64,000 nt of DNA from Amycolatopsis regifaucium (GTDB taxonomy: Bacteria > Actinomycetota > Actinomycetes > Mycobacteriales > Pseudonocardiaceae). The stretch's first letter is position 1; each line of letters starts with the position of its first letter. The position numbers and the translations under genes are program-made. The DNA lies in contig NZ_LQCI01000006.1 in NCBI RefSeq assembly GCF_001613935.1, forward strand, positions 1-64,000, written 5' to 3'. This document shows, one piece after another, positions 1 to 64,000 of this stretch. A model generated the notes under the pieces. That model searched no databases. It saw only the letters and a list, made by a program, of their open reading frames with translations, and had not been told where the DNA came from.

Positions 1-31
1 ACCTCCAACCACAATCAGTGTTGCAACGACC

Positions 32-86
32 CCGTGAACCCAAGCCTCCTTCCCTACCTTCAGGGTAAGCAAGGGGGCCTTCACGG
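32..86. repeat. Degenerate intergenic palindrome, family A (GTGAAGG type)
   Basis: An imperfect inverted repeat lies just beyond the stop of the azoreductase gene. The outer arms are CCGTGAA at 32-38 and TTCACGG at 80-86, with GCCTCCTT facing AAGGGGGC further in. The left arm carries about five extra or changed bases compared with the sister element at 22796-22844. It probably ends minus-strand azoreductase transcription. Its left neighbour gene is outside the window. Confidence 0.6.
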
Positions 87-132
87 CAATCAGCCGATCA
101 CGCCATTTTGCTTACCCCTCACCTTCGCCCTT

Positions 133-774
133 TCAGGCCGCCACCGGCGTCCACAACGCGTCGATGGCGCGTTCGGCCTCGGCCTGGCTGGCTTCGGCCA
201 GCGGGAGGAGGTCCGCCATCGCCGGATTGACCTTCGCCATGGTCAGTTCGGCGGTGACGAACCTCGGTTCGAGGCCGGTCAGCGAGACGCCGTGGGGGAT
301 CCACGACTGCGCGTGGTCCCAGCCGGCGCGCGGAGTGCCTTCGCCGTAACCGCCGCCGCGTGAGGTCACGACGATGAAGTCACGGCCGCCGAGCAGACCT
401 TGTCTGGTTTCGGCGTCGATCGTCAGCCCGGGCACGATCAGATGGTCGACCCAGGCCTTGACCGTGCTCGGCGGGCCGAAGTTGTACAGCGGCAGACCCA
501 GCAGGATCGTGTCGGCCGCCTTGACCTCTTCGACCAGTTCGGTGATGAGCCGCCAGGCCGCGGCCTGCTCAGGGGTGTGCTGCTCCGGTGGCACCGACCT
601 GGCCGCGTTGCTCACCGCGTCGAAGTGCGGCAGCGGATCGGCACCCAGGTCGCGATAGGTGACGGTGCCTTCCGGATGCGCGGCGCGCCAGGCGGCGGCC
701 GCCCGCGCGGTGAGGCGGCGGCTGATCGAGTGCTCGCCCGTGATGCTCGAGTCGATGTGCAGCAGGTTCGTCAT
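133..774 (-). CDS. azoR: FMN-dependent NADH-azoreductase (flavodoxin-like fold)
   Basis: This 213-residue protein belongs to the AzoR family, which uses FMN and NAD(P)H to reduce azo compounds and quinones in the cytoplasm. The N-terminal MTNLLHIDSSITGEHSIS stretch is the FMN phosphate-binding loop of the flavodoxin-like fold. The central motif PLYNFGPPSTVKAWVDH matches the family's PMYNF flavin-contact loop, and TSRGGGYG follows at about 150. I chose the ATG at 774, directly before the conserved N-terminus; the frame stays open 12 codons upstream, but those codons lie inside operator-like palindromes. It is divergent from a MarR gene, the usual arrangement for azoreductases controlled by a redox- or quinone-sensing MarR protein. 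Confidence 0.9.
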   Translation of the reverse strand: MTNLLHIDSSITGEHSISRRLTARAAAAWRAAHPEGTVTYRDLGADPLPHFDAVSNAARSVPPEQHTPEQAAAWRLITELVEEVKAADTILLGLPLYNFGPPSTVKAWVDHLIVPGLTIDAETRQGLLGGRDFIVVTSRGGGYGEGTPRAGWDHAQSWIPHGVSLTGLEPRFVTAELTMAKVNPAMADLLPLAEASQAEAERAIDALWTPVAA

Positions 775-778
775 GTCT

Positions 779-812
779 ACTATCTTGCACAGATAGTTTG
801 CGTAACGCAAAC
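779..812. promoter_or_regulatory. Two abutting inverted repeats, probable MarR operator region
   Basis: The divergent azoR-marR gap holds two dyads: ACTATC at 779-784 facing GATAGT at 792-797, and GTTTGCGT at 796-803 facing ACGCAAAC at 805-812 around a single central base. A 17-bp near-perfect palindrome at this spot is what a dimeric MarR regulator would bind. The assignment to the neighbouring MarR is inferred from position. Confidence 0.6.
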
Positions 813-857
813 CATTGATGCTGTGGTGGTCATCATGCGGGAACGTACACTTGACGA

Positions 858-1337
858 GTGCCCGAACTCCCGGTCGTGAACCAGCCCCCGCATCGCTGCG
901 GCGCGCTGCTCGACCACGTCACCCGCCGGATCCGATTGCGCAGCGAGTCCGTCCTGACCCCGCTCGGCCTGCGGCCCCGGCATCTCGTCGCGCTGACCGT
1001 GCTGCGCGACCTCGGCGGCTGTTCGCAGCAGGACCTCGCGAAGACACTGGAGATGGACAGCACGAACGTCGTCGGGCTGTTGAACGACCTCGAGTCCGCG
1101 AACCTGATCGAGCGCAGGCGGTCACCGGAGGACCGGCGGCGGCATATCGTCGAACTCACCGACGTCGGGATGAAGCAACTCGTCAAAGCCGAGTTCGCGC
1201 TCGCCGCGGTCGAAGACGAGGTGCTCGGCGCGCTCGACAACGGTCAGCGCGAAACGCTCTACACCCTGCTGTACCAAGCGGCGGGTCACGCCGAGCCCGC
1301 CGCCTGCACCGAAGCCGTGCACGTCGACAACTGCTAG
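858..1337 (+). CDS. MarR-family transcriptional regulator
   Basis: A 159-residue winged-helix protein of usual MarR length. The recognition helix region is about residues 55-85 (CSQQDLAKTLEMDSTNVVG), followed by the wing with the family signature RRRSPEDRRRHIVELT at about 86-101. Cysteines at 14, 55 and 154 could allow redox sensing, but no specific sensor arrangement can be proven. The start is GTG at 858, 83 bp from the divergent azoreductase start, with two palindromes in between. It probably represses azoR and itself and is released by quinones, azo compounds or oxidants. Its stop codon overlaps the stop of the convergent DUF6506 gene through a shared CTAG. Confidence 0.88.
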   Translation: MPELPVVNQPPHRCGALLDHVTRRIRLRSESVLTPLGLRPRHLVALTVLRDLGGCSQQDLAKTLEMDSTNVVGLLNDLESANLIERRRSPEDRRRHIVELTDVGMKQLVKAEFALAAVEDEVLGALDNGQRETLYTLLYQAAGHAEPAACTEAVHVDNC

Positions 1338-1636
1338 GCCCCGAGGTCGAATAGGTCGTGAAGCTGTTTCGTGGCTTCGGCGCCGTACATGACGCTCCCG
1401 ACCGGAACCGCACTTCCAATGGCTTCGATCACCCGCGCCGTCCACACAGGACCGAACGCGCCGCACAGCTCGATCAGCTGTGCCCCCTCGTCGACCAGCT
1501 GCCGGGCCGCGGTGACGACCTGCTCCACGCGGCCGACACCGATCAGCACCGTCAGGCACTTCCCACTGTCCACACGGGACACGTCCCGGGCCGGGTCGCA
1601 GCCATCGGCCAAGTACACGAAACCCCACTGTCGCAT
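1334..1636 (-). CDS. DUF6506 family protein
   Basis: A 100-residue protein that I place in DUF6506, a small family without known function. It starts MRQWGFVYLADGCDP, and its middle GAQLIELCGAFGPVW is the most family-like part. No signal peptide or membrane segment is visible, so it is probably cytoplasmic. The ATG at 1636 is preceded by a clear AAGGAG ribosome binding site, which decides this start over a longer reading that begins at 1696. It is convergent with marR and overlaps it by four bases (CTAG). The LysR gene upstream runs in the same direction but is separated by about 140 bp and a hairpin, so co-transcription is doubtful. Confidence 0.72.
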   Translation of the reverse strand: MRQWGFVYLADGCDPARDVSRVDSGKCLTVLIGVGRVEQVVTAARQLVDEGAQLIELCGAFGPVWTARVIEAIGSAVPVGSVMYGAEATKQLHDLFDLGA

Positions 1637-1712
1637 GACGATTCTCCTTCGCTCTCGGACACCATGAGGTAATCGCCAACCGAGAGCGCCGTCCACGAGG
1701 CGGATCCGAACG

Positions 1713-1735
1713 GCTGTTCGGGAGCACCGAACAGC
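1713..1735 (-). terminator. Hairpin downstream of the LysR gene
   Basis: GCTGTTCGG at 1713-1721 pairs perfectly with CCGAACAGC at 1727-1735 around a 5-nt loop. It lies 43 bp past the LysR stop on the minus strand. No U tract follows, as is common for actinobacterial terminators. Confidence 0.5.
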
Positions 1736-1777
1736 AGAGGTCGGGCGGGGTGGCGCGGAGAGCCGCTGTGGGCGCTG

Positions 1778-2599
1778 TCATACCAGCGCCGCGATCCGAT
1801 CCGAACACTCGTGCGCCGGATCCCACACCAGCGCGTGCCGGACGACAGGCGCAGTCCGCAGCGGCAGCCAGCGCAGGCCTTCGGCAGGTTCTTCCCGGGG
1901 ACGCAACGCGACGACGTCGCCGCCGTGCCGCAATTCGGCGACGAACAGCGACCGCCGAGGCGGTCCGGCGCGTACGTGGGCCGGTCGCCAGCCCGCCGCC
2001 ACGCAGTCCGCGAGCAGCCTGTCGTGGTAGCCCGGGGCCAGCTTTCGTTCGTACAGGAGGAGGTCGAGCCCAGTAAGGTCGACCCAGCTCACTTCGTCGA
2101 GCCGTGCGAGGGGATGAGCGACGGACACGAGCACACCCAACGGTCGCTCGCTCACGATGGCGGCCCGCAGACCGTCCACGTCTTCCGGCAAAGCGAGCAG
2201 ACCGGCGTCGAGCCCGCCGCGGCGGAGGAGTTCGAGCTGCCGTGCGGCGGACAGATCTTCGATCTCCGCCGCTTCGGCGTACAGGGTCGCCAGGACGGCG
2301 GGCGGCGCGCCCGGCGTCACGCCGATGCGGAGCGGTCGGCCCACGGTGTCGCGGACTGCCCGCGCGCCGAGTTCGGCCTCTTCCAGTATCCGCCGGGCGT
2401 GGGGGAGTAGCGCCAGCGCGGCGGCGGTGGGAGTCATCCCCGCCTGGGTCCGGACGAACAAGTTCGCGTCCAGCTCCCGTTCCAGCGCGATGATCTGCTG
2501 GCTGAGCGACGATGCCCGGATACCGAGGCGCTCCGCCGCCCGGGTGAGATGCCCTTCCTCCACCACGGTGCACAGATATCGAAGACGTCGTAACTCCAC
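1778..2599 (-). CDS. LysR-family transcriptional regulator
   Basis: A 273-residue LysR-type regulator. The N-terminal winged helix-turn-helix runs about residues 1-60 (LRYLCTVVEEGHLTRAAERL, then SSLSQQIIALERELDANLF). The effector-binding domain follows from about 85 to the end. It is somewhat shorter than the usual ~300 residues. I placed the start at the GTG at 2599, which puts the first helix at the N-terminus as in the family. The divergent neighbour starts 32 bp away, so both promoters share this short gap and LysR probably regulates the neighbour or itself. The effector is unknown. Confidence 0.85.
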   Translation of the reverse strand: MELRRLRYLCTVVEEGHLTRAAERLGIRASSLSQQIIALERELDANLFVRTQAGMTPTAAALALLPHARRILEEAELGARAVRDTVGRPLRIGVTPGAPPAVLATLYAEAAEIEDLSAARQLELLRRGGLDAGLLALPEDVDGLRAAIVSERPLGVLVSVAHPLARLDEVSWVDLTGLDLLLYERKLAPGYHDRLLADCVAAGWRPAHVRAGPPRRSLFVAELRHGGDVVALRPREEPAEGLRWLPLRTAPVVRHALVWDPAHECSDRIAALV

Positions 2600-2630
2600 A
2601 GCGGCACAGTAGCCGTAGGAGAATGTCAGG

Positions 2631-3224
2631 GTGAGTGACGCAGACGCCCGACGGCGCGACCCCACGCACGACTGGACCGGTTCGGTGGACGCAGCGCATT
2701 TGGCGCTGGTCCGCCGGAACCCGGGGGAGTTCGCGCCCGGCGGGGTCGCACACCTCGTCCTCGAAGTGCTCGCTTACGCGGCCGAGGAGGCCGAAAGCAC
2801 GGGTGGTGGGCGTGCTGTCGTCACTGTCCATCCCGACGGCTCGGTCTCCGTGGCGGACGACGGGAGGGGCACCAACACCCGCGCCGACGGGCACGGCGGC
2901 TTCGTGAAGAAGCCCGTCATGTCGACCAAGGATCTGCGCTTCTTCGATCTCCCCGGCGCGCAACGGCTCCCGGACGGTCATCCGCGTCGCGGCGTGTCGG
3001 TCGTGGCGGCGCTGAGTGACTGGCTGGTGCACACCAACCGGCGCCGCAACGGCTCTTGGACCCAGCGTTACGAACGTGGTGTCCCGGTCACCGATCTGAC
3101 GCCGATCGCGGACGACGGCACGACCGGCACGACGGTGCGTTTCCTGCCAGGCAAGGAGACCGGCCCGCTACACCTGCCGGACGTCGATGGATGGCCGTAC
3201 TTGAGCGTGGAGGTCGTCGGATGA
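2631..3224 (+). CDS. Stand-alone GyrB-like GHKL ATPase-domain protein
   Basis: A 197-residue protein that aligns by eye with the N-terminal ATPase domain of DNA gyrase B and nothing else of GyrB. HLVLEVLAYAAEEA (41-54) corresponds to the helix with the catalytic Glu (E45), but the Mg2+-binding Asn four residues later is Tyr49. The ATP-binding VADDGRG motif (74-80) is kept. RGVSVVAALSDWLVH (120-134) matches the GyrB GVGVSVVNALS lid, and TGTTVRFLPG (165-174) matches the next strand. There is no transducer or TOPRIM domain. It probably binds nucleotide or acts as a regulator rather than a topoisomerase. It overlaps the following lipoprotein gene by ATGA, which implies coupled translation. Confidence 0.7.
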   Translation: MSDADARRRDPTHDWTGSVDAAHLALVRRNPGEFAPGGVAHLVLEVLAYAAEEAESTGGGRAVVTVHPDGSVSVADDGRGTNTRADGHGGFVKKPVMSTKDLRFFDLPGAQRLPDGHPRRGVSVVAALSDWLVHTNRRRNGSWTQRYERGVPVTDLTPIADDGTTGTTVRFLPGKETGPLHLPDVDGWPYLSVEVVG

Positions 3225-3757
3225 GAAAGTGCCTCGCCATGGCCGCGACGGCCCTCTTCCTGCTCGCCGGGTGCTCCGGCGGCGAACCACGGCAGGCACC
3301 ACCGAAAGCCGTCTACGACCTGCCCTCACGCGAGGTCCGGCCGGACGAGACCGCACTGCACCTGCCACCGGCGACGAACGGCGAGACCGAGTTCTCGGTG
3401 ATCGGACTGGCCGCCGGGCTCCCCAGCCTCACCGGCAGCCACACCGAATTCGAGGCCAAGGGACAGTTCGTCCGGCTGCGCCTGGTGGTGACCGGAAAAG
3501 GACTGTCCGGCATCCTCTTCGACACCCGGCGCCAGCAGCTGATCACCGATTCGGGGGCGGTGATCGCGGTCGACAACCAGGCCATGACGATCAAGCGGCA
3601 GCCGGAGAAGTTCGAACTCGGGCGCGGGGTGCGGGTCGAGTTCGATCTCTACTTCGATCTTCCGAAAGAGGCGAAACCCGTGGCACTGCGGGCTTTCGGC
3701 GGCCCGACGCTCACCGACATGAAGAACCTGACCGGCACCGACGTCAAGCTGGCATGA
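3221..3757 (+). CDS. Lipoprotein with DUF4352-like domain
   Basis: A 178-residue exported lipoprotein. The signal peptide MRKCLAMAATALFLLAGC ends in a lipobox with Cys18 as the lipidated residue. After a short linker, residues ~65-170 look like an immunoglobulin-like DUF4352 domain: a strand rich in hydrophobic residues with FVRLRLVVTGKGLSGILF and a later VEFDLYFDLP segment. Such domains sit on the outer face of the membrane and their role is unknown. It overlaps the GyrB-like gene by four bases. A strong hairpin follows the stop. Confidence 0.75.
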   Translation: MRKCLAMAATALFLLAGCSGGEPRQAPPKAVYDLPSREVRPDETALHLPPATNGETEFSVIGLAAGLPSLTGSHTEFEAKGQFVRLRLVVTGKGLSGILFDTRRQQLITDSGAVIAVDNQAMTIKRQPEKFELGRGVRVEFDLYFDLPKEAKPVALRAFGGPTLTDMKNLTGTDVKLA

Positions 3758-3758
3758 A

Positions 3759-3791
3759 AAGGGCCCCGCCGCGAGAAGCGACGGGGCCCTT
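3759..3791. terminator. Bidirectional terminator
   Basis: AAGGGCCCCGCCGC at 3759-3772 pairs with GCGACGGGGCCCTT at 3778-3791 (one mismatch) around GAGAA. It separates the convergent lipoprotein and livF genes. A at the left end and T at the right end give short A/U tracts on both strands. Confidence 0.8.
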
Positions 3792-3800
3792 GCCCAGGCG

Positions 3801-4514
3801 TCAGACGCCGAGGTCGCCACCGAGATAGGCGGCCCGCACCTGCGGGTCGTCCAGCAGCTCGGCACCGCGGGCGCTCTTGACCACTTGACCGGTCTCCAGC
3901 ACGTACGCGCGGTCGGAGAGCTTCAGCGCCTGCTGCGCGTTCTGCTCCACCAGCAGGACCGTGGTCCCGCGCTTGTTGATCTCGCGGATGATGTCGAAGA
4001 TCTGCGCGATCAACATCGGCGCCAGACCCATGGACGGCTCGTCGAGCAGCAGCACCTTGGGTTTGGTCATCAGCGCGCGGCCGATGGCGATCATCTGCTG
4101 CTCGCCACCGGACATCGTGCCGCCGAACTGGGTCTTGCGTTCGTCCAGCCGCGGGAACAGCTCGTAGACCTCGTCGAGGTCGGCCTTCAGGTCGTCCTTG
4201 CGGGTGTAGGCACCCATCAGGAGGTTTTCCTGCACCGTCATACCGGGGAACACGCCCCGGCCTTCCGGTGACTGGCCGATCCCGAGTTCGACCCGCTTGT
4301 GGCCGGGCGTCTTCGAGATGTCCTTGCCGTCGAAGAGGATCCGGCCGCTGGTCAGCGGACGCAGGCCCGAGATCGTCTTCAACGTCGTGGTCTTGCCGGC
4401 ACCGTTGGCCCCGATGAGCGAAACGATCTCACCCTCGTCGACGCCGATGCTCATTCCCTTGAGCGCGGCGATCTTCCCGTAGTGGACGTTGATGTCCTGA
4501 ACCTCAAGAAGCAT
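3801..4514 (-). CDS. livF: Branched-chain amino-acid ABC transporter ATP-binding protein LivF
   Basis: A 237-residue cytoplasmic ABC ATPase that powers high-affinity uptake of leucine, isoleucine and valine. The Walker A is GANGAGKT (35-42), the ABC signature reads MSGGEQQMIAIGRAL, and the Walker B is KVLLLDEPSMGLAP. Length and sequence match LivF. It is the last gene of the minus-strand livJ-H-M-G-F operon and overlaps livG by 11 bp. A bidirectional terminator follows. Confidence 0.93.
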   Translation of the reverse strand: MLLEVQDINVHYGKIAALKGMSIGVDEGEIVSLIGANGAGKTTTLKTISGLRPLTSGRILFDGKDISKTPGHKRVELGIGQSPEGRGVFPGMTVQENLLMGAYTRKDDLKADLDEVYELFPRLDERKTQFGGTMSGGEQQMIAIGRALMTKPKVLLLDEPSMGLAPMLIAQIFDIIREINKRGTTVLLVEQNAQQALKLSDRAYVLETGQVVKSARGAELLDDPQVRAAYLGGDLGV

Positions 4515-5277
4515 CTTCCGCCACCCCCAGGTAAGCCTCGATCACCTTCTGGTTGTTCTGCACCTCTTGGGGGAGCCCTTCTGCGATCTTCTGGCCGAAG
4601 TCGAGCACGGCCAGCCGGTCGCTGATGTGCATGACGAGGCTCATGTCGTGCTCGATGAGCAGCACGGTCCGGCCGTCGTCACGGATCTTGCGGATCAGCT
4701 GCTGCAGCGAGTTCTTCTCCGCCGGGTTCATGCCGGCGGCGGGTTCGTCGAGCAGCAGCAGCTTCGGGTCGGTCGCGAGCGCACGCGCGATCTCCAGACG
4801 GCGCTGGTCGCCGTAGGAGAGGTTCTTCGCGGTGTGGTGCTCCACGCGCCCGATGCCGACGAAGTCCAGTAGTTCCCTCGCCAGCTCGCGGCCCCGCTTC
4901 TCTTCCCTGCGGTGCACGGGCAGGCCCAGCGTCGCCGAGATCGCGCCGGTCTTGTGGTGCGAGTCGGCACCGACCATCACGTTCTCGAGCGCCGACATGT
5001 TGTGGAACAGCCGGATGTTCTGGAAGGTGCGGGCGATCCCGGCCTGGTTGATCTTGAACCGCTTCATCCCGCTGACCTGGCCGCCGTTGAAGCGCACCTG
5101 GCCTTCGGTCGGCTGGTAGACGCCGGTGACCACGTTGAAGACCGTGGTCTTGCCCGCGCCGTTCGGGCCGATCAGGGCGAAGATCTCACCCTGGTTGATG
5201 GTGAGGTTGACCTCCTTCAACGCCGTGACACCGCCGAAGCGCATCGTCACGTTGTCGAATTCGAGCAGCGCGCTCAT
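4504..5277 (-). CDS. livG: Branched-chain amino-acid ABC transporter ATP-binding protein LivG
   Basis: A 257-residue ABC ATPase that pairs with LivF beneath the LivH/LivM permeases. The Walker A is GPNGAGKTT near residue 40, the signature is LSYGDQRRLEIARAL and the Walker B is KLLLLDEPAAGMNP. The GMNPAE stretch after Walker B is typical of LivG. The ATG at 5277 overlaps the livM stop as ATGA, which sets the start although the frame is open further upstream. Confidence 0.93.
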   Translation of the reverse strand: MSALLEFDNVTMRFGGVTALKEVNLTINQGEIFALIGPNGAGKTTVFNVVTGVYQPTEGQVRFNGGQVSGMKRFKINQAGIARTFQNIRLFHNMSALENVMVGADSHHKTGAISATLGLPVHRREEKRGRELARELLDFVGIGRVEHHTAKNLSYGDQRRLEIARALATDPKLLLLDEPAAGMNPAEKNSLQQLIRKIRDDGRTVLLIEHDMSLVMHISDRLAVLDFGQKIAEGLPQEVQNNQKVIEAYLGVAEDAS

Positions 5278-6413
5278 TTCGTCACCTCCGCCGAAGCCTC
5301 GGAATCCGGACCCGCGACTTCGGCGCCCATGGCACCCATCCCGCCCGTTCCTTCGTGTAGTTCCGCCTTGCGCTGCCGCGACGGCAGCAGACCCTCCGGC
5401 CGCAGGGCCATCATCAGCACCAGCACGCCGCCGAAGATCAGGATGCGGTACTCGGACAAGAACCGGAACCGTTCCGGAAGCCAGGCGACCAGGAAGGCGC
5501 CGAGTATGACGCCGGGCAGGTTGCCCGCCCCACCGAGCACCACGGCCGCGAGGATGGTCGCGGACAGGATGAACGGGAAGTTGTTCGGCTCGATGAAGAC
5601 GGCCTTGCTGGCGTAGACCACACCGGCCATCCCGCCGAGCATGGCGCCGATGGCGAACGCCAGCAGCTTGAACTTGAACGTCGGGACACCCATGAGCTCG
5701 GCGGCGTCCTCGTCCTCGCGGATGGCCGCCCACGCCCGGCCGACCCGGCTCTTGTGCAGCCGTACCGAGAAGATGATCGCGATCACGATCGCCGCGACGA
5801 TCAGGTAGTAGTACGGCGCCGGGTCGAGCAGGAACTCGGTCCCGAACATCGGCTCCGGGTGCGGGATGTTGGTGATACCGCGGGCACCGCCGATGGCGTC
5901 GGTGTTCGTCGCGGTGATCCGGACGATCTCACCGAAGCCGAGGGTCACGATGGCCAGATAGTCACCACGCAACCTGAGCGTCGGGGCACCGAGGATCACC
6001 CCCGACATCGCCGCCAGGAAGACGCCGAGCACGAGCGTGCCCCAGAATCCCCACCCGTGCTGGGTGCCCATCACGGCGAGCGTGTAGGCGCCGATCGCGA
6101 AGAACGCGACGAAACCGAGGTCGAGCATGCCCGCGTGACCGACGACGATGTTCAGGCCGATCGCCAGCAGGATGTACACCCCGACCGGGAAGATCAGGAC
6201 CGTGGTCCAGTCCGATTCCGGCGACATGACCGAGCCGATCGCCGGCGCGGGAAGGATCAGCGCGCCGATGATCAGGGCGAGGTACACGCCATAACGTTGC
6301 CAGTGCGGGGCGCGTGCCCACCAATCCCGCATACCGTCCACGGGGTGAAAGCCGGCGCGCGTCGGCTTTCCGTTCTCTGGGGACTTTTCAGCCACTTCTT
6401 CGTTGCCCTTCAT
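5274..6413 (-). CDS. livM: Branched-chain amino-acid ABC transporter permease LivM
   Basis: A 379-residue integral membrane permease with about eight to ten hydrophobic segments. The conserved cytoplasmic EAA-like loop that contacts the ATPase is visible as RVGRAWAAIREDEDAAELMG in the second half. Like other LivM proteins it has an extended N-terminus, here about 45 charged residues before the first membrane segment, and a charged C-terminal tail. It overlaps livH (upstream) and livG (downstream) by four bases each, so the cassette is translationally coupled. Confidence 0.92.
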   Translation of the reverse strand: MKGNEEVAEKSPENGKPTRAGFHPVDGMRDWWARAPHWQRYGVYLALIIGALILPAPAIGSVMSPESDWTTVLIFPVGVYILLAIGLNIVVGHAGMLDLGFVAFFAIGAYTLAVMGTQHGWGFWGTLVLGVFLAAMSGVILGAPTLRLRGDYLAIVTLGFGEIVRITATNTDAIGGARGITNIPHPEPMFGTEFLLDPAPYYYLIVAAIVIAIIFSVRLHKSRVGRAWAAIREDEDAAELMGVPTFKFKLLAFAIGAMLGGMAGVVYASKAVFIEPNNFPFILSATILAAVVLGGAGNLPGVILGAFLVAWLPERFRFLSEYRILIFGGVLVLMMALRPEGLLPSRQRKAELHEGTGGMGAMGAEVAGPDSEASAEVTK

Positions 6414-7381
6414 GCGCGTGCCCGCTGCAGCGATTCACCGAGGATGCCGGTGGGACGGAACATCAGGACCAGCACCAGTACCACGAAGGCGGTGACGTCC
6501 TTCCAAGCCGAACCGAAGAAGATGGAACTCCAGTTCTCCACCAAGCCGAGCACGATGCCACCGAGCAGAGCGCCGCGCAGGTTGCCGATACCTCCCAGCA
6601 CGGCCGCGGTGAACGCCTTGATACCGAGGAGGAATCCGATGCGGTAGTCGGTGTTCTCGTACTCCATCACGTACAGCGCGGCGGCGACACCGGCCATCGC
6701 GCCGCCGAGCAGGAAGGTGAGGCGCACGATCTTGTCGATGCTGACGCCCATCAGCACGGCTGCTTCGGGATCCTGCGCCGTGGCGCGGATACCTCGGCCG
6801 ATGCGGGTGCGGCTGACCAGCTGGTCGAGCCCGATCATCATGATCACGGCCCCGACGACGACGAACACGTGGTCGGTGCGGACCACGCCGTTGCCGATGT
6901 GGAACAGCTCCTCGTGCGGGATGAACCGCGGCGCGTTCTGTTGCACACGGCCGGATTTGCCGGTGATCCATTCGATGATCTCGAGGCCGAACAGTTCCTG
7001 GAGGAACAGCGAGGCGCCGATGGCGGAGATCAGGGCGGCGAGCCGGGTCGCGCCCTTCTTGCGGAGCGGCCGGTAGGCCACTTGCTCCAGCAGGACCGCC
7101 GCACCGCCGGACACGGCGGCCGAAGCGATGATGATCAGTAGCAGTACCGCGATCATCCCGAACACGCCGAGCGTGAGCGGGGCGGTGCCGCCCGCGATGG
7201 TGATCAAAACGAACAGGGACGTGACCGTCCCGATCATGAAGATCTCGGAATGTGCGAAGTTGATGAGCCGGAGCACGCCGTAGACCATTGTGTAGCCGAG
7301 GGCGATGAGGGCGTAAATACTTCCGGCGACCAGTCCGCCGATGGTACTACCGAGGAACTGGGCTTGCAGATCTTGAAGCAT
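6410..7381 (-). CDS. livH: Branched-chain amino-acid ABC transporter permease LivH
   Basis: A 323-residue permease that pairs with LivM. About eight membrane segments are visible, beginning with GGLVAGSIYALIALGYTMVY and ending with GILGESLQRARA. The coupling loop TRIGRGIRATAQDPEAAVLM matches the LivH family. It is the first permease gene after livJ. A 19-bp hairpin lies between the two genes, so permease and ATPase genes probably receive only part of the livJ transcription. Confidence 0.92.
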   Translation of the reverse strand: MLQDLQAQFLGSTIGGLVAGSIYALIALGYTMVYGVLRLINFAHSEIFMIGTVTSLFVLITIAGGTAPLTLGVFGMIAVLLLIIIASAAVSGGAAVLLEQVAYRPLRKKGATRLAALISAIGASLFLQELFGLEIIEWITGKSGRVQQNAPRFIPHEELFHIGNGVVRTDHVFVVVGAVIMMIGLDQLVSRTRIGRGIRATAQDPEAAVLMGVSIDKIVRLTFLLGGAMAGVAAALYVMEYENTDYRIGFLLGIKAFTAAVLGGIGNLRGALLGGIVLGLVENWSSIFFGSAWKDVTAFVVLVLVLMFRPTGILGESLQRARA

Positions 7382-7432
7382 GACGTGGATGCCTTACGGG
7401 ACGGGGCGAGGATTTCTTTCGCCACATTTGCG

Positions 7433-7472
7433 GGAAGCGGGGGTGCTGTGCCCGCACAGCGCCCCCGCTTCC
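7433..7472 (-). terminator. livJ-livH intergenic hairpin (attenuator or mRNA stabiliser)
   Basis: A 19-bp stem with one G-U pair joins 7433-7451 and 7454-7472 around a minimal 2-nt loop. It sits 24 bp past the livJ stop and about 50 bp before the livH start on the minus strand. No U tract follows, so partial termination or 3' end protection of the livJ message is likely. Confidence 0.65.
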
Positions 7473-7495
7473 GTTAGGTGTTCCTATCTGCTCCG

Positions 7496-8659
7496 TCAGC
7501 CGTTGAGCTTGGCTTCGGTCGAGACGCCGAGGTTCTTCAGGACACCACCGGTGACCTGGTAGATGTTGATCGCGTCCGTCGACGGTTCGCCGTTCTCCTT
7601 GAACTTGATCTGCTTGGAGGCACCCTTGAAGTCGACCGTCTTGAGGGCCTCGTTGATCTTCTCCGAGGTGTTGGCGCCCGCCTTGACCGCGTTGATGATG
7701 GCGGTCGCGGCGTCGTAGCCCTCGCTCGAGTAGATCGCCGGGTCGACGTTGAACGCGGCCTTGTACTTGGTGCTGAACTCGTCGGTGGAGCCGGCGTCCG
7801 GGATGTTGCACGGGCAGCCGACGACGGCCTTCTCGGCGGCCGCGGCACCCGCACCGCTGATCAGCTGGGCGTCGAGCGAACCGTCACCGGTCGCGAAGGT
7901 GGCGGTCACGCCGCCGTCACGCAGCTGCTTGAGCAGACGGCCACCCTGGGCGTAGTAGCCACCGAAGAGGATGATGTCCGGGTTCGCGGCCTTGACCTTC
8001 TGCACGGTCGAGGAGTAGTCGGACGCGTCCTTGGCGAACTTGTCGCGCTCGCTCGGGACGTTCTTCTCCTTCAAGGTCTTCTCGAAGTTGTCGGCCAGGC
8101 CGACGCTGTATTCCTGGTCGTCCGAGATGACGTAGGCCTTCTTGGGCGACTTCGCCGTGACGAGGAAGTTGGCGATCGCCGGTCCCTGGCTGGCGTCGCT
8201 CGCGACGACGCGGTGCCAGTACTTCCATCCGTTCGAGGCGAGGCCCGCGTTGGTGGCCGAGGGCGAGACGCTCGGGATCTTGTTCTGCTCCAGCTGACCG
8301 CCGATGGCCTTCGACTCACCGGAGAAGGCCGGGCCGATCAGCGCGGTGATCTTGTCCTGGCCGACGGCGGTCGCGATCAGCGACGTCGCCTGCTCTGGCT
8401 TGCCCTGGCTGTCGTACTCCTTCAGTTCCAGCTTCGTCGCCGGGTTCGTCTTGTTGTACTCGTCGATAGCGAGCTTCGCGCCGTTGCGGGGCGGGATCAC
8501 GATCCCGGAGTTCTCACCGGTGAGGTCACCCATGAACCCGATCTTCAGCGTGCTGCTGTCACCGCTGCCGGACGAGCTGCTGCCGCCAGCGCAGCCTGCC
8601 AGCGCAAGCGATGCAGCCGCCGCGACGGCGAATACCCGTCCAAAACGCACTCCTGACAC
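7496..8659 (-). CDS. livJ: Branched-chain amino-acid substrate-binding lipoprotein LivJ/LivK
   Basis: A 387-residue type-I periplasmic-binding-fold lipoprotein that captures branched-chain amino acids outside the membrane and delivers them to LivH/LivM. The signal peptide ends in LALAGC (Cys23), followed by a low-complexity Gly/Ser linker. The first lobe begins LKIGFMGDLTGENSGI, and LIGPAFSGESKA and VSPSATNAGLA correspond to the ligand-contact loops of LivJ-type proteins. The GTG at 8659 is preceded by GGGAGG (8666-8671) at six bases, which supports this start over an internal GTG. It is the first gene of the liv operon. Confidence 0.92.
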   Translation of the reverse strand: MSGVRFGRVFAVAAAASLALAGCAGGSSSSGSGDSSTLKIGFMGDLTGENSGIVIPPRNGAKLAIDEYNKTNPATKLELKEYDSQGKPEQATSLIATAVGQDKITALIGPAFSGESKAIGGQLEQNKIPSVSPSATNAGLASNGWKYWHRVVASDASQGPAIANFLVTAKSPKKAYVISDDQEYSVGLADNFEKTLKEKNVPSERDKFAKDASDYSSTVQKVKAANPDIILFGGYYAQGGRLLKQLRDGGVTATFATGDGSLDAQLISGAGAAAAEKAVVGCPCNIPDAGSTDEFSTKYKAAFNVDPAIYSSEGYDAATAIINAVKAGANTSEKINEALKTVDFKGASKQIKFKENGEPSTDAINIYQVTGGVLKNLGVSTEAKLNG

Positions 8660-9120
8660 CGACTACCTCCCATGACCAACCAGCCGCCGGTAGGCGTTGC
8701 CCCCGACACAGGGGCTAGGTTAGGGCAGGAAGATATCCCCCTACGCCATGATCTGCACAGGCGCCCATCACTCTGTGTCCACATCGTGACGGTCGAAACC
8801 AGAACGAATTGCACGAAAAGGCGAATGTTGCCGGTTGGCGAGTCTCCGCTGGTCACGCTGGGGATTCACCGTTACCACGTCGATCATGCTCGTGGGTAAT
8901 GATCATGTTTCAGGCGCGTATCTTGGGCTTTTTCCCCACCTTCGTGGGCGTCCGTTCGCCGTAGCAATGCTGCCCCAAAGGGCGTCAATGGTGCCCTCCT
9001 TCTCCTTCGGGGTTGACAACCGACGGTTGTCACCGAAGTCCCAACGGCTGTTGGATTCCGGCCCTGGCCTCGGGATTTGCTGTATCCAGAGCCGAAACCG
9101 AGGACTGGGAGAGCAGGAAG
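8660..9120. other. 461-bp non-coding gap (livJ upstream region)
   Basis: I see no convincing gene here. The left part must hold the minus-strand livJ promoter. The right part holds two dyads upstream of the decayed hydrolase gene: TGACAACCG/CGGTTGTCA at 9014-9032 and CCAAC/GTTGG at 9041-9054. Confidence 0.5.
9014..9032. promoter_or_regulatory. 19-bp palindrome, probable repressor operator
   Basis: TGACAACCG and CGGTTGTCA form perfect 9-bp arms around one base. The left arm overlaps a TTGACA hexamer at 9013-9018. The shape suits a TetR- or LysR-type dimer. It lies about 90 bp before the decayed hydrolase, and no intact regulator is adjacent. Confidence 0.5.
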
Positions 9121-9847
9121 ATGAGCGTCGAAACGATCGAAGGCATGGCCGCGGGAGTCCCGTTCGTGGCGGTGCCGCCGTCGGAGGAGAAGCGCCCCGC
9201 GCCGGTGGTGCTCACCTGGCATCTGCTGGGCGCGCCGTTCAGCGACGCGGCGATGGCGGGTGCACCTCGGGTTGCCGCTGACCGGCAGACGCTTCCCGGA
9301 AGGCGGTTTCGAAAGCTTCTTCCGCCTGGCGAGCGAGGACAACGTGCTCAACGTCGTCGAACCACTCACCAGACAGGTCGAGGCGGAGTTCCCGGCGGCG
9401 CTGGCGGAGCTGCGCTTTCGTTTGTCCATTGAGGACGGCCCCATCGGGCTGGTCGGTGGTTCACCAGGTGGTGCGGTCGCGCTGCAGCTGCTGACGCACC
9501 CCGAGCTCGCGGTGGCCGCGTCGGCGCTGGTGAACCCGGTGACCCAGCTGGCTCCGGTGATCGCCGCGAACGAGCGCGTCTACGAGTACGACTACGTGCG
9601 GCGGGCGGAAGAACTGAGCGCGCCGGTCCTGCTCGTCATCGGCGAGGAGGACGACGTCTCGATCATCGAACCGGCCGAAGCGCTGCACAAGGCGCTGGGG
9701 GAGCGGCGATCCGAACTCGTCACCATCCCCGGGATGGCGCACGGGTTCGCCGAGGCACCGGGCTTCGAACCGGCGCCGCAGACCGCGCACGCCCGGCTCG
9801 TCGACGCCGGACTCACCCGCTGGTTCGCCCGGCACTTAGCTGTCTGA
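9121..9847 (+). pseudogene. Frameshifted alpha/beta hydrolase (dienelactone-hydrolase-like)
   Basis: Two overlapping frames together give one alpha/beta hydrolase. The first (from ATG 9121) encodes the N-terminal strand PAPVVLTWHLLGAPFSDAAMA. The second, entered near 9258, continues VHLGLPLTGRRFPEGG, then GLVGGSPGGAVALQLLTHPE with a nucleophile elbow G-G-S-P-G, VLLVIGEEDDVSI with the acid, and PGMAHGFAE with the catalytic His. The frame changes at the GGG run 9258-9260. A one-base insertion explains it; a slightly larger deletion is also possible because the joint looks short. It is either a true pseudogene or an assembly error. The decayed LysR gene next door favours real decay. Confidence 0.7.
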
Positions 9848-10470
9848 GGTCGTCGTCCGGCAGCCAGGACCGCTCGGGATCGTAGGCGCACCAACCCTCT
9901 TCGTGACTGGTCCGGCCCGCGAGCGCCAGCAGGCGCCGCAGGGCCAGGCCTTCGCCGCGCCGCCACACCACCGACCACGGGAACAACGGCGACGGTTCGA
10001 AAGGCAGAACCCGCAGATCGAGGTCGGAGGCGAGGTCCATGTCGGCGTCGGCGAGGGTCACCCGTCGCTTCCCGTAACGGGTTTGTTCCAGTGTGTGCCT
10101 GAGGTCGTAGCTGACGCCTGAATCGTCGATCGGGACGCCGAATTCTTTGCATAGGCGTTGCAAATAAGAAAGCCATTCGACCGGGCCGCCAATTGCGGGA
10201 TCCAGATGCCTTCTTTCGCGAGGTCGGACAGTTCGAGTACGTCGTTTTCCGCCAGGGGATGCTCCGCCAGCGGCGGTTCGAGGTGGACGAGCCGGTGCTC
10301 GAGTTCGGCGGGTACTTCGCGACCGAGGTCGGCGACACGGCCGAAGGCGAGGTCGATCTCCTCGCGCACCAGCTCGCCGCGACGACGGCGTCCGAGGCGC
10401 GCAGCAGCTCACGCGCGTGCGGCAGGAAGCGGTCACCGTCGGGAGTCAGTTCGACGGACCGGGTCGTGCG
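9813..10470 (-). pseudogene. Truncated and frameshifted LysR-family regulator
   Basis: Three minus-strand frames in succession carry parts of a LysR effector domain. RSVELTPDGDRFLPHAREL (about 10460-10375) is the linker after the DNA-binding domain. REEIDLAFGRVADL to IWIPQL (about 10369-10190) is the first lobe. PVEWLSYLQRLCKEFGVPI to the stop at 9813 is the second lobe. The frame changes at about 10372 and 10180. The N-terminal helix-turn-helix is missing altogether; the coding similarity ends at a family-A palindrome that begins at 10471. The 3' end overlaps the hydrolase remnant by about 35 bp. This cannot make a functional regulator. Confidence 0.72.
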
Positions 10471-10517
10471 ATGAAGGACGCTTTCATTGCGAAATTTGCT
10501 ATGAAAGCGTCCTTCAT
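10471..10517. repeat. Intergenic palindrome, family A (ATGAAGG..CTTTCAT type)
   Basis: Perfect 17-bp arms ATGAAGGACGCTTTCAT (10471-10487) and ATGAAAGCGTCCTTCAT (10501-10517) flank an AT-rich 13-nt centre. It lies downstream of the thioesterase stop on the minus strand, at the truncated edge of the LysR remnant. It shares design with the element at 52541-52599. Confidence 0.85.
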
Positions 10518-10537
10518 CTCACGCCAGGACCCCGCGC

Positions 10538-10966
10538 TCAGGTACCCGGCGGCCGCTCCCGCACGATGCAGGTCAGCCGCGCGGTGCACGAACGACGCCC
10601 CTGGTCGTCGGTCAGCACGATCTCCGCGGTGATGGTCCCTCGGCCGACGTGCACCGGCGTCGCGACCCCGGTCACCCGGCCGGAGCGGACCGCCCGGTGG
10701 TGGGTGCACGAGAGTTCGAGGCCGAGCGCCGCCTTGTCGGTGCCCGCGTTGAGCGCGGCGACCAGCGATCCGAGCGCCTCGGCGACGACGGCGTTCGCGC
10801 CGCCGTGGAGGAGGCCGTACGGCTGGAGATTGCCCTCTACCGGGATACTGCCCACGACCCGTTCGGGACCGAGTTCGCTGATCTCGAGGCCGAGCTTGTC
10901 GTTGAGCTGTTGGCCGGCGAAGGCCGGGTCGATCCCGGCGAAGGATTCGAGGGCTTGTTCGGTCAC
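10538..10966 (-). CDS. PaaI-type hotdog-fold thioesterase
   Basis: A 142-residue protein of the PaaI/YbgC-like acyl-CoA thioesterase superfamily, expected to hydrolyse aromatic or other acyl-CoA thioesters in the cytoplasm. The hotdog signature GNLQPYGLLHGGANAVVAEA (about 45-64) contains the family HGG. The C-terminal strand region GRGTITAEIVLTDDQGRRSC follows. The start at 10966 leaves about 15 residues before the first helix. It stands alone, divergent from polA. The substrate cannot be deduced. Confidence 0.85.
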   Translation of the reverse strand: MTEQALESFAGIDPAFAGQQLNDKLGLEISELGPERVVGSIPVEGNLQPYGLLHGGANAVVAEALGSLVAALNAGTDKAALGLELSCTHHRAVRSGRVTGVATPVHVGRGTITAEIVLTDDQGRRSCTARLTCIVRERPPGT

Positions 10967-11189
10967 GCAGAGCTCCTTAACGTTCGTGCACCCGCGACCA
11001 CGATCGCGTCGCCAGGGCGCACGTTACCGAGTTTTTCTCACGTCCTGCCCAGACGGCGCCCTGCCGTCCTCATCGCGGGGCCTCCGGCCTGGCGGGTTCC
11101 TGTGTCGAGAGAGGCGGAGCGGCTCCGCCGACAGCCCGCAACAGGCACGACAGGCAGGACTGTCAGACCCTCACCCTAGACTCGCTCTC

Positions 11190-13931
11190 GTGAGCCCGAG
11201 TGAGAACACGACCGTTGCCAACGCCACACCCGCCACCGCACAGGCCGAGCGGCCCAAACTGCTGCTGATCGACGGCCATTCGATGGCGTATCGCGCCTTC
11301 TTCGCCCTGCCCGCGGAGAACTTCAAGACGAAGACCGGGCAGACGACCAACGCGGTGTTCGGGTTCACCTCGATGCTCATCAACCTGCTGCGCGACGAGG
11401 CGCCGACCCACCTCGCGGTGGCGTTCGACCTCTCCCGCAAGACCTTCCGGTCCGAGACGTTCAAGGAGTACAAGGCCAACCGCAGCGCCACGCCGGACGA
11501 GTTCAAGGGCCAGGTCGGGCTGGTCGAGGATGTGTTGAAGGTCCTCGGCATCCCGGCGCTGACCAAGGAGAACTACGAAGCCGACGACATCATCGCCACG
11601 CTCACGACACAGGCGACCGCCGAAGGCTTCGACGTCCTTATCTGTACGGGCGACCGCGACGCGCTCCAGCTGGTGACCGACCAGGTCACCGTGCTGTACC
11701 CGAAGCGCGGCGTGTCGGAGATGACCCGGTTCACCCCGGAGGCGGTCGAGGAGAAGTACGGCCTCACCCCGGCCCAGTACCCGGACTTCGCCGCGCTGCG
11801 TGGCGACCCCTCGGACAACCTGCCCAGCATCCCCGGCGTCGGGGAGAAGACCGCGGCCAAGTGGATCAGGCAGTTCGGCTCCTTCAACGACCTGATCGAC
11901 CGGGTCGACGAGGTCAAGGGCAAGGTCGGTGACGCCCTGCGCGAGCACCTCGGCGCGGTCATGCTGAACCGCCAGCTCACCGAGCTGATCCGCGACGTCG
12001 AGCTGGAGCTCGGCCCGTCCGCGCTCGAACTGCGTCCCTGGGACCGCGAGGCCGTGCACGCGCTCTTCGACGAGCTCGAGTTCCGCGTCCTGCGTGACCG
12101 CCTCTTCGCGACCCTGCAGAGCGCCGAGCCCGAGGCCGAAGAGGGCTTCGAGGTCAGTGGTGCGAAGCTCGCCCCGGGCGCGCTGAGGGACTGGCTCTCC
12201 ACTCACACCGGTCAAGACGAGCCGGTGGGCCTGGCGTTCCGCACCACCGGGGCCTCGGTCCGCTCCGACCTGAAGGCGATCACCTTCGCGGCGCCGGACG
12301 GCGAAGGCGCGTACGTCGACGTCACCGCGATGGACGCCGAGGACGACAAGGCACTCACCGCCTGGCTCGCCGACGAGAAGATCCAGAAGATCGGCCACGA
12401 GCTCAAGATCCCGTTGCACGCCGTCCGCGCACGCGGCTGGGCCTTCGCCGGGCTCGTCATGGACACCGCGCTCGCGGCCTACCTGGTCCGTCCCGGCCAG
12501 CGCACGTTCGAGCTGGACGACCTGGTGCTGCGCTACCTGCACCGCGAGCTGCGTTCCGAAGCCGACAACGGCGACGGGCAGCTGTCGCTGCTCGACGGCG
12601 GTGCGGAGGACATGGAGCAGAAGGAGATCCAGGCCGAGCTGGTCAAGGCCCGCGCGGTCGCCGAACTGGCCGGCGCGCTGACCAAGGAACTCGAAGAACT
12701 GGGTGGCGCGCAGCTGCTCGCCGAACTCGAACTGCCGCTGCTGCAGGTCATCACCGGGCTCGAAGCGGCGGGTATCGCGGTCGACATCGAACACCTGACG
12801 GACCTGGAAGCGCATTACCTCGGCCGGGTCACCCAGGCCGCGGAGGAGGCGTACGCGGTCATCGGCAAGCAGGTCAACCTCGGTTCGCCGAAGCAGCTGC
12901 AGGTGATCCTGTTCGACGAGCTCGGCATGCCGAAGACCAAGCGCACCAAGACCGGCTACACCACCGACGCCGAGGCACTGCAGAGCCTGTTCGAGAAGAC
13001 CGAGCATCCGTTCCTGCAGCATCTGCTGGAGCACCGGGACGCGACCAGGCTGCGCACCACGGTCGAAGGCCTGATCAAGGCGGTCGCCGACGACGGCCGC
13101 ATCCATACCACGCTGCTGCAGACGATCGCCGCCACCGGACGGCTCTCCTCGGTCGACCCGAACCTGCAGAACATCCCGATCCGCACCGAGGAAGGCCGCC
13201 GCATCCGCGACGCGTTCGTCGTCGGCGACGGATACGCCGAGCTGATGACGGCGGACTACAGCCAGATCGAAATGCGGATCATGGCGCACCTCTCGAAGGA
13301 CGAAGGACTGATCCAGGCCTTCAACAGCGGCGAGGATCTGCACACGTTCGTGGCGTCGCGCGCGTTCTCGCTGCCGCCGGAGGAGATCACGCCGGAACTG
13401 CGGTTCCGGGTCAAGGCGATGTCGTACGGCCTGGCGTACGGGCTTTCGGCGTACGGCCTTTCGCAGCAGCTGCGGATCTCGACCGAAGAAGCCAAAGAAC
13501 AGATGGAGGCGTACTTCTCCCGCTTCGGCGGCGTGCGCGATTACCTCCATTCGGTCGTGGGCGACGCGGCGAAGGTCGGTTACACGGAAACGATCTTCGG
13601 CCGCCGCCGCTATTTGCCGGACCTCAACAGCGACAACCGCCAGCGTCGTGAGATGGCCGAGCGCATGGCGCTCAACGCGCCCATCCAGGGCAGCGCGGCC
13701 GACATCATCAAGGTCGCCATGCTCAACGTGCACCGCGCGCTGACCGAGGCGAAGCTGAAGAGCCGCGTGCTGCTGCAGGTCCACGACGAACTCGTCCTCG
13801 AGGTCGCCGACGGCGAGCGCGAGCAGCTGGAAGCCTTGGTGCGCCAGGGAATGGGCTCGGCCTACGAGCTGGCGGTGCCGCTCGAGGTCTCCGTCGGGTA
13901 CGGCCGGTCCTGGAACGACGCCGCGCACTAG
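11190..13931 (+). CDS. polA: DNA polymerase I
   Basis: A 913-residue DNA polymerase I for Okazaki-fragment processing and repair gap filling. The 5'-3' exonuclease domain starts LLLIDGHSMAYRAFF and includes YEADDIIATL and GVGEKTAAKW. The middle exonuclease-like domain lacks the usual D-x-E metal ligands (the strand reads VGLAFRTTGASV), so proofreading is probably absent. The polymerase domain has motif A LMTADYSQIEMRIMAHLS, motif B around K-AMSYGLAYG and motif C QVHDELVLEV. Tyr746 takes the place of the E. coli Phe762, as known for mycobacterial Pol I. I chose the GTG at 11190; the frame is open far upstream, but that part is antisense to other genes. A 28-bp palindrome follows the gene. Confidence 0.96.
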   Translation: MSPSENTTVANATPATAQAERPKLLLIDGHSMAYRAFFALPAENFKTKTGQTTNAVFGFTSMLINLLRDEAPTHLAVAFDLSRKTFRSETFKEYKANRSATPDEFKGQVGLVEDVLKVLGIPALTKENYEADDIIATLTTQATAEGFDVLICTGDRDALQLVTDQVTVLYPKRGVSEMTRFTPEAVEEKYGLTPAQYPDFAALRGDPSDNLPSIPGVGEKTAAKWIRQFGSFNDLIDRVDEVKGKVGDALREHLGAVMLNRQLTELIRDVELELGPSALELRPWDREAVHALFDELEFRVLRDRLFATLQSAEPEAEEGFEVSGAKLAPGALRDWLSTHTGQDEPVGLAFRTTGASVRSDLKAITFAAPDGEGAYVDVTAMDAEDDKALTAWLADEKIQKIGHELKIPLHAVRARGWAFAGLVMDTALAAYLVRPGQRTFELDDLVLRYLHRELRSEADNGDGQLSLLDGGAEDMEQKEIQAELVKARAVAELAGALTKELEELGGAQLLAELELPLLQVITGLEAAGIAVDIEHLTDLEAHYLGRVTQAAEEAYAVIGKQVNLGSPKQLQVILFDELGMPKTKRTKTGYTTDAEALQSLFEKTEHPFLQHLLEHRDATRLRTTVEGLIKAVADDGRIHTTLLQTIAATGRLSSVDPNLQNIPIRTEEGRRIRDAFVVGDGYAELMTADYSQIEMRIMAHLSKDEGLIQAFNSGEDLHTFVASRAFSLPPEEITPELRFRVKAMSYGLAYGLSAYGLSQQLRISTEEAKEQMEAYFSRFGGVRDYLHSVVGDAAKVGYTETIFGRRRYLPDLNSDNRQRREMAERMALNAPIQGSAADIIKVAMLNVHRALTEAKLKSRVLLQVHDELVLEVADGEREQLEALVRQGMGSAYELAVPLEVSVGYGRSWNDAAH

Positions 13932-13945
13932 GCCTCGCTGAGGTG

Positions 13946-14004
13946 AAGTACATGATGGCCCCCTTCCTTGCGCTAGGCGCAAGGAAGGGGGCCATCATGT
14001 ACTT
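13946..14004. repeat. 28-bp perfect palindrome, family A (AAGTACATGATGG type); probable bidirectional terminator
   Basis: Arms at 13946-13973 and 13977-14004 match perfectly over 28 bp around TAG, beginning AAGTACATGATGGCCCCC. It lies between convergent polA and the DinB-like gene. A near copy with the same flank (acttggggaagg) is at 30965-31022. Confidence 0.9.
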
Positions 14005-14053
14005 GGGGAAGGTGTGAAGGTCGAGTTTCCTTGGCCGGAACCGTCATCACCCC

Positions 14054-14551
14054 TCACGAGGTCGGCTGATCGATCTGCTCGCGCAGGATGTCGCCGTGTC
14101 CCGCGTGCCGGGCGAATTCTTCGATCATGGCGAGCAAGGTCCATCGCAGGCTGATGGTGCCTTCACCGGGGATGTCCTTGGTGTCGTCGAGGTCGAAGCG
14201 CGCGGCGATCTCCCGTGAGCGTCGGCTCGCGCGTTCGAATTCGGCGATGACGTCGGCGAGGGACTCGTCGTCCTCGACGGCGAAGGTGCCCTTGTCCCGG
14301 GCCGAGTATCCGTCGCATTCCGCTTCACTGAGACCGGCCCAGAATCGCTGGAACCAGATCCGTTCGGCGGCTGCGGCGTGTTTGAGCAGGGAGATCGGCG
14401 TCGTCAGTGACGCGACGAGCCGTCGGCGAGCGTCCGCTTCGGAGAGGCCGCGTGCGGTCTCGATCAGCGCTTCGCGGTTGCGATCGAGCGTGTTCTCGAG
14501 CAGCGTTCGTTCGGCGCCGTCGGTGATGCTGGTGGTGGGCAAGGGTTTCAC
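14054..14551 (-). CDS. DinB-family protein (DUF664-like)
   Basis: A 165-residue four-helix-bundle protein of the DinB/DUF664 superfamily. The helices carry the typical spaced histidines: LLKHAAAAERIWFQ (His near 58) and EFARHAGHGDILREQID near the C-terminus, where H-x2-H resembles the divalent metal site of the fold. Some DinB members are thiol-dependent S-transferases, for example for mycothiol or bacillithiol; whether this one is cannot be told. It is monocistronic, convergent with polA and divergent from the six-gene signalling operon at 14800. The 248-bp gap upstream must hold both promoters. Confidence 0.82.
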   Translation of the reverse strand: MKPLPTTSITDGAERTLLENTLDRNREALIETARGLSEADARRRLVASLTTPISLLKHAAAAERIWFQRFWAGLSEAECDGYSARDKGTFAVEDDESLADVIAEFERASRRSREIAARFDLDDTKDIPGEGTISLRWTLLAMIEEFARHAGHGDILREQIDQPTS

Positions 14552-14799
14552 TCCGTTTTTTCGCAGGGTCGAAGAAGCTGTGCCGTCTTACGTGAGGCCG
14601 ACGCCCGGAAGTAGGGAGCGCCGGAGCATTCGAGGGAGGCGTGTCGAGGCGGGCAGAAGTGGACACCGCGGCCGAGGTCTGGCACCGGGAAGATCCGGTG
14701 ACTACGCCGTCGTGATCTTATGACCCGGTCAAGCGTGGGTCAATGAAGAAATCGACGATAAAACCCTCATTACCACTTGCGGTCGGTAGGGTCGGCTGA

Positions 14800-16392
14800 G
14801 TGACTTCCGAGCGCAGACGCTGGCGGGTGCGGCTGCGCGATCGTCGTGGGCGGATCCTGGGCGCCGGGACCATGCTCGATGACGAACACCTCCTCACCTG
14901 CGCTCATGTGATCGAAGGCCACGACGAAATAACGGTGGATTTCGTGGCGCTTCCCGGGGTGGAGCCCGGATTCGCCACGATTGTCGCGCATGCGGCGCCC
15001 ATCGGGGACGACGGCGGGGACGTCGCGTTGCTCCGGTTGCGTGACCCGGAGGAACAGGTCGACGGCGCTCCGCTGCACCGGACGGCGCTCGAAGACAACC
15101 AGCGCGTCCGCGCCTACGGCTTCCCGCAGGGTTCGGACGGCATGTGGTCGCTGGCGACCGTCGTCGGCGACGGCGGGCACGGTCTCGAGCGCGTCCAGCT
15201 TCATCGCACTTCCGACGCCGAGCCGATCACGCACGGCTTCAGCGGTGCCGCGGTGGTCGCGGACAAGACCGGGCACGTCGTGGGCATGGTCGCCACCCGG
15301 TACGCGACCGAGGCCGCCCGGGTCTCCTGGATGATCCCGGTCGAGACCATGCTCGGCTACCTGCCGCAACTGCGCCGCTGGGCCCAGGGAAGCCCGGCGA
15401 TCGACCCGAGCTTCGTGTACTGTCCGGAGCCGCCCGCCATCGACGTACCGTTCGCGCGCGAGTTCGCCGGCTGGCTCGGCGGGCACGGCGGGTCGGACGT
15501 CTGGGTGATCATCACCGGCGAGGACGATTCCGCCATCGCCGCCTCGTTGCGCCGCGCCGTCGTGCTCGCCGACCGGGAGCGGGGCGCGGGACGGAGCGCG
15601 TCCGGGCCGACGGTGCCGCCGGTCGGCAGTGTCGTGCTCGCGGTCGACGCGGTCGGCAAGACCGCCGACGAGGTACGCCACCGGATCGCCGAGCGGCTCG
15701 ACGTCGCAGCGGGCCGTCACGGCTCCGGCCGGACCGTGGTCGTCTACGGCATCGACGAATCGGCCGAACCGGAGAAGCTTGTCGGCGAGGTCCTGATCCC
15801 GTTGGCGCACCGCGTGCACGACCTCGGACTGCGGCTCGCCCTCGCCTTCCGCAACGAGAGTTCGCCGATGGTGAGTGAGGTCCGGACGAGCACCGGCGCC
15901 TCGCCGGCCGACGAGGACGACATCGAAGGCCGCCTCACCCTGCTGGAGACCCGATTGGCCGAACTCGCCCGGCTGGAGAAGGAAAACCTGGGTGACGCGC
16001 CCCGTTTCACCGACGCCCCGGACGCACAGGCCAGGGCGCGGCGGCTGCAGGGTGCGGTGACGCAACTGCGGTCAGCGGAGCGGGACGGTGAACCCGACTG
16101 GGTGAAACGGCATCTGCCCGCCTGTGAGCGGACCGTGGCCAGGACCGTGGAACGCGCCCGCGACCTGCGTCGCCTCCTCGACGAGAACCTCTCCCGGCGC
16201 GCGGAACTTCGCGCCCGGCTCGACGCGTACGGCGAGATGGCCCGTAACAGTGGCTTCGTCGAAGACGTCGAACTCGATGCCGCCTACGCTCCCGCCTGGC
16301 GGATGCTCTTCGAAGGACCGTGCGACCTCGGGGCCGCGTCGGCCGCCGTCGAGCAGTACGCGAACACCGTACGGAAACGGATCGACGGATGA
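14800..16392 (+). CDS. Cytoplasmic trypsin-like serine protease, first gene of a PknG/GlnX/Trypco1 operon
   Basis: A 530-residue protein without signal peptide. Residues 1-190 form a trypsin/HtrA-like fold with the full triad: His36 (LLTCAHVIEG), Asp74 (GGDVALLRL) and Ser148 (ITHGFSGAAVV; the usual G-[DN]-S-G reads G-F-S-G). Residues ~210-360 are an alpha/beta region with strands VWVIITGED, SVVLAVDAVG and RTVVVYGIDES; no nucleotide motif is visible. The C-terminal ~370-530 is helical with coiled-coil character. Genes coding trypsin-like proteases together with Trypco1 domains are known from predicted conflict and signalling systems. Its stop overlaps the kinase start as ATGA. The substrate is unknown; the operon partners are the obvious candidates. 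Confidence 0.82.
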   Translation: MTSERRRWRVRLRDRRGRILGAGTMLDDEHLLTCAHVIEGHDEITVDFVALPGVEPGFATIVAHAAPIGDDGGDVALLRLRDPEEQVDGAPLHRTALEDNQRVRAYGFPQGSDGMWSLATVVGDGGHGLERVQLHRTSDAEPITHGFSGAAVVADKTGHVVGMVATRYATEAARVSWMIPVETMLGYLPQLRRWAQGSPAIDPSFVYCPEPPAIDVPFAREFAGWLGGHGGSDVWVIITGEDDSAIAASLRRAVVLADRERGAGRSASGPTVPPVGSVVLAVDAVGKTADEVRHRIAERLDVAAGRHGSGRTVVVYGIDESAEPEKLVGEVLIPLAHRVHDLGLRLALAFRNESSPMVSEVRTSTGASPADEDDIEGRLTLLETRLAELARLEKENLGDAPRFTDAPDAQARARRLQGAVTQLRSAERDGEPDWVKRHLPACERTVARTVERARDLRRLLDENLSRRAELRARLDAYGEMARNSGFVEDVELDAAYAPAWRMLFEGPCDLGAASAAVEQYANTVRKRIDG

Positions 16393-18632
16393 CGGCTTGC
16401 GGACGGAACGGCTGCCACGGTGTGCTCGGCAAGACCGGTTTCTGCAAGGTGTGCGGGCTGCCGCCCGGAACGCCGGAAGAGCCGGTGCGGCGGGAAAAGC
16501 CGACACTGGTGATCCCCGGTCCCGGTGAGGCGCCGACCAGGATCACGAGCACGGTGGTCACCCGGTCCCAGCAGATGGCCGGCCACGCGACCGCGGACGA
16601 CCGGGTCCCGCTGCCGCTCGTCGAACTCCCCGACGTCGCGGGCCGTCTGCTGACCGAGCCGCATGTCCCGGAGGACGAACGGTTCTGCGGCAAACTCGGC
16701 TGCACCGGCACCCCGGTCGGCCGCTCCATCGGCGGCGGGCCCGCGCCGCTCGAAGGATTCTGCCCGGTCTGCCGGACACCGTTCTCCTTCGCGCCCAAGC
16801 TCGCGGCGGGCGACGTGGTCGACGGCCGGTACCACGTCCTCGGCTGCGTCGCCCGCGGCGGACTCGGTTTCGTCTATCTGGCAACGGATTCCGGACTCGG
16901 CGACCGGTATGTCGCGCTCAAGGGACTGATCAACACCAACAACACCGCCGCCGTGCGGATCGCGGAGACCGAGAGCCAGGTGCTCACCGCGCTGGAGCAT
17001 CCGAACATCGTCCGGATCTTCGACGTGGTCGAGCATCACGACCTCCGCTACATCGTCATGGAGTTCGTCGACGGCCTTTCCCTGCGGGAGATCAAGAACC
17101 GCGGCCGGGCCGGGCTGGATTCCAGCGAGGGACGGCTGCTGGTCGAGCACGTCGTGGCGTACGGGCGGGAGATCCTGACCGCGCTCGACTACCTGCACGG
17201 CGAGGGCCTGCTGTACTGCGACATGAAGCCGGACAACGTGATCCACGGCGAGAAGCGGATCAAGGTCATCGATTTCGGGGCCATCCGCAAGATCTCCGAC
17301 GACGAAAGCCCGGCCGTCGTGACCGAGCATTACCAGGTGCCGCCGAAAGAACGGGCGAGACACGGGCTCACCGTCCGGTCCGACATCCACACCGTTGGCA
17401 TGACGTTGCGGGAGCTCTTCCAGGCCAGCGACGGCTGGTCGGTCACTCCCGACGCGCGCGGCGTCCGGTTCGGCATCGAATCCTTCGTCCGTGTTCTCGA
17501 CCGCGCGACCGCCCCGTTCGAGCGGCGGTTCGCGACCGCGCACGAGATGCTCGTCCAGCTCGACGGCGTGCTCGCCGAAATCCTCTCCCTGCGGGACAGG
17601 CAATCCCGGCCCGCCGGGTCGACGCTGTTCACCGAAGGGGCGGTCCTGCTCGACGCGGGACTTGGCCAGGCGCCGCCGTTGGAACACTGGACGCGCGGGC
17701 GCCGCGTCTCGCTCGGCGATCGGCCGACGGCCGCGGAGATCGCCGTCGGCCTGCCACTGCCCAGGGAGGATCCGGACGATCCGCAGGTGGGCTTCCTGCG
17801 CACCGTCCGCGCCCCTGACGCGGCGCGGCTGCTGAAGAAACTCGAAAAGGCGCCGAGTTCGGTCGAGGTCGAGTTCCGCCGGTGCCGGGCGCGGCTGGAA
17901 CTCGGGGCGACCGTGGAAGCCGCGTTGGCGGTGGCCGAAGCCGAACGGCTGCTGGGCGATCGCGCCGCCCATGACTGGCGCGTGGCCTGGCACCGGGGCC
18001 TGCTGGCTCTGGGCTCCGGTGATTTCGCCGCGGCCAAGGAGAAATTCGACGCCGTCTACCGCGACATCCCCGGTGAGGAACCGCCGAAACTCGCGCTCGG
18101 CCTCTGCGAGGAGCACCTCAACGGCGTGGCCGCCGCGGAACGGTATTACGACGCCTTGTGGGCACGGGACCGGACCCAGGTCAGCGCGGCGTTCGGGCTC
18201 GCGCGGGTCCGGCTGTTGCGGGGTAACCGCGCCGCCGCGGTCGAGATCCTCGACCAGGTACCGGAATTCTCCCGCTACGACGAGGCGGCGCGGATCGCCG
18301 GGGTACGGGTGCTGTCCGCGCCGATGCCCGGGACGGGGGATCTCCCGGTATCGGCGGAGCTCGACGAGGCGGTGGTCCGGCTGACCGCCCTGGACCTCGA
18401 CGGTGACGCGGCCGACCGGCTGAGGACGGCCGTGCGCGAGACCGGGCTTGCCGGCGTGCTCGTCGGACAGGACGGGATCACCGACGGCGCGATCCTGCGG
18501 GCGGACGAGACGGGCGCGCGCACGGTGCTGGACAAGTCGTACCGGCGGCTCGCCCATCACGCGCCGACGCCCGAACTGCACGACGTGCTGATCGATCTCG
18601 CCAACTCGGTGAGACCGGTGACCCTGGTGTGA
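16389..18632 (+). CDS. PknG-like serine/threonine protein kinase with zinc knuckles and TPR domain
   Basis: A 747-residue soluble kinase with PknG architecture. Two similar metal-binding knuckles precede the kinase: C4-x4-C9 with C19-x2-C22, and C100-x4-C105 with C125-x2-C128 (GFCPVCRTPFSF), the second being the rubredoxin-like site. The kinase domain (~145-420) has the Gly-rich loop ARGGLGFVYLA, Lys178, the catalytic LLYCDMKPDN with Asp278, and DFG at 295-297. The C-terminal ~500-747 is TPR-like. In mycobacteria PknG phosphorylates GarA to control 2-oxoglutarate and glutamate metabolism and sits beside glnX and glnH. Here too a GlnX-like gene and a binding-protein gene follow. It starts in the ATGA overlap with the protease gene. 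Confidence 0.9.
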   Translation: MTACGRNGCHGVLGKTGFCKVCGLPPGTPEEPVRREKPTLVIPGPGEAPTRITSTVVTRSQQMAGHATADDRVPLPLVELPDVAGRLLTEPHVPEDERFCGKLGCTGTPVGRSIGGGPAPLEGFCPVCRTPFSFAPKLAAGDVVDGRYHVLGCVARGGLGFVYLATDSGLGDRYVALKGLINTNNTAAVRIAETESQVLTALEHPNIVRIFDVVEHHDLRYIVMEFVDGLSLREIKNRGRAGLDSSEGRLLVEHVVAYGREILTALDYLHGEGLLYCDMKPDNVIHGEKRIKVIDFGAIRKISDDESPAVVTEHYQVPPKERARHGLTVRSDIHTVGMTLRELFQASDGWSVTPDARGVRFGIESFVRVLDRATAPFERRFATAHEMLVQLDGVLAEILSLRDRQSRPAGSTLFTEGAVLLDAGLGQAPPLEHWTRGRRVSLGDRPTAAEIAVGLPLPREDPDDPQVGFLRTVRAPDAARLLKKLEKAPSSVEVEFRRCRARLELGATVEAALAVAEAERLLGDRAAHDWRVAWHRGLLALGSGDFAAAKEKFDAVYRDIPGEEPPKLALGLCEEHLNGVAAAERYYDALWARDRTQVSAAFGLARVRLLRGNRAAAVEILDQVPEFSRYDEAARIAGVRVLSAPMPGTGDLPVSAELDEAVVRLTALDLDGDAADRLRTAVRETGLAGVLVGQDGITDGAILRADETGARTVLDKSYRRLAHHAPTPELHDVLIDLANSVRPVTLV

Positions 18633-18646
18633 AAGGGGAACGAACG

Positions 18647-20074
18647 ATGAGCGGGGAGCCGAGGCTGGGGCTCGAAGTGCACCAGAACAAGTTCCTGGCC
18701 GAGGGGGACCGGGCGATGACCGCGATCGTCCGGGTCGTGTCCCGTGGCGGCGAAGCGACCGTCGCCAGGACCGCCGCCGAAATCCTGATGATCGACTGCT
18801 CCAGTTCGATGCGTTTCCCCAGCACCAAGATCGGCGAGGCCCGGCGTGCCGCCACGGCCGCTATCGACGTCTTCCCCGACGGTGTGCGCTTCGCCGTCAT
18901 CCAAGGTACCGACCGCGCGAAGCTGATCTACCCGGCCGAGGAGGGCCTGGTGACCGCTTCCGAGCGGACCAGGGCCGAAGCGCGTGCCGCGGTCAAGCAT
19001 CTCGCGGCGGTCGGCGGCACCGCGATGGGCGCGTGGCTGGCCAAGGCCCGTGACCTCTTCGCCCGAGAAGCGGACGCCGTCCGCCACGCGATCCTCCTCA
19101 CCGACGGCCGCAACGATTCACAGACCAGGGCCGATCTGATGAGCGTGCTGAACAGCTGCGAGGGCCGGTTCGTCTGCGACGCCAGGGGGCTCGGCGACGG
19201 CTGGGAGCCGGCGGAACTCGTCCAGATCGCCAGGGTGCTGCGCGGGAACGTCGACTCCGTCGTGGAGGACGACGAACTCGCCGAGGATTTCCGGAACCTC
19301 GTCGAGAGCGCGATGACCAAGGTGCTGCCCGAGGTCCGGTTGCGCATCGGCACCATGCCGTTCAGCAGGCTGCGGTCGGTCAAGCAGGTGTTCCCGGACG
19401 AGTACGACCTCACCGACCGGTGCCAGGAGATCGCCGTCCGCGAGGTCGAGCTTTCGCTCGGTTCGTTCGCCGGCGACGAGACACGGGACTACCAGGTGAT
19501 CCTGGACCTCGATCCGGATCTCGAACCCAGCCACGGGCAGGACAGGCAGCTGGCGTGGACGGAACTCGTGCCCGTCCCCGGTGCCATGGTCGAGGAGGAC
19601 GCGCTGGCCATCGCGGGCCGGTGGACACACGACCCGATCCCGCCGACGCTGATTCACCCGATGATCTCGAAGTACGCCGCCCAGGCCGATCTCGGCGAAG
19701 CGTTGACCGCGGGCGGCGACGCCTACGCGGCCGGTGACCAGGCCGGGGCCGAACAACATTGGGGCCGGGCGGCCACGTTGGCCGCCGCCGCGAGCGACGA
19801 AGACACGCTCGGCCGTCTCGCGGGGGTCGTGGAGATCATCGACGCGAAGAAAGGCGTCGTACGCTTGCGCGCCGACGCGACCCGAAGCCACGCTCTGCAC
19901 GTCGTTATCCCTTCGAGGGTTTCGGAAATCGCGTCCGAACAGGAAGATCGGCCGATGCCCGATTCCCGGACCGAGGCGCCGCCGGTCGCCTGCGCCGACT
20001 GCCCCGCGCTGTCTCCCGCCGGGGCGAACTTCTGCGTCGGCTGCGGCAGACCGTTCGACGAGGTGGTTTCGTGA
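18647..20074 (+). CDS. vWA-domain protein with C-terminal zinc ribbon
   Basis: A 475-residue cytoplasmic protein. The vWA domain (~40-215) keeps a MIDAS: D50-x-S52-x-S54 in LMIDCSSSM, the Thr in VGGTAMGAWL and the Asp in ILLTDGRND. A beta-rich middle region follows. The C-terminus is a four-Cys zinc ribbon, C449-x2-C452 and C463-x2-C466 (CADC...CVGC). Such proteins usually act as metal-dependent adaptors in multi-protein assemblies and probably hold the kinase or protease partner here. I chose the ATG at 18647 with AAGGGG ahead of it; a GTG at 18629 overlapping the kinase stop is the alternative. Its stop overlaps the next start as GTGA. Confidence 0.85.
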   Translation: MSGEPRLGLEVHQNKFLAEGDRAMTAIVRVVSRGGEATVARTAAEILMIDCSSSMRFPSTKIGEARRAATAAIDVFPDGVRFAVIQGTDRAKLIYPAEEGLVTASERTRAEARAAVKHLAAVGGTAMGAWLAKARDLFAREADAVRHAILLTDGRNDSQTRADLMSVLNSCEGRFVCDARGLGDGWEPAELVQIARVLRGNVDSVVEDDELAEDFRNLVESAMTKVLPEVRLRIGTMPFSRLRSVKQVFPDEYDLTDRCQEIAVREVELSLGSFAGDETRDYQVILDLDPDLEPSHGQDRQLAWTELVPVPGAMVEEDALAIAGRWTHDPIPPTLIHPMISKYAAQADLGEALTAGGDAYAAGDQAGAEQHWGRAATLAAAASDEDTLGRLAGVVEIIDAKKGVVRLRADATRSHALHVVIPSRVSEIASEQEDRPMPDSRTEAPPVACADCPALSPAGANFCVGCGRPFDEVVS

Positions 20075-21159
20075 CGGCGACCCGGGTGCGGCTGGTGCGG
20101 CTCCGCGCCGGCCTGCTGGCGCTGACCCTCGTCGTCCTGGTGGTGTCGATGTGGGCGTTCCACCGCGTCCAGAACGCCGCCGAAACGGTCCGCGACCGGA
20201 CTTCGCAAGCGGTACTCGAGGTGACGGCCGCGCGGGCCGCGCTGGTGGCCGCCGACGCCGCCGCGGTCGCCAGTTTCGCCTCGGGCGAGGCGAGACTCGC
20301 CGGGCCCGGCCAGGAGTACTCGAACCAGCTGGCGCTGGCGAGCCAGAGCCTCGCTCGGGTCGCGGAGTTCAACCAGGCGGGCGCACCCGGCGGCAACGGA
20401 CTGCAGGTGGTGGAAAGTCAGGTGGCGGCCTATTCGGGTTCCATCGGGCAGGCCGACGTGCATTTCCGCCAGCTGGACGCGGCGGTGCTCGGTGCGGCCG
20501 ACCTGTGGCACGCCTCGCGGTTGCTGCACGCCCCCGGCGGGGTCCTCGACGAGCTGGAATTGCTGCAGGACAAGCAACGTGAGGCGCTGGCCACGCAACT
20601 GTCGTCGACCGGTGTCAGCCTCGCGATGCTCCCGTTGTGGCTCCTTCCGATACTGGCTCTGCTGGGGCTGCTGGTGCACACCCAGCTGTACCTGAGGAAG
20701 CGGTTCCGCCGGATGGCGAACGTGCCGTTGCTCGCGGCGACCGTGCTGATCGCCGCGATCGGGGTGGCGCTGGTGTTCACCGTGGTCAGCCGCGACCGGC
20801 TGGACTCGGTCGGGGAGCGGCTCGACGCGGTCGCCGAGGCGCGGAACACGCAGATCCAGGCGGCCGACGAGGCGGGTCAGCTCCGGCTCGCCGACCTGCT
20901 GACCGAGTTCTGCGACAGGGAGCAGGGATGCGGTGTGACCGTCGACGAATTCCGGGCGAAGGCACGGCAGGCCACGACGGTGGCGACGGACAACACGCGG
21001 GTGGCCACGGCGGGCGCGAAGGCGGTGGCGGCCGACGCTTCGGGAGCGGCCGAAACCGGTGGACGGGAGTACCTCATCCCGGCGGGCACCCTGCTCGCGG
21101 GCGGACTGGTCCTGCTCGGCTTGCACAGCCGGATCGACGAATACCGGTACCGCCCGTGA
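20071..21159 (+). CDS. GlnX-like four-helix membrane sensor protein
   Basis: A 362-residue membrane protein with about four transmembrane segments: ~12-30, ~184-205, ~217-238 and ~334-351. Two extracytoplasmic helical domains lie between TM1 and TM2 (~150 residues, resembling a 4HB sensor domain) and between TM3 and TM4 (~90 residues with Cys pair CDREQGC). The layout matches mycobacterial GlnX, which passes the ligand state of lipoprotein GlnH to PknG. Here it lies between the vWA gene and a solute-binding lipoprotein gene, overlapping both by GTGA. The match to GlnX is by topology and gene order, not by alignment. Confidence 0.75.
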   Translation: MTATRVRLVRLRAGLLALTLVVLVVSMWAFHRVQNAAETVRDRTSQAVLEVTAARAALVAADAAAVASFASGEARLAGPGQEYSNQLALASQSLARVAEFNQAGAPGGNGLQVVESQVAAYSGSIGQADVHFRQLDAAVLGAADLWHASRLLHAPGGVLDELELLQDKQREALATQLSSTGVSLAMLPLWLLPILALLGLLVHTQLYLRKRFRRMANVPLLAATVLIAAIGVALVFTVVSRDRLDSVGERLDAVAEARNTQIQAADEAGQLRLADLLTEFCDREQGCGVTVDEFRAKARQATTVATDNTRVATAGAKAVAADASGAAETGGREYLIPAGTLLAGGLVLLGLHSRIDEYRYRP

Positions 21160-22445
21160 AACGATTACTGGCGTTCGTGATGGCGCTGTCGTTGCTCGCG
21201 GGCGGCTGCTCGGCGTCGGCCGACGGCGGCACCGTCGTCGTCCTCGCGTCGTGGACCGGCCCCGAGGCGGACGCGTTCCGGCAGGTGCTGGACGCGTTCA
21301 AGGCGGACACCGGCGTCAAGTACCTCTATCAGGGCACTCGCGCCGTCGACCAGGTGCTCGCCTCGGACGTGCAGCGCGGCACGCCACCGGACGTCGCCGT
21401 CCTGCCGAACGCCGGTGTGCTGGCGAAATACCAGAAGTCGGGCGACCTGCTGCCGCTCGACGACGACCTCGCCGCGACCATGGCAAACTCCTTCAGCCCG
21501 CAATGGGTGGCGCTGCAGAAGATCGGCACCCAGAAGCTGTACGCGGTCGCGGTGAAGGCCGATCTCAAGAGCGTGATCTGGTACAACCCGGCCCGGTTGA
21601 CCGGGATCCGCCCGACGACGTTCGACGGTCTCCGCACGTTCGCCGGCGGGCTGACGGCCGCGGGCGGCACGCCGTGGTGTGTCGGCATGGGTGCTCCGCC
21701 TACGTCGGGCTGGCCGGGAACCGACTGGATCGAGGACATCTTCCTGCATTCGGCGGGGCCGGAGAAATACCGGCAATGGGCCTCCGGCAGTCTGAAGTGG
21801 ACGTCACCGGAGGTCAAACAGGCTTGGCTGGACTGGGGTTCGCTGATCGACCCCGCCGGGATCCGCGGCGGGGCCGCCGCCGCGCTGCTGACCGATTTCG
21901 GCGACGCGGGCAAGCCGATGTTCACCAACCCGCCGGGCTGCGTGCTCGAACATCAGGCGTCGTTCATCATGAGCCGCTACCAGGACGTGAAACGGGCGGA
22001 CGGGACGTCTCCCCGCGCCGGCACCGATTTCGACTTCCTCCGGTTCCCCGGACGCGATGTCTCCGAAGTCGCCGCCGACCTGGCGGGCATGTTCCGTGAC
22101 ACCCCGCCGGCGCGGAAGCTGATCCAGTACCTGGCTTCGGAAAAGGCACAGCGGATGTGGCCGTCGATCCCGCGCGCGAGCGCGTTCTCGGCCAACCGGA
22201 AGCTCGGTTCCGACGTCTACACCGACCAGGTGAGCCGGAAGATCGCGGAAACCCTCACCTCGGCGCCCGCCTTGTGCTTCGACGCCTCCGACCTGATGCC
22301 CGCGACCATGACCGGCGCGTTTCACCGTGCCGTTCTCGAGTACCTGAGCAACCGGGACCGGCTGGACATCCTGCTGAGTCAACTCGACGGAATCCGGCAA
22401 AGCGTCCCGTCCGGCGAATGGTTGAGAATCCCTTGTGGACAGTGA
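21156..22445 (+). CDS. Extracellular solute-binding lipoprotein (family 1-like)
   Basis: A 429-residue lipoprotein with signal peptide and lipobox LLAGGC (Cys18). The mature part is a type-II periplasmic-binding fold of the sugar-binding family-1 kind: TVVVLASWTGPEADAFRQVL, then GTPPDVAVLPN, SVIWYNPARLTG and PTTFDGLRTFAGGL. No permease or ABC ATPase genes are near, so it probably acts as the ligand sensor for the GlnX-like membrane protein, taking the place of the amino-acid-binding GlnH of mycobacteria. The ligand is unknown; a sugar or oligosaccharide is the default for this fold. GTG start in GTGA overlap with the preceding gene. Confidence 0.85.
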   Translation: MKRLLAFVMALSLLAGGCSASADGGTVVVLASWTGPEADAFRQVLDAFKADTGVKYLYQGTRAVDQVLASDVQRGTPPDVAVLPNAGVLAKYQKSGDLLPLDDDLAATMANSFSPQWVALQKIGTQKLYAVAVKADLKSVIWYNPARLTGIRPTTFDGLRTFAGGLTAAGGTPWCVGMGAPPTSGWPGTDWIEDIFLHSAGPEKYRQWASGSLKWTSPEVKQAWLDWGSLIDPAGIRGGAAAALLTDFGDAGKPMFTNPPGCVLEHQASFIMSRYQDVKRADGTSPRAGTDFDFLRFPGRDVSEVAADLAGMFRDTPPARKLIQYLASEKAQRMWPSIPRASAFSANRKLGSDVYTDQVSRKIAETLTSAPALCFDASDLMPATMTGAFHRAVLEYLSNRDRLDILLSQLDGIRQSVPSGEWLRIPCGQ

Positions 22446-22455
22446 AGGAGCATCG

Positions 22456-22791
22456 GTGAACGACTTGGCGCGGTTCCCGCTCGAAGGCGGCGGTTCGGTG
22501 GTCGTCGAGATCGACCCCGTCCCCGGCACCTCCCGGGTCTCCCGGCGCGATGACCTGATCGAGGACGCCAAGGGATCGTTCGAAGCGGCGCTGACGAACG
22601 TGCGGGAAGCGGCCGCGTCGGCGCTGGCCACGTTCCGGTCGATGACCTCGGGACCGGACGAGGTCGAGATCAAGTTCGGCGTGAAGCTGACCGCTCAGGC
22701 GGGCGCGGTGATCGCGAAGACCGGGCTGGAGGGGAACTTCGAGGTCAAGCTGAAGTGGGTCCGGGAGCCCGATACCGCTGCCGGGAGCTGA
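22456..22791 (+). CDS. Trypco1 (CU044_2847 family) domain protein
   Basis: A 111-residue protein that is wholly a trypsin-co-occurring domain 1. The hallmarks are FPLEGGGSVVVEID, the SFEAALTNVREAAASAL helix with TFRSM, and DEVEIKFGVKLTAQAGAVIA plus GNFEVKLKW at the end. The family was described as a partner of trypsin-like proteases in predicted NTP-dependent conflict systems; its biochemical role is not known. The protease gene opens this same operon. I chose the GTG at 22456 with GAAGGAG at 22444-22450; an ATG at 22435 would overlap the previous gene. A family-A palindrome follows the stop. Confidence 0.85.
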   Translation: MNDLARFPLEGGGSVVVEIDPVPGTSRVSRRDDLIEDAKGSFEAALTNVREAAASALATFRSMTSGPDEVEIKFGVKLTAQAGAVIAKTGLEGNFEVKLKWVREPDTAAGS

Positions 22792-22795
22792 GGGT

Positions 22796-22844
22796 CGTGA
22801 AGGCCCCCTTTCCTACTCTCAAGGTAGGGAAGGAGGCCTTCACG
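22796..22844. repeat. Intergenic palindrome, family A (GTGAAGG type); probable bidirectional terminator
   Basis: Arms of 21 nt at 22796-22816 (CGTGAAGGCCCCCTTTCC...) and 22824-22844 pair with two non-Watson-Crick positions around a 7-nt loop. It sits between the convergent Trypco1 and tetR genes, 4 bp from either stop. Sister to the degenerate element at 32-86. Confidence 0.88.
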
Positions 22845-22847
22845 GAC

Positions 22848-23426
22848 CTACCGGCCCAGCCCCCGGATCAGCACCATCACCGATTCCCGCACGTCGGCCC
22901 GCGTGCGTTTCGGCTGGAACACCTGCCAGTCCAGGGCGACCACCAGCATCGTGCCGAACAACCCGGCCGCCGCCGTCGGGATCTGGACGCCGTCGGGCAG
23001 CCGCCCGGCGGCGTCCAGCCGATGCAGTTGTTCGCGCACGATCGAGATGATCTCCTCGCGCAGCAATGTCAGCGTCTCGTGCCACGTGCCGGGGGTGCGC
23101 CACATCTCGCTCACCAGGATCTGGGAGAAACCGGGGTATTCGGCGATGAACTGCAGCGCGCCGTCCACCTGCGAGGAGATGACGTCCATCGGGTCGCCAT
23201 CGCCGGTGGCCGCGCGCAGCCGGTCGGCGAGTACGCCGACGCCGTACCGCAACAGCGCGTCGACGAGACCGTCCTTGCTGCCGAAGTTGTAGTAGACGGT
23301 GCCCTTGGCCACCTTCGCCTCGGCCGCGATGTCGTCCACCGTCAGCCCGACGAGGCCGCGGCTGGCCGACAGCCGCAGGGTCGCCTCGAACAGCTTCTGC
23401 TTCGTCGCCTCACCTCGGGTGGTCAC
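22848..23426 (-). CDS. TetR-family transcriptional regulator
   Basis: A 192-residue TetR-type repressor. The N-terminal HTH is GLTVDDIAAEAKVAKGTVYY (about 26-45), followed by NFGSKDGLVDALL. The C-terminal ligand domain contains a WRTPGTWHETL stretch of unknown specificity. It is the last gene of a three-gene minus-strand operon (ATPase-like, YhgE/Pip, tetR), overlapping the membrane-protein gene by ATGA. The palindrome at 26053-26080 ahead of the first gene is its likely operator, giving autoregulation. Confidence 0.9.
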   Translation of the reverse strand: MTTRGEATKQKLFEATLRLSASRGLVGLTVDDIAAEAKVAKGTVYYNFGSKDGLVDALLRYGVGVLADRLRAATGDGDPMDVISSQVDGALQFIAEYPGFSQILVSEMWRTPGTWHETLTLLREEIISIVREQLHRLDAAGRLPDGVQIPTAAAGLFGTMLVVALDWQVFQPKRTRADVRESVMVLIRGLGR

Positions 23427-25318
23427 AACGCCAGCTCGGGTTTCAGCGCCGAAACCGTCCAGGTGCGTCGCTTCCGCGCCGCGAGCGTCGACACCAGGAT
23501 CGAGCCGACGAGGTAGGCCAGCAGAACCCCGATGTCACCGAGGATCTTCATCGACGCGCCGCTGTAGAGCAGGTGCCGGAACCCGTCGATCGCGTAACCC
23601 ATCGGCAGGACGATGTGGAGCGGGTACAGCGCGTCCGGGATGGTCTGCCACGGGAACGTGCCGCCCGCGCTGACCAGCTGCAGCACCAGCAGGACCAGGC
23701 CGAGGAACTTCCCGACGGCGCCGAAGAAGGCGTTGAGCGCGTGCACCACGGCGGTGAAGGTGAGCGACACCAGGATGGCGAACCCGATCGCGCCGAGCGG
23801 ATGCGCGACGTCGATGCCGACCAGCCAGGTCACCGCGCCGAACAGCACGATCACCTGCGCGATCCCCAGCAGGGCGGAGGGAAGCCAGCCGCCGAGCGCG
23901 ACCTTGAACGGCGACGCACCGGCGGTCAGCGCGCGGGTCGAGAGCGGGCGCAGCAACAGGAACAGCACGAACGCGCCGATCCAGGTGGCCAGCGAGATGA
24001 AGAACGGGGCGAGGCCCGCGCCGTAGGTCCCCGCCGAGGCGACGCCGGAGGAGTGGACCGCGACCGGGTCGGCGATGGTGTTGGCGGTGGCCGCCCGGGT
24101 GGGGTCGTCGGGGTTCGGGATCTGGTTGAGCCCGGCGGCGAGCCCGTCGCGGAGCCGCACCGCCCCGTCGGCGAGCTGGTTCGTGCCGGTGACCGCGGAT
24201 TTCTCGCCGTCGTTCAGCTTCGCCGCGCCGTCACGGAGCTTGTTCGCCCCGTCGGACGCCTGTGCGATCCCGCTGGTGAGCTGCGGCGTCGCCGAGGCCA
24301 GCTGGTGCGCGCCGTCGGACACCTGTCGCGCGCCGGACGCGAGCTGGGCGAGCTGACTGTTCGCGCCCTGGATCTTCGTGTTCGCCTGGTCCACCGGCGA
24401 ACGGAGCGTGTCGAGGCGGCTCAGGATCTCCTGCACCTGGGTCTCCGGGAGACCGGCGTTCCGCAGATCCTGCGCGAGCTGGGTGCGGTAGCCGTCGAGC
24501 TTCGCCTGGATGTCCCCGGACGCCGTCGCCGCGAGCGAGGCGGCGTCGGCGACCTTCTGGTTCCCGTCGGCGACCTGGCCCGCACCGCTGGCGAGCTTTT
24601 GCGTCTGGGCGGGCAGCTGGGCGGTGGCGGACTTCAGGCTGCCGAGTCCGCTCGCCAGTTCGGAGCTGCCGGAGGCGAGCTGGGACGCGCCGTCGGCGAG
24701 CTGCTGCTGTCCGGATTTGAGCTTGCCCGCGCCGTCGGCGAGCTGTGAAGCACCCGTCGCGGCCTCCTGGGTCTTGCCGTAGATCGTGGAGAAGCCGACG
24801 AGGAACTTGTCCGCCGCCTCGCTGCCGACCTTCTCCGCGATCGTCTTGCGGACCTGTTCGGCCACCTGTTTCGCGATGGTGCCGGACAGATAGTTGTTGG
24901 CGTCGTTGGTGGTCAGCGTGATCGTCGCCTGCTGCGGCTGGAAGTTGCCGGAGGACAGCAGCGCCGCGGAGAAATCGCGCGGGATGCCGATGGCGAACGA
25001 GTAGGTGTCGTCGCGGACGCCCTTGGCCGCCTCGTCGGGGGAGACCTCATGCCATTGGAAGGTGCCGGACTTGACCAGCTCGTCGGTCACTTCGCGGCCG
25101 ACGTTGCGTTCCGCGCCGGCCGAGTCCTTCGAACCGGCGTCCGAGGTGAAGACGGCCGCCGGGAGCTTGTCCAGCCGCGAGTACGGGTCGAAGTTCGCGT
25201 AGAGGTAGAAGGACGCGTACAGCAGCGGTACCAAAACGAGCGCGACCATGGCCAGCTTCGGCAGGGTGCCGCTGCTCAGCCGGCGCAGCTCGTTGCCTGC
25301 GATCCGGACGGGGTTCAT
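23423..25318 (-). CDS. YhgE/Pip-family membrane protein with ABC-2-type permease end
   Basis: A 631-residue membrane protein. One N-terminal membrane helix (LAMVALVLVPLLYASFYLYA) is followed by an extracellular region of ~380 residues that is dominated by repeats of the type LADGA-KL--G and SQLASGSSELASG, the hallmark of the YhgE/Pip family (a coiled, heptad-like stalk). The C-terminal ~200 residues hold about five more helices and resemble ABC-2 permeases. Relatives include the phage-infection protein of Lactococcus and the EsaA-type proteins. With the ATPase-like gene upstream it may form an export system. Overlaps tetR and the upstream gene by four bases each. Confidence 0.88.
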   Translation of the reverse strand: MNPVRIAGNELRRLSSGTLPKLAMVALVLVPLLYASFYLYANFDPYSRLDKLPAAVFTSDAGSKDSAGAERNVGREVTDELVKSGTFQWHEVSPDEAAKGVRDDTYSFAIGIPRDFSAALLSSGNFQPQQATITLTTNDANNYLSGTIAKQVAEQVRKTIAEKVGSEAADKFLVGFSTIYGKTQEAATGASQLADGAGKLKSGQQQLADGASQLASGSSELASGLGSLKSATAQLPAQTQKLASGAGQVADGNQKVADAASLAATASGDIQAKLDGYRTQLAQDLRNAGLPETQVQEILSRLDTLRSPVDQANTKIQGANSQLAQLASGARQVSDGAHQLASATPQLTSGIAQASDGANKLRDGAAKLNDGEKSAVTGTNQLADGAVRLRDGLAAGLNQIPNPDDPTRAATANTIADPVAVHSSGVASAGTYGAGLAPFFISLATWIGAFVLFLLLRPLSTRALTAGASPFKVALGGWLPSALLGIAQVIVLFGAVTWLVGIDVAHPLGAIGFAILVSLTFTAVVHALNAFFGAVGKFLGLVLLVLQLVSAGGTFPWQTIPDALYPLHIVLPMGYAIDGFRHLLYSGASMKILGDIGVLLAYLVGSILVSTLAARKRRTWTVSALKPELAL

Positions 25319-26022
25319 TCCTGGTCTCCTGAGGTCTTTTCGGTCTCGTCCGGCACGGTCTCTTCCAGCGTGGTCTCCGCCGGTACCTCGGCTGGCGCGC
25401 AGCGCACGGGGGCAGGCTGGTCGAGGCCGCCGAGGAGCGCGGGTTTCTCCGGCAGGGCGGACACGGGGGTCGTCGCGGTCAGCACGATGACGGCGAGGCC
25501 GCGTTCGGCGTGCTCACGGGCGATCCGCGCCCAGCCGTCGACGTCGCTGGTGTGCCTGTCGGGGGTGTCGAGCACGAGTACGCCGACCCCCTTGCGGCTC
25601 GCGGCGAGCGCGGTGAGCAGCCGGGTGCGCGTCCCCGCTTCGATGTTCTCGAAGCGGGTGGTGGCGAACGCGGCGGCGTCGTGCTCGGCCAGCCAGCTCG
25701 CGGCGGCCGCCTTGCTCGCGGGGCGTTTCGCCAGTTCGAGTTCCTCGCCGACGACGGCCTGCAGCGTGAGCGCGCCGTCCGGCTCGCTCACGCCGGGGGC
25801 GTCGACGACCGCGACGACCTGCCGCGGATCACCGCCTTCGACGGTCACGGTCCCGGTGGCGGGCTTCAGCCGCCCGGCCAGCGCCAGCCCGAAGGCCGTG
25901 ACGCCGACGCCGGGCTCGCCGTGCACGATCGCCAGCTCACCGCCCGAAACGGTGAGCGAGGTGGGCGACAGCAACGTGCCGTGGGGCCCGGTGACGGACA
26001 CCCTGTCGGCTTGAACCCGCAC
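25315..26022 (-). CDS. Degenerate ABC-type ATPase-like protein
   Basis: A 235-residue protein that follows an ABC ATPase by outline but lacks key residues. The Walker A reads GEPGVGVTAF, with Val where the essential Lys should be. There is no LSGGQ signature. A Walker B-like strand VGVLVLDTPDRH is present but without the catalytic Glu. The last ~35 residues are acidic and Pro/Glu-rich. It is the first gene of the tetR-yhgE operon, so it probably serves the YhgE/Pip protein as a regulatory or structural subunit. ATP hydrolysis is unlikely. Confidence 0.7.
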   Translation of the reverse strand: MRVQADRVSVTGPHGTLLSPTSLTVSGGELAIVHGEPGVGVTAFGLALAGRLKPATGTVTVEGGDPRQVVAVVDAPGVSEPDGALTLQAVVGEELELAKRPASKAAAASWLAEHDAAAFATTRFENIEAGTRTRLLTALAASRKGVGVLVLDTPDRHTSDVDGWARIAREHAERGLAVIVLTATTPVSALPEKPALLGGLDQPAPVRCAPAEVPAETTLEETVPDETEKTSGDQE

Positions 26023-26052
26023 GAAGAACTCCCAGGTCGATGACTCGTGGCA

Positions 26053-26080
26053 CTTTTAAACTGACTGGTCAGTTCAAAAG
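26053..26080. promoter_or_regulatory. 28-bp palindromic TetR-type operator
   Basis: AACTGAC and GTCAGTT form the inner dyad (26059-26065, 26068-26074), extended by outer arms CTTTT and AAAAG (26053-26057, 26076-26080). This is a classical TetR-family site and lies about 30 bp upstream of the first gene of the operon that ends with tetR. A second dyad, TGTCAC/GTGACA, is at 26121-26140; its role is unclear. Confidence 0.75.
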
Positions 26081-26178
26081 TTAGCCCTGACCTGGGAGAT
26101 GAGCAACCGCGCGGGGCCCATGTCACACCCAAGAGTGACAAAACCGTCGCAAACCGGACGGATCAGTGCCTCTTTCGG

Positions 26179-27117
26179 CTAGCGCAGGGCCGAAGCCGGA
26201 TGGACCTCCCAGGACGTCCATAGTGGACGATAACCCTGCCGGTGCCAGAACACCGAAGAGAGCGGGTTGGTCGGGTTGTAATAGAGGTAGGTGCCCTCCG
26301 CGCCGCCGGCGGACAACTCGTTGTGCACCACCGACATCAGGCTCCGGCCGACACCGTTCCCACGCAGGCCGGGCACGGTGACGACATTGTTGACGTAGCC
26401 CCAGCGTCCGTGGGGGAGGAGTTCGGCCTCGGCCGACCCCGGCGTCGACGCGATCCAGGCGGCGTGCGCGAACGCGGCGATCTCCCCGTCCCGCTCGGCG
26501 AGCCACAGCAGCGGCGAGTCCTTGTCGAGGGCTCGCTCCAGCGCCGGGGCGAGCAGCTGGGCGGCGTTCGCGCGACGGCGGGTGGCGACCTGGCCGATGT
26601 AATCGTGCGTCGACACGGCCATCGCGAGCACGTCCTCGAAGTCGTCCGGCCGCGCCCGGCGTATGGTCACCCCCGTGCCGGGCACCTCGGGCGCGGCATC
26701 GCGGTGGTGACCGGTGCGCACGGCGAGCGCGGACATCGGCACCAGCCCGTGGTCGAGGAAGGCGCGGATCGCCTCGGCGTCCCGGCTCGGCCAATTGACC
26801 ACACAGGACGAATCCTCGCCGGGCGATTCGGCGTCCATCCACGTCCGCCACGCGCGCAGCAGGACGTCCATCCCCTCGGTGCCGGTGCTCCCGATGAACG
26901 GGAACAGCTGGCGCACGTCGGCGGCGGACCAGAGCAGCGGGACGTCGTCGGGGCCGTGCAGCTGGCGCTGCACCACGCCGGTGACCTGAACCCCGGAAGC
27001 CGTGGCGGCGTCCACGCGCTCGCCGACGACCGGCGGCGGGGCGGCCTCGGGCAGCAGCCGGTCGATCGCCGCGAACCGCGTCCGGTGCGCGTCGAACAAC
27101 GTCTTCTCGATTTCCAT
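26179..27117 (-). CDS. GNAT-family N-acetyltransferase (paralogue 1)
   Basis: A 312-residue protein with a C-terminal GNAT domain (~150-305). The acetyl-CoA loop is GLRGNGVGRSLMSVVHNEL after strand YVNNVVTVP. The N-terminal ~145 residues are a second, divergent GNAT-like half shared with its neighbour at 27151-28053. The C-terminal FWHRQGYRPLWT is nearly identical in both. The two genes are tandem duplicates in one minus-strand operon with a methyltransferase. The substrate is unknown. Confidence 0.82.
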   Translation of the reverse strand: MEIEKTLFDAHRTRFAAIDRLLPEAAPPPVVGERVDAATASGVQVTGVVQRQLHGPDDVPLLWSAADVRQLFPFIGSTGTEGMDVLLRAWRTWMDAESPGEDSSCVVNWPSRDAEAIRAFLDHGLVPMSALAVRTGHHRDAAPEVPGTGVTIRRARPDDFEDVLAMAVSTHDYIGQVATRRRANAAQLLAPALERALDKDSPLLWLAERDGEIAAFAHAAWIASTPGSAEAELLPHGRWGYVNNVVTVPGLRGNGVGRSLMSVVHNELSAGGAEGTYLYYNPTNPLSSVFWHRQGYRPLWTSWEVHPASALR

Positions 27118-27150
27118 CCCGTCCCCAGGGGTCGACAGCGCGGATCACCG

Positions 27151-28053
27151 CTACCGCAGGGCGGCGGCCGGACTCACCGCCCACGTCGTCCATAGTGGAC
27201 GATAACCCTGCCGGTGCCAGAACACCGGGGACAGCGGATTGGCCGGATTGTACGAGACGAACGTACCGCGCAGCGACGGCGAGAAGAGCTCGTCGTGCGC
27301 GACGGCGGTCAGCGCGCGCCCGATCCCGCGTCCTCGCGCGGCCGCGGTGACCGCGAGCGTGCCGACGTAACCCCACTCGCCGGGGCGCAGCCGTCCGGCG
27401 AGCCCGTCGCCGGGGGAGGGCGAGCGCTTCCCGCCGGTCACCATCCCCACCGTGACGCCTTCTTCTTCGGCGATCCAGACGCGGCCGCCGAACTGCAGCC
27501 CGCGGCGGACTTCTTCGGCGAGCAGGGCCTTGGCGCCGGGCCGGACCACGCCGTGGCCGACGAACGAGGTGTAGCGGAGTTCCTCGAACCGGAGCTCGAC
27601 GATCTCTTCCAGATCACCGCCGGAGGATTCCCGGACCGTCACCCCGGGCACGGCGTGACCGTCGCCGGGGGCCGGGGCGCGGACAGCCAGCGCCAGTTGC
27701 GGCGCGAGCCCATGGTCGAGCAAGGCGCGCGCCACCTCGACGTCGCGGCTGGGCCAGGTGACCGTGCACGAAGAATCGGCTTCAGCGGCGGCGAGCGCGA
27801 TCCGGTCACGCCACACCGACAGGAGAGCGTCCATCCCCGCGCCGGCGTCACGGGGAAGGACGGCGGAGAGGATCTGCAGATGTGCCGGGCCCCAGAGCCG
27901 CTGCCACGAACCCGACGGGAACCGCACGTGCGCGATGGTCCCCACCGCGCCGCCCGCTTCGACGGGTTCGCCGGGCGGAAGCGGCGGTGGCGGCGGGAGC
28001 AACGGGTCCAGCGCGGCGAACCGCGACGGCCACGGATCCCCCGGCCGGGTCAT
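27151..28053 (-). CDS. GNAT-family N-acetyltransferase (paralogue 2)
   Basis: A 300-residue paralogue of the downstream gene. The GNAT domain is in the C-terminal half, with the acetyl-CoA loop AARGRGIGRALTAVAHDEL and the end FWHRQGYRPLWTTW. The start MTRPGDPWPSRFAALDP is fixed by the ATGA overlap with the methyltransferase stop at 28050. A 41-nt stretch at the 3' end (27187-27227) is identical to paralogue 1. The Pro-rich stretch near residue 20 is peculiar to this copy. Substrate unknown. Confidence 0.82.
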   Translation of the reverse strand: MTRPGDPWPSRFAALDPLLPPPPPLPPGEPVEAGGAVGTIAHVRFPSGSWQRLWGPAHLQILSAVLPRDAGAGMDALLSVWRDRIALAAAEADSSCTVTWPSRDVEVARALLDHGLAPQLALAVRAPAPGDGHAVPGVTVRESSGGDLEEIVELRFEELRYTSFVGHGVVRPGAKALLAEEVRRGLQFGGRVWIAEEEGVTVGMVTGGKRSPSPGDGLAGRLRPGEWGYVGTLAVTAAARGRGIGRALTAVAHDELFSPSLRGTFVSYNPANPLSPVFWHRQGYRPLWTTWAVSPAAALR

Positions 28054-28913
28054 CCCCGCTGGGTGCAGAAGATCGCTGTACCGGGGAAGAGCTTGCCGCG
28101 CAACGGGCTCCACTGTCCCCAGGTGCGGGAGTGGCCCTCCGGCCAGGCGGGCTCGATGAGGTCCGTGAGCGCGAAACCGGAGTCGGAGAGCGCGCGGACA
28201 TAGTCGCCGAGAGTGCGGTGGTACTCGACGTAGGTCGCGACACCGTCGTCGTCGACCTCGACGTACGGGGTGCGGTCGAAATACGGCTGGGTGACGGTGA
28301 GGCCCAGCGGTCCGGGATCGTCGGGGAAGATCCAGCGCATCGGGTGGGTCACCGAGAACACCCAGCGGGCGCCCGGCCGGAGCACCCGGCGCACTTCGGC
28401 GAACACGTCGTCCACCGAAGCCACGAACGGGATCGCGCCGAAGGCCGAGCAAGCCGCGTCGAAACTCGCGTCGGCGAAGGGGAGTGACTCCGCCGTGGCC
28501 TGCACGAGAGGGACGACGGGACCGGTCCGCTCGTTGCCCTCCCGGGCGTGCCGGAGCATGCCCGCGGAAAGGTCGGTCGCCACCGCTTCGGCGCCTTGCG
28601 CGGCGAGCCAGCGCGAGCAGGCCGCCTGCCCGCAGCCGACCTCGAGGATCCGCTTGCCGCCGACTTCACCCAGAAGTGCGACGTCGGCCTCGCGGACGCC
28701 CTCCGGGCACCAGACGAAGTCCGCGTCGCCGAGGAAGCCGCCGTGGGTGGCTTGGTAGTCGTCGGCGTCGGCGTCCCACCAGGCCAGGTTCGCGGCCGTC
28801 GCCTCCGGCGCCGAGACCGCCCGGTAGGCGACCCCCGCGGTGCCGAGCCGTTCCTCGGCCTGCGCGTGCCTCTCGGCCGCCGTTTGCTGCTCGGTGGCGG
28901 GCTGCTGACTCAA
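28050..28913 (-). CDS. Class I SAM-dependent methyltransferase
   Basis: A 287-residue class I methyltransferase of the UbiE/Methyltransf_11 kind. The SAM-binding motif I is ILEVGCGQAACSRWLA (~89-104), motif II is around VATDLSAGML, and LPFADASFDAACSAFGAIPF is the family's motif after the adenine loop. HPMRWIFPDDPG in the C-terminal part recurs in actinobacterial members of this subfamily. It is the first gene of the operon with the two GNAT genes. The methyl acceptor cannot be predicted. Confidence 0.87.
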   Translation of the reverse strand: MSQQPATEQQTAAERHAQAEERLGTAGVAYRAVSAPEATAANLAWWDADADDYQATHGGFLGDADFVWCPEGVREADVALLGEVGGKRILEVGCGQAACSRWLAAQGAEAVATDLSAGMLRHAREGNERTGPVVPLVQATAESLPFADASFDAACSAFGAIPFVASVDDVFAEVRRVLRPGARWVFSVTHPMRWIFPDDPGPLGLTVTQPYFDRTPYVEVDDDGVATYVEYHRTLGDYVRALSDSGFALTDLIEPAWPEGHSRTWGQWSPLRGKLFPGTAIFCTQRG

Positions 28914-29217
28914 ACCGATATCCTTTCCCCAGGTCAGGGCTTCGCGGCCCAGATCGTCCGCCCGCTGTGATCGCGGGTGTGACCCTGATTGTGCCGTGTA
29001 CAGGGGGCCGCGTAGGATATCTGTTAGCGCAGTGGGTTCGCGCTACTCTTTCCCCCGGTTCGCTCAGCGTCCGGGTCAGGGGGTCGCGTACCGGATGCGG
29101 TGATGCTCGCGGTCGTTCCCTGTGGACGTTTGCTTATGTGGTCGCCTCATGTCGGATGAGCCCATGGTGCCCTAACTGCAAACCCACTACTTCCCATCCA
29201 CCGGAGCAACCCGCCTA
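28914..29217. promoter_or_regulatory. Divergent promoter region of rpsA and the methyltransferase operon
   Basis: This 304-bp gap holds no gene. A candidate rpsA promoter has TTGTGC at 28989-28994 and TAGGAT at 29013-29018 with an 18-bp spacer, giving a leader of about 190 nt. A dyad TAGCGC/GCGCTA (29025-29030, 29040-29045) lies just past it. The rpsA ribosome binding site is GGAG at 29203-29206. Confidence 0.45.
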
Positions 29218-30720
29218 ATGACGACCGACACCGCCACCGCCCCGACCGCCCCCGCCGGGCCCCAGCAAGTCGCTATCAACGACATCGGGTCGGAGGAAGA
29301 CTTCCTCGCAGCGATCGACAAGACGATCAAATACTTCAACGATGGCGACATCGTCGAAGGCACCATCGTCAAGGTCGACCGCGACGAGGTCCTGCTCGAC
29401 ATCGGCTACAAGACCGAGGGTGTCATCCCCTCGCGCGAGCTCTCCATCAAGCACGATGTCGACCCGGCTGAGGTTGTCACCGTCGGCGATGAGGTCGAAG
29501 CCCTGGTTCTCCAGAAGGAGGACAAGGAAGGCCGTCTGATCCTGTCCAAGAAGCGCGCGCAGTACGAGCGCGCCTGGGGCACGATCGAGGAGCTCAAGGA
29601 GAAGGACGAGCCCGTCAAGGGCACCGTCATCGAGGTCGTCAAGGGCGGCCTCATCCTGGACATCGGCCTGCGCGGCTTCCTGCCGGCGTCGCTGGTCGAA
29701 ATGCGCCGCGTGCGTGACCTGCAGCCGTACGTCGGCCGCGAGCTCGAGGCGAAGATCATCGAGCTGGACAAGAACCGCAACAACGTGGTCCTGTCCCGCC
29801 GTGCCTACCTGGAGCAGACCCAGTCCGAGGTGCGCAGCGAGTTCCTCAACGCGCTCGCCAAGGGCCAGGTCCGCAAGGGCGTCGTGTCGTCCATCGTCAA
29901 CTTCGGTGCCTTCGTGGACCTGGGTGGCGTCGACGGCCTGGTGCACGTCTCCGAGCTGTCCTGGAAGCACATCGACCACCCGTCCGAGGTCGTCGAGGTC
30001 GGCCAGGAGGTCACGGTCGAGGTTCTGGACGTCGACATGGACCGCGAGCGCGTCTCGCTGTCGCTGAAGGCGACCCAGGAAGACCCGTGGCGTCAGTTCG
30101 CCCGCACCCACGCGATCGGCCAGATCGTGCCGGGCAAGGTCACCAAGCTCGTTCCGTTCGGTGCGTTCGTGCGCGTCGAAGAGGGCATCGAGGGCCTGGT
30201 GCACATCTCCGAGCTGGCCGAGCGCCACGTGGAGATCCCGGAGCAGGTCGTCCAGGTCAACGGCGACGTGATGGTCAAGGTCATCGACATCGACCTCGAG
30301 CGTCGTCGCATCTCGCTGTCGCTGAAGCAGGCGAACGAGGGCGTCACGCCGGAGACCGAGTTCGACCCCACTCAGTACGGTATGGCCGCCGAGTACGACG
30401 CCGAGGGCAACTACATCTACCCCGAAGGCTTCGACCCGGACACCCAGGAGTGGCAGGAAGGCTTCGACAAGCAGCGTGAGGAGTGGGAGCGTCAGTACGC
30501 CGAGGCTCACACCCGCTACGAGGCTCACATGAAGCAGGTCCAGAAGGCCGCCGAGGCCGACGCCGAAGCCGCCGCGGACGCCGCGACCGGTGTCACCTCG
30601 TCGAGCGACTCGGGCGAGCAGAGCTACACCTCCGCTCCGGCCGAGGCCAAGAGCGGTGGCACGCTCGCCAGCGACGAGCAGCTCGCGGCTCTCCGCGAGA
30701 AGCTGTCGGGCGGCGCGTGA
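29218..30720 (+). CDS. rpsA: 30S ribosomal protein S1
   Basis: A 500-residue S1 protein that brings mRNA to the 30S subunit during initiation. Four S1 (OB-fold) domains are visible: ~36-105 (GDIVEGTIVKVDRDEVLLDI), ~123-188 (VKGTVIEVVKGGLILDI), ~209-277 (RKGVVSSIVNFGAFVDL) and ~294-363 (VPGKVTKLVPFGAFVRV). Four domains are usual for actinobacteria, against six in E. coli. The C-terminal ~130 residues are acidic and low in complexity, without the extra S1 repeats. A very strong terminator follows. Confidence 0.97.
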   Translation: MTTDTATAPTAPAGPQQVAINDIGSEEDFLAAIDKTIKYFNDGDIVEGTIVKVDRDEVLLDIGYKTEGVIPSRELSIKHDVDPAEVVTVGDEVEALVLQKEDKEGRLILSKKRAQYERAWGTIEELKEKDEPVKGTVIEVVKGGLILDIGLRGFLPASLVEMRRVRDLQPYVGRELEAKIIELDKNRNNVVLSRRAYLEQTQSEVRSEFLNALAKGQVRKGVVSSIVNFGAFVDLGGVDGLVHVSELSWKHIDHPSEVVEVGQEVTVEVLDVDMDRERVSLSLKATQEDPWRQFARTHAIGQIVPGKVTKLVPFGAFVRVEEGIEGLVHISELAERHVEIPEQVVQVNGDVMVKVIDIDLERRRISLSLKQANEGVTPETEFDPTQYGMAAEYDAEGNYIYPEGFDPDTQEWQEGFDKQREEWERQYAEAHTRYEAHMKQVQKAAEADAEAAADAATGVTSSSDSGEQSYTSAPAEAKSGGTLASDEQLAALREKLSGGA

Positions 30721-30745
30721 TCCAAGCGCTCAGCCTTTAGCTGAC

Positions 30746-30786
30746 AGACAGCGGCCCCGGTCCACCACGGACCGGGGCCGCTGTCT
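30746..30786 (+). terminator. rpsA intrinsic terminator
   Basis: A perfect 18-bp stem, AGACAGCGGCCCCGGTCC at 30746-30763 with its complement at 30769-30786, closes a 5-nt loop (ACCAC) and is followed by TTGT. Confidence 0.9.
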
Positions 30787-30793
30787 TTGTCTC

Positions 30794-30846
30794 CGCGTTT
30801 AGTCCTCTGAATGCGTTCCTTACCGCATTTAGAGGACTAAACGCGG
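30794..30846. repeat. Intergenic palindrome, family B (AGTCCTCT..AGAGGACT type)
   Basis: CGCGTTTAGTCCTCTGAATG and the following CG pair with a right arm CGCATTTAGAGGACTAAACG plus CG, about 22 bp with one G-T pair, around an 8-nt loop (30816-30823). It follows the rpsA terminator directly. Relatives are at 31160-31180 (half) and 42301-42354. Confidence 0.85.
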
Positions 30847-30964
30847 CGGGCGGGGGAGGGCGTCAGGGCGTCCACAAGGGACACTTCCTCGCGGCCGAGT
30901 GTCCGATCGAGCTCCGCGGTGGGGCGCGGGCTCGTGAGTGGCGACTCGCTTTAGAACTGGCGTG

Positions 30965-31022
30965 AAGTACATGATGGCCTCCTTCTTGCGCTAGGCGTAA
31001 GGAAGGAGGCCATCATGTACTT
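30965..31022. repeat. Intergenic palindrome, family A (AAGTACATGATGG type)
   Basis: A near-perfect palindrome with 20 bp of exact outer arms (AAGTACATGATGGCCTCCTT and complement), then one deleted base and one mismatch near the CTAG centre. It resembles the element at 13946-14004, including the following acttggggaagg. Confidence 0.85.
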
Positions 31023-31159
31023 GGGGAAGGGGGCCCCTTCACGTGCCGCCGTCGCGACTGGTGGTGCAGGTGACGGCCTTCACGGCCCGGCCGCTACAGG
31101 CTCACCCGCCGTCGGCTGGAGGCAGCCACCCAGCCCGCGACCAGGCCCGACCGAACCAC

Positions 31160-31180
31160 CGCATTTAGAGGACTGAACGC
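31160..31180. repeat. Lone right half of a family-B palindrome
   Basis: CGCATTTAGAGGACTGAACG at 31160-31179 repeats the right arm of the element at 30794-30846. The similarity continues through the GC-rich flank to about 31203, which reaches the stop codon of the small gene. No left arm is nearby. Confidence 0.7.
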
Positions 31181-31197
31181 GGCGGGCGGGGTGGGCG

Positions 31198-31422
31198 TCA
31201 GGAAGTGGCGGTCCGGACGGACGGGACCCAGACGTGTTCGAGGGCCGCGGCGCGAGCCCTGCGGCGGAGTCCGGCGAAGCTGTGCTTGGCCGGAACCAGG
31301 AGCGCGCTCAGCCAGGTGCGCCGATATTCGGCGAGGGCCTCGGCCACGGGACGATGGAGGACACAGTGCACGAGCCCCGGCGAACCCAGCCGGTGCCTTC
31401 CGATGTGCTTGCCGTCTGCCAT
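31198..31422 (-). CDS. Small basic protein of unknown function
   Basis: A 74-residue basic protein that I do not recognise. It starts [20 protein letters not shown] and has a run of basic residues in the C-terminal half ([13 protein letters not shown]). No membrane segment or signal peptide is evident. The case for a real gene is the excellent ribosome binding site GGAGGAAAG immediately before the ATG at 31422, the strongest in this part of the window. It is divergent from coaE; the 196-bp gap would serve both. Its stop lies at the edge of a duplicated palindrome half. Confidence 0.55.
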
Positions 31423-31618
31423 CTTTCCTCCGTGTGGGCTACCTTCGCCGCGCACGGTACGCAATCGAGGCCCCGAAGCCGGGCAACCTACCGGCGTGTC
31501 ACCCGTAAAGGTTGAGTCACGCGTCACGATGACCTTGCCTTTTGCCTCTCTCTGTGCCGGATGTACCGATGGCGTCACCCTGAGCGGTCGGCCGGAGTCG
31601 CCCACTAGGCTGATCGGC

Positions 31619-32803
31619 ATGCTGCGTGTGGGCCTGACCGGCGGGATCGGCGCCGGAAAATCGACGGTGGCGAACCGGCTTTCCGAGCACGGCGCCGTCC
31701 TCATCGACTCCGACAAGATCGCCAGGGAAGTCGTCGAACCGGGAACGCCGGGTCTCGCCGAACTCGTCGAAGCGTTCGGGGAGGACATCCTCGCGGCCGA
31801 CGGCGCGCTCGATCGTGCCGTGCTCGCCGCCAAGGCCTTCGCCGACGAGGAGTCCCGCAAGCGGCTGAACTCGATCGTCCACCCGAAGGTAGGCGCCAGG
31901 ACGGCCGAGCTGATGGCGGGCGCGGCGCCGGACGCGATCGTCGTCCACGACATCCCCCTGCTGGTCGAGGGTGGGCTCGCGCCGATGTACCACCTCGTCG
32001 TCATGGTCGACGCACCGGAAGAAGTCCGCCTCCGCCGTCTGGTCGAGACGCGGGGGATGCCCGAGACCGACGCGCGCGCCCGCATTAAGGCGCAGGCCAC
32101 CACCGATCAGCGCCGGGCCGTCGCCGATGTCTGGCTCGACAACAGCGGAGCGCCTGACATCGTGCTCGCCGACGTCGACGCGCTGTGGGCGGACAGGCTG
32201 ACCCCGTTCGAGGCGAACGTGCGGCTCCGCAAGCCGCGTGCGCCGATGTCGCCGAAGATCGCGCCGTACGACGAGACGTGGCCCGCGCAGGCCGAGCGGG
32301 CGCTCGCCCGGATCCGTGTGGTGGCCGGGGAAAACGCCGTCCGGGTCGACCACATCGGCTCGACGTCCGTGCCGGGCTTGCCCGCCAAGGACATCCTCGA
32401 CCTCCAGCTGACGGTCGCCACCCTGGACAAGGCCGACGGTCTGGCCGACGCTCTTTCCGACGCCGGATTCCCGCGTGCGGAGGGCGAATGGTTCGACGAC
32501 GCGCACGGCGAGGACGGCACCTGGCCCAAGCGGTTCCACTTCGGCGGCGACCCGCGCCGTCCGGTCAACCTCCACGTCCGGTCGCAGGAGACGCCTGCCT
32601 GGCGGCTCGCGCTGCTGTTCCCGGAGTGGCTGCGGCAGAACCCGGACGAGCGCGACGCCTACGCCGCGGTCAAGAACGCCATGGCCGCGAAGCACGCCGG
32701 CGACGGGACAGTCGAGGGATACACCGACGAGAAACAGGATTGGGTCGACAAGGCCTTCGCGAGGGCCAACGCGTGGGCCGAGTCGACCGGCTGGACGCCG
32801 TAG
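31619..32803 (+). CDS. coaE: Dephospho-CoA kinase with C-terminal UPF0157 domain
   Basis: A 394-residue bifunctional-looking protein. Residues 1-~195 are dephospho-CoA kinase, the last step of coenzyme A synthesis, with the P-loop [17 protein letters not shown] and the substrate-lid residues [12 protein letters not shown]. Residues ~205-390 are a UPF0157 (GrpB) domain with [20 protein letters not shown], the nucleotidyltransferase-like G-S-T-S motif. This fusion is standard in actinobacteria, including M. tuberculosis CoaE. I chose the ATG at 31619; the frame is open upstream but that part is antisense to the small gene. Convergent with the response-regulator gene, 3 bp apart. Confidence 0.94.
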
Positions 32804-32806
32804 GGC

Positions 32807-33433
32807 TCAGTTCCCCAGCAGTCCTCGTTCGAAAGCGGTCGCGACGGCGGCCGCGCGATCCTTCACCCCGAGCTTCGCGTAAGCGTGCACGAGGTGCGTT
32901 TTCACGGTGGCTTCGCTGATGAACAGCTGTTTCGCGGCCTCCTTGTTGGTCGAGCCGCGCGAGATCAGGGTGAGAACCTCGATCTCCCGGCGGCTCAGCG
33001 GTTCCGGTGCGGGCGCGCGCATCCTGCCCATGATCAGGTCGGCGACGGCGGGGGAGAGCACGGCCTCCCCGCGCGCCGTCGCGCGCACCGCACGGAAAAG
33101 TTCGTCGCGCGGGGCGTCCTTGAGCAGGTAACCGGTCGCACCCGCCTCGATCGCCGGGGCGACGTCGGAGTCGGTGTCGTAGGTCGTCAGCACGAGAATC
33201 CGCGCGGGATTCCCGCGTTTCGCCAGTTCCGCGATCGCGGCCACCCCGCCCGAACCCGGCATCCGCAGGTCCATCAGCACGACGTCGGGACGGAGTTTCT
33301 CCGCCAGCGTGACGGCTTCGTCACCGGAGGACGCCTCGCCAAGCACCTCGAAGCCCTGTTCCGCGGTGAAGATCCCGCGCAGCCCGTCCCGGACGATCGG
33401 GTGATCGTCGGTGATCAGCAGGGTGATCGTCAT
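32807..33433 (-). CDS. NarL/FixJ-type response regulator
   Basis: A 208-residue response regulator. The receiver domain (1-~120) has the acidic pair DD at 9-10, phospho-acceptor Asp55 (VVLMDLRMPGSGG) and Lys in YLLKDAPRDE. The LuxR-type HTH is at ~145-205 (LSRREIEVLTLISRGSTNKE, then SEATVKTHLVHAYAKL). It is the last gene of an operon whose previous gene is its histidine kinase, overlapping by ATGA. Targets unknown; the co-transcribed glycosyltransferase suggests the cell envelope. Confidence 0.92.
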   Translation of the reverse strand: MTITLLITDDHPIVRDGLRGIFTAEQGFEVLGEASSGDEAVTLAEKLRPDVVLMDLRMPGSGGVAAIAELAKRGNPARILVLTTYDTDSDVAPAIEAGATGYLLKDAPRDELFRAVRATARGEAVLSPAVADLIMGRMRAPAPEPLSRREIEVLTLISRGSTNKEAAKQLFISEATVKTHLVHAYAKLGVKDRAAAVATAFERGLLGN

Positions 33434-34698
33434 GCACGGGCCTCCAGTGCGATGGCGGGCAGATTGGCCGATACGGCTGTGCCGCCGCCCGGCTCCGACT
33501 CGAGATGCAGGGTGCCGGCCAGCCGGGCGACGCGGGCGCGCATGCCGGGGACACCGAACCCGGCTTCCCCGGAAGAGACGACCAGCCCTGGGTCGAAGCC
33601 CCGGCCGTCGTCCCGGACGTCGACGGTCACTTGATCGGCCATGTAGGACAACGTCAGCCCCACGATCGTGGCGCCGGCGTGCTTCTCGACGTTGGCCAGC
33701 GCCTCCTGCGTGATCCGCAGCAGCGTCGCCTCGATCTCGGGGTGCAGCGCCCGGGCGGTCCCGGTCGTGGTGAACCGGACCTCGACGCCGGTCCGCTCGC
33801 CCCACAGCCGGGAGACCTCGTCGAGCGCGTCCGGCAAGGTCGCCGCGGCCAGCGGTTGCGGGCCGAGCGCGCGCACCGAACGTCGCGCGGCGGTCAGGTT
33901 CTCGCGTGCCAGCGCCATCGCGGTGTCGACGTGCCGTTGCCACTCGGCGGGCTCGCTTTTCGCCTCCGCGGCGGCTTCGAGCTGGGTGATGATCCCGGTG
34001 AAGCCCTGGGCGAGCGTGTCGTGGATTTCCTGGCTCAGCCGCTGACGCTCGTCGAGGACGCCTGCTTCCCGTGCCTGTCCCAGCAGTTGCCGTTGCAGTC
34101 CCGCGTTCTCCTCCTGCGCGGCGGCGAGTTCGTCGAGCATGCGCTTGCGTTCGGCGTGCTGGCGCGCCATCGCCGCCGAGACGAGCCCGCCGCCCCCGAC
34201 GGCGGCCGTCTGCACCAGCGTGACCACGGTCCACAACGCGGGCTGGGTGGCGAACGCCTGGAGCGGACCTCCGTTGGGCATCGTGTTGATCAGCGCGGAA
34301 ACCACGAAGATCCCGGTCAGCGCCAGCGGGGCGGGCCGCAGCCGCATCGCGTCGAAGAATCCGGCGATCATGAAGACGAGGAAGATCGGGTCGCGTCCTT
34401 CGAGCACCGCGGCGATCGTCACGAGCCCGGTGAACGACACGGTGACGATCACCGGATGTTCGGCCCACCTGGCCGGGACGAACGTGAACGAGAGGAGGAG
34501 CCAGGCCGCGGCGATCCCCGCCAAGCCCACCGTGACGGCGCGGTCGTGATCGGAGAGCAGCAGGCTCAGCGCCGTGCTCAACGCCAGCAGCGCGTACGGC
34601 AGGAACCGCTCGATCCGGCCACCCCACGGCCGCCACAGTGACTCCCCGTCGGCAGGGGACGGCCACAGCGAGTCCTGCCACCGGATCCAGCTGGTCAT
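33430..34698 (-). CDS. NarL-group sensor histidine kinase
   Basis: A 422-residue histidine kinase with a HisKA_3 dimerisation domain. About five membrane helices occupy ~30-175 with hardly any extracellular loop, so it probably senses a membrane or intramembrane signal. A coiled coil (~178-212) leads to the phospho-acceptor His226 in RQRLSQEIHDTLAQG. The ATPase domain shows the N box ITQEALANVEKHA, VRDDGRGFDP and GFGVPGMRARV. It overlaps the glycosyltransferase gene upstream and the regulator gene downstream by four bases each. Confidence 0.92.
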   Translation of the reverse strand: MTSWIRWQDSLWPSPADGESLWRPWGGRIERFLPYALLALSTALSLLLSDHDRAVTVGLAGIAAAWLLLSFTFVPARWAEHPVIVTVSFTGLVTIAAVLEGRDPIFLVFMIAGFFDAMRLRPAPLALTGIFVVSALINTMPNGGPLQAFATQPALWTVVTLVQTAAVGGGGLVSAAMARQHAERKRMLDELAAAQEENAGLQRQLLGQAREAGVLDERQRLSQEIHDTLAQGFTGIITQLEAAAEAKSEPAEWQRHVDTAMALARENLTAARRSVRALGPQPLAAATLPDALDEVSRLWGERTGVEVRFTTTGTARALHPEIEATLLRITQEALANVEKHAGATIVGLTLSYMADQVTVDVRDDGRGFDPGLVVSSGEAGFGVPGMRARVARLAGTLHLESEPGGGTAVSANLPAIALEARA

Positions 34699-36215
34699 AC
34701 CCGGAATTCTCGCAGCCCGGGCCAGGCGGACGCCCAGGATTCGGTGCGACCGGTGACCAGCCAGATCGGCATCCCGCGGCTCACGTTGCGGACGCCGAGC
34801 GCGTTGTCGACGCGGGAAACGATCCGGGCGTCGGTGAACGAGTGTCGCAGCCGTGCCGGGTCGGGCCCGATGAACAGCATGGTGTCCGCGGTCTCCGGCG
34901 GGTGGCCGAAGTACCAGAAACCACGGCTGGGACTGTACGCGGCGGGCAATCCGTAGTCGGCGCCGTACCGGTCCAGCGCTCCGGCCTGCCAGTACCCGGC
35001 CGTGACGAGTGTGGTGCGCGCTCGCTGCTCCGGCGGGAGCCGCTCATAGGCGTCCGCGACCGAACGGGCGAGGTCCGGCCAGCCGATCTCTTCCAGCGCG
35101 TACGCCGGACGCGGTACGTCACGGCCTTCGGCGAGCCAGGTGGCGGGCCAAACCGGCAGCGCGTAAGGCAGGGTGTACAGCGTGGAGAGCAGGAACACCG
35201 GCCAGGTCGGGATCCAGCGAAACCACGCCGACGGCTTCACCTGTCCGAAGTGGACAGCGGCGCCCGCCCACAGGAAAGCGAACATGCCTGCCGCGTAGTA
35301 GTACCGGCCGCCGGTCAGGATGAACAGCGCGATCACCACGACGGCTGTCCAGCCGAGGAACCGGAATTGGCGCATCCTGGGGGAGAACAGCAGGACCCAC
35401 AGTCCATAAAGGACTCCGATGACGCCGATGCCGAGCCCGGCCCCGGTCAGCAGCGCGGGCAGGAACCCGGCCCGCCCGCTCCAGCCGCCGGTGGCCTCGT
35501 GGGCGATGACGTCGCCCATCTCCAGTTGCGGCCAGCCGTTCGCGGCCTGCCACCAGAGGGTGGGCACGAGCGACAACGCGGCGATCCCGGCGCCGAACCA
35601 CAGTTTGGGCTTTCGCAGGAGATCCCGTGGCCCGAAGACGAGGATCGCGACCCCGGCGGCGACCCAGAACGTCGCGATGAGGAGCTTGACGTTCAGTGCG
35701 ACCGCGGTGGCGACGCCCAGCCACAGCAACAACGTGTCATCGCGGGTCCGCATCCACCGCACGAGCAGCCACCCGACGAGCGCCCACAAGGCCGGGTCGA
35801 TCGTCGACGTCGCCAGGTAGTGCCCGCTCCCGAGGAACTGCCCGCAGATCGCGTACGCGGCGGCGGCGCGGGTCTGCGCCCGGCGGTCGCCGCCCATCTC
35901 GTAGGCGATGAGGCCGGTGAACACGACACCGGCCGCCGTCGCGAGGACGGCGGGGAGCCTGAACACGAAGACGTTGCCCGGCGCGAGGGAATCCATCGCC
36001 CACGCCAGTAGCGGGAGCACCGGCGGCTGGTCGGCGTAGCCCCAGGTCAGTCGCTTGCCCGCGGCGAGGAAGTACAGCTCGTCGCCGAAGTAGCCGTACC
36101 GCCACGCCGTCGCCATCAGCGCCGCCGCGGCGGCCGCGGCGAGCAGCGTCACCGGAAGCCGGGCGAACGCCGCGCCGGACGCGAGCGGTGTTTCGGCCGC
36201 GCTGGCGGCTTTCAT
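34695..36215 (-). CDS. GT39/ArnT-like membrane glycosyltransferase (copy 1)
   Basis: A 506-residue polytopic membrane protein of the GT39/PMT-2 (dolichyl-phosphate-mannose-protein mannosyltransferase, ArnT-like) family, which moves a sugar from a polyprenyl-phosphate donor to an acceptor outside the membrane. The first extracellular loop carries the family's acidic motif YGYFGDELYFLAAGKRL with the D-E pair, followed by WGYADQPPVLP. About ten to twelve helices follow, then a ~110-residue C-terminal extracellular domain. Its stop overlaps the histidine-kinase start as ATGA. The paralogous gene 90 bp upstream is about half identical by eye. Confidence 0.85.
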   Translation of the reverse strand: MKAASAAETPLASGAAFARLPVTLLAAAAAAALMATAWRYGYFGDELYFLAAGKRLTWGYADQPPVLPLLAWAMDSLAPGNVFVFRLPAVLATAAGVVFTGLIAYEMGGDRRAQTRAAAAYAICGQFLGSGHYLATSTIDPALWALVGWLLVRWMRTRDDTLLLWLGVATAVALNVKLLIATFWVAAGVAILVFGPRDLLRKPKLWFGAGIAALSLVPTLWWQAANGWPQLEMGDVIAHEATGGWSGRAGFLPALLTGAGLGIGVIGVLYGLWVLLFSPRMRQFRFLGWTAVVVIALFILTGGRYYYAAGMFAFLWAGAAVHFGQVKPSAWFRWIPTWPVFLLSTLYTLPYALPVWPATWLAEGRDVPRPAYALEEIGWPDLARSVADAYERLPPEQRARTTLVTAGYWQAGALDRYGADYGLPAAYSPSRGFWYFGHPPETADTMLFIGPDPARLRHSFTDARIVSRVDNALGVRNVSRGMPIWLVTGRTESWASAWPGLREFRV

Positions 36216-36240
36216 CCATTCCTCGCAGATCCCTCGGGTG

Positions 36241-36298
36241 CCGGTCCTCTCGCACCTTACGTCCCACCGGCGGGACGTGTCGGTCGTGAGAGGACCGG
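36241..36298 (-). terminator. Intergenic hairpin between the GT39 paralogues
   Basis: CCGGTCCTCTC at 36241-36251 pairs with GAGAGGACCGG at 36288-36298; an inner dyad ACGTCCC/GGGACGT nests inside. The GTCCTCT core resembles family B. It may attenuate transcription into the copy-1/kinase/regulator genes. Confidence 0.6.
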
Positions 36299-36304
36299 TG
36301 AGGT

Positions 36305-37843
36305 TCAGAAGCCCCAGTCCGTGAGTTTCGGCCACACCGTGTCCCAGGTTCCGTTGCGGCCGGTGGCCAGCCAGATCTTCATGCCTTGACTCACATTCGG
36401 GATCCCCGCCCGGTTGTCGAGGGCGCCGACCTCGCGCACCTGCGTGAAGTAGGGCACAAGCACCGACGGATCGTTCCCGACGAACAGGATGTCCCTGGCC
36501 GAATCCGGCGGCCGCGGCAAGGTGACGTAGCCGCGGTTGGGGCTCGACGGGGACGGAAGGCCCAGTTCCGGTCCATAGTGGTCGATGGCACTCGCTTGCC
36601 AGTACTTCGCCGTGACGATGCCGGTGTGGGCCGGGTCGGGAACGGCGCGGTACGCCTGTGCCACCGACTCCGTGATCTCCCGCCAGCCGATCTCCTCGCT
36701 CGCGAAGACCGGCCGGGCCCAGTCCGGGGCGGTCGTGATCGACTCTCGCGGCAGGATCGGAAGCGTCATCGGGATCGCGATCACCGCGGCCAGGACGTAC
36801 ACCGGCCAGGTGGCGATCCAGCGCCAGTACTTGGCTGCCTGGCCCGCTTCGATCTCCACCGCCGCGGCGGCGAACAGCGGGGCGAACATCCCGGCCGCGT
36901 AGTAGTAACGCCCGTTCGCCAGTACGAACACGGCGAGCACGCCGAGCGCGGTCCAGCCGAGGAACCGGTACGGCCGCAGACGTTCGGACCGGATCAACCG
37001 CCACAGCCCATAGCAGAGGAGGAGCACACCGACCGGGATTCCCGCGCTCACCACCAGCGTCGGGACGAAGGAGGCACGTCCGCCCCAGCCATCCGAGACC
37101 TCCTGGGAGATCGCCGCGCCCATGGTCAGCTGCGGCCACCCGTTGGCGGCCTGCCAGACGAGCGTGGGCGCGATCATCGCGGCGGCGATCAGCGCGCCGA
37201 GCCAGAGCGCGGGGCGGCGGAGGAGGTCGCGGGGCCCGCAGATCAGCGCGGCGGCCAGCGCCACGACCCAGAACGCCCCGACGAGGAACTTCGTGTTCAG
37301 CGCCAGCCCGGTCACCACGCCGCCCCAGCGCAGGAGACCGTCCGCGCGGGTCCGCACCCAGCGGGTGAGCAGCCAGATCAGCACCGTCCACAGGAACGGG
37401 TCGATGGTGCTGGTCGCCAGGTAGTGCCCGCTGCCGAGCATCTGGACGGACACCGCGAACGTCGCCGCCGCGATCATCTGCGCCTTGCGGCCACCGCCCA
37501 GTTCCCTGGCGATCAGCGCGGTCAACACGACACTCGCGACCATCGCCAGCATCGCCGGGATCCGCAGGACCCAAGGCGAATCGGCGCCGAAGGCGTCCAT
37601 CAGGCGCGCCAGGAGCGGCAGCATCGGCGGCTGGTCGGCATACCCCCAGTCCAGATGCCGACCAGCCGCCAGGAAGTACAGCTCGTCACCGAAGTAGCCG
37701 TAGCGTCCGGCCGTCGCCGCGAGTACCGCCCCCATCGCACCGGCGATCGCCAGCACCGGTGTCCGGGCGAACGGCGCGATCCCCGTTCTTTCCCGCTCGC
37801 CAGACCGTTCTCGGAGTTCCCCGGCCTCGATGGCCATGGACAT
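36305..37843 (-). CDS. GT39/ArnT-like membrane glycosyltransferase (copy 2)
   Basis: A 512-residue paralogue of the downstream gene. The acidic loop reads YGYFGDELYFLAAGRHL with WGYADQPPMLPLLARLMDAF. Shared later stretches include GSGHYLATSTIDP, WQAANGWPQL and GRYYYAAGMFAP. The C-terminal domain has NRGYVTLPRPPDSARDILF. Such tandem copies in actinobacteria serve polyprenyl-phosphate-dependent glycosylation of lipids, arabinogalactan-like polymers or proteins; the exact acceptor is unknown. The start at 37843 is one of two close Met codons. An inverted repeat lies 8 bp upstream. Confidence 0.85.
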   Translation of the reverse strand: MSMAIEAGELRERSGERERTGIAPFARTPVLAIAGAMGAVLAATAGRYGYFGDELYFLAAGRHLDWGYADQPPMLPLLARLMDAFGADSPWVLRIPAMLAMVASVVLTALIARELGGGRKAQMIAAATFAVSVQMLGSGHYLATSTIDPFLWTVLIWLLTRWVRTRADGLLRWGGVVTGLALNTKFLVGAFWVVALAAALICGPRDLLRRPALWLGALIAAAMIAPTLVWQAANGWPQLTMGAAISQEVSDGWGGRASFVPTLVVSAGIPVGVLLLCYGLWRLIRSERLRPYRFLGWTALGVLAVFVLANGRYYYAAGMFAPLFAAAAVEIEAGQAAKYWRWIATWPVYVLAAVIAIPMTLPILPRESITTAPDWARPVFASEEIGWREITESVAQAYRAVPDPAHTGIVTAKYWQASAIDHYGPELGLPSPSSPNRGYVTLPRPPDSARDILFVGNDPSVLVPYFTQVREVGALDNRAGIPNVSQGMKIWLATGRNGTWDTVWPKLTDWGF

Positions 37844-37850
37844 CCGCCCC

Positions 37851-37880
37851 CTCTCGATCGGTTTCGCTCGCGATCGAGAG
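37851..37880. promoter_or_regulatory. 10-bp inverted repeat upstream of the GT39 operon
   Basis: CTCTCGATCG (37851-37860) and CGATCGAGAG (37871-37880) form perfect arms separated by 10 bp, immediately upstream of the copy-2 start. It could be an operator for the operon's own response regulator or a leader hairpin. Confidence 0.5.
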
Positions 37881-37978
37881 TCCCGCGCCGCGGTCTCGGT
37901 GAGAATCCTTCCGTCGGTCAGGAGCCGCTCAACCGTCAGGATGAGCCGGGGTCAACCGATCGATGGACCCCCGCGCCG

Positions 37979-38494
37979 TCAGTGTCGTCGCCAGCCGAGC
38001 GTCATGTCCTTTGTGGACAGCCAACCGCGCAGGTCGTGGCCGTGCGCGGCCAGTCCGTCCACGGTCGTGTGGCTGATGCCGAGTGCGCGTTCGCCGTCGG
38101 CGGGGGAGAGCAGCCCGGCGGTGACGGCGGCGAGGAGTTCGTCGGTGTCGATCACCCGGACGGACTGCTTGTCCCGCAGGACGAGGTCGAGGTAGAGGTC
38201 GGTGGCGACCCAGACGCCCTCTTCGCGGCGGATGTCGACGACGTCGAGATAGAAGTCCTGATCGCGTTCGTGGCCGGGGTTGAACCAGAAGTCGGTGATC
38301 CGCAGCCCGAGCTGCGGCAGCAGCCACGATTCGAGGTAGTGGAACTGTGCCCGGCCAGGGGTCGGCCGCGCCATGTAGAGGCCGAAGGGCTCTTCGCGGT
38401 ATTCCTCGACGTCCCTCACGACGCCCTTCGGATCCGTGTTGGTCTTCGAGGCGGTGTCGAAGTACTCGACCTTCGGTGGGTGCAGCGCGGTCAT
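37979..38494 (-). CDS. DUF402-domain protein
   Basis: A 171-residue DUF402 protein. Characteristic parts are MARPTPGRAQFHYLESWLLP, LRITDFWFNPG and DFYLDVVDIRREEGVWVATD, matching the barrel of the FomD/Ntdp-like nucleotide phosphatases in this family; the acidic DLYLDLV motif supplies likely metal ligands. A nucleoside di- or triphosphatase activity is therefore a reasonable guess, not shown. The start at 38494 matches the family start. It is divergent from the DUF5685 gene with 142 bp between them. Confidence 0.8.
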   Translation of the reverse strand: MTALHPPKVEYFDTASKTNTDPKGVVRDVEEYREEPFGLYMARPTPGRAQFHYLESWLLPQLGLRITDFWFNPGHERDQDFYLDVVDIRREEGVWVATDLYLDLVLRDKQSVRVIDTDELLAAVTAGLLSPADGERALGISHTTVDGLAAHGHDLRGWLSTKDMTLGWRRH

Positions 38495-38636
38495 CCGCCC
38501 ATCTTGGAAGGCCCCGGCGCCCGCGAACACCACCCAACCGGGTGGACGATCCCGGTTTCCTGGTTCTGCCGGAGTATCGCCGCCGGGCCGGATAAGGTGC
38601 GCTGGTTCCGCCATAAGGGTGAGTGGGAGACAACGC

Positions 38637-39911
38637 ATGTTCGGGATCATCAGGCCGTGCCGCCATCGGCTTTCCGACGGTCTGCACGCGGAGTGGATGG
38701 CGCATCTCTGCGGCCTTTGCCTGGCACTGCGCGACGAACACGGACATCTCGCCCGAATGGTGACGAACTACGACGGCTTGATCATCTCCGCCCTTGTCGA
38801 GGCCCAGTCGCCACGAGCGGACGGACGACGTGACGCCGGGCCTTGCGCGCTTCGGGCGATGAAGGGGACCTCGGTCGCGCAGGGCGGCGGTGCCCAGCTC
38901 GCCGCCGCGGTCTCCCTGGTCCTGGCGTCGGCCAAGATCAGTGACCACGTCGAAGACCGTGACGGCGCCTTCGCGCGGCGCTCCGTCGCCGTCGCCGCCA
39001 GGCGGGTGGCGACGCGCTGGGCGGACCAGGGGGGCCGCACCGGTACGCGGATCGGCTTCGACACCGCGGTCCTGACCGAGGCCGTCGACCGGCAGGGCGA
39101 GATCGAACGCGCCGTCCGCCTGGGTGATTCGGCCGTCTTGGCCACCGAACCAGCCGAGCTGGCGACGTCGGCGGCGTTCGCGCACACCGCCGTACTGGCG
39201 GGCCGCCCGGAGAACGCCGCGCCGCTGGCCGAGGCCGGACGGCTGTTCGGCCGGGCCGCGCATCTGCTCGACGCCGTCGAAGACCTCGCCGAGGACGAGG
39301 CCGCCGGCGCGTGGAACCCTCTGACGGCCACCGGCACCGGCCTCGCCGAAGCGCGACGGCTGTGCGACGACGCCGTGCTCGGTGTCGAACTGGCCCTCCG
39401 CGAGGTCGAGTTCGCCCAGCCCGAGCTGGTGCACGCCCTGCTGGTGCACGAACTGCGCCAGGCGGTACGGCGCGCCTTCGGACACGGCCATGGACCCCAG
39501 CAGCCGCCGCCGGGCTGGATCGGTCCCGGACCTCGACCGCAACAGCACCCCCATCAGCCTCACCAGCCCTATCCGCCTCAGCAGTACCCCCAGGGCGGTT
39601 ACCAGCCGCCGCCTCCGCCCCTGGGCGCGCCCGGTGGCGGAGGCCCGCCCCAGAAACCGCCGAAGAAGAAGGGGAAGCACGGCGGGAACCCGCCCGTCGA
39701 CGGGCAGGGCGGCGGCTGCTGGATACCGAAGTTCGAGGTTCCGCCGCGGTCACGGAACTTCTTCTTCGGCTGCGCCGTGGCCACGTACATGTGCTGCACG
39801 TGCCAGTTCTGCTGCCGGGACCCGTTCCCCGGTCCGTGGAGCGGGAAGCCGCGTGAAGCGTGCGACTGTGACTGCGACTGCTGTGACTGTTGCTCGTGCG
39901 ACTGTTCCTAG
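38637..39911 (+). CDS. DUF5685 family protein with Pro-rich linker and cysteine-rich tail
   Basis: A 424-residue protein. Residues 1-~285 are a helical domain typical of DUF5685, beginning [12 protein letters not shown], with the [12 protein letters not shown] cysteine pair and several aspartates ([21 protein letters not shown]) that recall a helical diiron or polyprenyl-type active site. Residues ~290-350 are Pro/Gln/His/Gly-rich. After a basic stretch the C-terminus is strongly Cys-rich: MCCTCQFCC, and a final 16 residues [16 protein letters not shown] with nine cysteines. This looks like a metal-binding tail. The product and role are unknown. Start ATG 38637. Confidence 0.78.
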
Positions 39912-40134
39912 GGTCCCCCGGTGGAACACAGGGGCCGCAAAGCTCCCCTCACTCTCCCTGACATCGCACCTTGAGCCTCAGGGACCCCACCAGCCACCAC
40001 GTCGGCGGGTGAAGGTCCCGGTCCGGCGCTCACGTCAGTTTGGCGGTCCAGTGGAGCTGGGCCGAAGAAGATCGGAAACCGGCTCTGACCAGGGCGAGCG
40101 GAAACTGTCGGACCCAGCGCTTACTCTGGTCCAC

Positions 40135-42294
<2,160 letters not shown>

Positions 42295-42300
42295 GCGCGG

Positions 42301-42354
42301 TCAGTCCTCTGGTTGCGATCCTTGCGTGCGCGACTACCGCAACCAGAGGACTGA
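42301..42354. repeat. Intergenic palindrome, family B; probable bidirectional terminator
   Basis: TCAGTCCTCTGGTTGCG (42301-42317) and CGCAACCAGAGGACTGA (42338-42354) form perfect 17-bp arms around a 20-nt loop, between convergent uvrB and the S37 peptidase gene. It shares the outer TCCTCT/AGAGGA core and cgcgg flanks with 30794-30846. Confidence 0.87.
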
Positions 42355-42365
42355 ACGCGGGGGTG

Positions 42366-43790
42366 TCAGAGGCGCGGGCGCTCCTGAAGGGTCAGGTCCG
42401 CGTCGAAGTCCGGGAACCCGGCGGGCACGGATTGCGTGGTCACCCCGGCCGAAACCGGCGGGAGGCCGGCCCACCGCCGTACGGTGTTCGTCGCCGCCGC
42501 GGCCTGCGCCGCCGGGAGCTGCGAGATCCGCGAGCCGTGGTTTCCGCCGGGAACGGTGTAGACGTAGGAGTCCTTTGTCCCGAAGCCGAGTTCGAACGGC
42601 TCGGCGCTCCACGGGTCGTTCTCGCCGTAGACGTACAGCAGCCGTTTGCCCTGTGTCTTCACCCAGAAGTCGATGTCCGGCATCGCCAGGTGATCGAACC
42701 GGGGGATGTCGACCGACTTCGGCACGAATGTCCGCGACACGTTGGCGCCCGGGTAGCGCAGCAGGTCACGGAGGTAGTTCTCGTACGACTCGGGAGCGCC
42801 GAGCTGGTACGCCGCCTGGAAGTAGTAGGGGACGTAGCGTTCCAGGTTCTGGTCGGAGTAGGTGTTGAGGCTTTCGACGCGCTCGAACCAGGCGTAGATC
42901 TCGGAAGCGGCCGCACCCGCCTTCGGCACTGTCGCGCAGTCCGCCTGCTTCTGGTACTGCCAGAAGGCGAAGTACGAGTCGATCACCGAGATCTCCAGCG
43001 ACACGTCGGCCGAGCCGACGATCGAGAACGTGTAGCCGTTCTTGGCCGCGTCGGCGGCGGCGAGCGCCGCGAATTCCGAGCGCCGCGTCAGCACGTCGCG
43101 CTGGATCGACTTCAGCGCCGAGCGGCAGCCGGGATCGTCGCCGACCTTCGCCAGGAACCGGTTGTAGCGGTCGTGCGCATTGATCACGTCGTTGGGCGCG
43201 ACGTAGGGGATCGTCGCGTCGACGTCGTCCGGGAAGAACCTACGGAAGTAGGTCGCCGTCATGCCGCCCTTGCTGCCGCCGGTCGCGAGCCACTTGCCGG
43301 GGTAGATCCGCTTGAACGCCTCGACCGCGCGGTGCTGGTCGGCGGCGGCCTGCCAGATCGTCAGCTGCCTTCCCCAGTCCGGCCGCTCCGGTCGCGACGG
43401 GGTGAAGAACCGGTATTCCATCGACAGCTGGTTGCCGTCGACGATCTGCGTCGGCTCGGCGCGGTTGGGTGATTCCGACACGTTGTACCCGCTCGTGAAC
43501 GCCACGGTCGGCGAACGGAATTCCTTGTGCAGCAAGGTGAAACGCTGCTGGAAGGTGCCGGCTCCCGGCTTGCGGTGGTCGACCGGCTGTGTGTAGGTGA
43601 GCTTGAAGAACCGGTACCCGGCCGGCGCCGGATTCTCCGAGACGACGGTCAGGCCGGGGATCCGGCCGAGCACCTCCTTGATGTCCTCCGGTGCCGCCTG
43701 CGCGGCCGGGGTCAGCCCGGCCAGTGTGAGAACGGTGATCGCCAGAACCGACCACGCGGCCGTGAGCTTCCGCATCCGTGCACTCCCCAT
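42366..43790 (-). CDS. Secreted S37-family (PS-10) tripeptidyl aminopeptidase-like protease
   Basis: A 474-residue exported serine peptidase of family S37, whose type member is a Streptomyces tripeptidyl aminopeptidase. A signal peptide (VLAITVLTLAGLTPAAQAA) is cleaved near residue 32. The nucleophile elbow is WLATGGSKGGMTATYFRRFF, and YGENDPWSAEPF and PGGNHGSRI near the C-terminus carry the likely Asp and His. FTSGYNVSESPNRAEPT is another family stretch. It acts outside the cell in peptide scavenging. The start could be the GTG at 43790 or the ATG five codons later, just before the basic MRKLTAAW. Confidence 0.88.
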   Translation of the reverse strand: MGSARMRKLTAAWSVLAITVLTLAGLTPAAQAAPEDIKEVLGRIPGLTVVSENPAPAGYRFFKLTYTQPVDHRKPGAGTFQQRFTLLHKEFRSPTVAFTSGYNVSESPNRAEPTQIVDGNQLSMEYRFFTPSRPERPDWGRQLTIWQAAADQHRAVEAFKRIYPGKWLATGGSKGGMTATYFRRFFPDDVDATIPYVAPNDVINAHDRYNRFLAKVGDDPGCRSALKSIQRDVLTRRSEFAALAAADAAKNGYTFSIVGSADVSLEISVIDSYFAFWQYQKQADCATVPKAGAAASEIYAWFERVESLNTYSDQNLERYVPYYFQAAYQLGAPESYENYLRDLLRYPGANVSRTFVPKSVDIPRFDHLAMPDIDFWVKTQGKRLLYVYGENDPWSAEPFELGFGTKDSYVYTVPGGNHGSRISQLPAAQAAAATNTVRRWAGLPPVSAGVTTQSVPAGFPDFDADLTLQERPRL

Positions 43791-43862
43791 CGCCGACTTC
43801 GAGCGGTCGGATACTCACAGAGTCCCCGCCGGTCGGCAATCGGCTATCCGGTCGAGCCCGGC

Positions 43863-44633
43863 TCAGCCTTGGCCGCGGAGCACCCTGCCGACGTAGGCCT
43901 CGATGGCCGCGAGGGCCTCGGGGGAGCTCCACAGTTCGAGGACGTGGGCGTCGTCGCCGGTGCGGTGTTCGGCGATCCGCTCGTGGAACGGCCGGTGCAA
44001 CTGGGCCTTCGTATGCGCGTACGCGGCCGCGGGGATCTCGGCGAGCTTCTTGGCCAGCTCGACCGCTCGCGGCAGCACGGTCTCCGGCGCGGTCACCTCG
44101 TCCACGAGGCCGAGCCGGAGCGCGTCGTCGGGCAGGTGGGTTTCGGCGAGGAACGCGAGTTCGCCGAGGATGTCGGCGCCGAAGCCGGAACGCAGGATCT
44201 CCAGTGCCGCCAACGGGAACGGGACGCCGACGAGCAGTTCGGTGATCCCGATCCGGCTCGGGCCGGAGGCGAGGATCCGGCGGTCGCAGGCGGCGGCGAG
44301 CACCGCCCCGCCGGCGATGGCGTGACCGTTGAGGGCCGCGACCACCGGACCGGGGAAGCCGAACACCGAAAGGAACGCGTCCGACAGCGCGGGCAGGAAG
44401 TCCTCGATGTAGGCGGCACCACCGTCGTGCACGCGGCGCAGGTCGACACCCGCCGAGAAGATGCTTCCCGAGCCGGTCAGCACGACACCGCGATAACCGC
44501 CGAGCTGGACGTCCTCGAGCCGGACGATCAGTTCTCGGCAGAACTCGGTGTCGAGGGTGTTGGCTTTGCCGTGCTGCAGGGTGACGACGGCGATCCCGCC
44601 TTCGTCGTCCACGCGGATCGAAGAGGTGGCCAT
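43863..44633 (-). CDS. Enoyl-CoA hydratase/isomerase family protein
   Basis: A 256-residue crotonase-fold protein. LTGSGSIFSAGVDLRRV (first oxyanion-hole region) and NGHAIAGGAVLAAACDRRI (second) are conserved. The two catalytic glutamates of enoyl-CoA hydratases are not both in place: the Gly-Gly-Ala region lacks one and the later one falls in SRIGITELLVGV (Glu). Isomerase, hydrolase or hydratase activity on acyl-CoA is possible. It runs the same way as the S37 peptidase gene but is 72 bp upstream of it, with no sign of functional linkage. Confidence 0.85.
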   Translation of the reverse strand: MATSSIRVDDEGGIAVVTLQHGKANTLDTEFCRELIVRLEDVQLGGYRGVVLTGSGSIFSAGVDLRRVHDGGAAYIEDFLPALSDAFLSVFGFPGPVVAALNGHAIAGGAVLAAACDRRILASGPSRIGITELLVGVPFPLAALEILRSGFGADILGELAFLAETHLPDDALRLGLVDEVTAPETVLPRAVELAKKLAEIPAAAYAHTKAQLHRPFHERIAEHRTGDDAHVLELWSSPEALAAIEAYVGRVLRGQG

Positions 44634-44683
44634 GGCCCGACCGTACCCGAGCCGGCGGACCTCTACAGTGGAGCTAGTGGAGC

Positions 44684-45247
44684 TCAGTCCGTCAGGCGCA
44701 CGGTGACCGTCGGACTGAAGGACCGCTTGCGGTTCCAGCCGGTCTCGGCGCCGATGCTCAGCTGGATGGCGCGGTCGGCGGGCGCCCAGTAGCCGGTGCG
44801 GACGAAGTACGCGTCCATGGCGCACAGCCTGCTGCAGGACTTGCGGTTGCAGATGGTCTCCCAGCCCCATTGCCTGCCGCTCTCCTCGACGCCGTTGCGC
44901 CGGACGAACAGATGCGGGTTGCCGATGTCGCGGCAATAGGCGCTGCCCTCGGAGATGTAGAGTACCCCGTCGATCTTGTAGAACCGCTTGTTGTCGAGAA
45001 GCGTCACCTGACCAGAGACGGCGAAGCCGACTCTGCCGCCTTTGCCGGAGCTCATGGTCCAATCAAGAGAGAATTCTTGGACCGGGATCTCGATCGACTG
45101 GGTCATGGTGACAGCCCCGCTTTCTTCTCGCGTCGGCACCTTCGCACTGAAGATAAGGATTTCCCGGAGGTCGTCGACCGTGAAAGGGAACTTTTCACCC
45201 AATGAGTCGATGGTCCGAAAATCGATGTTCTCATGCGCATGAAACAC
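44684..45247 (-). CDS. Hypothetical protein
   Basis: A 187-residue protein that I do not recognise. Its second half has many aromatic residues and a Cys cluster (AYCRDIGNPHLFV, ICNRKSCSRLCAMDAYFV). No signal peptide or membrane helix. The predicted beta-rich pattern (FSLDWTMSSGKGGRVGFAV, then KRFYKIDGVLYI) could be an inhibitor- or lectin-like fold, but this is a guess. The GTG start at 45247 has no clear ribosome binding site; an internal ATG at 45106 (MTQSIEIPVQEF) is an alternative. Codon use is ordinary for the window. Confidence 0.55.
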   Translation of the reverse strand: MFHAHENIDFRTIDSLGEKFPFTVDDLREILIFSAKVPTREESGAVTMTQSIEIPVQEFSLDWTMSSGKGGRVGFAVSGQVTLLDNKRFYKIDGVLYISEGSAYCRDIGNPHLFVRRNGVEESGRQWGWETICNRKSCSRLCAMDAYFVRTGYWAPADRAIQLSIGAETGWNRKRSFSPTVTVRLTD

Positions 45248-45287
45248 CGGTTACCAGCGCTAATGGGTGAAGGTCGCCACAGCCCGT

Positions 45288-45347
45288 GAAAACCGGGGCC
45301 CACCAGGGAAGAGGATTTCGTCTTCCCGGTGGACCCCGGTGGTTTTC
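45288..45347. terminator. Long imperfect hairpin downstream of the ABC permease gene
   Basis: GAAAACCGGGGCCCACC... (45288-45312) pairs with ...GGTGGACCCCGGTGGTTTTC (45321-45347) around an 8-nt loop, with small bulges. It lies just past the permease stop at 45364 on the minus strand; A and T runs at the ends suit termination. Confidence 0.75.
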
Positions 45348-45363
45348 CGGTGCGGAAACGCTC

Positions 45364-46323
45364 TCAGCTGGTGATGTCCTTCTTCGCGAATCGCCGACCG
45401 GCGAGCAGGAAGAACACCGTGCCGTACAACGCCGCCGACAACATGCCGTTGGCCATGTTCGTCCAGTCGATGTCGGTTGAGATCAGGTCCATCCACGAGA
45501 ACGCGAAATGCGTCGGCAGATAATCCCGAAGCCCTTCCAACGCGGTGATCTGGTCGAGGATCTGCGAAACGATCGCTACGATCACCGCGCCGCCGACGGC
45601 GCCGAGCGGGGCGTCGGTGGCGACCGAGAGCAGCATCGCCAGACCGGCCACCCACGCCAGCTGCAGGATGATGTAGATCGTCGCCAGCCCCATTGCCACG
45701 AGACTGTCGCCGAACGACACGGCGTCCCCGGTCGGGCTGATCGCGTCGCCCGCGCCATAGAAGATGACGCCGACCACCAGCGACACCAAGGGCAGCAGGA
45801 TCAGCGCGGCCGCGGAGAGGATGCCGGAGACGATCGCCTTCTGCCGCAGTACCCGATGCCGGGGGACCGGCATCGCGAGCAGGTATTTCAGGCTCGACCA
45901 CGACGCCTCGCTCGCGATCGTGTCGCCGTAGAACAACGCCACGATCATCGGCAGCAGGAAGGTCCCGGAGACGAACAGCGCGAGCACCACGAAGTTCGGC
46001 GCGCTCGCGGTGGCGAGGTCGACGAACCCGCCGCTGCGGCGGTTCGGACTGGCTTGCCCGATTTCGAACGCGATCACCAGCACGAACGGCAGCAGCGCGA
46101 CGAACCCCAGCATGAGCTGGGTCCGCCGCCGTTTGAGCTGCCGTTTCAGTTCGACGCCGAGCCGCAGCGTCCGGTCGGCGCGGTAGCCCGCCACCGCCCC
46201 GTCCGGGCCGACCTCGGTCCGTTCGTGCGAAGCGACCTCGGTCAGCTCCAGCAGCGCGGCCGGGTCGGTGTGCACCCCGTGTTCCGCCCGGCTCACCGGG
46301 GAAGAACCATTAGTCTTACTCAC
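45364..46323 (-). CDS. ABC-2-type transporter permease
   Basis: A 319-residue permease. After a charged ~55-residue N-terminal tail, six membrane helices follow, starting QLMLGFVALLPFVLVIAFEI. The cytoplasmic loop EASWSSLKYLLAMPVPRHRV between TM2 and TM3 is the coupling-helix region typical of ABC-2 exporters. The GTG start at 46323 lies in an 8-bp overlap with the ATPase-fusion gene, which is thus its partner. The transported substrate is unknown. Confidence 0.87.
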   Translation of the reverse strand: MSKTNGSSPVSRAEHGVHTDPAALLELTEVASHERTEVGPDGAVAGYRADRTLRLGVELKRQLKRRRTQLMLGFVALLPFVLVIAFEIGQASPNRRSGGFVDLATASAPNFVVLALFVSGTFLLPMIVALFYGDTIASEASWSSLKYLLAMPVPRHRVLRQKAIVSGILSAAALILLPLVSLVVGVIFYGAGDAISPTGDAVSFGDSLVAMGLATIYIILQLAWVAGLAMLLSVATDAPLGAVGGAVIVAIVSQILDQITALEGLRDYLPTHFAFSWMDLISTDIDWTNMANGMLSAALYGTVFFLLAGRRFAKKDITS

Positions 46324-49219
46324 CCTTCGAGTCCTCTCCGACCAGCTGAAGGAACGCGTCTTCCAGACGGCGCCGCGGTCCGGCCTGTTCGACCGCGACC
46401 CCGGCCCGCACGAGCGCGGCGACCGCTTCGGCGCGGGCGAGACCGTCGAGATCCGCGTGGACCAGTTCGCCGTCAACGTCGACGCCGGAAACGCCGCCGA
46501 CCTTCCGCAGCGCTTCGGCCGCTTCGGCGGGTTTGTCGACGCGGAACGTGGCTTCGCCGCTGGACGCGGCCAGTTCGCCGACCTCACCCGAGGCGACCAG
46601 CATGCCGCGGTGCATCACGACCACGTGCGTACAGGTCTGCTCGACCTCGGCCAGCAGGTGGCTCGAGACCACCACGGTGCGTCCGGTCGCCGCGTAGCGC
46701 TGGAGCACCTCCCGCATCTGGTGGATCTGGGGCGGGTCGAGCCCGTTGGTCGGTTCGTCGAGCACCATGAGCTCCGGCAGGCCGAGCATCGCCTGGGCGA
46801 TCGCGAGCCGCTGCCGCATGCCCTGGCTGTAGGTGCGGACCCGCCGGTTCACCGCGTCGCCGAGCCCGGCGATCTCCAGTGCCTCGGCGAAATGCGCCCG
46901 TTCCCTGGGGCGGCCCGTGCTCGCCCAGTAGAGCTCCAGGTTCTCCTTGCCGGACAGATGCGGCAGGAAGCCTGAACCCTCCACAAAGGACCCGATCCGC
47001 GATAGCACCGGCGCGCCGGGCGCGATCAGGTGGCCGAAGACCCGGATGGAGCCCTCCGTCGGCGTGATCAGGCCCATCAACATGCGCAGGGTCGTCGTCT
47101 TGCCCGCCCCGTTCGGCCCGAGCAGGCCGAGGACCTGTCCGGGTTCGACCCGGAACGACAGATCCTTCACCGCGACGAAGCCGCCCGCGTAGGCTTTGCG
47201 CAGTCCTTCGATCACCAGCGGCGTCTTCGCCAGGCTCTCGTCGACGTCGTGGGCGCGACGGCGGCGGAACGCGGCGATCACCGCGATGGCGATGCCCGCC
47301 AGCAGCGTGCCGCCGATCCCGAGCAGTTGCGCGACGGGCGCTCCCGCGCCGACCGAGTTGCCGGGGACGACCGGGACGCCGAGCTGTCCGCCGTCCGCCA
47401 GTCCGATCCGGAACACCGCGGGTTCGACCGGCGTCGTGAACGCCTGATCGGTGGTCCCGACGACGAGCCGGAGCGTGTGCCCGGCCTCCAGCGGCCGCAC
47501 GATGCCCGGCAGGGTGACCGTCACCTCGACCGGGCTGCCGTCGGCGGGCAGACCGGAGACGCGGAACGGGGCGACCGCGTTCGCCGGAAGCGTGCGGACA
47601 CCTTCCGAGTTGACGTCGTAGAGCTTCGCGAACAGGACCGCTTCCTTCTGCGGCGCGACCCCGGACGAGTTCACAGAAGGGTCCGCGGAGACTTGCAGCC
47701 GGACCGTGGACGAACCGGCCACGATCGTCTGCGCGTCGAGGGGGCGCGTCGTGAACTGAGCGGCCTGGCCCGGCGGGTCGAGGCTGAACAGCCCCGACAG
47801 CCGGGAGGATCCGGCCACCGCTCCGTTCAGCCCGGGAATGCCGCTGACCGCCGCGGGGTTGCCGCCCGCGGGCCGGACGGCCGACTGGGCCGGGCCCTCC
47901 AGCGCGAACGGCCGCCGCTCGGTGGCGTCGCCGGTGGCGCCCGGGTACGCCGGCGCCGTGACCGTGCGGACCGACGGGGCGCCGTTGGCTCGCAGGGTGC
48001 CCTGGATGTCGTAGCTGAACCCGGTGCCGGGATCGGTGCCTTCGCCGGTCAGCGAGAACTTGAGGAAATCGGCGATCTGCGCCCGCAGTTTCTGGCCGGG
48101 CTTTCCGCCGTCGTGGCCGCCGGTGTACCAGATCGTGCGGACCTTGCCGCCCGCCGCGGCGATCTGCCTGGCGGTCGCGTCGGACTGGTCCAGGCCGAAC
48201 AGGGTGTCGCTTTCGCCCTGCACCAGCAGGGTCGGCACGGTGATCCGGTCCGTCACGGACGCGGGGGAGACGCGGCGGAGCAGCTCGACGGTCCGCTGGC
48301 TCGCCTTGCCGGTGGTCGCGAGTTCGGTGTAGGCCTGGCAGACGTCGGCGGTGAACCGTCCACAAGGGTCGGCCGGTCCGCTCGGCGGCCGCTGGCCGTT
48401 CGGGCCACCGAGCGGGAGCGACTGCGCCGCGGCCCCCGCCGCGCCCGCGCCCTGTGCCGCACCGGATTCGCTAGTCTCGTCACCGGCTTCGGGTGCCTCG
48501 TTGGCGGGAGAGCCGCTCTGCGCCGCGCCGGAACCGGCGGAGAAGAAGATGCCGGCCCAAGACCTTTTGAAGACTCCGTTCGCGGCGAATGCGCCCGCGG
48601 CGGGTGTGGTGGCGGCGGAGGGCGTGGCCGAGGCGGCGTTCGGGATCAGGCCCTGTGCGAGGTCGTTGTAGGTGATCACCGGCGCGATCGCGTCGACGCG
48701 GTTGTCGGTTCCGGCGAGGAGCAAGGACAGCGCGCCGCCGTAGGAGGCGCCGGACGCCGCCACCTTCGGGTCGCCGTTCTCACTGAGCACCTCCGGCCGG
48801 GTGGCGAGGTGGTCGATCAGCTTCCGGGCGTCGGCGACCTCGCGGTCGGGATCGTTCAGCGCGATCTTCCCGGTGCTGCGGCCGAAACCGCGGGCGGACC
48901 AGGCGAGGACGACGAAACCCTTGTCGGCGAGTTCGCGGGCTTCGGTGGCGACGCTGTTCTTGTCACCGCCGAAACCGTGGGCGAGCAGGACGGCCGGGGC
49001 CGGTGTCCGCTCGGGGACGTACATCGTGGTGTCGATCTTGACGACCTCCGGCGAGCCCGGTGTGTCGGGCAGATCGAGGGTCGCTTCCTGGGTTTTCACG
49101 GCGGACGGCGCGGGGTCGCTGGTCGTCCACACGACGGCCGCGGCGGCCAGGACCACCACGACCGCGGCGAGCGCGGTGAGCTTCGCGCCTCGCGTACGAG
49201 GGAGCGGGATTCGGGGCAC
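46316..49219 (-). CDS. Fusion of membrane-anchored S15/CocE-type hydrolase and ABC ATPase
   Basis: A ~967-residue fusion. A signal-anchor helix (LTALAAVVVVLAAAAVVW, ~13-31) leads to an extracellular alpha/beta hydrolase (~50-390) with VLLAHGFGG, nucleophile elbow GASYGGAL near 159 and the His in WYTGGHDGGKPG near 368; a Gly/Ala/Ser-rich insert splits it. A jelly-roll like that of CocE/X-Pro dipeptidyl peptidases follows (~400-610). A second helix (~631-650, then RRRR) returns to the cytoplasm, where a full ABC ATPase (~665-885) has GPNGAGKTTTLRML near 700, signature YSQGMRQRLAIAQAM and Walker B LMVLDEPTNGLDP. Start GTG 49219 is uncertain; 49237 and 49279 are possible. Confidence 0.83.
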   Translation of the reverse strand: MPRIPLPRTRGAKLTALAAVVVVLAAAAVVWTTSDPAPSAVKTQEATLDLPDTPGSPEVVKIDTTMYVPERTPAPAVLLAHGFGGDKNSVATEARELADKGFVVLAWSARGFGRSTGKIALNDPDREVADARKLIDHLATRPEVLSENGDPKVAASGASYGGALSLLLAGTDNRVDAIAPVITYNDLAQGLIPNAASATPSAATTPAAGAFAANGVFKRSWAGIFFSAGSGAAQSGSPANEAPEAGDETSESGAAQGAGAAGAAAQSLPLGGPNGQRPPSGPADPCGRFTADVCQAYTELATTGKASQRTVELLRRVSPASVTDRITVPTLLVQGESDTLFGLDQSDATARQIAAAGGKVRTIWYTGGHDGGKPGQKLRAQIADFLKFSLTGEGTDPGTGFSYDIQGTLRANGAPSVRTVTAPAYPGATGDATERRPFALEGPAQSAVRPAGGNPAAVSGIPGLNGAVAGSSRLSGLFSLDPPGQAAQFTTRPLDAQTIVAGSSTVRLQVSADPSVNSSGVAPQKEAVLFAKLYDVNSEGVRTLPANAVAPFRVSGLPADGSPVEVTVTLPGIVRPLEAGHTLRLVVGTTDQAFTTPVEPAVFRIGLADGGQLGVPVVPGNSVGAGAPVAQLLGIGGTLLAGIAIAVIAAFRRRRAHDVDESLAKTPLVIEGLRKAYAGGFVAVKDLSFRVEPGQVLGLLGPNGAGKTTTLRMLMGLITPTEGSIRVFGHLIAPGAPVLSRIGSFVEGSGFLPHLSGKENLELYWASTGRPRERAHFAEALEIAGLGDAVNRRVRTYSQGMRQRLAIAQAMLGLPELMVLDEPTNGLDPPQIHQMREVLQRYAATGRTVVVSSHLLAEVEQTCTHVVVMHRGMLVASGEVGELAASSGEATFRVDKPAEAAEALRKVGGVSGVDVDGELVHADLDGLARAEAVAALVRAGVAVEQAGPRRRLEDAFLQLVGEDSKGE

Positions 49220-49409
49220 GGAATGACCGTATTTCACCGATGCTGAGAGTCGCCCATCCGGCTTACGCGGACCACACAAGCGTGAGGTTGGCCGCCACCG
49301 GAACGGGTACTCCTACCTGGTGAACTGAAGAATGTGATGGGAGTTACGCCATCATCTTGGTGACAAGGGCAACCTTAACTGGCGTCATGCGTACAGACAG
49401 GTCAAACTG

Positions 49410-49519
49410 AACCGGCTGTGAGGGGAGTATTCCTTCGCGGCGGTGTCGTCAGCACGGTGGTCTTCGCAGGCCCCCGGCACCGTCGGCCGGTCTCGTACCG
49501 GCGGAAGAGACCTCCGGTT
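49410..49519 (+). ncRNA. yybP-ykoY (manganese) riboswitch in the terC leader
   Basis: The leader has the family landmarks in order: GGGGAGTA (49422-49429), GTCGTCAGCACGG (about 49445-49457), a GC-rich P3/P4-like stem (GGCACCGTCGGCCGGT), and GAGACC (49507-49512). P1 is AACCGG (49410-49415) with CCGGTT (49514-49519). These riboswitches bind Mn2+ and control TerC/Alx and Mn exporters. Confidence 0.82.
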
Positions 49520-49545
49520 AGTTGCTGCTGTGCACTATCCGGAGG
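49511..49545 (+). promoter_or_regulatory. Alternative hairpin that hides the terC ribosome binding site
   Basis: CCTCCGG at 49511-49517 can pair with CCGGAGG at 49539-49545, which contains the terC ribosome binding site GGAGGG (49541-49546, 8 nt before ATG 49555). The left strand is the same one used by aptamer P1, so the two folds exclude each other. Mn2+ binding should free the site and switch translation on. Confidence 0.65.
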
Positions 49546-49554
49546 GTTGGTTAG

Positions 49555-50529
49555 ATGTCTGTTCCCCTGTGGCTATGGATCGCCACGGTCGGCGGTCTGC
49601 TCGCGCTGATCGCACTCGACCTCGTCATCGTCGATCGCAAGCCACATGAGGTCACCACCGGCGAAGCCGCCCGATGGGTCGTCTTCTATGTCGCCGTCGC
49701 CGTGGCGTTCGGGGTCGGCGTCTGGATCTTCGCGGGGCACGACCCCGGCGTCGAGTTCTTCACCGGGTACATCACCGAGTACTCGCTGAGCGTCGACAAC
49801 CTGTTCATCTTCATGATCATCATGACGTCGTTCAAGGTGCCCGCGATCCACCAGCACCGGGTGCTGCTGATCGGCATCCTGCTCGCGCTCGCCATGCGCA
49901 GTGTCTTCATCGCCGTGGGCGCCGCGCTCATCGCGCAGTTCGTCTGGGTCTTCTTCCTCTTCGGTGCCGTCCTCATCTGGACCGCGATCAGCATGGTCCG
50001 GAACAAGGACGAAGACGAGGAGTACGAGGAGAACGCGCTCACCCGCTGGGTGCGCAAGCTGTTCCCGGTCACCGAGGAGTGGCACGGCCACAAGTCCTTC
50101 GTGAAGAAGGACGGCAAGCGCTGGATCACCCCGATGTTCCTGGTGATCGTCGCGATCGGCAGCGCTGACCTGTTGTTCGCCGTCGACTCGATCCCGGCGA
50201 TCTTCGGCATCACCCAGGAGGCGTTCCTGGTCTTCACCGCCAACGCGTTCGCGCTGATGGGCCTGCGCCAGCTGTACTTCCTGCTCGGTGGCCTGGTCAC
50301 CAAGCTGGTGTACCTGTCCTACGGCCTCGCGGTGATCCTCGCCTTCATCGGCGCCAAGCTGTTCCTGCACGCGCTGCACGAGTACCACGTGGTGCCGGAT
50401 TGGCTGGACATCAACAACTGGGTCTCCCTGGGAGTGATCATCGTGGTCCTGACGGTGACGACGCTGGCCAGCCTCGCGAAGGCCAAGAAACTGGAAGCCG
50501 CCGAGCGGGAGTCTTCGATCAGTAGTTAG
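49555..50529 (+). CDS. terC: TerC/Alx-family membrane protein, predicted Mn2+ exporter
   Basis: A 324-residue membrane protein with about nine helices. The two conserved acidic motifs of the TerC family are ITEYSLSVDNLFIFMIIM (~75-92) and SADLLFAVDSIPAIFGIT (~200-217), each with the Asp-Asn or Asp-Ser pair in the membrane. A charged cytoplasmic loop (NKDEDEEYEENALTRW) separates the halves. TerC/Alx members export manganese, in part to load exported metalloenzymes. The upstream Mn2+ riboswitch supports that role. Original name from tellurite resistance; no other ter genes are near. Confidence 0.92.
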   Translation: MSVPLWLWIATVGGLLALIALDLVIVDRKPHEVTTGEAARWVVFYVAVAVAFGVGVWIFAGHDPGVEFFTGYITEYSLSVDNLFIFMIIMTSFKVPAIHQHRVLLIGILLALAMRSVFIAVGAALIAQFVWVFFLFGAVLIWTAISMVRNKDEDEEYEENALTRWVRKLFPVTEEWHGHKSFVKKDGKRWITPMFLVIVAIGSADLLFAVDSIPAIFGITQEAFLVFTANAFALMGLRQLYFLLGGLVTKLVYLSYGLAVILAFIGAKLFLHALHEYHVVPDWLDINNWVSLGVIIVVLTVTTLASLAKAKKLEAAERESSISS

Positions 50530-50559
50530 AACTGCTAAGGATCGGGTACCGTCGGGGCC

Positions 50560-52524
50560 GTGCGTCCCGTTGACATCGAAGCCCTGACGGTCCCCGGCAC
50601 CCCCGCGCTGCGCGGAGACCTGCTGCTCACCGCCGTGAGCAGGCCTGATCTGAAGACGAACAGCTACCGCGGTGGCCTGCGCCGGGTCGACCTCGGCGGC
50701 GGGGAAGGGCCTTGGACCCACGGGACCAAGGACTCCGCCCCCGCCCTCTCCCCGGACGGCCGGTGGGTCGCCTTCCTCCGCGCGGGGGAAGGCTCCGGCC
50801 GGGCGGCCAAACCGCAGGTACACGTCATCGCCGCGGCCGGGGGTGACGCGAAGCGAATCACCGACCTCCCCCTCGGCGCGAGCGCGCCGGTCTGGGCCCC
50901 CGACTCGCGCCGGATCGCCTTCGTCGCCCGTGTGCCCGAGCCGGGCCGCTACGGCACGCAGAACGCCGACGGCGAAATCCCGGAGCCGCACGAAGAAGCG
51001 CCGCGGCACATCACCAACCTCTTCTACCGGGTCGACGACATCGGCTTCCTCAACGACCGTCCACAGCGGCTGTTCGTCGTGGACGCCGTCGCCGCGCTGG
51101 ACGAGTCCTCGCCCCCCGAGCTCACTCCGCTGACCGACGACCGGGCCGACGTCGAACATCCTTCCTGGACGACCGACGGCGAGTTCGTCCTGATCGTCGC
51201 GCCCCGTGACTGGGCCGTCGAGGACACCGTCCGCTCGGACGTCTACGCCGTACCCGCCGCGGGCGGCGAGCCTCGCCTGCTGGTGCGGACGCCGGGCACC
51301 GCGGCCCAGCCCGCTGCCGCTCCGGACGGCTCGATCCTGTTCTACGGCACCGAATTCCCGGGGCTGGAGGAGGTCGCCCGCAACACCGGGCTCTGGCAGG
51401 CGCCGTGGCCCGACGGTGACGCGCCGTCCTCTCCGCGTCGGCTGACCGACGTCGAATCGGTGGACTGCGACAGCGCGGCGGGCCCACCGGCCGTCGTCGG
51501 CGACGAGGCTCTCGTCGTGGTCCGCACCCGCGGTGCCGCGGAATTGCGTGCCGTTCCGCTCGGCGCCGAGCTGGCGGAACTCGAATCGTTGCGGTACCTG
51601 GCGGGCGAATTCGCGGCGGTGAAATCGTTCGCCGTCGACGGCAGGCGGATCGCCGCGGTCGTCGGGACGCCCGAGAGCGCCGGTGACGTCGTTCTCCTGT
51701 CCGAAGTGGACGCTGAGCCGCGTGTGCTCACCGACTACTCGAAGGCGTTGCGGGACACCGGGATCCGGCCGCTGGAGGAACTGGACGCGACCGCGTCCGA
51801 CGGCTACCCGGTGCACGGCTGGGTCGTGCGGCCCGAAGGCGACGGCCCGCATCCCGTGGTGCTGATGATCCACGGTGGACCGTTCGCGCCGTACGAGTGG
51901 AAGGTCTTCGACGAAGCGCAGGTTCTCGCCGAGGCGGGTTATGCCGTCATCCTGGGCAATCCGCGCGGTTCCGCCGGATACGGCGAGAGCCACGGTCGCA
52001 GCATCGTCCACGGCTTCGGCACCGTGGACGCGCTGGACCTGCTGACCCTGCTGGACGAAGCGCTGAAACTGCCCGATCTGGACAGTGACCGCGTCGGCGT
52101 GATGGGTGGTTCGTACGGCGGTTTCATGACCAGCTGGCTCGCCGCGCACCACGGCGGCCGGTTCCGCGCCGCGTGGAGCGAGCGCGCGGTCAACGCCCAC
52201 GACTCGTTCACCGGCAGCTCGGACATCGGCTGGTTCTTCGCCGAGGGCTACGTCGGCACCGACCTCGAAGAGCAGCGCAAGCGCAGCCCGCTCACCTACG
52301 CGGGGAAGATCGACATCCCGTTCATGGTCGCGCACTCCGAGCAGGACTGGCGGTGCCCGCTGGAGCAGGCGCAGCGGATGTACGTGGCGCTGCGGCAGAA
52401 CGGGACGCCCGCCGAGTTCCTCCTGTTCCCGGGCGAGGGTCACGAACTCACGCGTTCGGGACAACCGCGGCACCGGGTGCAGCGGTTCGACGCGGTACTG
52501 GAGTGGTGGGGTCGCCACCTCTGA
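50560..52524 (+). CDS. S9-family prolyl-oligopeptidase-like serine peptidase
   Basis: A 654-residue cytoplasmic peptidase of family S9 (acylaminoacyl-peptidase/dipeptidyl-peptidase IV-like). The N-terminal ~400 residues form a beta-propeller with WD40/TolB-like repeats such as PALSPDGRWVAFLR and PVWAPDSRRIAFVA. The C-terminal alpha/beta-hydrolase domain has the triad Ser518 (GGSYGGFMTSW), Asp596 (SEQDWRCP) and His628 (GEGHEL), with the oxyanion stretch MIHGGPFAPYEW. It removes short peptides or acylated residues. Start GTG 50560, 30 bp after terC, possibly read through from it. Confidence 0.92.
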   Translation: MRPVDIEALTVPGTPALRGDLLLTAVSRPDLKTNSYRGGLRRVDLGGGEGPWTHGTKDSAPALSPDGRWVAFLRAGEGSGRAAKPQVHVIAAAGGDAKRITDLPLGASAPVWAPDSRRIAFVARVPEPGRYGTQNADGEIPEPHEEAPRHITNLFYRVDDIGFLNDRPQRLFVVDAVAALDESSPPELTPLTDDRADVEHPSWTTDGEFVLIVAPRDWAVEDTVRSDVYAVPAAGGEPRLLVRTPGTAAQPAAAPDGSILFYGTEFPGLEEVARNTGLWQAPWPDGDAPSSPRRLTDVESVDCDSAAGPPAVVGDEALVVVRTRGAAELRAVPLGAELAELESLRYLAGEFAAVKSFAVDGRRIAAVVGTPESAGDVVLLSEVDAEPRVLTDYSKALRDTGIRPLEELDATASDGYPVHGWVVRPEGDGPHPVVLMIHGGPFAPYEWKVFDEAQVLAEAGYAVILGNPRGSAGYGESHGRSIVHGFGTVDALDLLTLLDEALKLPDLDSDRVGVMGGSYGGFMTSWLAAHHGGRFRAAWSERAVNAHDSFTGSSDIGWFFAEGYVGTDLEEQRKRSPLTYAGKIDIPFMVAHSEQDWRCPLEQAQRMYVALRQNGTPAEFLLFPGEGHELTRSGQPRHRVQRFDAVLEWWGRHL

Positions 52525-52540
52525 TCATGGGTTCATCCCA

Positions 52541-52599
52541 CGTGCAATGAAGGGGCCTTTCATAGCAAATTTTGCTATGAAAGGCCCCTTCATTGCACG
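52541..52599. repeat. 59-bp perfect palindrome, family A; probable bidirectional terminator
   Basis: Two perfect 29-bp arms (52541-52569 and 52571-52599) meet at one central base. The core ATGAAGGGGCCTTTCATAGC repeats the plan of the element at 10471-10517. It lies between the convergent S9 peptidase and RES toxin genes. Confidence 0.93.
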
Positions 52600-52631
52600 C
52601 GCGAGGGGACGGTAGCGGCAGCGAGCCGGGG

Positions 52632-53288
52632 TCAGCTCAGCAGCGTGTAGTTCAGTTCTTCGCACACCCGGCCCAGCGGGACGTCGAGCCCTGGGTGGTC
52701 GAGGGGGAGCAGCACGTCCGGCGCGACCGGCAGCGAGTTCCCGGCAGGCGGGTCCCACAGCGCGAGCGCGGGGCCGCCGGAGTCCATGGACGACCGGTAC
52801 CAGACACCGTCGAGGTCGCCGAACGCGGCGCGGATGGCGCGTGCCCAGGCTTGGGTGATCTTCTTCGGGCCGCTGGAGATCTCCTGCGAGGCGCCGACGC
52901 GGGTCGGCCACAGGCCGGCGAGGTCGAGCAGCCGCAGGGTGCGGGTCGGCCGGACGACGACCAGGCGCGGGCCGCGGGATTTGCGGTCGACCGTCGAGGT
53001 GGTCTGGAAGACCTCGGCGATGCTGGTGCGCACGGTGAGGCCGAAGTACAGGACACCGTTGCCGGGGTCGGTCACCGGGCGCCCGCCACGACCGGGGATC
53101 TGCGGGTCGAAGCGGCCGTGCGGGAGCGGGCCGCTGTAGCGGAACGAATTCCACTGCTGGGGGTGGTTGCCGTGCGCGGTGAAGATCCTGACCAGCCTGG
53201 TGCCGGGATGCACCGTCACCACGTCGCTGGTGCGGTGCAGCTCCTTGACCAGGACAGAGCGTGCGGGCGGCAGGGGGAGCCGGGCCAT
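52632..53288 (-). CDS. RES-domain protein (MbcT-like NAD+ phosphorylase toxin)
   Basis: A 218-residue RES-domain protein. The domain carries RLVRIFTAHGNHPQQWNSFRY with the first conserved Arg, GVLYFGLTVRTSIAEVFQTT with the Tyr and Glu, and the later WYRSSMDSGGPALALWDP region with the Ser/Asn. Characterised RES toxins (MbcT, Res) degrade NAD+. The gene follows an MbcA-like antitoxin gene with a 98-bp gap, the usual order in the Xre-RES systems. The ribosome binding site GAGGT precedes the ATG. Expression alone should be toxic unless the antitoxin is present. Confidence 0.85.
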   Translation of the reverse strand: MARLPLPPARSVLVKELHRTSDVVTVHPGTRLVRIFTAHGNHPQQWNSFRYSGPLPHGRFDPQIPGRGGRPVTDPGNGVLYFGLTVRTSIAEVFQTTSTVDRKSRGPRLVVVRPTRTLRLLDLAGLWPTRVGASQEISSGPKKITQAWARAIRAAFGDLDGVWYRSSMDSGGPALALWDPPAGNSLPVAPDVLLPLDHPGLDVPLGRVCEELNYTLLS

Positions 53289-53386
53289 ACCTCGGGAGTC
53301 GTCCGTCCTTGTCGGGTGATCTTGCTCGGTGGGGTCAGCCTACGGCCTACCCCCGACTGGAATTTTCCGTCGTCGGCAGAACCCGC

Positions 53387-53968
53387 TCAGAACGGGGATC
53401 CGAGGGTGGCCACCAGTCTGGCGACGTGCTCGGGGTCGCCACCGGAAAGCAGCCATTGGCGCGGGGTGGCGGGGTGGTCGTTGATCACCAGCTCGGTCTG
53501 CGGCGTACTCATGAACGTGGCGACGACGAGTGCGGGCTGGTCCTCGGGCACCGCGCGCAGCACCACCTCCAGACCGGGCAAGACCCCGGATCCGGTGAAC
53601 TGCCAGGCGGGCAGCCGCCAGCCCTGGTCCTTCCAGCCGGTCAGCCTGCCCTCCTTGAGGCGGTGGCGGATACGGCTGTCGTCCACACCCAGCGCCTTCG
53701 CCGCCTCCAGGACGCTCAGCGCGGAATCCGCGAGGACGGCGTGCGCGGCGACCGTGCGGGCACGGAAGTCCGGTTCGTCCTCGGCGCGGGGGGAGAGGTC
53801 CAGGCCGACGTCGGTGAGCGCGGCACGCTGATCCGCCGAGAAGTAATGCGACGGATCGGGGTTCGGCGGGGACAGCCTCCGCGCCGCGTCCTCCACGAGG
53901 GTCAGGAACTCGTTGGCGTCGACCTTGAGGCCCGCCTTGGCGAGAACGTTCTCGAGCGCTATGGACAT
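53387..53968 (-). CDS. MbcA/Xre-like antitoxin partner of the RES protein
   Basis: A 193-residue protein. A central helix-turn-helix-like segment (SALSVLEAAKALGVDDSRIRH, ~85-105) is followed by a C-terminal region (~115-193) that resembles the toxin-binding domain of the Xre/MbcA/ParS group: FTGSGVLPGLEVVLRAVPED and STPQTELVINDHPATPRQWL with the final GGDPEHVARLVATLG. This last motif (WLL-GGDPE-VA-L) is typical of MbcA-type antitoxins. The length exceeds the ~115 residues of MbcA through an added N-terminal helical part. A palindrome over its start suggests autorepression. Confidence 0.75.
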   Translation of the reverse strand: MSIALENVLAKAGLKVDANEFLTLVEDAARRLSPPNPDPSHYFSADQRAALTDVGLDLSPRAEDEPDFRARTVAAHAVLADSALSVLEAAKALGVDDSRIRHRLKEGRLTGWKDQGWRLPAWQFTGSGVLPGLEVVLRAVPEDQPALVVATFMSTPQTELVINDHPATPRQWLLSGGDPEHVARLVATLGSPF

Positions 53969-53973
53969 AGCGC
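53956..53973. promoter_or_regulatory. Palindrome over the antitoxin start codon
   Basis: GCGCTATG (53956-53963) and CATAGCGC (53966-53973) form perfect arms around GA, spanning the antitoxin ATG. A typical place for toxin-antitoxin autoregulation. Confidence 0.5.
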
Positions 53974-54292
53974 CTAGGGTAACGCGTTTGTGCGGGTTCG
54001 TGCGCTCTCATCTCGATTTCGTGGGAGAATTCACCAGAGATGAACACAGAGCGCACGGAATCAAACACGCGCAGTAGGCAATTTCGCCATAGTCTGCCCG
54101 GATCGGGCGAGCTTGTCCAGGACTTCGGCTTGACAGGTCGTAAGTAGGAATTTACCGTCCGAAAGGTAAACGATTTCTTCCCACCGCTTCGGAGAACCCG
54201 GCTGGTGTGGAGCCGGCTTGGGGGAACAAGGGGGTGGGGCGTTCCTGGGCGGCCGGTGCGAACCGGTCGCCCAGGCACGTCGTGCACATCGC
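53974..54292. other. Non-coding gap between lacI and the antitoxin gene
   Basis: This 319-bp stretch shows no gene. It holds the antitoxin promoter on the right side of that gene, a small dyad TTTACC/GGTAAA at 54151-54170, and the lacI terminator hairpin at 54244-54275. Confidence 0.5.
54244..54275 (-). terminator. lacI terminator hairpin
   Basis: CCTGGGCGGCCGGT (54244-54257) pairs with ACCGGTCGCCCAGG (54262-54275) with one G-T pair around GCGA, 18 bp past the lacI stop on the minus strand. Confidence 0.72.
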
Positions 54293-55273
54293 CTACTCGC
54301 GCCGTGAACTCCGGCGCACGATCAGCTTCGCCTGCAGCGTGGTCGTCGTGGCCTTGCGCGTGCTGTCCCCGATCCGGGCGAGCAGCAATTCGGCGGCGAC
54401 CTTGCCCACCTCGTTCGCCGGCTGGGCGACCACTGTCAGCGGCGGCTGGATGAGCGTGGTCCACGGCGCGTCGTCGAAGGACACGATCCCCACGTCCTGG
54501 CCGGAGCGCAGGCCGCGTGAGGCCAGCGCCTCCAGGACGCCGATCGCCATCGCGCTGTTGCCGACCAGCAGCGCGTCCGGCGGCTCCGGCTCGTCGAGCA
54601 GGCTGAGCGCGGCGAGCCTGCCGCCCTCGGCCCGGAACTCGGCGCGCCGGGTGAGCGCGTTCTCCGCGCCGACGGCGTCGGTGTAGCCGGCCAGCCGGTC
54701 TTCGGCGGTCCGTACCCCTGGCGGCCCGCTGACGCACGCGACCCGCCGATAGCCGCCGCCGAGCAGATGCCGCGTCGCGTCGCGGGCGGCGAGCCGGGTG
54801 TCGACCAGCACCTGGTCGCCGGTGTTCGCCTGCAGCGGCCGGTCGACGGCGACCACGGGCGTGCCGCGCTGGGTCAGCCGGTCGACGTTGGTGGCCCGGC
54901 CGGTAGGGGAGAGCACCACGCCGGCGACCCGCTCCTGGAGGGCGACGTCGATGTAGCGCCGCTCCTTCTCCTCGTTGTCGTCCGCGTTGCACAACACGAC
55001 CGAGTAACCCGCCGTCTGCGCGATGTCCTCCACGCCGCGGGCGATCGCGGTGAAGAAGGGGTTCTCCACGTCGGAGATGATCAGTGCGAGCACCGCGGTC
55101 TCCTGACGGCGCAGATTCCTCGCGAGCCCGTTCGGGTGGTATCCCAATTCCGCGGCGGCGGCCTGCACCCGCGCCGCGAGCGCCGGATCCACAGTGGACT
55201 TTCCGTTGAGCGTCCTCGACACGGTCGCCGTCGAGACCCCGGCCTTCGCCGCGACGTCGTTGATGGTGGCCAC
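54293..55273 (-). CDS. LacI-family transcriptional regulator
   Basis: A 326-residue LacI/GalR repressor. The N-terminal HTH is TINDVAAKAGVSTATVSRTL, followed by the hinge YHPNGLARNLRRQET. The effector domain (~60-326) has the periplasmic-binding fold: VLALIISDVENPFF, VAGVVLSPTG, RVACVSGPPG and GIVSFDDAPWTTLIQPPL. It starts at GTG 55273 with GGGGAGG ahead. It is divergent from an FGGY kinase gene and probably controls it in response to the kinase's sugar or a derivative. Confidence 0.92.
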   Translation of the reverse strand: MATINDVAAKAGVSTATVSRTLNGKSTVDPALAARVQAAAAELGYHPNGLARNLRRQETAVLALIISDVENPFFTAIARGVEDIAQTAGYSVVLCNADDNEEKERRYIDVALQERVAGVVLSPTGRATNVDRLTQRGTPVVAVDRPLQANTGDQVLVDTRLAARDATRHLLGGGYRRVACVSGPPGVRTAEDRLAGYTDAVGAENALTRRAEFRAEGGRLAALSLLDEPEPPDALLVGNSAMAIGVLEALASRGLRSGQDVGIVSFDDAPWTTLIQPPLTVVAQPANEVGKVAAELLLARIGDSTRKATTTTLQAKLIVRRSSRRE

Positions 55274-55350
55274 CGCGACCTCCCCTTCTGCAGGTGTTCT
55301 TGACACCTTCGCACGGGAAGAATAGCTTGGCCGACAATCGTTACCATCCG

Positions 55351-55409
55351 CTGATCGCGCTACCCGCTTTGATCGCTGGTCGCTTTGATCGCCAGTCGCG
55401 TTTGATCGC
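55351..55409. promoter_or_regulatory. Direct repeats TTTGATCGC upstream of the FGGY kinase
   Basis: TTTGATCGC occurs at 55368-55376, 55384-55392 and 55401-55409, with a shorter CTGATCGC at 55351-55358, spaced about 16-17 bp. They fill the divergent lacI-kinase region just before the kinase ribosome binding site GGAGG (55423-55427). A LacI half-site-like ATCGTTACC lies at about 55338-55346. Confidence 0.5.
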
Positions 55410-55431
55410 GCTTCGGAGTTTCGGAGGTGCC

Positions 55432-56955
55432 GTGGGCGACCCGGGCCTGGTGCTCGGCATCGACATCGGCACCTCGAGTTCCAAAGGTGTCCTCGTCGAT
55501 TCCCGGGGCACGGTGGTGGCACGAGCGGCCCGGGCGCACCGAACTTCCCGCCCCCGCCCGGGCTGGTTCGAGCACGACGCCGAAACCGTGTGGTGGCAGG
55601 ATTTCCTCGTGCTGGCGAGGGAACTCTCGGCGGAGGCCGGGGATCATCCCATCATCGGGGTGTCGGTCAGCGGGATCGGCCCGGTGCTTCTCCCCGCGGA
55701 CGCGTCCGGCACACCGTTGCGTCCGGCGATCCTTTACGGCGTCGACACCCGTGCGCACGACGAAATCCGCGAATTGACCCGGGAACTCGGCGAAGAATCC
55801 ATTGTGGAACGTGGCGGGAGCGCACTCGGCTCGCAGGCCGTCGGGCCGAAATGGCGCTGGCTCGCCAAGAACGAGCCGGAGGTGTTCGACCGCGCGAAAC
55901 TCTTCCTGATGGCGAGTTCGTTCCTTGTCCTGCGCCTGACCGGTGAATACGTTCTCGACCATCATTCCGCGAGCCAATGCGACCCGATGTACGACCTGCG
56001 CGAAGCGCGGTGGGCGCCGGACCGGGTCGCCGCGATCGCCCCCGGTATCGAGCTGCCCAGGCTCGCGTGGCCGACCGAGGTGGTCGGCTCGGTCACCGCC
56101 GAGGCGGCCGCGGAAACCGGGCTGCCGCGAGGAATCCCGGTGACGGCCGGAACGGTGGACGCCTGGGCGGAGGCGACCAGTGCCGGCGTCACCTCGCCAG
56201 GGGACACGATGCTCATGTACGGCACCACGATGTTCCTCATCCAGGTGCTCTCCGATCCTCGCCCCGGGCCGGGGTTGTGGACGACCCGCGGCGTCTTCCC
56301 CGGCAGCTATTCGCTCGCGGCGGGGATGGCCACCTCCGGTGCGATCACCGACTGGCTCCGGGATCTCGTCGGCGGCGAGTTCGGGGAGCTGGCCGCGGCG
56401 GCGGACGAGGTCCCGGCCGGCAGCCGCGGGTTGCTGATGCTGCCCTATTTCGCCGGGGAACGGACGCCGATACCGGATCCGGACGCCCGCGGCGTCCTCG
56501 CCGGGCTCACCACCTCCCACGGCCGCGCCGAGCTGTACCGCGCGGCGCTGGAAGCGACGGCGTACGGGGTGCGGCACAACCTCGAAGCCATGCGGGAAGC
56601 CGGTGGCGGCACGCGCCGGTTCGTCGCCGTCGGCGGTGGGACGCGGGGCGGGGGGTGGACGCGGATCGTCAGCGACGTCGCGCGGATCGAGCAGGAGATC
56701 CCCGCGGAAACCATCGGTGCCGCGTTCGGTGACGCCGTTCTCGCGTCCATCGCGCTGGGCCGGGAGCCGGATGTCGAAGCGTGGAACCCGGTGGCCGAGA
56801 TCGTCCGCCCCGGCGCGGACGCCGACGTCTACGACGAGTTCTATCCGCACTACCGCGCACTCTATCGGTCCACAGTGGACATCGCTCATTTCCTGGCGCG
56901 GAAGAATTCACTCGCTTTCACGCCCGCGAACTCCCGGCAATCCCGGCTCAAATGA
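55432..56955 (+). CDS. FGGY-family carbohydrate kinase
   Basis: A 507-residue sugar kinase of the FGGY family (xylulokinase/gluconokinase-like). The N-terminal phosphate-binding motif is GLVLGIDIGTSSSKGVLVD. VSVSGIGPVLLPADASG is the substrate-side loop, TVDAWAEATSAGV the central catalytic Asp motif, and VGGGTRGGGWTRIVSDV the C-terminal adenosine motif. It phosphorylates a pentose, hexonate or polyol; the exact sugar cannot be told. GTG 55432 was chosen because GGAGG lies five bases upstream and the motif follows directly. The last 70 bp overlap the convergent AraC gene. Confidence 0.9.
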   Translation: MGDPGLVLGIDIGTSSSKGVLVDSRGTVVARAARAHRTSRPRPGWFEHDAETVWWQDFLVLARELSAEAGDHPIIGVSVSGIGPVLLPADASGTPLRPAILYGVDTRAHDEIRELTRELGEESIVERGGSALGSQAVGPKWRWLAKNEPEVFDRAKLFLMASSFLVLRLTGEYVLDHHSASQCDPMYDLREARWAPDRVAAIAPGIELPRLAWPTEVVGSVTAEAAAETGLPRGIPVTAGTVDAWAEATSAGVTSPGDTMLMYGTTMFLIQVLSDPRPGPGLWTTRGVFPGSYSLAAGMATSGAITDWLRDLVGGEFGELAAAADEVPAGSRGLLMLPYFAGERTPIPDPDARGVLAGLTTSHGRAELYRAALEATAYGVRHNLEAMREAGGGTRRFVAVGGGTRGGGWTRIVSDVARIEQEIPAETIGAAFGDAVLASIALGREPDVEAWNPVAEIVRPGADADVYDEFYPHYRALYRSTVDIAHFLARKNSLAFTPANSRQSRLK

Positions 56956-57578
56956 GCTTGATCGGCGTAACCCGCCGAGAACGCCAGCGAGGCGAGATCA
57001 GGCACTGAACTCGCGAGGGCGATGGCTCGCTGGAACCGGCTGACGCGCAGGTACGTCGCCGGGCCGTAGCCGACCGCGAAAGTGAACCGCCGCCGCAACT
57101 GCCTCTCCCCGGTGGGGAACCGCGCCAGCGCGGCCGAGACGCGGGGAACGCCGCTGTCCAGTCTGGCGATCAACGCCGAAACCTCCCGGTCGGCTCTTCC
57201 GGCACGGCGTTCCGCGACGACGTCGGTCAGCGAAGCGGCGCCACTGAGCACCCGATCGGCCAGCGACTCGCCTTCCTTGCCCCACAGGTCGGCCAGGGAA
57301 ACGCGCTGGTCACGCAGTTCGTCGGCGCCGAGGCCGAGAACGCCGCCCGCCCGGCCCGGGGTGAACCGCACGCCCCGCGCCCGGACACCGGGCGGTGTCT
57401 CCCAGGTCCAGGCCGTGGTGTCCGGTCCGGCGACGAAGACCTCGTCGCCGCACTCGACCAGGTCGACGCAGCCGTCGGGCACGATCCGCTTCGGCGCCTG
57501 TCCCGTGTCCTCCCACAGGCAGCGCACGACGGCGCTCAGCGCGCCGGGGGCCGTCGTCTCCCGATACACGGTTGCCAT
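56886..57578 (-). CDS. AraC-family regulator with DUF6597-type N-terminal domain
   Basis: A 230-residue regulator. The N-terminal domain (KRIVPDGCVDLVECGDEVFV, then PGVRARGVRFTPGRAGGVLG) is the DUF6597 type, found in AraC proteins that sense unknown small molecules. The C-terminal AraC HTH is RFPTGERQLRRRFTFAVGYG and RFQRAIALASS, ending in SAGYADQAHLSRDCREFAG. It overlaps the kinase gene tail-to-tail by 70 bp, and its start is 9 bp from the divergent NUDIX gene start, which it may control. Confidence 0.87.
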   Translation of the reverse strand: MATVYRETTAPGALSAVVRCLWEDTGQAPKRIVPDGCVDLVECGDEVFVAGPDTTAWTWETPPGVRARGVRFTPGRAGGVLGLGADELRDQRVSLADLWGKEGESLADRVLSGAASLTDVVAERRAGRADREVSALIARLDSGVPRVSAALARFPTGERQLRRRFTFAVGYGPATYLRVSRFQRAIALASSVPDLASLAFSAGYADQAHLSRDCREFAGVKASEFFRARK

Positions 57579-57587
57579 GATGCCCCA

Positions 57588-58013
57588 GTGCCACGACAGA
57601 ATGAGGGCGTGTCGGAAGCAGAGATCGATTCACTGGCCTGGATCCACGTCCGCGACCGTCGTCTGCTGTCGGTGCGGACCGAGGGGAAGGCCAAGTTCTA
57701 CCTGCCAGGGGGCAAACGCGAGCCGGGGGAGGGTGACGTCGCCGGGCTGTGCCGGGAGATCAGGGAGGAACTCGGTGTCGAGCTCGACCCGCTGAGCTTC
57801 CGCTTCTTCGCGGTACTGAACGAGCAGGCCGACGGCTACGCCGACGGCCGCCGGGTCCGGATGACCTGTTACACCGCCGAACATCGCGGTGAGCCTGAGC
57901 CCGGCCGGGAGATCGCGGAGGCGGCCTGGCTCACTTCGGCCGACGCCCATCTGTGCCCACCGGCGGGGCGGCGTGTCCTCGGGTTGCTCGCGGACGCGGG
58001 GCACGTGGATTAG
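57588..58013 (+). CDS. NUDIX hydrolase
   Basis: A 141-residue NUDIX protein that hydrolyses a nucleoside-diphosphate-linked compound with Mg2+. The NUDIX box is complete: GKREPGEGDVAGLCREIREE followed by LGV, with all Glu residues. The family name for related actinobacterial genes is MutT-like, but the substrate is not predictable. The start is uncertain: GTG at 57588 or GTG at 57609, the second with GAGGG very close. The promoter lies in the few bases shared with the AraC gene, or within that gene. Confidence 0.88.
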   Translation: MPRQNEGVSEAEIDSLAWIHVRDRRLLSVRTEGKAKFYLPGGKREPGEGDVAGLCREIREELGVELDPLSFRFFAVLNEQADGYADGRRVRMTCYTAEHRGEPEPGREIAEAAWLTSADAHLCPPAGRRVLGLLADAGHVD

Positions 58014-58091
58014 GTATCACTCAAAGTGAGCCATCCGGCTCAGTCTGTTTACGCCGATAGCCCGATGACCTGCCGTTCCCGATCTTCGGGA

Positions 58092-58127
58092 CACCCAAAA
58101 GGGTGAATATCGGGTTTCTTCCCGATA
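58092..58127. promoter_or_regulatory. Two small hairpins upstream of the MmpS-like gene
   Basis: CACCC/GGGTG (58092-58096, 58101-58105) and TATCGGG/CCCGATA (58108-58114, 58121-58127) follow each other 80-120 bp upstream of the MmpS-like start. They could be operator sites or leader structures. No known riboswitch was recognised. Confidence 0.4.
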
Positions 58128-58209
58128 ACGGCTAACGCGGAGTCACCTTCGAGCGAGAAGTAGTCGACGCACTCGCTGGAAGTGCGCTCGGACGAGAGAA
58201 GACCTCTCC

Positions 58210-58695
58210 ATGGGTGTTCCCACCGCGACCCCTTCGGCATCGGCGCCGGCATCGGGGACCCCGGGCAGGCTGAAGCCACTCGGGACGGTCGTGGTCGTGC
58301 TGGGGGTGATGGTCGTCGCCGTCACCCTGACCAGTTACGTACTCCCGAAGGCGTCGCGGCCGGTGCAGAGCCCGCCCGCGCCGCGGGTCGAACAGGCCGC
58401 GGCCGCCGTGCGCACCGTGACCCATTCGGTCGTCTACGAGCTTTCCGGCGCGGAGGGCGCGCAGAACGTCACCTACGTCGCGCAGGGTTCGGAACTCATG
58501 CAGAAGACCGAGGTCACGACGCCGTGGAGCGCCACCTTCGAGCGCGCGAGCCAGGAAGACCGCGACGAGTTCTACAGCGTCTCCGCGCAGGGCTCGGGCC
58601 GCGGCACGCTCAAGTGCCGGATCGTCGTCGACGGGGTGGTCGTCAGCGACCACACCGCTCCCGCCCCGGGCGCTCCGGTGACCTGCACGGCGTAG
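58210..58695 (+). CDS. MmpS-like membrane accessory protein
   Basis: A 161-residue protein with one membrane helix (TVVVVLGVMVVAVTLTSYVL, ~25-44) and an extracytoplasmic beta-sandwich of ~95 residues. The pattern VVYELSGAEGAQNVTYVAQG, then KTEVTTPWSATFE and GTLKCRIVVDGVVVSDHTA matches the MmpS family, which assists MmpL lipid or siderophore exporters in mycobacteria. No mmpL gene is in the window, so the partner is unknown. ATG 58210. Confidence 0.78.
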   Translation: MGVPTATPSASAPASGTPGRLKPLGTVVVVLGVMVVAVTLTSYVLPKASRPVQSPPAPRVEQAAAAVRTVTHSVVYELSGAEGAQNVTYVAQGSELMQKTEVTTPWSATFERASQEDRDEFYSVSAQGSGRGTLKCRIVVDGVVVSDHTAPAPGAPVTCTA

Positions 58696-58735
58696 TTCCC
58701 GAGTCCGACCGCGTTTCTGCGGCAGGATCACCGGC

Positions 58736-59503
58736 GTGACTGATGGTGCGATCGCGTTCGGCCCCGTGCTCGCCGTGGTCCTCGCCGTGCTGGCGATCTT
58801 CGGCGCGGCCGTGGTGCGGTTCGGGCAGCTGGGGCAGGGCAGGGCGGTGCTGTTCGCGGCCGCACGGGCCGTGGTGCAGCTCGCCGTCGTTTCGCTGGTG
58901 ATCGTCGGCATCCTGAAGTCCGGCTGGCTGACCGGCGGATTCGTGCTGCTGATGTTCGCCATCGCGGCGGTCACCTCCGCGCGCCGGATCGGCGTGCCGA
59001 AGGATCTCGCGTGGGTCGCGCTCGCCATCGCGTCCGGCGTGGTGCCGGTGCTGACGCTCGTACTCGCGACCGGGGTGGTCCCGTGGCGGCCCATCGCGGT
59101 CGTGCCGATCGCCGGGATCGTCATCGGCGGCGCGATGTCCGCGACCTCCCAGGCCTCGCGGCGCGCGCTGGACGAACTCTCGTCACGGCACGGCGAGTAC
59201 GAAGCCGCGCTGGCGCTGGGTTTCCTGCGGCGTCCGGCGGCGCTGGAAATCTGCCGCCCTTCGGCGGGGCAGGCGCTGATCCCCGCCCTCGACCAGACCC
59301 GCACGGTCGGCCTGGTGACCCTGCCCGGCGCCTACGTCGGTGTCCTCCTCGGTGGCGCCGGGCCGGTGCAGGCCGGGGTGACCCAGGTGCTCGTGCTCAT
59401 CGGGTTGCTGGCCGCGGAGGCCGCCGCGGTCCTGGTCGCCGTGCACCTGGTCGCGGCGGGCCGGATCAGCCGAAAGGCGACTGAAGATGCGACGTGTCGT
59501 TGA
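58736..59503 (+). CDS. FetB-like (UPF0014) ABC transporter permease
   Basis: A 255-residue membrane protein with about seven helices. The family stretch AISATSQASRRALDEL (here GAMSATSQASRRALDEL) and DQTRTVGLVTLPGAYVGVLL are typical of UPF0014/FetB, the permease of an iron-export ABC system in E. coli. The matching ATPase FetA is not encoded next to it. The start is GTG 58736. Its end overlaps the convergent phosphatase gene by 38 bp. Confidence 0.82.
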   Translation: MTDGAIAFGPVLAVVLAVLAIFGAAVVRFGQLGQGRAVLFAAARAVVQLAVVSLVIVGILKSGWLTGGFVLLMFAIAAVTSARRIGVPKDLAWVALAIASGVVPVLTLVLATGVVPWRPIAVVPIAGIVIGGAMSATSQASRRALDELSSRHGEYEAALALGFLRRPAALEICRPSAGQALIPALDQTRTVGLVTLPGAYVGVLLGGAGPVQAGVTQVLVLIGLLAAEAAAVLVAVHLVAAGRISRKATEDATCR

Positions 59504-60152
59504 ACCGTCGCACCATCCAGTTGTCGCCGGAGACCACCAGGTGGGAGATCGAGCCGTTGTCCGCTCCGAGGAACGCGAAGCGGTTCTTCGCGGCACTCGC
59601 CTGCGCGAAGACCTCGCCGATGACGCCGCCGTGGGTGAACACGGCGATCCGCCTATCCGGGTTGGCCGCCGCGAGCCTGCCGATGGCCGCCCTGATCCGG
59701 CCGCCGAACGCCTCCATCGTCTCCGCGCCGGGGATGACGTCCCAGCGCTGCTCGCGCCACAACTGCTCGACGATGGGGTGACCTTCGTGGGTGTAGCGCC
59801 GGAAAAGCCCGTTCTCCCAGTCGCCGAGGTGGATCTCCCGCAGGTCGGCTTCGAGTTCCGGCGTGAGCCCGAGTTTCGCCGCGAGTGGCGCCGCGGTCTG
59901 CGACGTCCGGCGCAGTGTCGTCACGTACAACGCGGAGATCCGCTCGTCCGCCAGACGGCGGCCCACCCGCTCGGCGTGATCCCGGCCCTCCGGCGCGAGG
60001 TCCGGATCGGCCTGCCCGTCGACGAGGTCGAACGGCGCGCTGCCCTTCGCCGGGGCTGATTCCCCGTGGCGGACAAGGAAGAGCTCGGTCGACCCCGGCG
60101 GGGGCGAGAACCGGTGCTGGCGGTATTCGACTTCCTGCTCAGGGGTGCTCAT
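59466..60152 (-). CDS. Histidine phosphatase family protein
   Basis: A 228-residue phosphoglycerate-mutase-like phosphatase. The phospho-accepting RHG is in LFLVRHGESAPA, the second His in VFTHGGVIGEV, and the third supporting Arg in LRRTSQTAAPL. ADPDLAPEGRDHAERVGRRL is the following family stretch. Sugar-phosphate or small phosphoester substrates are typical; the exact one is unknown. Confidence 0.88.
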   Translation of the reverse strand: MSTPEQEVEYRQHRFSPPPGSTELFLVRHGESAPAKGSAPFDLVDGQADPDLAPEGRDHAERVGRRLADERISALYVTTLRRTSQTAAPLAAKLGLTPELEADLREIHLGDWENGLFRRYTHEGHPIVEQLWREQRWDVIPGAETMEAFGGRIRAAIGRLAAANPDRRIAVFTHGGVIGEVFAQASAAKNRFAFLGADNGSISHLVVSGDNWMVRRFNDTSHLQSPFG

Positions 60153-60170
60153 ACCCCGGACGATACCGAG

Positions 60171-62042
60171 CTAGCCCAGCTGTTTGTCGACGAAGCACCA
60201 GCGCCAGGTCTCGCCGGGCTCGTGGCTGCGCATCACCGGGTGCAGGGTGTCGTGGAAGTGCTCGGTCGCGTGCTTGCCCGGTGACGAGTCGCAGCAGGCC
60301 ACGTTCCCGCATTTGACGCATTCGCGCAGATGCACCCAGGTCATCCCGTTCTCGACACAGACCGCGCATTCGCCGGGCGCATCGGGCTGGACTTCTGGCC
60401 AACTCTTGGTCAGATGCTTGCAGGAGCCCGCCGTCGCGGCGGGCGTGCGCAGTTCACGATCGGAGTCCGGCACGGTCTCCTCCTCCCTGTCCAGCATGGA
60501 TTCCTCGATGTCGAGGCGTTCGAGGATCCGGCGCAGGACATCATCATCGGCCATGCCGGAGTCGCGCGCCTCCAGGAACTTCGCCCGTTCGACTTCGAGC
60601 AGTTTCAGCCGCAGGCGCCGATACGCGTCGCTCGGCGTCTCGGTCAGCGTGCTCTGCCTGCCGAGCTCCTCCCAAGCCGAATCGGATCGGTGCTGAAGGC
60701 GGCTGCGCAGGCGCTCGACGATGTCGTCGGGGTCGTCAGGAGTCCGGATCTTGTCCAGCTGCTCGATCGCGGCCCGCGTCATGTTGTTGAGCACGGCGGC
60801 CTCCTGCAACGCGTCTTCGGCGGGATCCGGCGGCGGCAGTTTCAGGCGCCGCACCAGCACCGGCAGCGTCGTCCCGTGCAGCACCAGCGTGCCGGCCACG
60901 ACGACGAACGCGACCAGGACCAGCACGGCCCGCTGCGGGGTGTCGGCGGGCAGCACGAACGCCGCCGCGAGCGTGACGACCCCGCGCATCCCCGCCCAGG
61001 CGATCACCGCCGAGTACCGCCATGGCCAGGCGTGACGGCGGAACACCCGTCTCGCCAGGCCGATACCGGCCATCCAGACGATGCGGGTGACGATCGTCGC
61101 GGCGAGCGTGGCGGCGCAGATCAGCACCAGCTGGGACCAGCTCAGCCCGCTGTGGCCGACCTCGGTCATGATCCGCCGGACCTGCAGGCCGATCAGCAGG
61201 AAGACGATGTTCTCCAGCAGGAACTGGATCGTCTGCCAGTTCAGCCTGCTCGCCAGCCGGGACCGGCCCGAAAGCATGCTGGGCGCCTTGTGCCCGAGGA
61301 TCAGGCCCGCGACGACCACGGCGATCACCCCGGAGCCGTGGATCGCCTCGGCGGCGATGTAGGCGACGAACGGAACCACCAGCGAAAGCGCGGTGTCGGT
61401 GACCGGGTCTTCGAGGTGGGTGCGGATCATCGCGGCGATCGCGCCGACGGCGACCCCGATCACCAGCCCACCGCCCGCGGCGAGCACGAAATCCCCGCCG
61501 ACCTGCAGCAGGCTGACCGAACCCGCGATGGCCGCGATGGCGGTCCGCAGCGCGACCAGCGCGGCCGCGTCGTTGAAGAGGCTCTCGCCCTCCAGCAGCC
61601 GGGTCAGTTTGCGCGGCATGCCGACCTTGCGGGCGACCGCGGTGGCCGCCACCGCGTCGGGTGGGGCGACCACCGCGCCGATCGCGAGCCCGGCGGCGAG
61701 CGGCAGACCGGGGATCACCAGCCACGCCACGACGCCGACCGCGGCCGTGGTGAAGATGACGAGGCCCACCGACAGCAACAGGATGGGTCCGCGGTTGCGG
61801 CGGAAGTCGATCAGCGACGTGCGGATCGCGGTCGCGTACAGCAGCGGGGGCAGCAACCCCAGCAGGACGACCTCCGGGTCCAGTTCGTACTCCGGGACGC
61901 CGGGGACGTACGAGGCGACGACCCCGACGGCGATCAGGCACAGCGGCGCCGACCAGTCGAGTTTCCGCGCCGCGGCGGTGACCAGGAGGACGGCCACCAC
62001 CAGTGCCACGAGTTCTACCGCGATCTCCACACCGCCCATCAT
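60171..62042 (-). CDS. CPA1-type Na+/H+ antiporter with C-terminal UBP zinc finger
   Basis: A 623-residue fusion. Residues ~5-410 form the 11-12-helix CPA1 (NhaP-like) antiporter with GAVVAPPDAVAATAVARKV and LLEGESLFNDAAALVAL, the latter with the transport-site Asn-Asp pair. Residues ~420-540 are cytoplasmic and helical, containing the SDAYRRLRLKLLEVERAKFL regulatory helix. Residues ~541-623 are a UBP-type zinc finger: CKHLTKS, CAVCVENG, CVKCGNVACCDSSPG and FHDTLHPV, with the Cys/His ligands kept. UBP fingers bind the C-terminus of ubiquitin in eukaryotes; here the partner is unknown. Two ATGs (62042, 62039) are possible. Confidence 0.88.
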   Translation of the reverse strand: MMGGVEIAVELVALVVAVLLVTAAARKLDWSAPLCLIAVGVVASYVPGVPEYELDPEVVLLGLLPPLLYATAIRTSLIDFRRNRGPILLLSVGLVIFTTAAVGVVAWLVIPGLPLAAGLAIGAVVAPPDAVAATAVARKVGMPRKLTRLLEGESLFNDAAALVALRTAIAAIAGSVSLLQVGGDFVLAAGGGLVIGVAVGAIAAMIRTHLEDPVTDTALSLVVPFVAYIAAEAIHGSGVIAVVVAGLILGHKAPSMLSGRSRLASRLNWQTIQFLLENIVFLLIGLQVRRIMTEVGHSGLSWSQLVLICAATLAATIVTRIVWMAGIGLARRVFRRHAWPWRYSAVIAWAGMRGVVTLAAAFVLPADTPQRAVLVLVAFVVVAGTLVLHGTTLPVLVRRLKLPPPDPAEDALQEAAVLNNMTRAAIEQLDKIRTPDDPDDIVERLRSRLQHRSDSAWEELGRQSTLTETPSDAYRRLRLKLLEVERAKFLEARDSGMADDDVLRRILERLDIEESMLDREEETVPDSDRELRTPAATAGSCKHLTKSWPEVQPDAPGECAVCVENGMTWVHLRECVKCGNVACCDSSPGKHATEHFHDTLHPVMRSHEPGETWRWCFVDKQLG

Positions 62043-62079
62043 CACCCGAGGGCTCCGGCGCGCGCGCACCGAGGCAGGG

Positions 62080-62484
62080 CTACCGCTGTTCGATCCGGAC
62101 CAGGGTGCCCGCCGGGTCGCGGAAAGCGCAGTCACGGACGCCGTGGGGTTGGTCGATGGGTTCCTGGACGACATCGGCGCCGGTCGCCTGGATCCGGTCG
62201 AACGTCGCGTTCAGGTCCCGGGTGGCGAGCAAGATGGTCGCGTAGGTGCCCTTCGCCATCAGTTCGGCGATCGTGACGCGTTCCTCTTCGGTCAGCTCCG
62301 GATCGGCGACAGGGGACTGGAGCGCGATCGACGTCCGCGGCTGTCCCGGTGCGCCCACGAGGACCCGGCCCGGGTCTTCCTCACGTACTTCGAAGCCCAG
62401 GATGTCGCGATAGAAGGAAAGTGAAGCCTCGAGATCGTCGGCGGGGAGGAAGGACGCGTGAATCGAGAGGGTCATGCGACTCAA
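62080..62484 (-). CDS. VOC-family (glyoxalase/bleomycin-resistance-like) protein
   Basis: A 134-residue two-module VOC protein. The modules are SIHASFLPADDLEASLSFYR to the loop EDPGRVLVGAP, and MAKGTYATILLATRDLNATF to GVRDCAFRDPAGTLVRIEQR. The metal ligands would be His9 and the Glu residues of each module (E near the C-terminus is RIEQR). Function could be small-molecule binding, dioxygenase or isomerase. It overlaps the AraC gene by four bases (ATGA), so the two form an operon. Confidence 0.87.
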   Translation of the reverse strand: MSRMTLSIHASFLPADDLEASLSFYRDILGFEVREEDPGRVLVGAPGQPRTSIALQSPVADPELTEEERVTIAELMAKGTYATILLATRDLNATFDRIQATGADVVQEPIDQPHGVRDCAFRDPAGTLVRIEQR

Positions 62485-62924
62485 GGTAGGTCGGCGCGCG
62501 GAGGAGCCGCTTCTTTATTCCTGATCGGCCGCATGACCTGTTTGACGACGCAGCCGGGCATGCCGCGGCCGTCTTCCATCGCCTGTTTTCGGTAGGCGCT
62601 CGGCGACATGCCGACCAGCTCGGAGAACCGTGTGCTGAAGGTGCCCAGTGACGAGAAGCCGACGTCGAAGCAGACTTCGGTGACCGACATGTCCCCGCGT
62701 CGCAGCAGCATCATGGCCCGCTCGATCCGGCGGGTCATCAGGTAGCTGTAGGGCGATTCGCCGTACGCGGCCCGGAACTCGCGGCTCAGATGCCCGGCGG
62801 AGACGTGGACGCCCCGCGCCAGCGCCTCGACGTCGAGCGGTTGCGCGTAGTCGCGGTCGATCCGGTCGCGGACGCGTCGCAGCATGGCGAGGTCGCGCAG
62901 GCGCGGGTCGGGTTTGCCGGTCAC
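62481..62924 (-). CDS. AraC-type HTH regulator
   Basis: A 147-residue protein with only the double HTH of AraC: DAYAQPLDVEALARGVHV (first helices) and SVTEVCFDVGFSSLGTFSTR with FSELVGMSPSAYRKQ (second HTH). There is no separate sensor domain. It is co-transcribed with the VOC gene and probably regulates it. Confidence 0.9.
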   Translation of the reverse strand: MTGKPDPRLRDLAMLRRVRDRIDRDYAQPLDVEALARGVHVSAGHLSREFRAAYGESPYSYLMTRRIERAMMLLRRGDMSVTEVCFDVGFSSLGTFSTRFSELVGMSPSAYRKQAMEDGRGMPGCVVKQVMRPIRNKEAAPPRADLP

Positions 62925-62941
62925 CCGGGAAGCGTACGCCG

Positions 62942-62975
62942 AAAGGCCCCTTCGCCGGGCGGCGAAGGGGCCTTT
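62942..62975 (-). terminator. Terminator of csxA
   Basis: AAAGGCCCCTTCGCC (62942-62956) pairs perfectly with GGCGAAGGGGCCTTT (62961-62975) around GGGC, 14 bp past the csxA stop on the minus strand. A and T runs at the ends favour intrinsic termination. Confidence 0.85.
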
Positions 62976-62988
62976 GGCGATTCCCGTC

Positions 62989-63999
62989 CTAAAGGGTGAT
63001 CTTGTCGACGTTGGGGCCGCCGTTCGCCGTGGTGGCGACCGCCTTGATCTTGTTCACCCCCGCCGCCAGGGTCACCCGGACGGTTTTCGTCGTCCAGGTC
63101 GGCCACGCCCCGGTTCCGCCGAAGGCGACGCCCGACGCACTGATCGAGCCGTTGACGGAGAAGTCCAGCGGGCGGCTGGTCGTCGTCCCGTTGGCGTACC
63201 GGACGACGACGTCGTAGGTGCCCGCCGCCGGTGCGGTGACGGTCCACTCGACCGAGCTGCCCGCCACGTTGTCGTAGTTGACGAAACCAGTGCCGGTGTA
63301 GCCGGCGTGGTTGGACTCCACCGCGCCCTGGACGATCGTGGCGTCCTCGGCCTGGTAGTCGACCGGGTTGCCCGGGCCGGGGCCGGAGCCATCGGCCGGA
63401 ACGGTCTGCGTCCCGGTGTTCCAGCCGGAGACCCGCACCGAAGGCTTGGAGCCCTTGAGGTCGGCCGTGCGGTACTTCGCGGTCAGCGTGGTCGTTTCAC
63501 CCGGCCACAGGCTCACCGCGTTGTCGTTCCACTCCACCGGGAGAACCGGCTTGCCCGCGGAATCCACCATGTGCGTGTCGACGTAGAACGCCGGGAGCTT
63601 GCCGCCCGAGGTGTTCTTCAGTGTCACGGTCGTGGTGGTGGTGCCGTCGGCACCGGCGACCGAGTTCGCCGTCGCGCCGACGGACGCCTGGCCGAGGTTG
63701 TTCAGCCCGGACAGATCCGCGAACGCCGACTGCGGGGTGTAGTACCAGTCGCTGGCGCCCCAGTTGAGCGTGTCCGCCTTGGTGGAGAGCCAGTACACGT
63801 TCCGGCTGACCTCCTTGCCGGACGAGTCGGTGAGCACCAGCTTCGCCAGATAGGTCGTCGACAGCCCGCTCACCGCCGGAACGGTGACCGCGGTGGCCTT
63901 GGCGCCCAGCGCGCCGACCGACAGCCCGGTCTTGGTGTTGCTGTACTTCTCCGTGCCGTCGAGGTTGTACAGCTTCGTGGTCGCCGTCAGCCCGCTCAC
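62989..63999 (-). CDS. csxA: Exo-beta-D-glucosaminidase C-terminal part with CBM35 (5' end outside the window)
   Basis: The gene enters from the right edge; only its last ~336 codons are present. The beginning (KLYNLDGTEKYSNTKTGLSV, then NVYWLSTKADTLNWGASDWYY) is the C-terminal beta-sandwich region of a GH2-type exo-glucosaminidase. A linker (PADGSGPGPGNPV) leads to a CBM35 module: DYQAEDATIVQGAVESNHAG, TGTGFVNYDNVAGSSVEWTV and NKIKAVATTANGGPNVDKI. This matches my memory of Amycolatopsis orientalis CsxA, which releases glucosamine from the non-reducing end of chitosan; its CBM35 binds uronic acids with Ca2+. It is secreted. Confidence 0.88.
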   Translation of the reverse strand: MSGLTATTKLYNLDGTEKYSNTKTGLSVGALGAKATAVTVPAVSGLSTTYLAKLVLTDSSGKEVSRNVYWLSTKADTLNWGASDWYYTPQSAFADLSGLNNLGQASVGATANSVAGADGTTTTTVTLKNTSGGKLPAFYVDTHMVDSAGKPVLPVEWNDNAVSLWPGETTTLTAKYRTADLKGSKPSVRVSGWNTGTQTVPADGSGPGPGNPVDYQAEDATIVQGAVESNHAGYTGTGFVNYDNVAGSSVEWTVTAPAAGTYDVVVRYANGTTTSRPLDFSVNGSISASGVAFGGTGAWPTWTTKTVRVTLAAGVNKIKAVATTANGGPNVDKITL

Positions 64000-64000
64000 C

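Follow-up and report, generated by a model that had tools for sequence, protein, structure and literature searches.

A ubiquitin-binding-type zinc finger at the C-terminus of a predicted CPA1 antiporter in Amycolatopsis regifaucium, and the pairing of such fingers with antiporters

The ZnF-UBP domain has been characterised as a module that reads the free tail of ubiquitin. The window, the whole 64,000-nucleotide stretch of DNA that was analysed, contains a gene in which such a finger forms the end of a bacterial antiporter, which raises the question of what the finger reads there and what it does for ion exchange. The original prediction was that it might read a C-terminal Gly-Gly, possibly that of the ubiquitin-like protein Pup, or another peptide tail, and thereby control the antiporter. 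Bacterial UBP fingers as such are not new, since PMC2602986 lists zf-UBP among bacterial mini-proteins of several phyla, with domain fusion as the main pattern. PMC4245714 mentions zf-UBP for a eukaryotic ARH3. No description of a bacterial antiporter with a UBP finger was found in the titles and abstract openings of the open-access literature, and no function for a bacterial ZnF-UBP, such as that of structure 2IDA, was found in the open-access literature searched. The architecture of antiporter and UBP finger may already be catalogued in Pfam or InterPro.

The fused gene and its conservation

The gene is an open reading frame of 623 residues and a stop codon on the minus strand, spanning the positions originally assigned to it, and is neither a chance frame nor a misread one. 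Its parts and neighbours are as follows.

60171–62042, minus strand: coding sequence, 623 aa, CPA1 antiporter with C-terminal ZnF-UBP domain (from the open reading frame, Pfam and NCBIfam)
60849–61994, minus strand: antiporter domain, residues 17–398, FND and GMRG kept (Pfam PF00999 and motifs)
60423–60848, minus strand: linker, residues 399–540, with a conserved LDxEES segment ahead of the finger
60186–60422, minus strand: ZnF-UBP finger, residues 541–619 (PF02148, conservation in 60 non-redundant fingers, and fold)
59466–60152, minus strand: downstream neighbour, histidine phosphatase superfamily
62080–62484, minus strand: upstream neighbour, VOC/glyoxalase-type protein
62481–62924, minus strand: upstream neighbour, AraC-type regulator

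Pfam recognises Na_H_Exchanger at residues 17–398 (E 1.5e-56, above the Pfam cut-off) and zf-UBP at residues 559–619 (E 7.1e-8, 33 bits against a gathering cut-off of 22.7) and nothing else, and thus no TrkA-N (RCK) domain in the window protein. NCBIfam assigns residues 9–517 to TIGR00831 (a_cpa1) with 313.6 bits against a curated cut-off of 279.6. The motifs FND (156–158) and GMRG (351–354) are present, which we take to be the CPA1 hallmarks, namely the ND motif of the ion-binding site and the conserved arginine helix. By score and motifs the protein is classed as a CPA1-type monovalent cation/proton antiporter, with exchange activity predicted, and the presence of a UBP finger at its C-terminus is confirmed, with both zf-UBP and TIGR00831 above their cut-offs. 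A simple hydropathy scan places 12 strong membrane segments within the first 390 residues, and past residue 425 no window exceeds 0.5. With no strong hydrophobic stretch in that region, the finger lies on a soluble tail; its placement on the cytoplasmic side, as originally proposed, is presumed from membership of the CPA1 family. The antiporter part, FND and GMRG included, and the linker are like those of other TIGR00831 antiporters, and LDxEES-type linker ends are similar in antiporters that have no finger. What the window protein adds to this family is the ZnF-UBP domain.

The original prediction had proposed a survey of the fusion across genomes, and this shows it to be conserved. Of 60 genomes of the genus, 54 encode the fused protein at full length, with a match that starts at query residue 5 or earlier and ends at 623; among the others it is in two pieces in G347 and a contig-edge fragment in G345, and the gene is absent from G306, G308, G348 and G350. 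The two pieces in G347 (G347:C1:5303759-5305626) overlap in different frames, representing a pseudogene or a sequencing error. In the family, the match begins no later than residue 7 and reaches residue 620 or beyond in 31 of 120 genomes. A scan of named genomes, in which the best 80 of at least 582 candidate stretches encoding a relative were kept, gave 20 single-frame proteins of antiporter and finger, one frame-broken (L102) and 59 with no finger in the fetched stretch. The fusions among these best 80 of at least 582 stretches belong to seven actinobacterial genera: Amycolatopsis, Kibdelosporangium, Antrihabitans, Nocardia, Nocardioides, Micropruina and Tsukamurella. The finger is under purifying selection: computed on 20 of the 30 loci of the genus, its pN/pS is 0.19 in comparison with the near clade and 0.31 with the far one, and the corresponding values for the antiporter part are 0.13 and 0.42.

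The surroundings of the gene vary with distance. The histidine phosphatase gene adjoins it in 29 of 30 genus loci and was found at none of the loci of other genera examined. Within the genus the VOC and AraC genes are confined to the closest clade, at 16 of 30 loci, and among the 22 named loci they occur in the fetched flanks of two (L083, L103). Electrophile-gated Kef systems have glyoxalase-type genes alongside, and a detoxification link of the VOC and AraC genes with the antiporter is possible in the closest clade; a general glyoxalase link of this Kef-like kind was rejected on these counts. No Rfam match lies near the gene, in 55000–64000.

Fingers as separate genes beside antiporters

The finger also exists apart from the antiporter. 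It is present in 68 of the 296 genomes of a phylum sample, and a CPA1 antiporter was matched at E 1e-20 in 30 of 67 finger genomes (the window's own genome excluded), four of which have the fusion (G008, G085, G139, G197). Of the 42 non-fused finger loci in these 30 genomes, 11 have a CPA1 gene at a distance of about 2 kb or less, against 0.08 expected from genome sizes and antiporter counts, an expectation that ignores the kinship of the genomes. The 11 comprise seven divergent pairs in one genus, one finger downstream of and overlapping its antiporter (G204), and three fingers that lie upstream in the same orientation (G206, G184 and G195, at a distance of about 1 kb in G195), which amounts to three gene arrangements in three families. 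In G204 (locus L173) the ORF coordinates show the antiporter stop and the finger start overlapping as TGATG, and this coupled gene pair is probably a step before fusion. On L173 the antiporter ORF runs from 1249 to 3015 on the minus strand with the finger start at 1246. At L180:439-4390 a finger gene precedes two CPA1 antiporter genes, all three in one orientation.

In the family, 29 of the 37 members of a second antiporter group, 44–51% identical, are accompanied by a divergently oriented finger gene at a distance of about 330 bp or less. The group consists of all 37 rows of one score band in the 120 family genomes and was chosen by score and not by tree; coordinates alone place a divergent finger at 27 of the 37 among the matches listed, and the fetched flanks of the other ten add two. 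For seven of the 37, the fetched flanks of about 1.5 kb to each side show no finger, and one (G462) starts too close to a contig end for the presence of a finger to be judged.

A quick tree of 82 antiporter domains, with SH-aLRT supports and no bootstrap, unites the fused antiporters (SH-aLRT 99) and makes the TGATG pair L173 the sister of their clade (SH-aLRT 96). Two finger-less long-branch rows (L100, L201) lie inside the fused clade, which could reflect loss of the finger or an artefact. In another family, the seven divergent pairs from a single genus form a separate clade (SH-aLRT 100) together with one row that has no finger (L193); pairs from a third family stand apart again, mixed with finger-less rows. 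The antiporter tree would thus fit one fusion event and several pairings of the finger with CPA1 antiporters. In the tree of the fingers themselves (67 rows, 81 columns), resolution is poor and the CPA1-fused fingers do not form one group.

A second antiporter family is paired with the finger as well. According to Pfam, CPA2 antiporters with TrkA-N also end in a finger at L064:1974-4196 (minus strand) and L078:1968-4007 (minus strand), and G400 and G457 have near-full-length matches to the L078 protein among the matches listed, so that at least four CPA2 proteins carry it. The window protein and the KefB/KefC-type CPA2 proteins are alike in being antiporters with a soluble regulatory domain, whereas the window protein belongs to CPA1 and has no TrkA-N. 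The finger is also fused to LtrA (L076:1588-3243, plus strand) and to a cNMP/HATPase protein (L072:1986-3743, minus strand).

Taken with the fusion, this distribution leads us to regard the finger, with reasonable though far from complete confidence, as a regulatory subunit of the CPA1 antiporter that has been turned into a built-in tail domain. In relatives, the finger is a separate small protein whose gene adjoins that of the antiporter, and a coupled TGATG pair probably preceded the fusion. The finger may control exchange by docking, through its pocket, either to the cytoplasmic part of the antiporter itself or to a partner protein. Control of ion exchange by the finger, as first proposed, is strengthened by the separate-gene fingers beside antiporters, but the Gly-Gly or Pup signal that accompanied the proposal is not supported. 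Against a role as regulatory subunit, divergent gene pairs are also typical of transcriptional regulators, and for seven of the 37 antiporters in the second group no finger was found in the fetched flanks. The finger is moreover not antiporter-specific, because it is present in the 37 of 67 finger-bearing genomes that have no CPA1 match at E 1e-20 and is also fused to LtrA or a histidine kinase. Its repeated fusion or pairing with antiporters gives bacterial fingers a concrete candidate partner. If it is a regulatory subunit, the Actinomycetota CPA1 antiporters would gain a regulatory input, and the locus would provide a case of a gene pair becoming a single protein.

Zinc ligands, pocket and candidate inputs

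Two features of the finger's residues are located as follows.

60291–60296, minus strand: Cys-Cys pair C583-C584 (conservation and alignment)
60288–60290, minus strand: D585, at the position of HDAC6 R1155 and of USP20 E55/USP33 E86 (alignment)

The metal ligands had been said to be kept, and the full putative set is indeed present from C541 through D619: C541, H543, C559, C562, C575, C578, C583/C584, H591, H595, H601, C616 and D619. They are arranged as a C-x-H (541, 543), two C-x2-C pairs (559/562 and 575/578) and the C583-C584 pair, and their assignment to zinc sites is taken to follow HDAC6. One cysteine of the pair is a putative zinc ligand and the other, C584 by alignment, is extra, at a position where HDAC6 has glycine. 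The pair is found in all 60 non-redundant fingers, which were drawn from 102 found, all Actinomycetota loci, and in 34 of 35 further ones, with serine for C584 in L229. The further set consists of the remaining 36 phylum-sample matches that were fetched, of which 35 include the pocket segment and one (G042:C20) does not. Positions other than ligands are also conserved in the 60 fingers, with L572 and R573 in all of them, S587 and W613 in 57 each and W615 in 53.

The ligands vary between rows, as read by eye from the alignment rows for the C-terminal pairs. The usual pairing is C-x-H at the first site with C-x-x-D at the C-terminal end, but in the three rows with C-x-D at the first site (L087, L072, L076) the C-terminal end is C-x-x-H in all three, which in L076 and L072 is likely to be a swap of zinc ligands; L101 and L102 are exceptions, having C-x-H with C-x-x-H. 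A subgroup of fingers (L014, L016, L019, L020, L023, L026–L028, L065, L066, L070, L071, L074 and L077) has C616 replaced by D, N or S, and because all 14 of these rows also have no first C-x-H, one zinc site has probably been lost. Two of them, L019 and L020, adjoin cNMP/HATPase kinase genes.

A model of the finger built from 20 sequences reached pLDDT 71 and pTM 0.60; a model of the whole tail, linker and finger, from 19 sequences was too poor (pLDDT 48), and the finger-only model was used instead. Its best structural match is the NMR structure 2IDA, at Z 10.0 and a Foldseek E of 3.3e-6. It also matches chains of the human HDAC6 ZnF-UBP, with Foldseek E values of 7e-3 and weaker and a Z of 8.4 for the best of them. 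2IDA is RPA1320 of Rhodopseudomonas palustris, about 50% identical over the finger and with the same CCD pocket segment, but it is a stand-alone chain of 102 residues with no antiporter, deposited as a hypothetical protein. The profile of the bacterial fingers matches chains of HDAC6, USP49, USP20, USP33, USP16 and USP5. With the readers of the free ubiquitin C-terminus, HDAC6, USP5 and USP16, it shares the fold, a similar pattern of zinc ligands and the pocket tryptophan, whereas the bacterial finger has extra residues ahead of the second C-x2-C pair.

The pocket residues were located by a residue-level profile alignment with 2IDA, USP49, zebrafish HDAC6, USP20 and USP33, on which we placed the residue numbers of the human proteins, HDAC6, USP5 and USP16 included; the finger models contain no zinc. 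In this alignment HDAC6 R1155 falls on D585, the preceding glycine on C584, W1182 on W615 and Y1184 on F617. None of the 60 non-redundant fingers has arginine at the R1155 position (54 have D, three N and three E), and the 35 further fingers have D in 32 and E in three; D is also found in 2IDA and in ten fingers from viral contigs and from plasmids of Pseudomonadota, Bacteroidota and Actinomycetota. At the Y1184 position tyrosine occurs in 39 of the 60, phenylalanine in 20 and valine in one. In PMC10424181, the double mutation R1155A/Y1184A removes key hydrogen bonds from HDAC6 to the terminal glycine and lowers ISG15 binding, and the equivalent USP16 double mutant serves as a binding-deficient form; PMC5086625 has HDAC6 requiring the terminal diglycine. 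The window protein differs from HDAC6 at both of these mutated positions, by Asp for Arg and by Phe for Tyr. The original prediction took absence of the pocket residues in a structural model as speaking against it, and here the absence is seen at the level of sequence rather than in a ligand-bound structure. The finger appears to have lost residues used for reading a ubiquitin tail, and such a change in the pocket predicts what bacterial fingers do not bind.

As regards what they might bind, the pocket partly resembles those of USP20 and USP33, which share the acidic residue replacing the pocket arginine (E55 and E86, equivalent to D585). The USP20 and USP33 fingers bind the motif [KR]xxL[NED] and not, to a measurable extent, the tail of ubiquitin, according to PMC13376213. 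By analogy the finger could bind an internal linear motif and so dock a partner protein or the tail of the antiporter itself; this is a serious possibility, although it falls somewhat short of being probable. The analogy is partial, because the second acidic residue (USP20 D59, USP33 D90) corresponds to K590 here and to R, K or Q in 51 of the 60 fingers. In addition, [KR]xxL[NED] is not conserved in the linkers: with the motif in 10 of 28 fused rows, a self-ligand of this type was rejected as a conserved feature. Because the pocket is acidic where ubiquitin readers have arginine, an internal or basic segment would nevertheless be a likelier ligand than a free Gly-Gly C-terminus.

A further candidate is that the finger acts as a redox or zinc switch, in which oxidation of the zinc-bound cysteines around C583-C584 would free zinc and alter antiporter activity in a Kef-like manner. 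KefB and KefC are gated by glutathione, and bacteria of the present type use other thiols and are not known to have glutathione. The extra cysteine beside a putative ligand, nearly invariant as described, favours such a switch, as does the fusion of Kef-like CPA2 proteins to the finger. The neighbours of stand-alone fingers point the same way. In Rhodococcus a stand-alone finger follows clpB and lies between trxA and a thioredoxin reductase with a cNMP domain, in Rhizobium one follows a two-component set of an ATP-binding protein and two response regulators and precedes an FAD oxidoreductase, and in Burkholderia one lies between FAD-dependent enzymes; neighbours in Hymenobacter and Streptomyces are mixed, and in two plasmid records the neighbourhood has no annotation. 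Of 131 ORFs around 42 finger loci, with up to four ORFs taken per locus, nine are cNMP, seven HATPase, three thioredoxin, three Pyr_redox_2 and two Na_H_Exchanger, as raw counts with no background.

These neighbours suggest a thiol or redox input, which would fit the extra cysteine. On the other side, the neighbour counts are small and all come from stand-alone fingers, no redox gene was recognised beside the fused gene in the window, many zinc-cysteine sites are structural, and the finger of L229 has serine for C584. The switch is rather doubtful, if still a candidate. Within the preferred reading of the finger as a regulatory subunit, a thiol, redox or zinc status as its input is the weaker part, suggested by the zinc-cysteine sites on which the fold depends, by the extra cysteine, and by genes for cNMP-domain kinases, thioredoxin reductase and thioredoxin that adjoin some stand-alone fingers. 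Equally tentative is the wider proposal that a ZnF-UBP with an acidic pocket and an extra cysteine is an exchangeable, thiol- or zinc-responsive antiporter subunit, either fused or encoded next door. If this were true, ion exchange would be under Kef-like control in organisms without glutathione, and the fold would have a part in signalling that does not depend on ubiquitin.

It is improbable that the finger is a structural or stability tail that reads no signal. The related antiporters that have no finger (the 59 among the best 80 of at least 582 loci) would agree with such a role, but positions outside the ligand set show conservation close to that of the ligands themselves, and stand-alone fingers beside antiporters do not fit a mere tail.

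Gly-Gly tails and Pup

The weakest explanation is the one first offered, in which a free C-terminal Gly-Gly, of Pup or of a sulfur carrier of the ThiS/MoaD type, is read by the finger and thereby gates the antiporter; the HDAC6/USP5 fold, the kept tryptophan W615 and an association with Pup speak for it, but with D, N or E for the pocket arginine in 60 of 60 fingers (D or E in 35 of 35 further ones), F617 for the tyrosine, the effect of the HDAC6 double mutation and a Pup that ends in GGE, it is very unlikely. The association itself is above chance in the phylum sample, where Pup was matched in 127 of 296 genomes (one below cut-off): 48 genomes have finger and Pup, 20 the finger with no Pup found and 79 Pup with no finger. 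Pup is thus present in 48 of 68 finger genomes and in 79 of 228 finger-less ones (odds ratio 4.5, Fisher p 3e-7, with kinship and incompleteness ignored). Amongst the 12 fusion genomes searched (nine intact CPA1, one frame-broken and two CPA2), ten have Pup, and it was not found in G197 (96% complete) and G356 (a MAG).

From the pocket, Pup does not appear to be a likely ligand, nor does it seem necessary for the finger, because no Pup was found in 20 of the 68 finger genomes or in two finger-bearing controls. In the set of 14 control genomes these two were Deinobacterium chartae and Methanosarcina acetivorans, and Pup was found in Corynebacterium glutamicum only. Fingers also occur on plasmids of Rhizobium, Burkholderia and Hymenobacter, genera not known to have Pup. 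The window genome has one Pup match, lying between ORFs that resemble, as judged by eye, a proteasome subunit and Dop. As anticipated, this Pup has a GGE end, the ORF closing with KGGE, and with glutamate as its last residue it fails as a tail ending in glycine.
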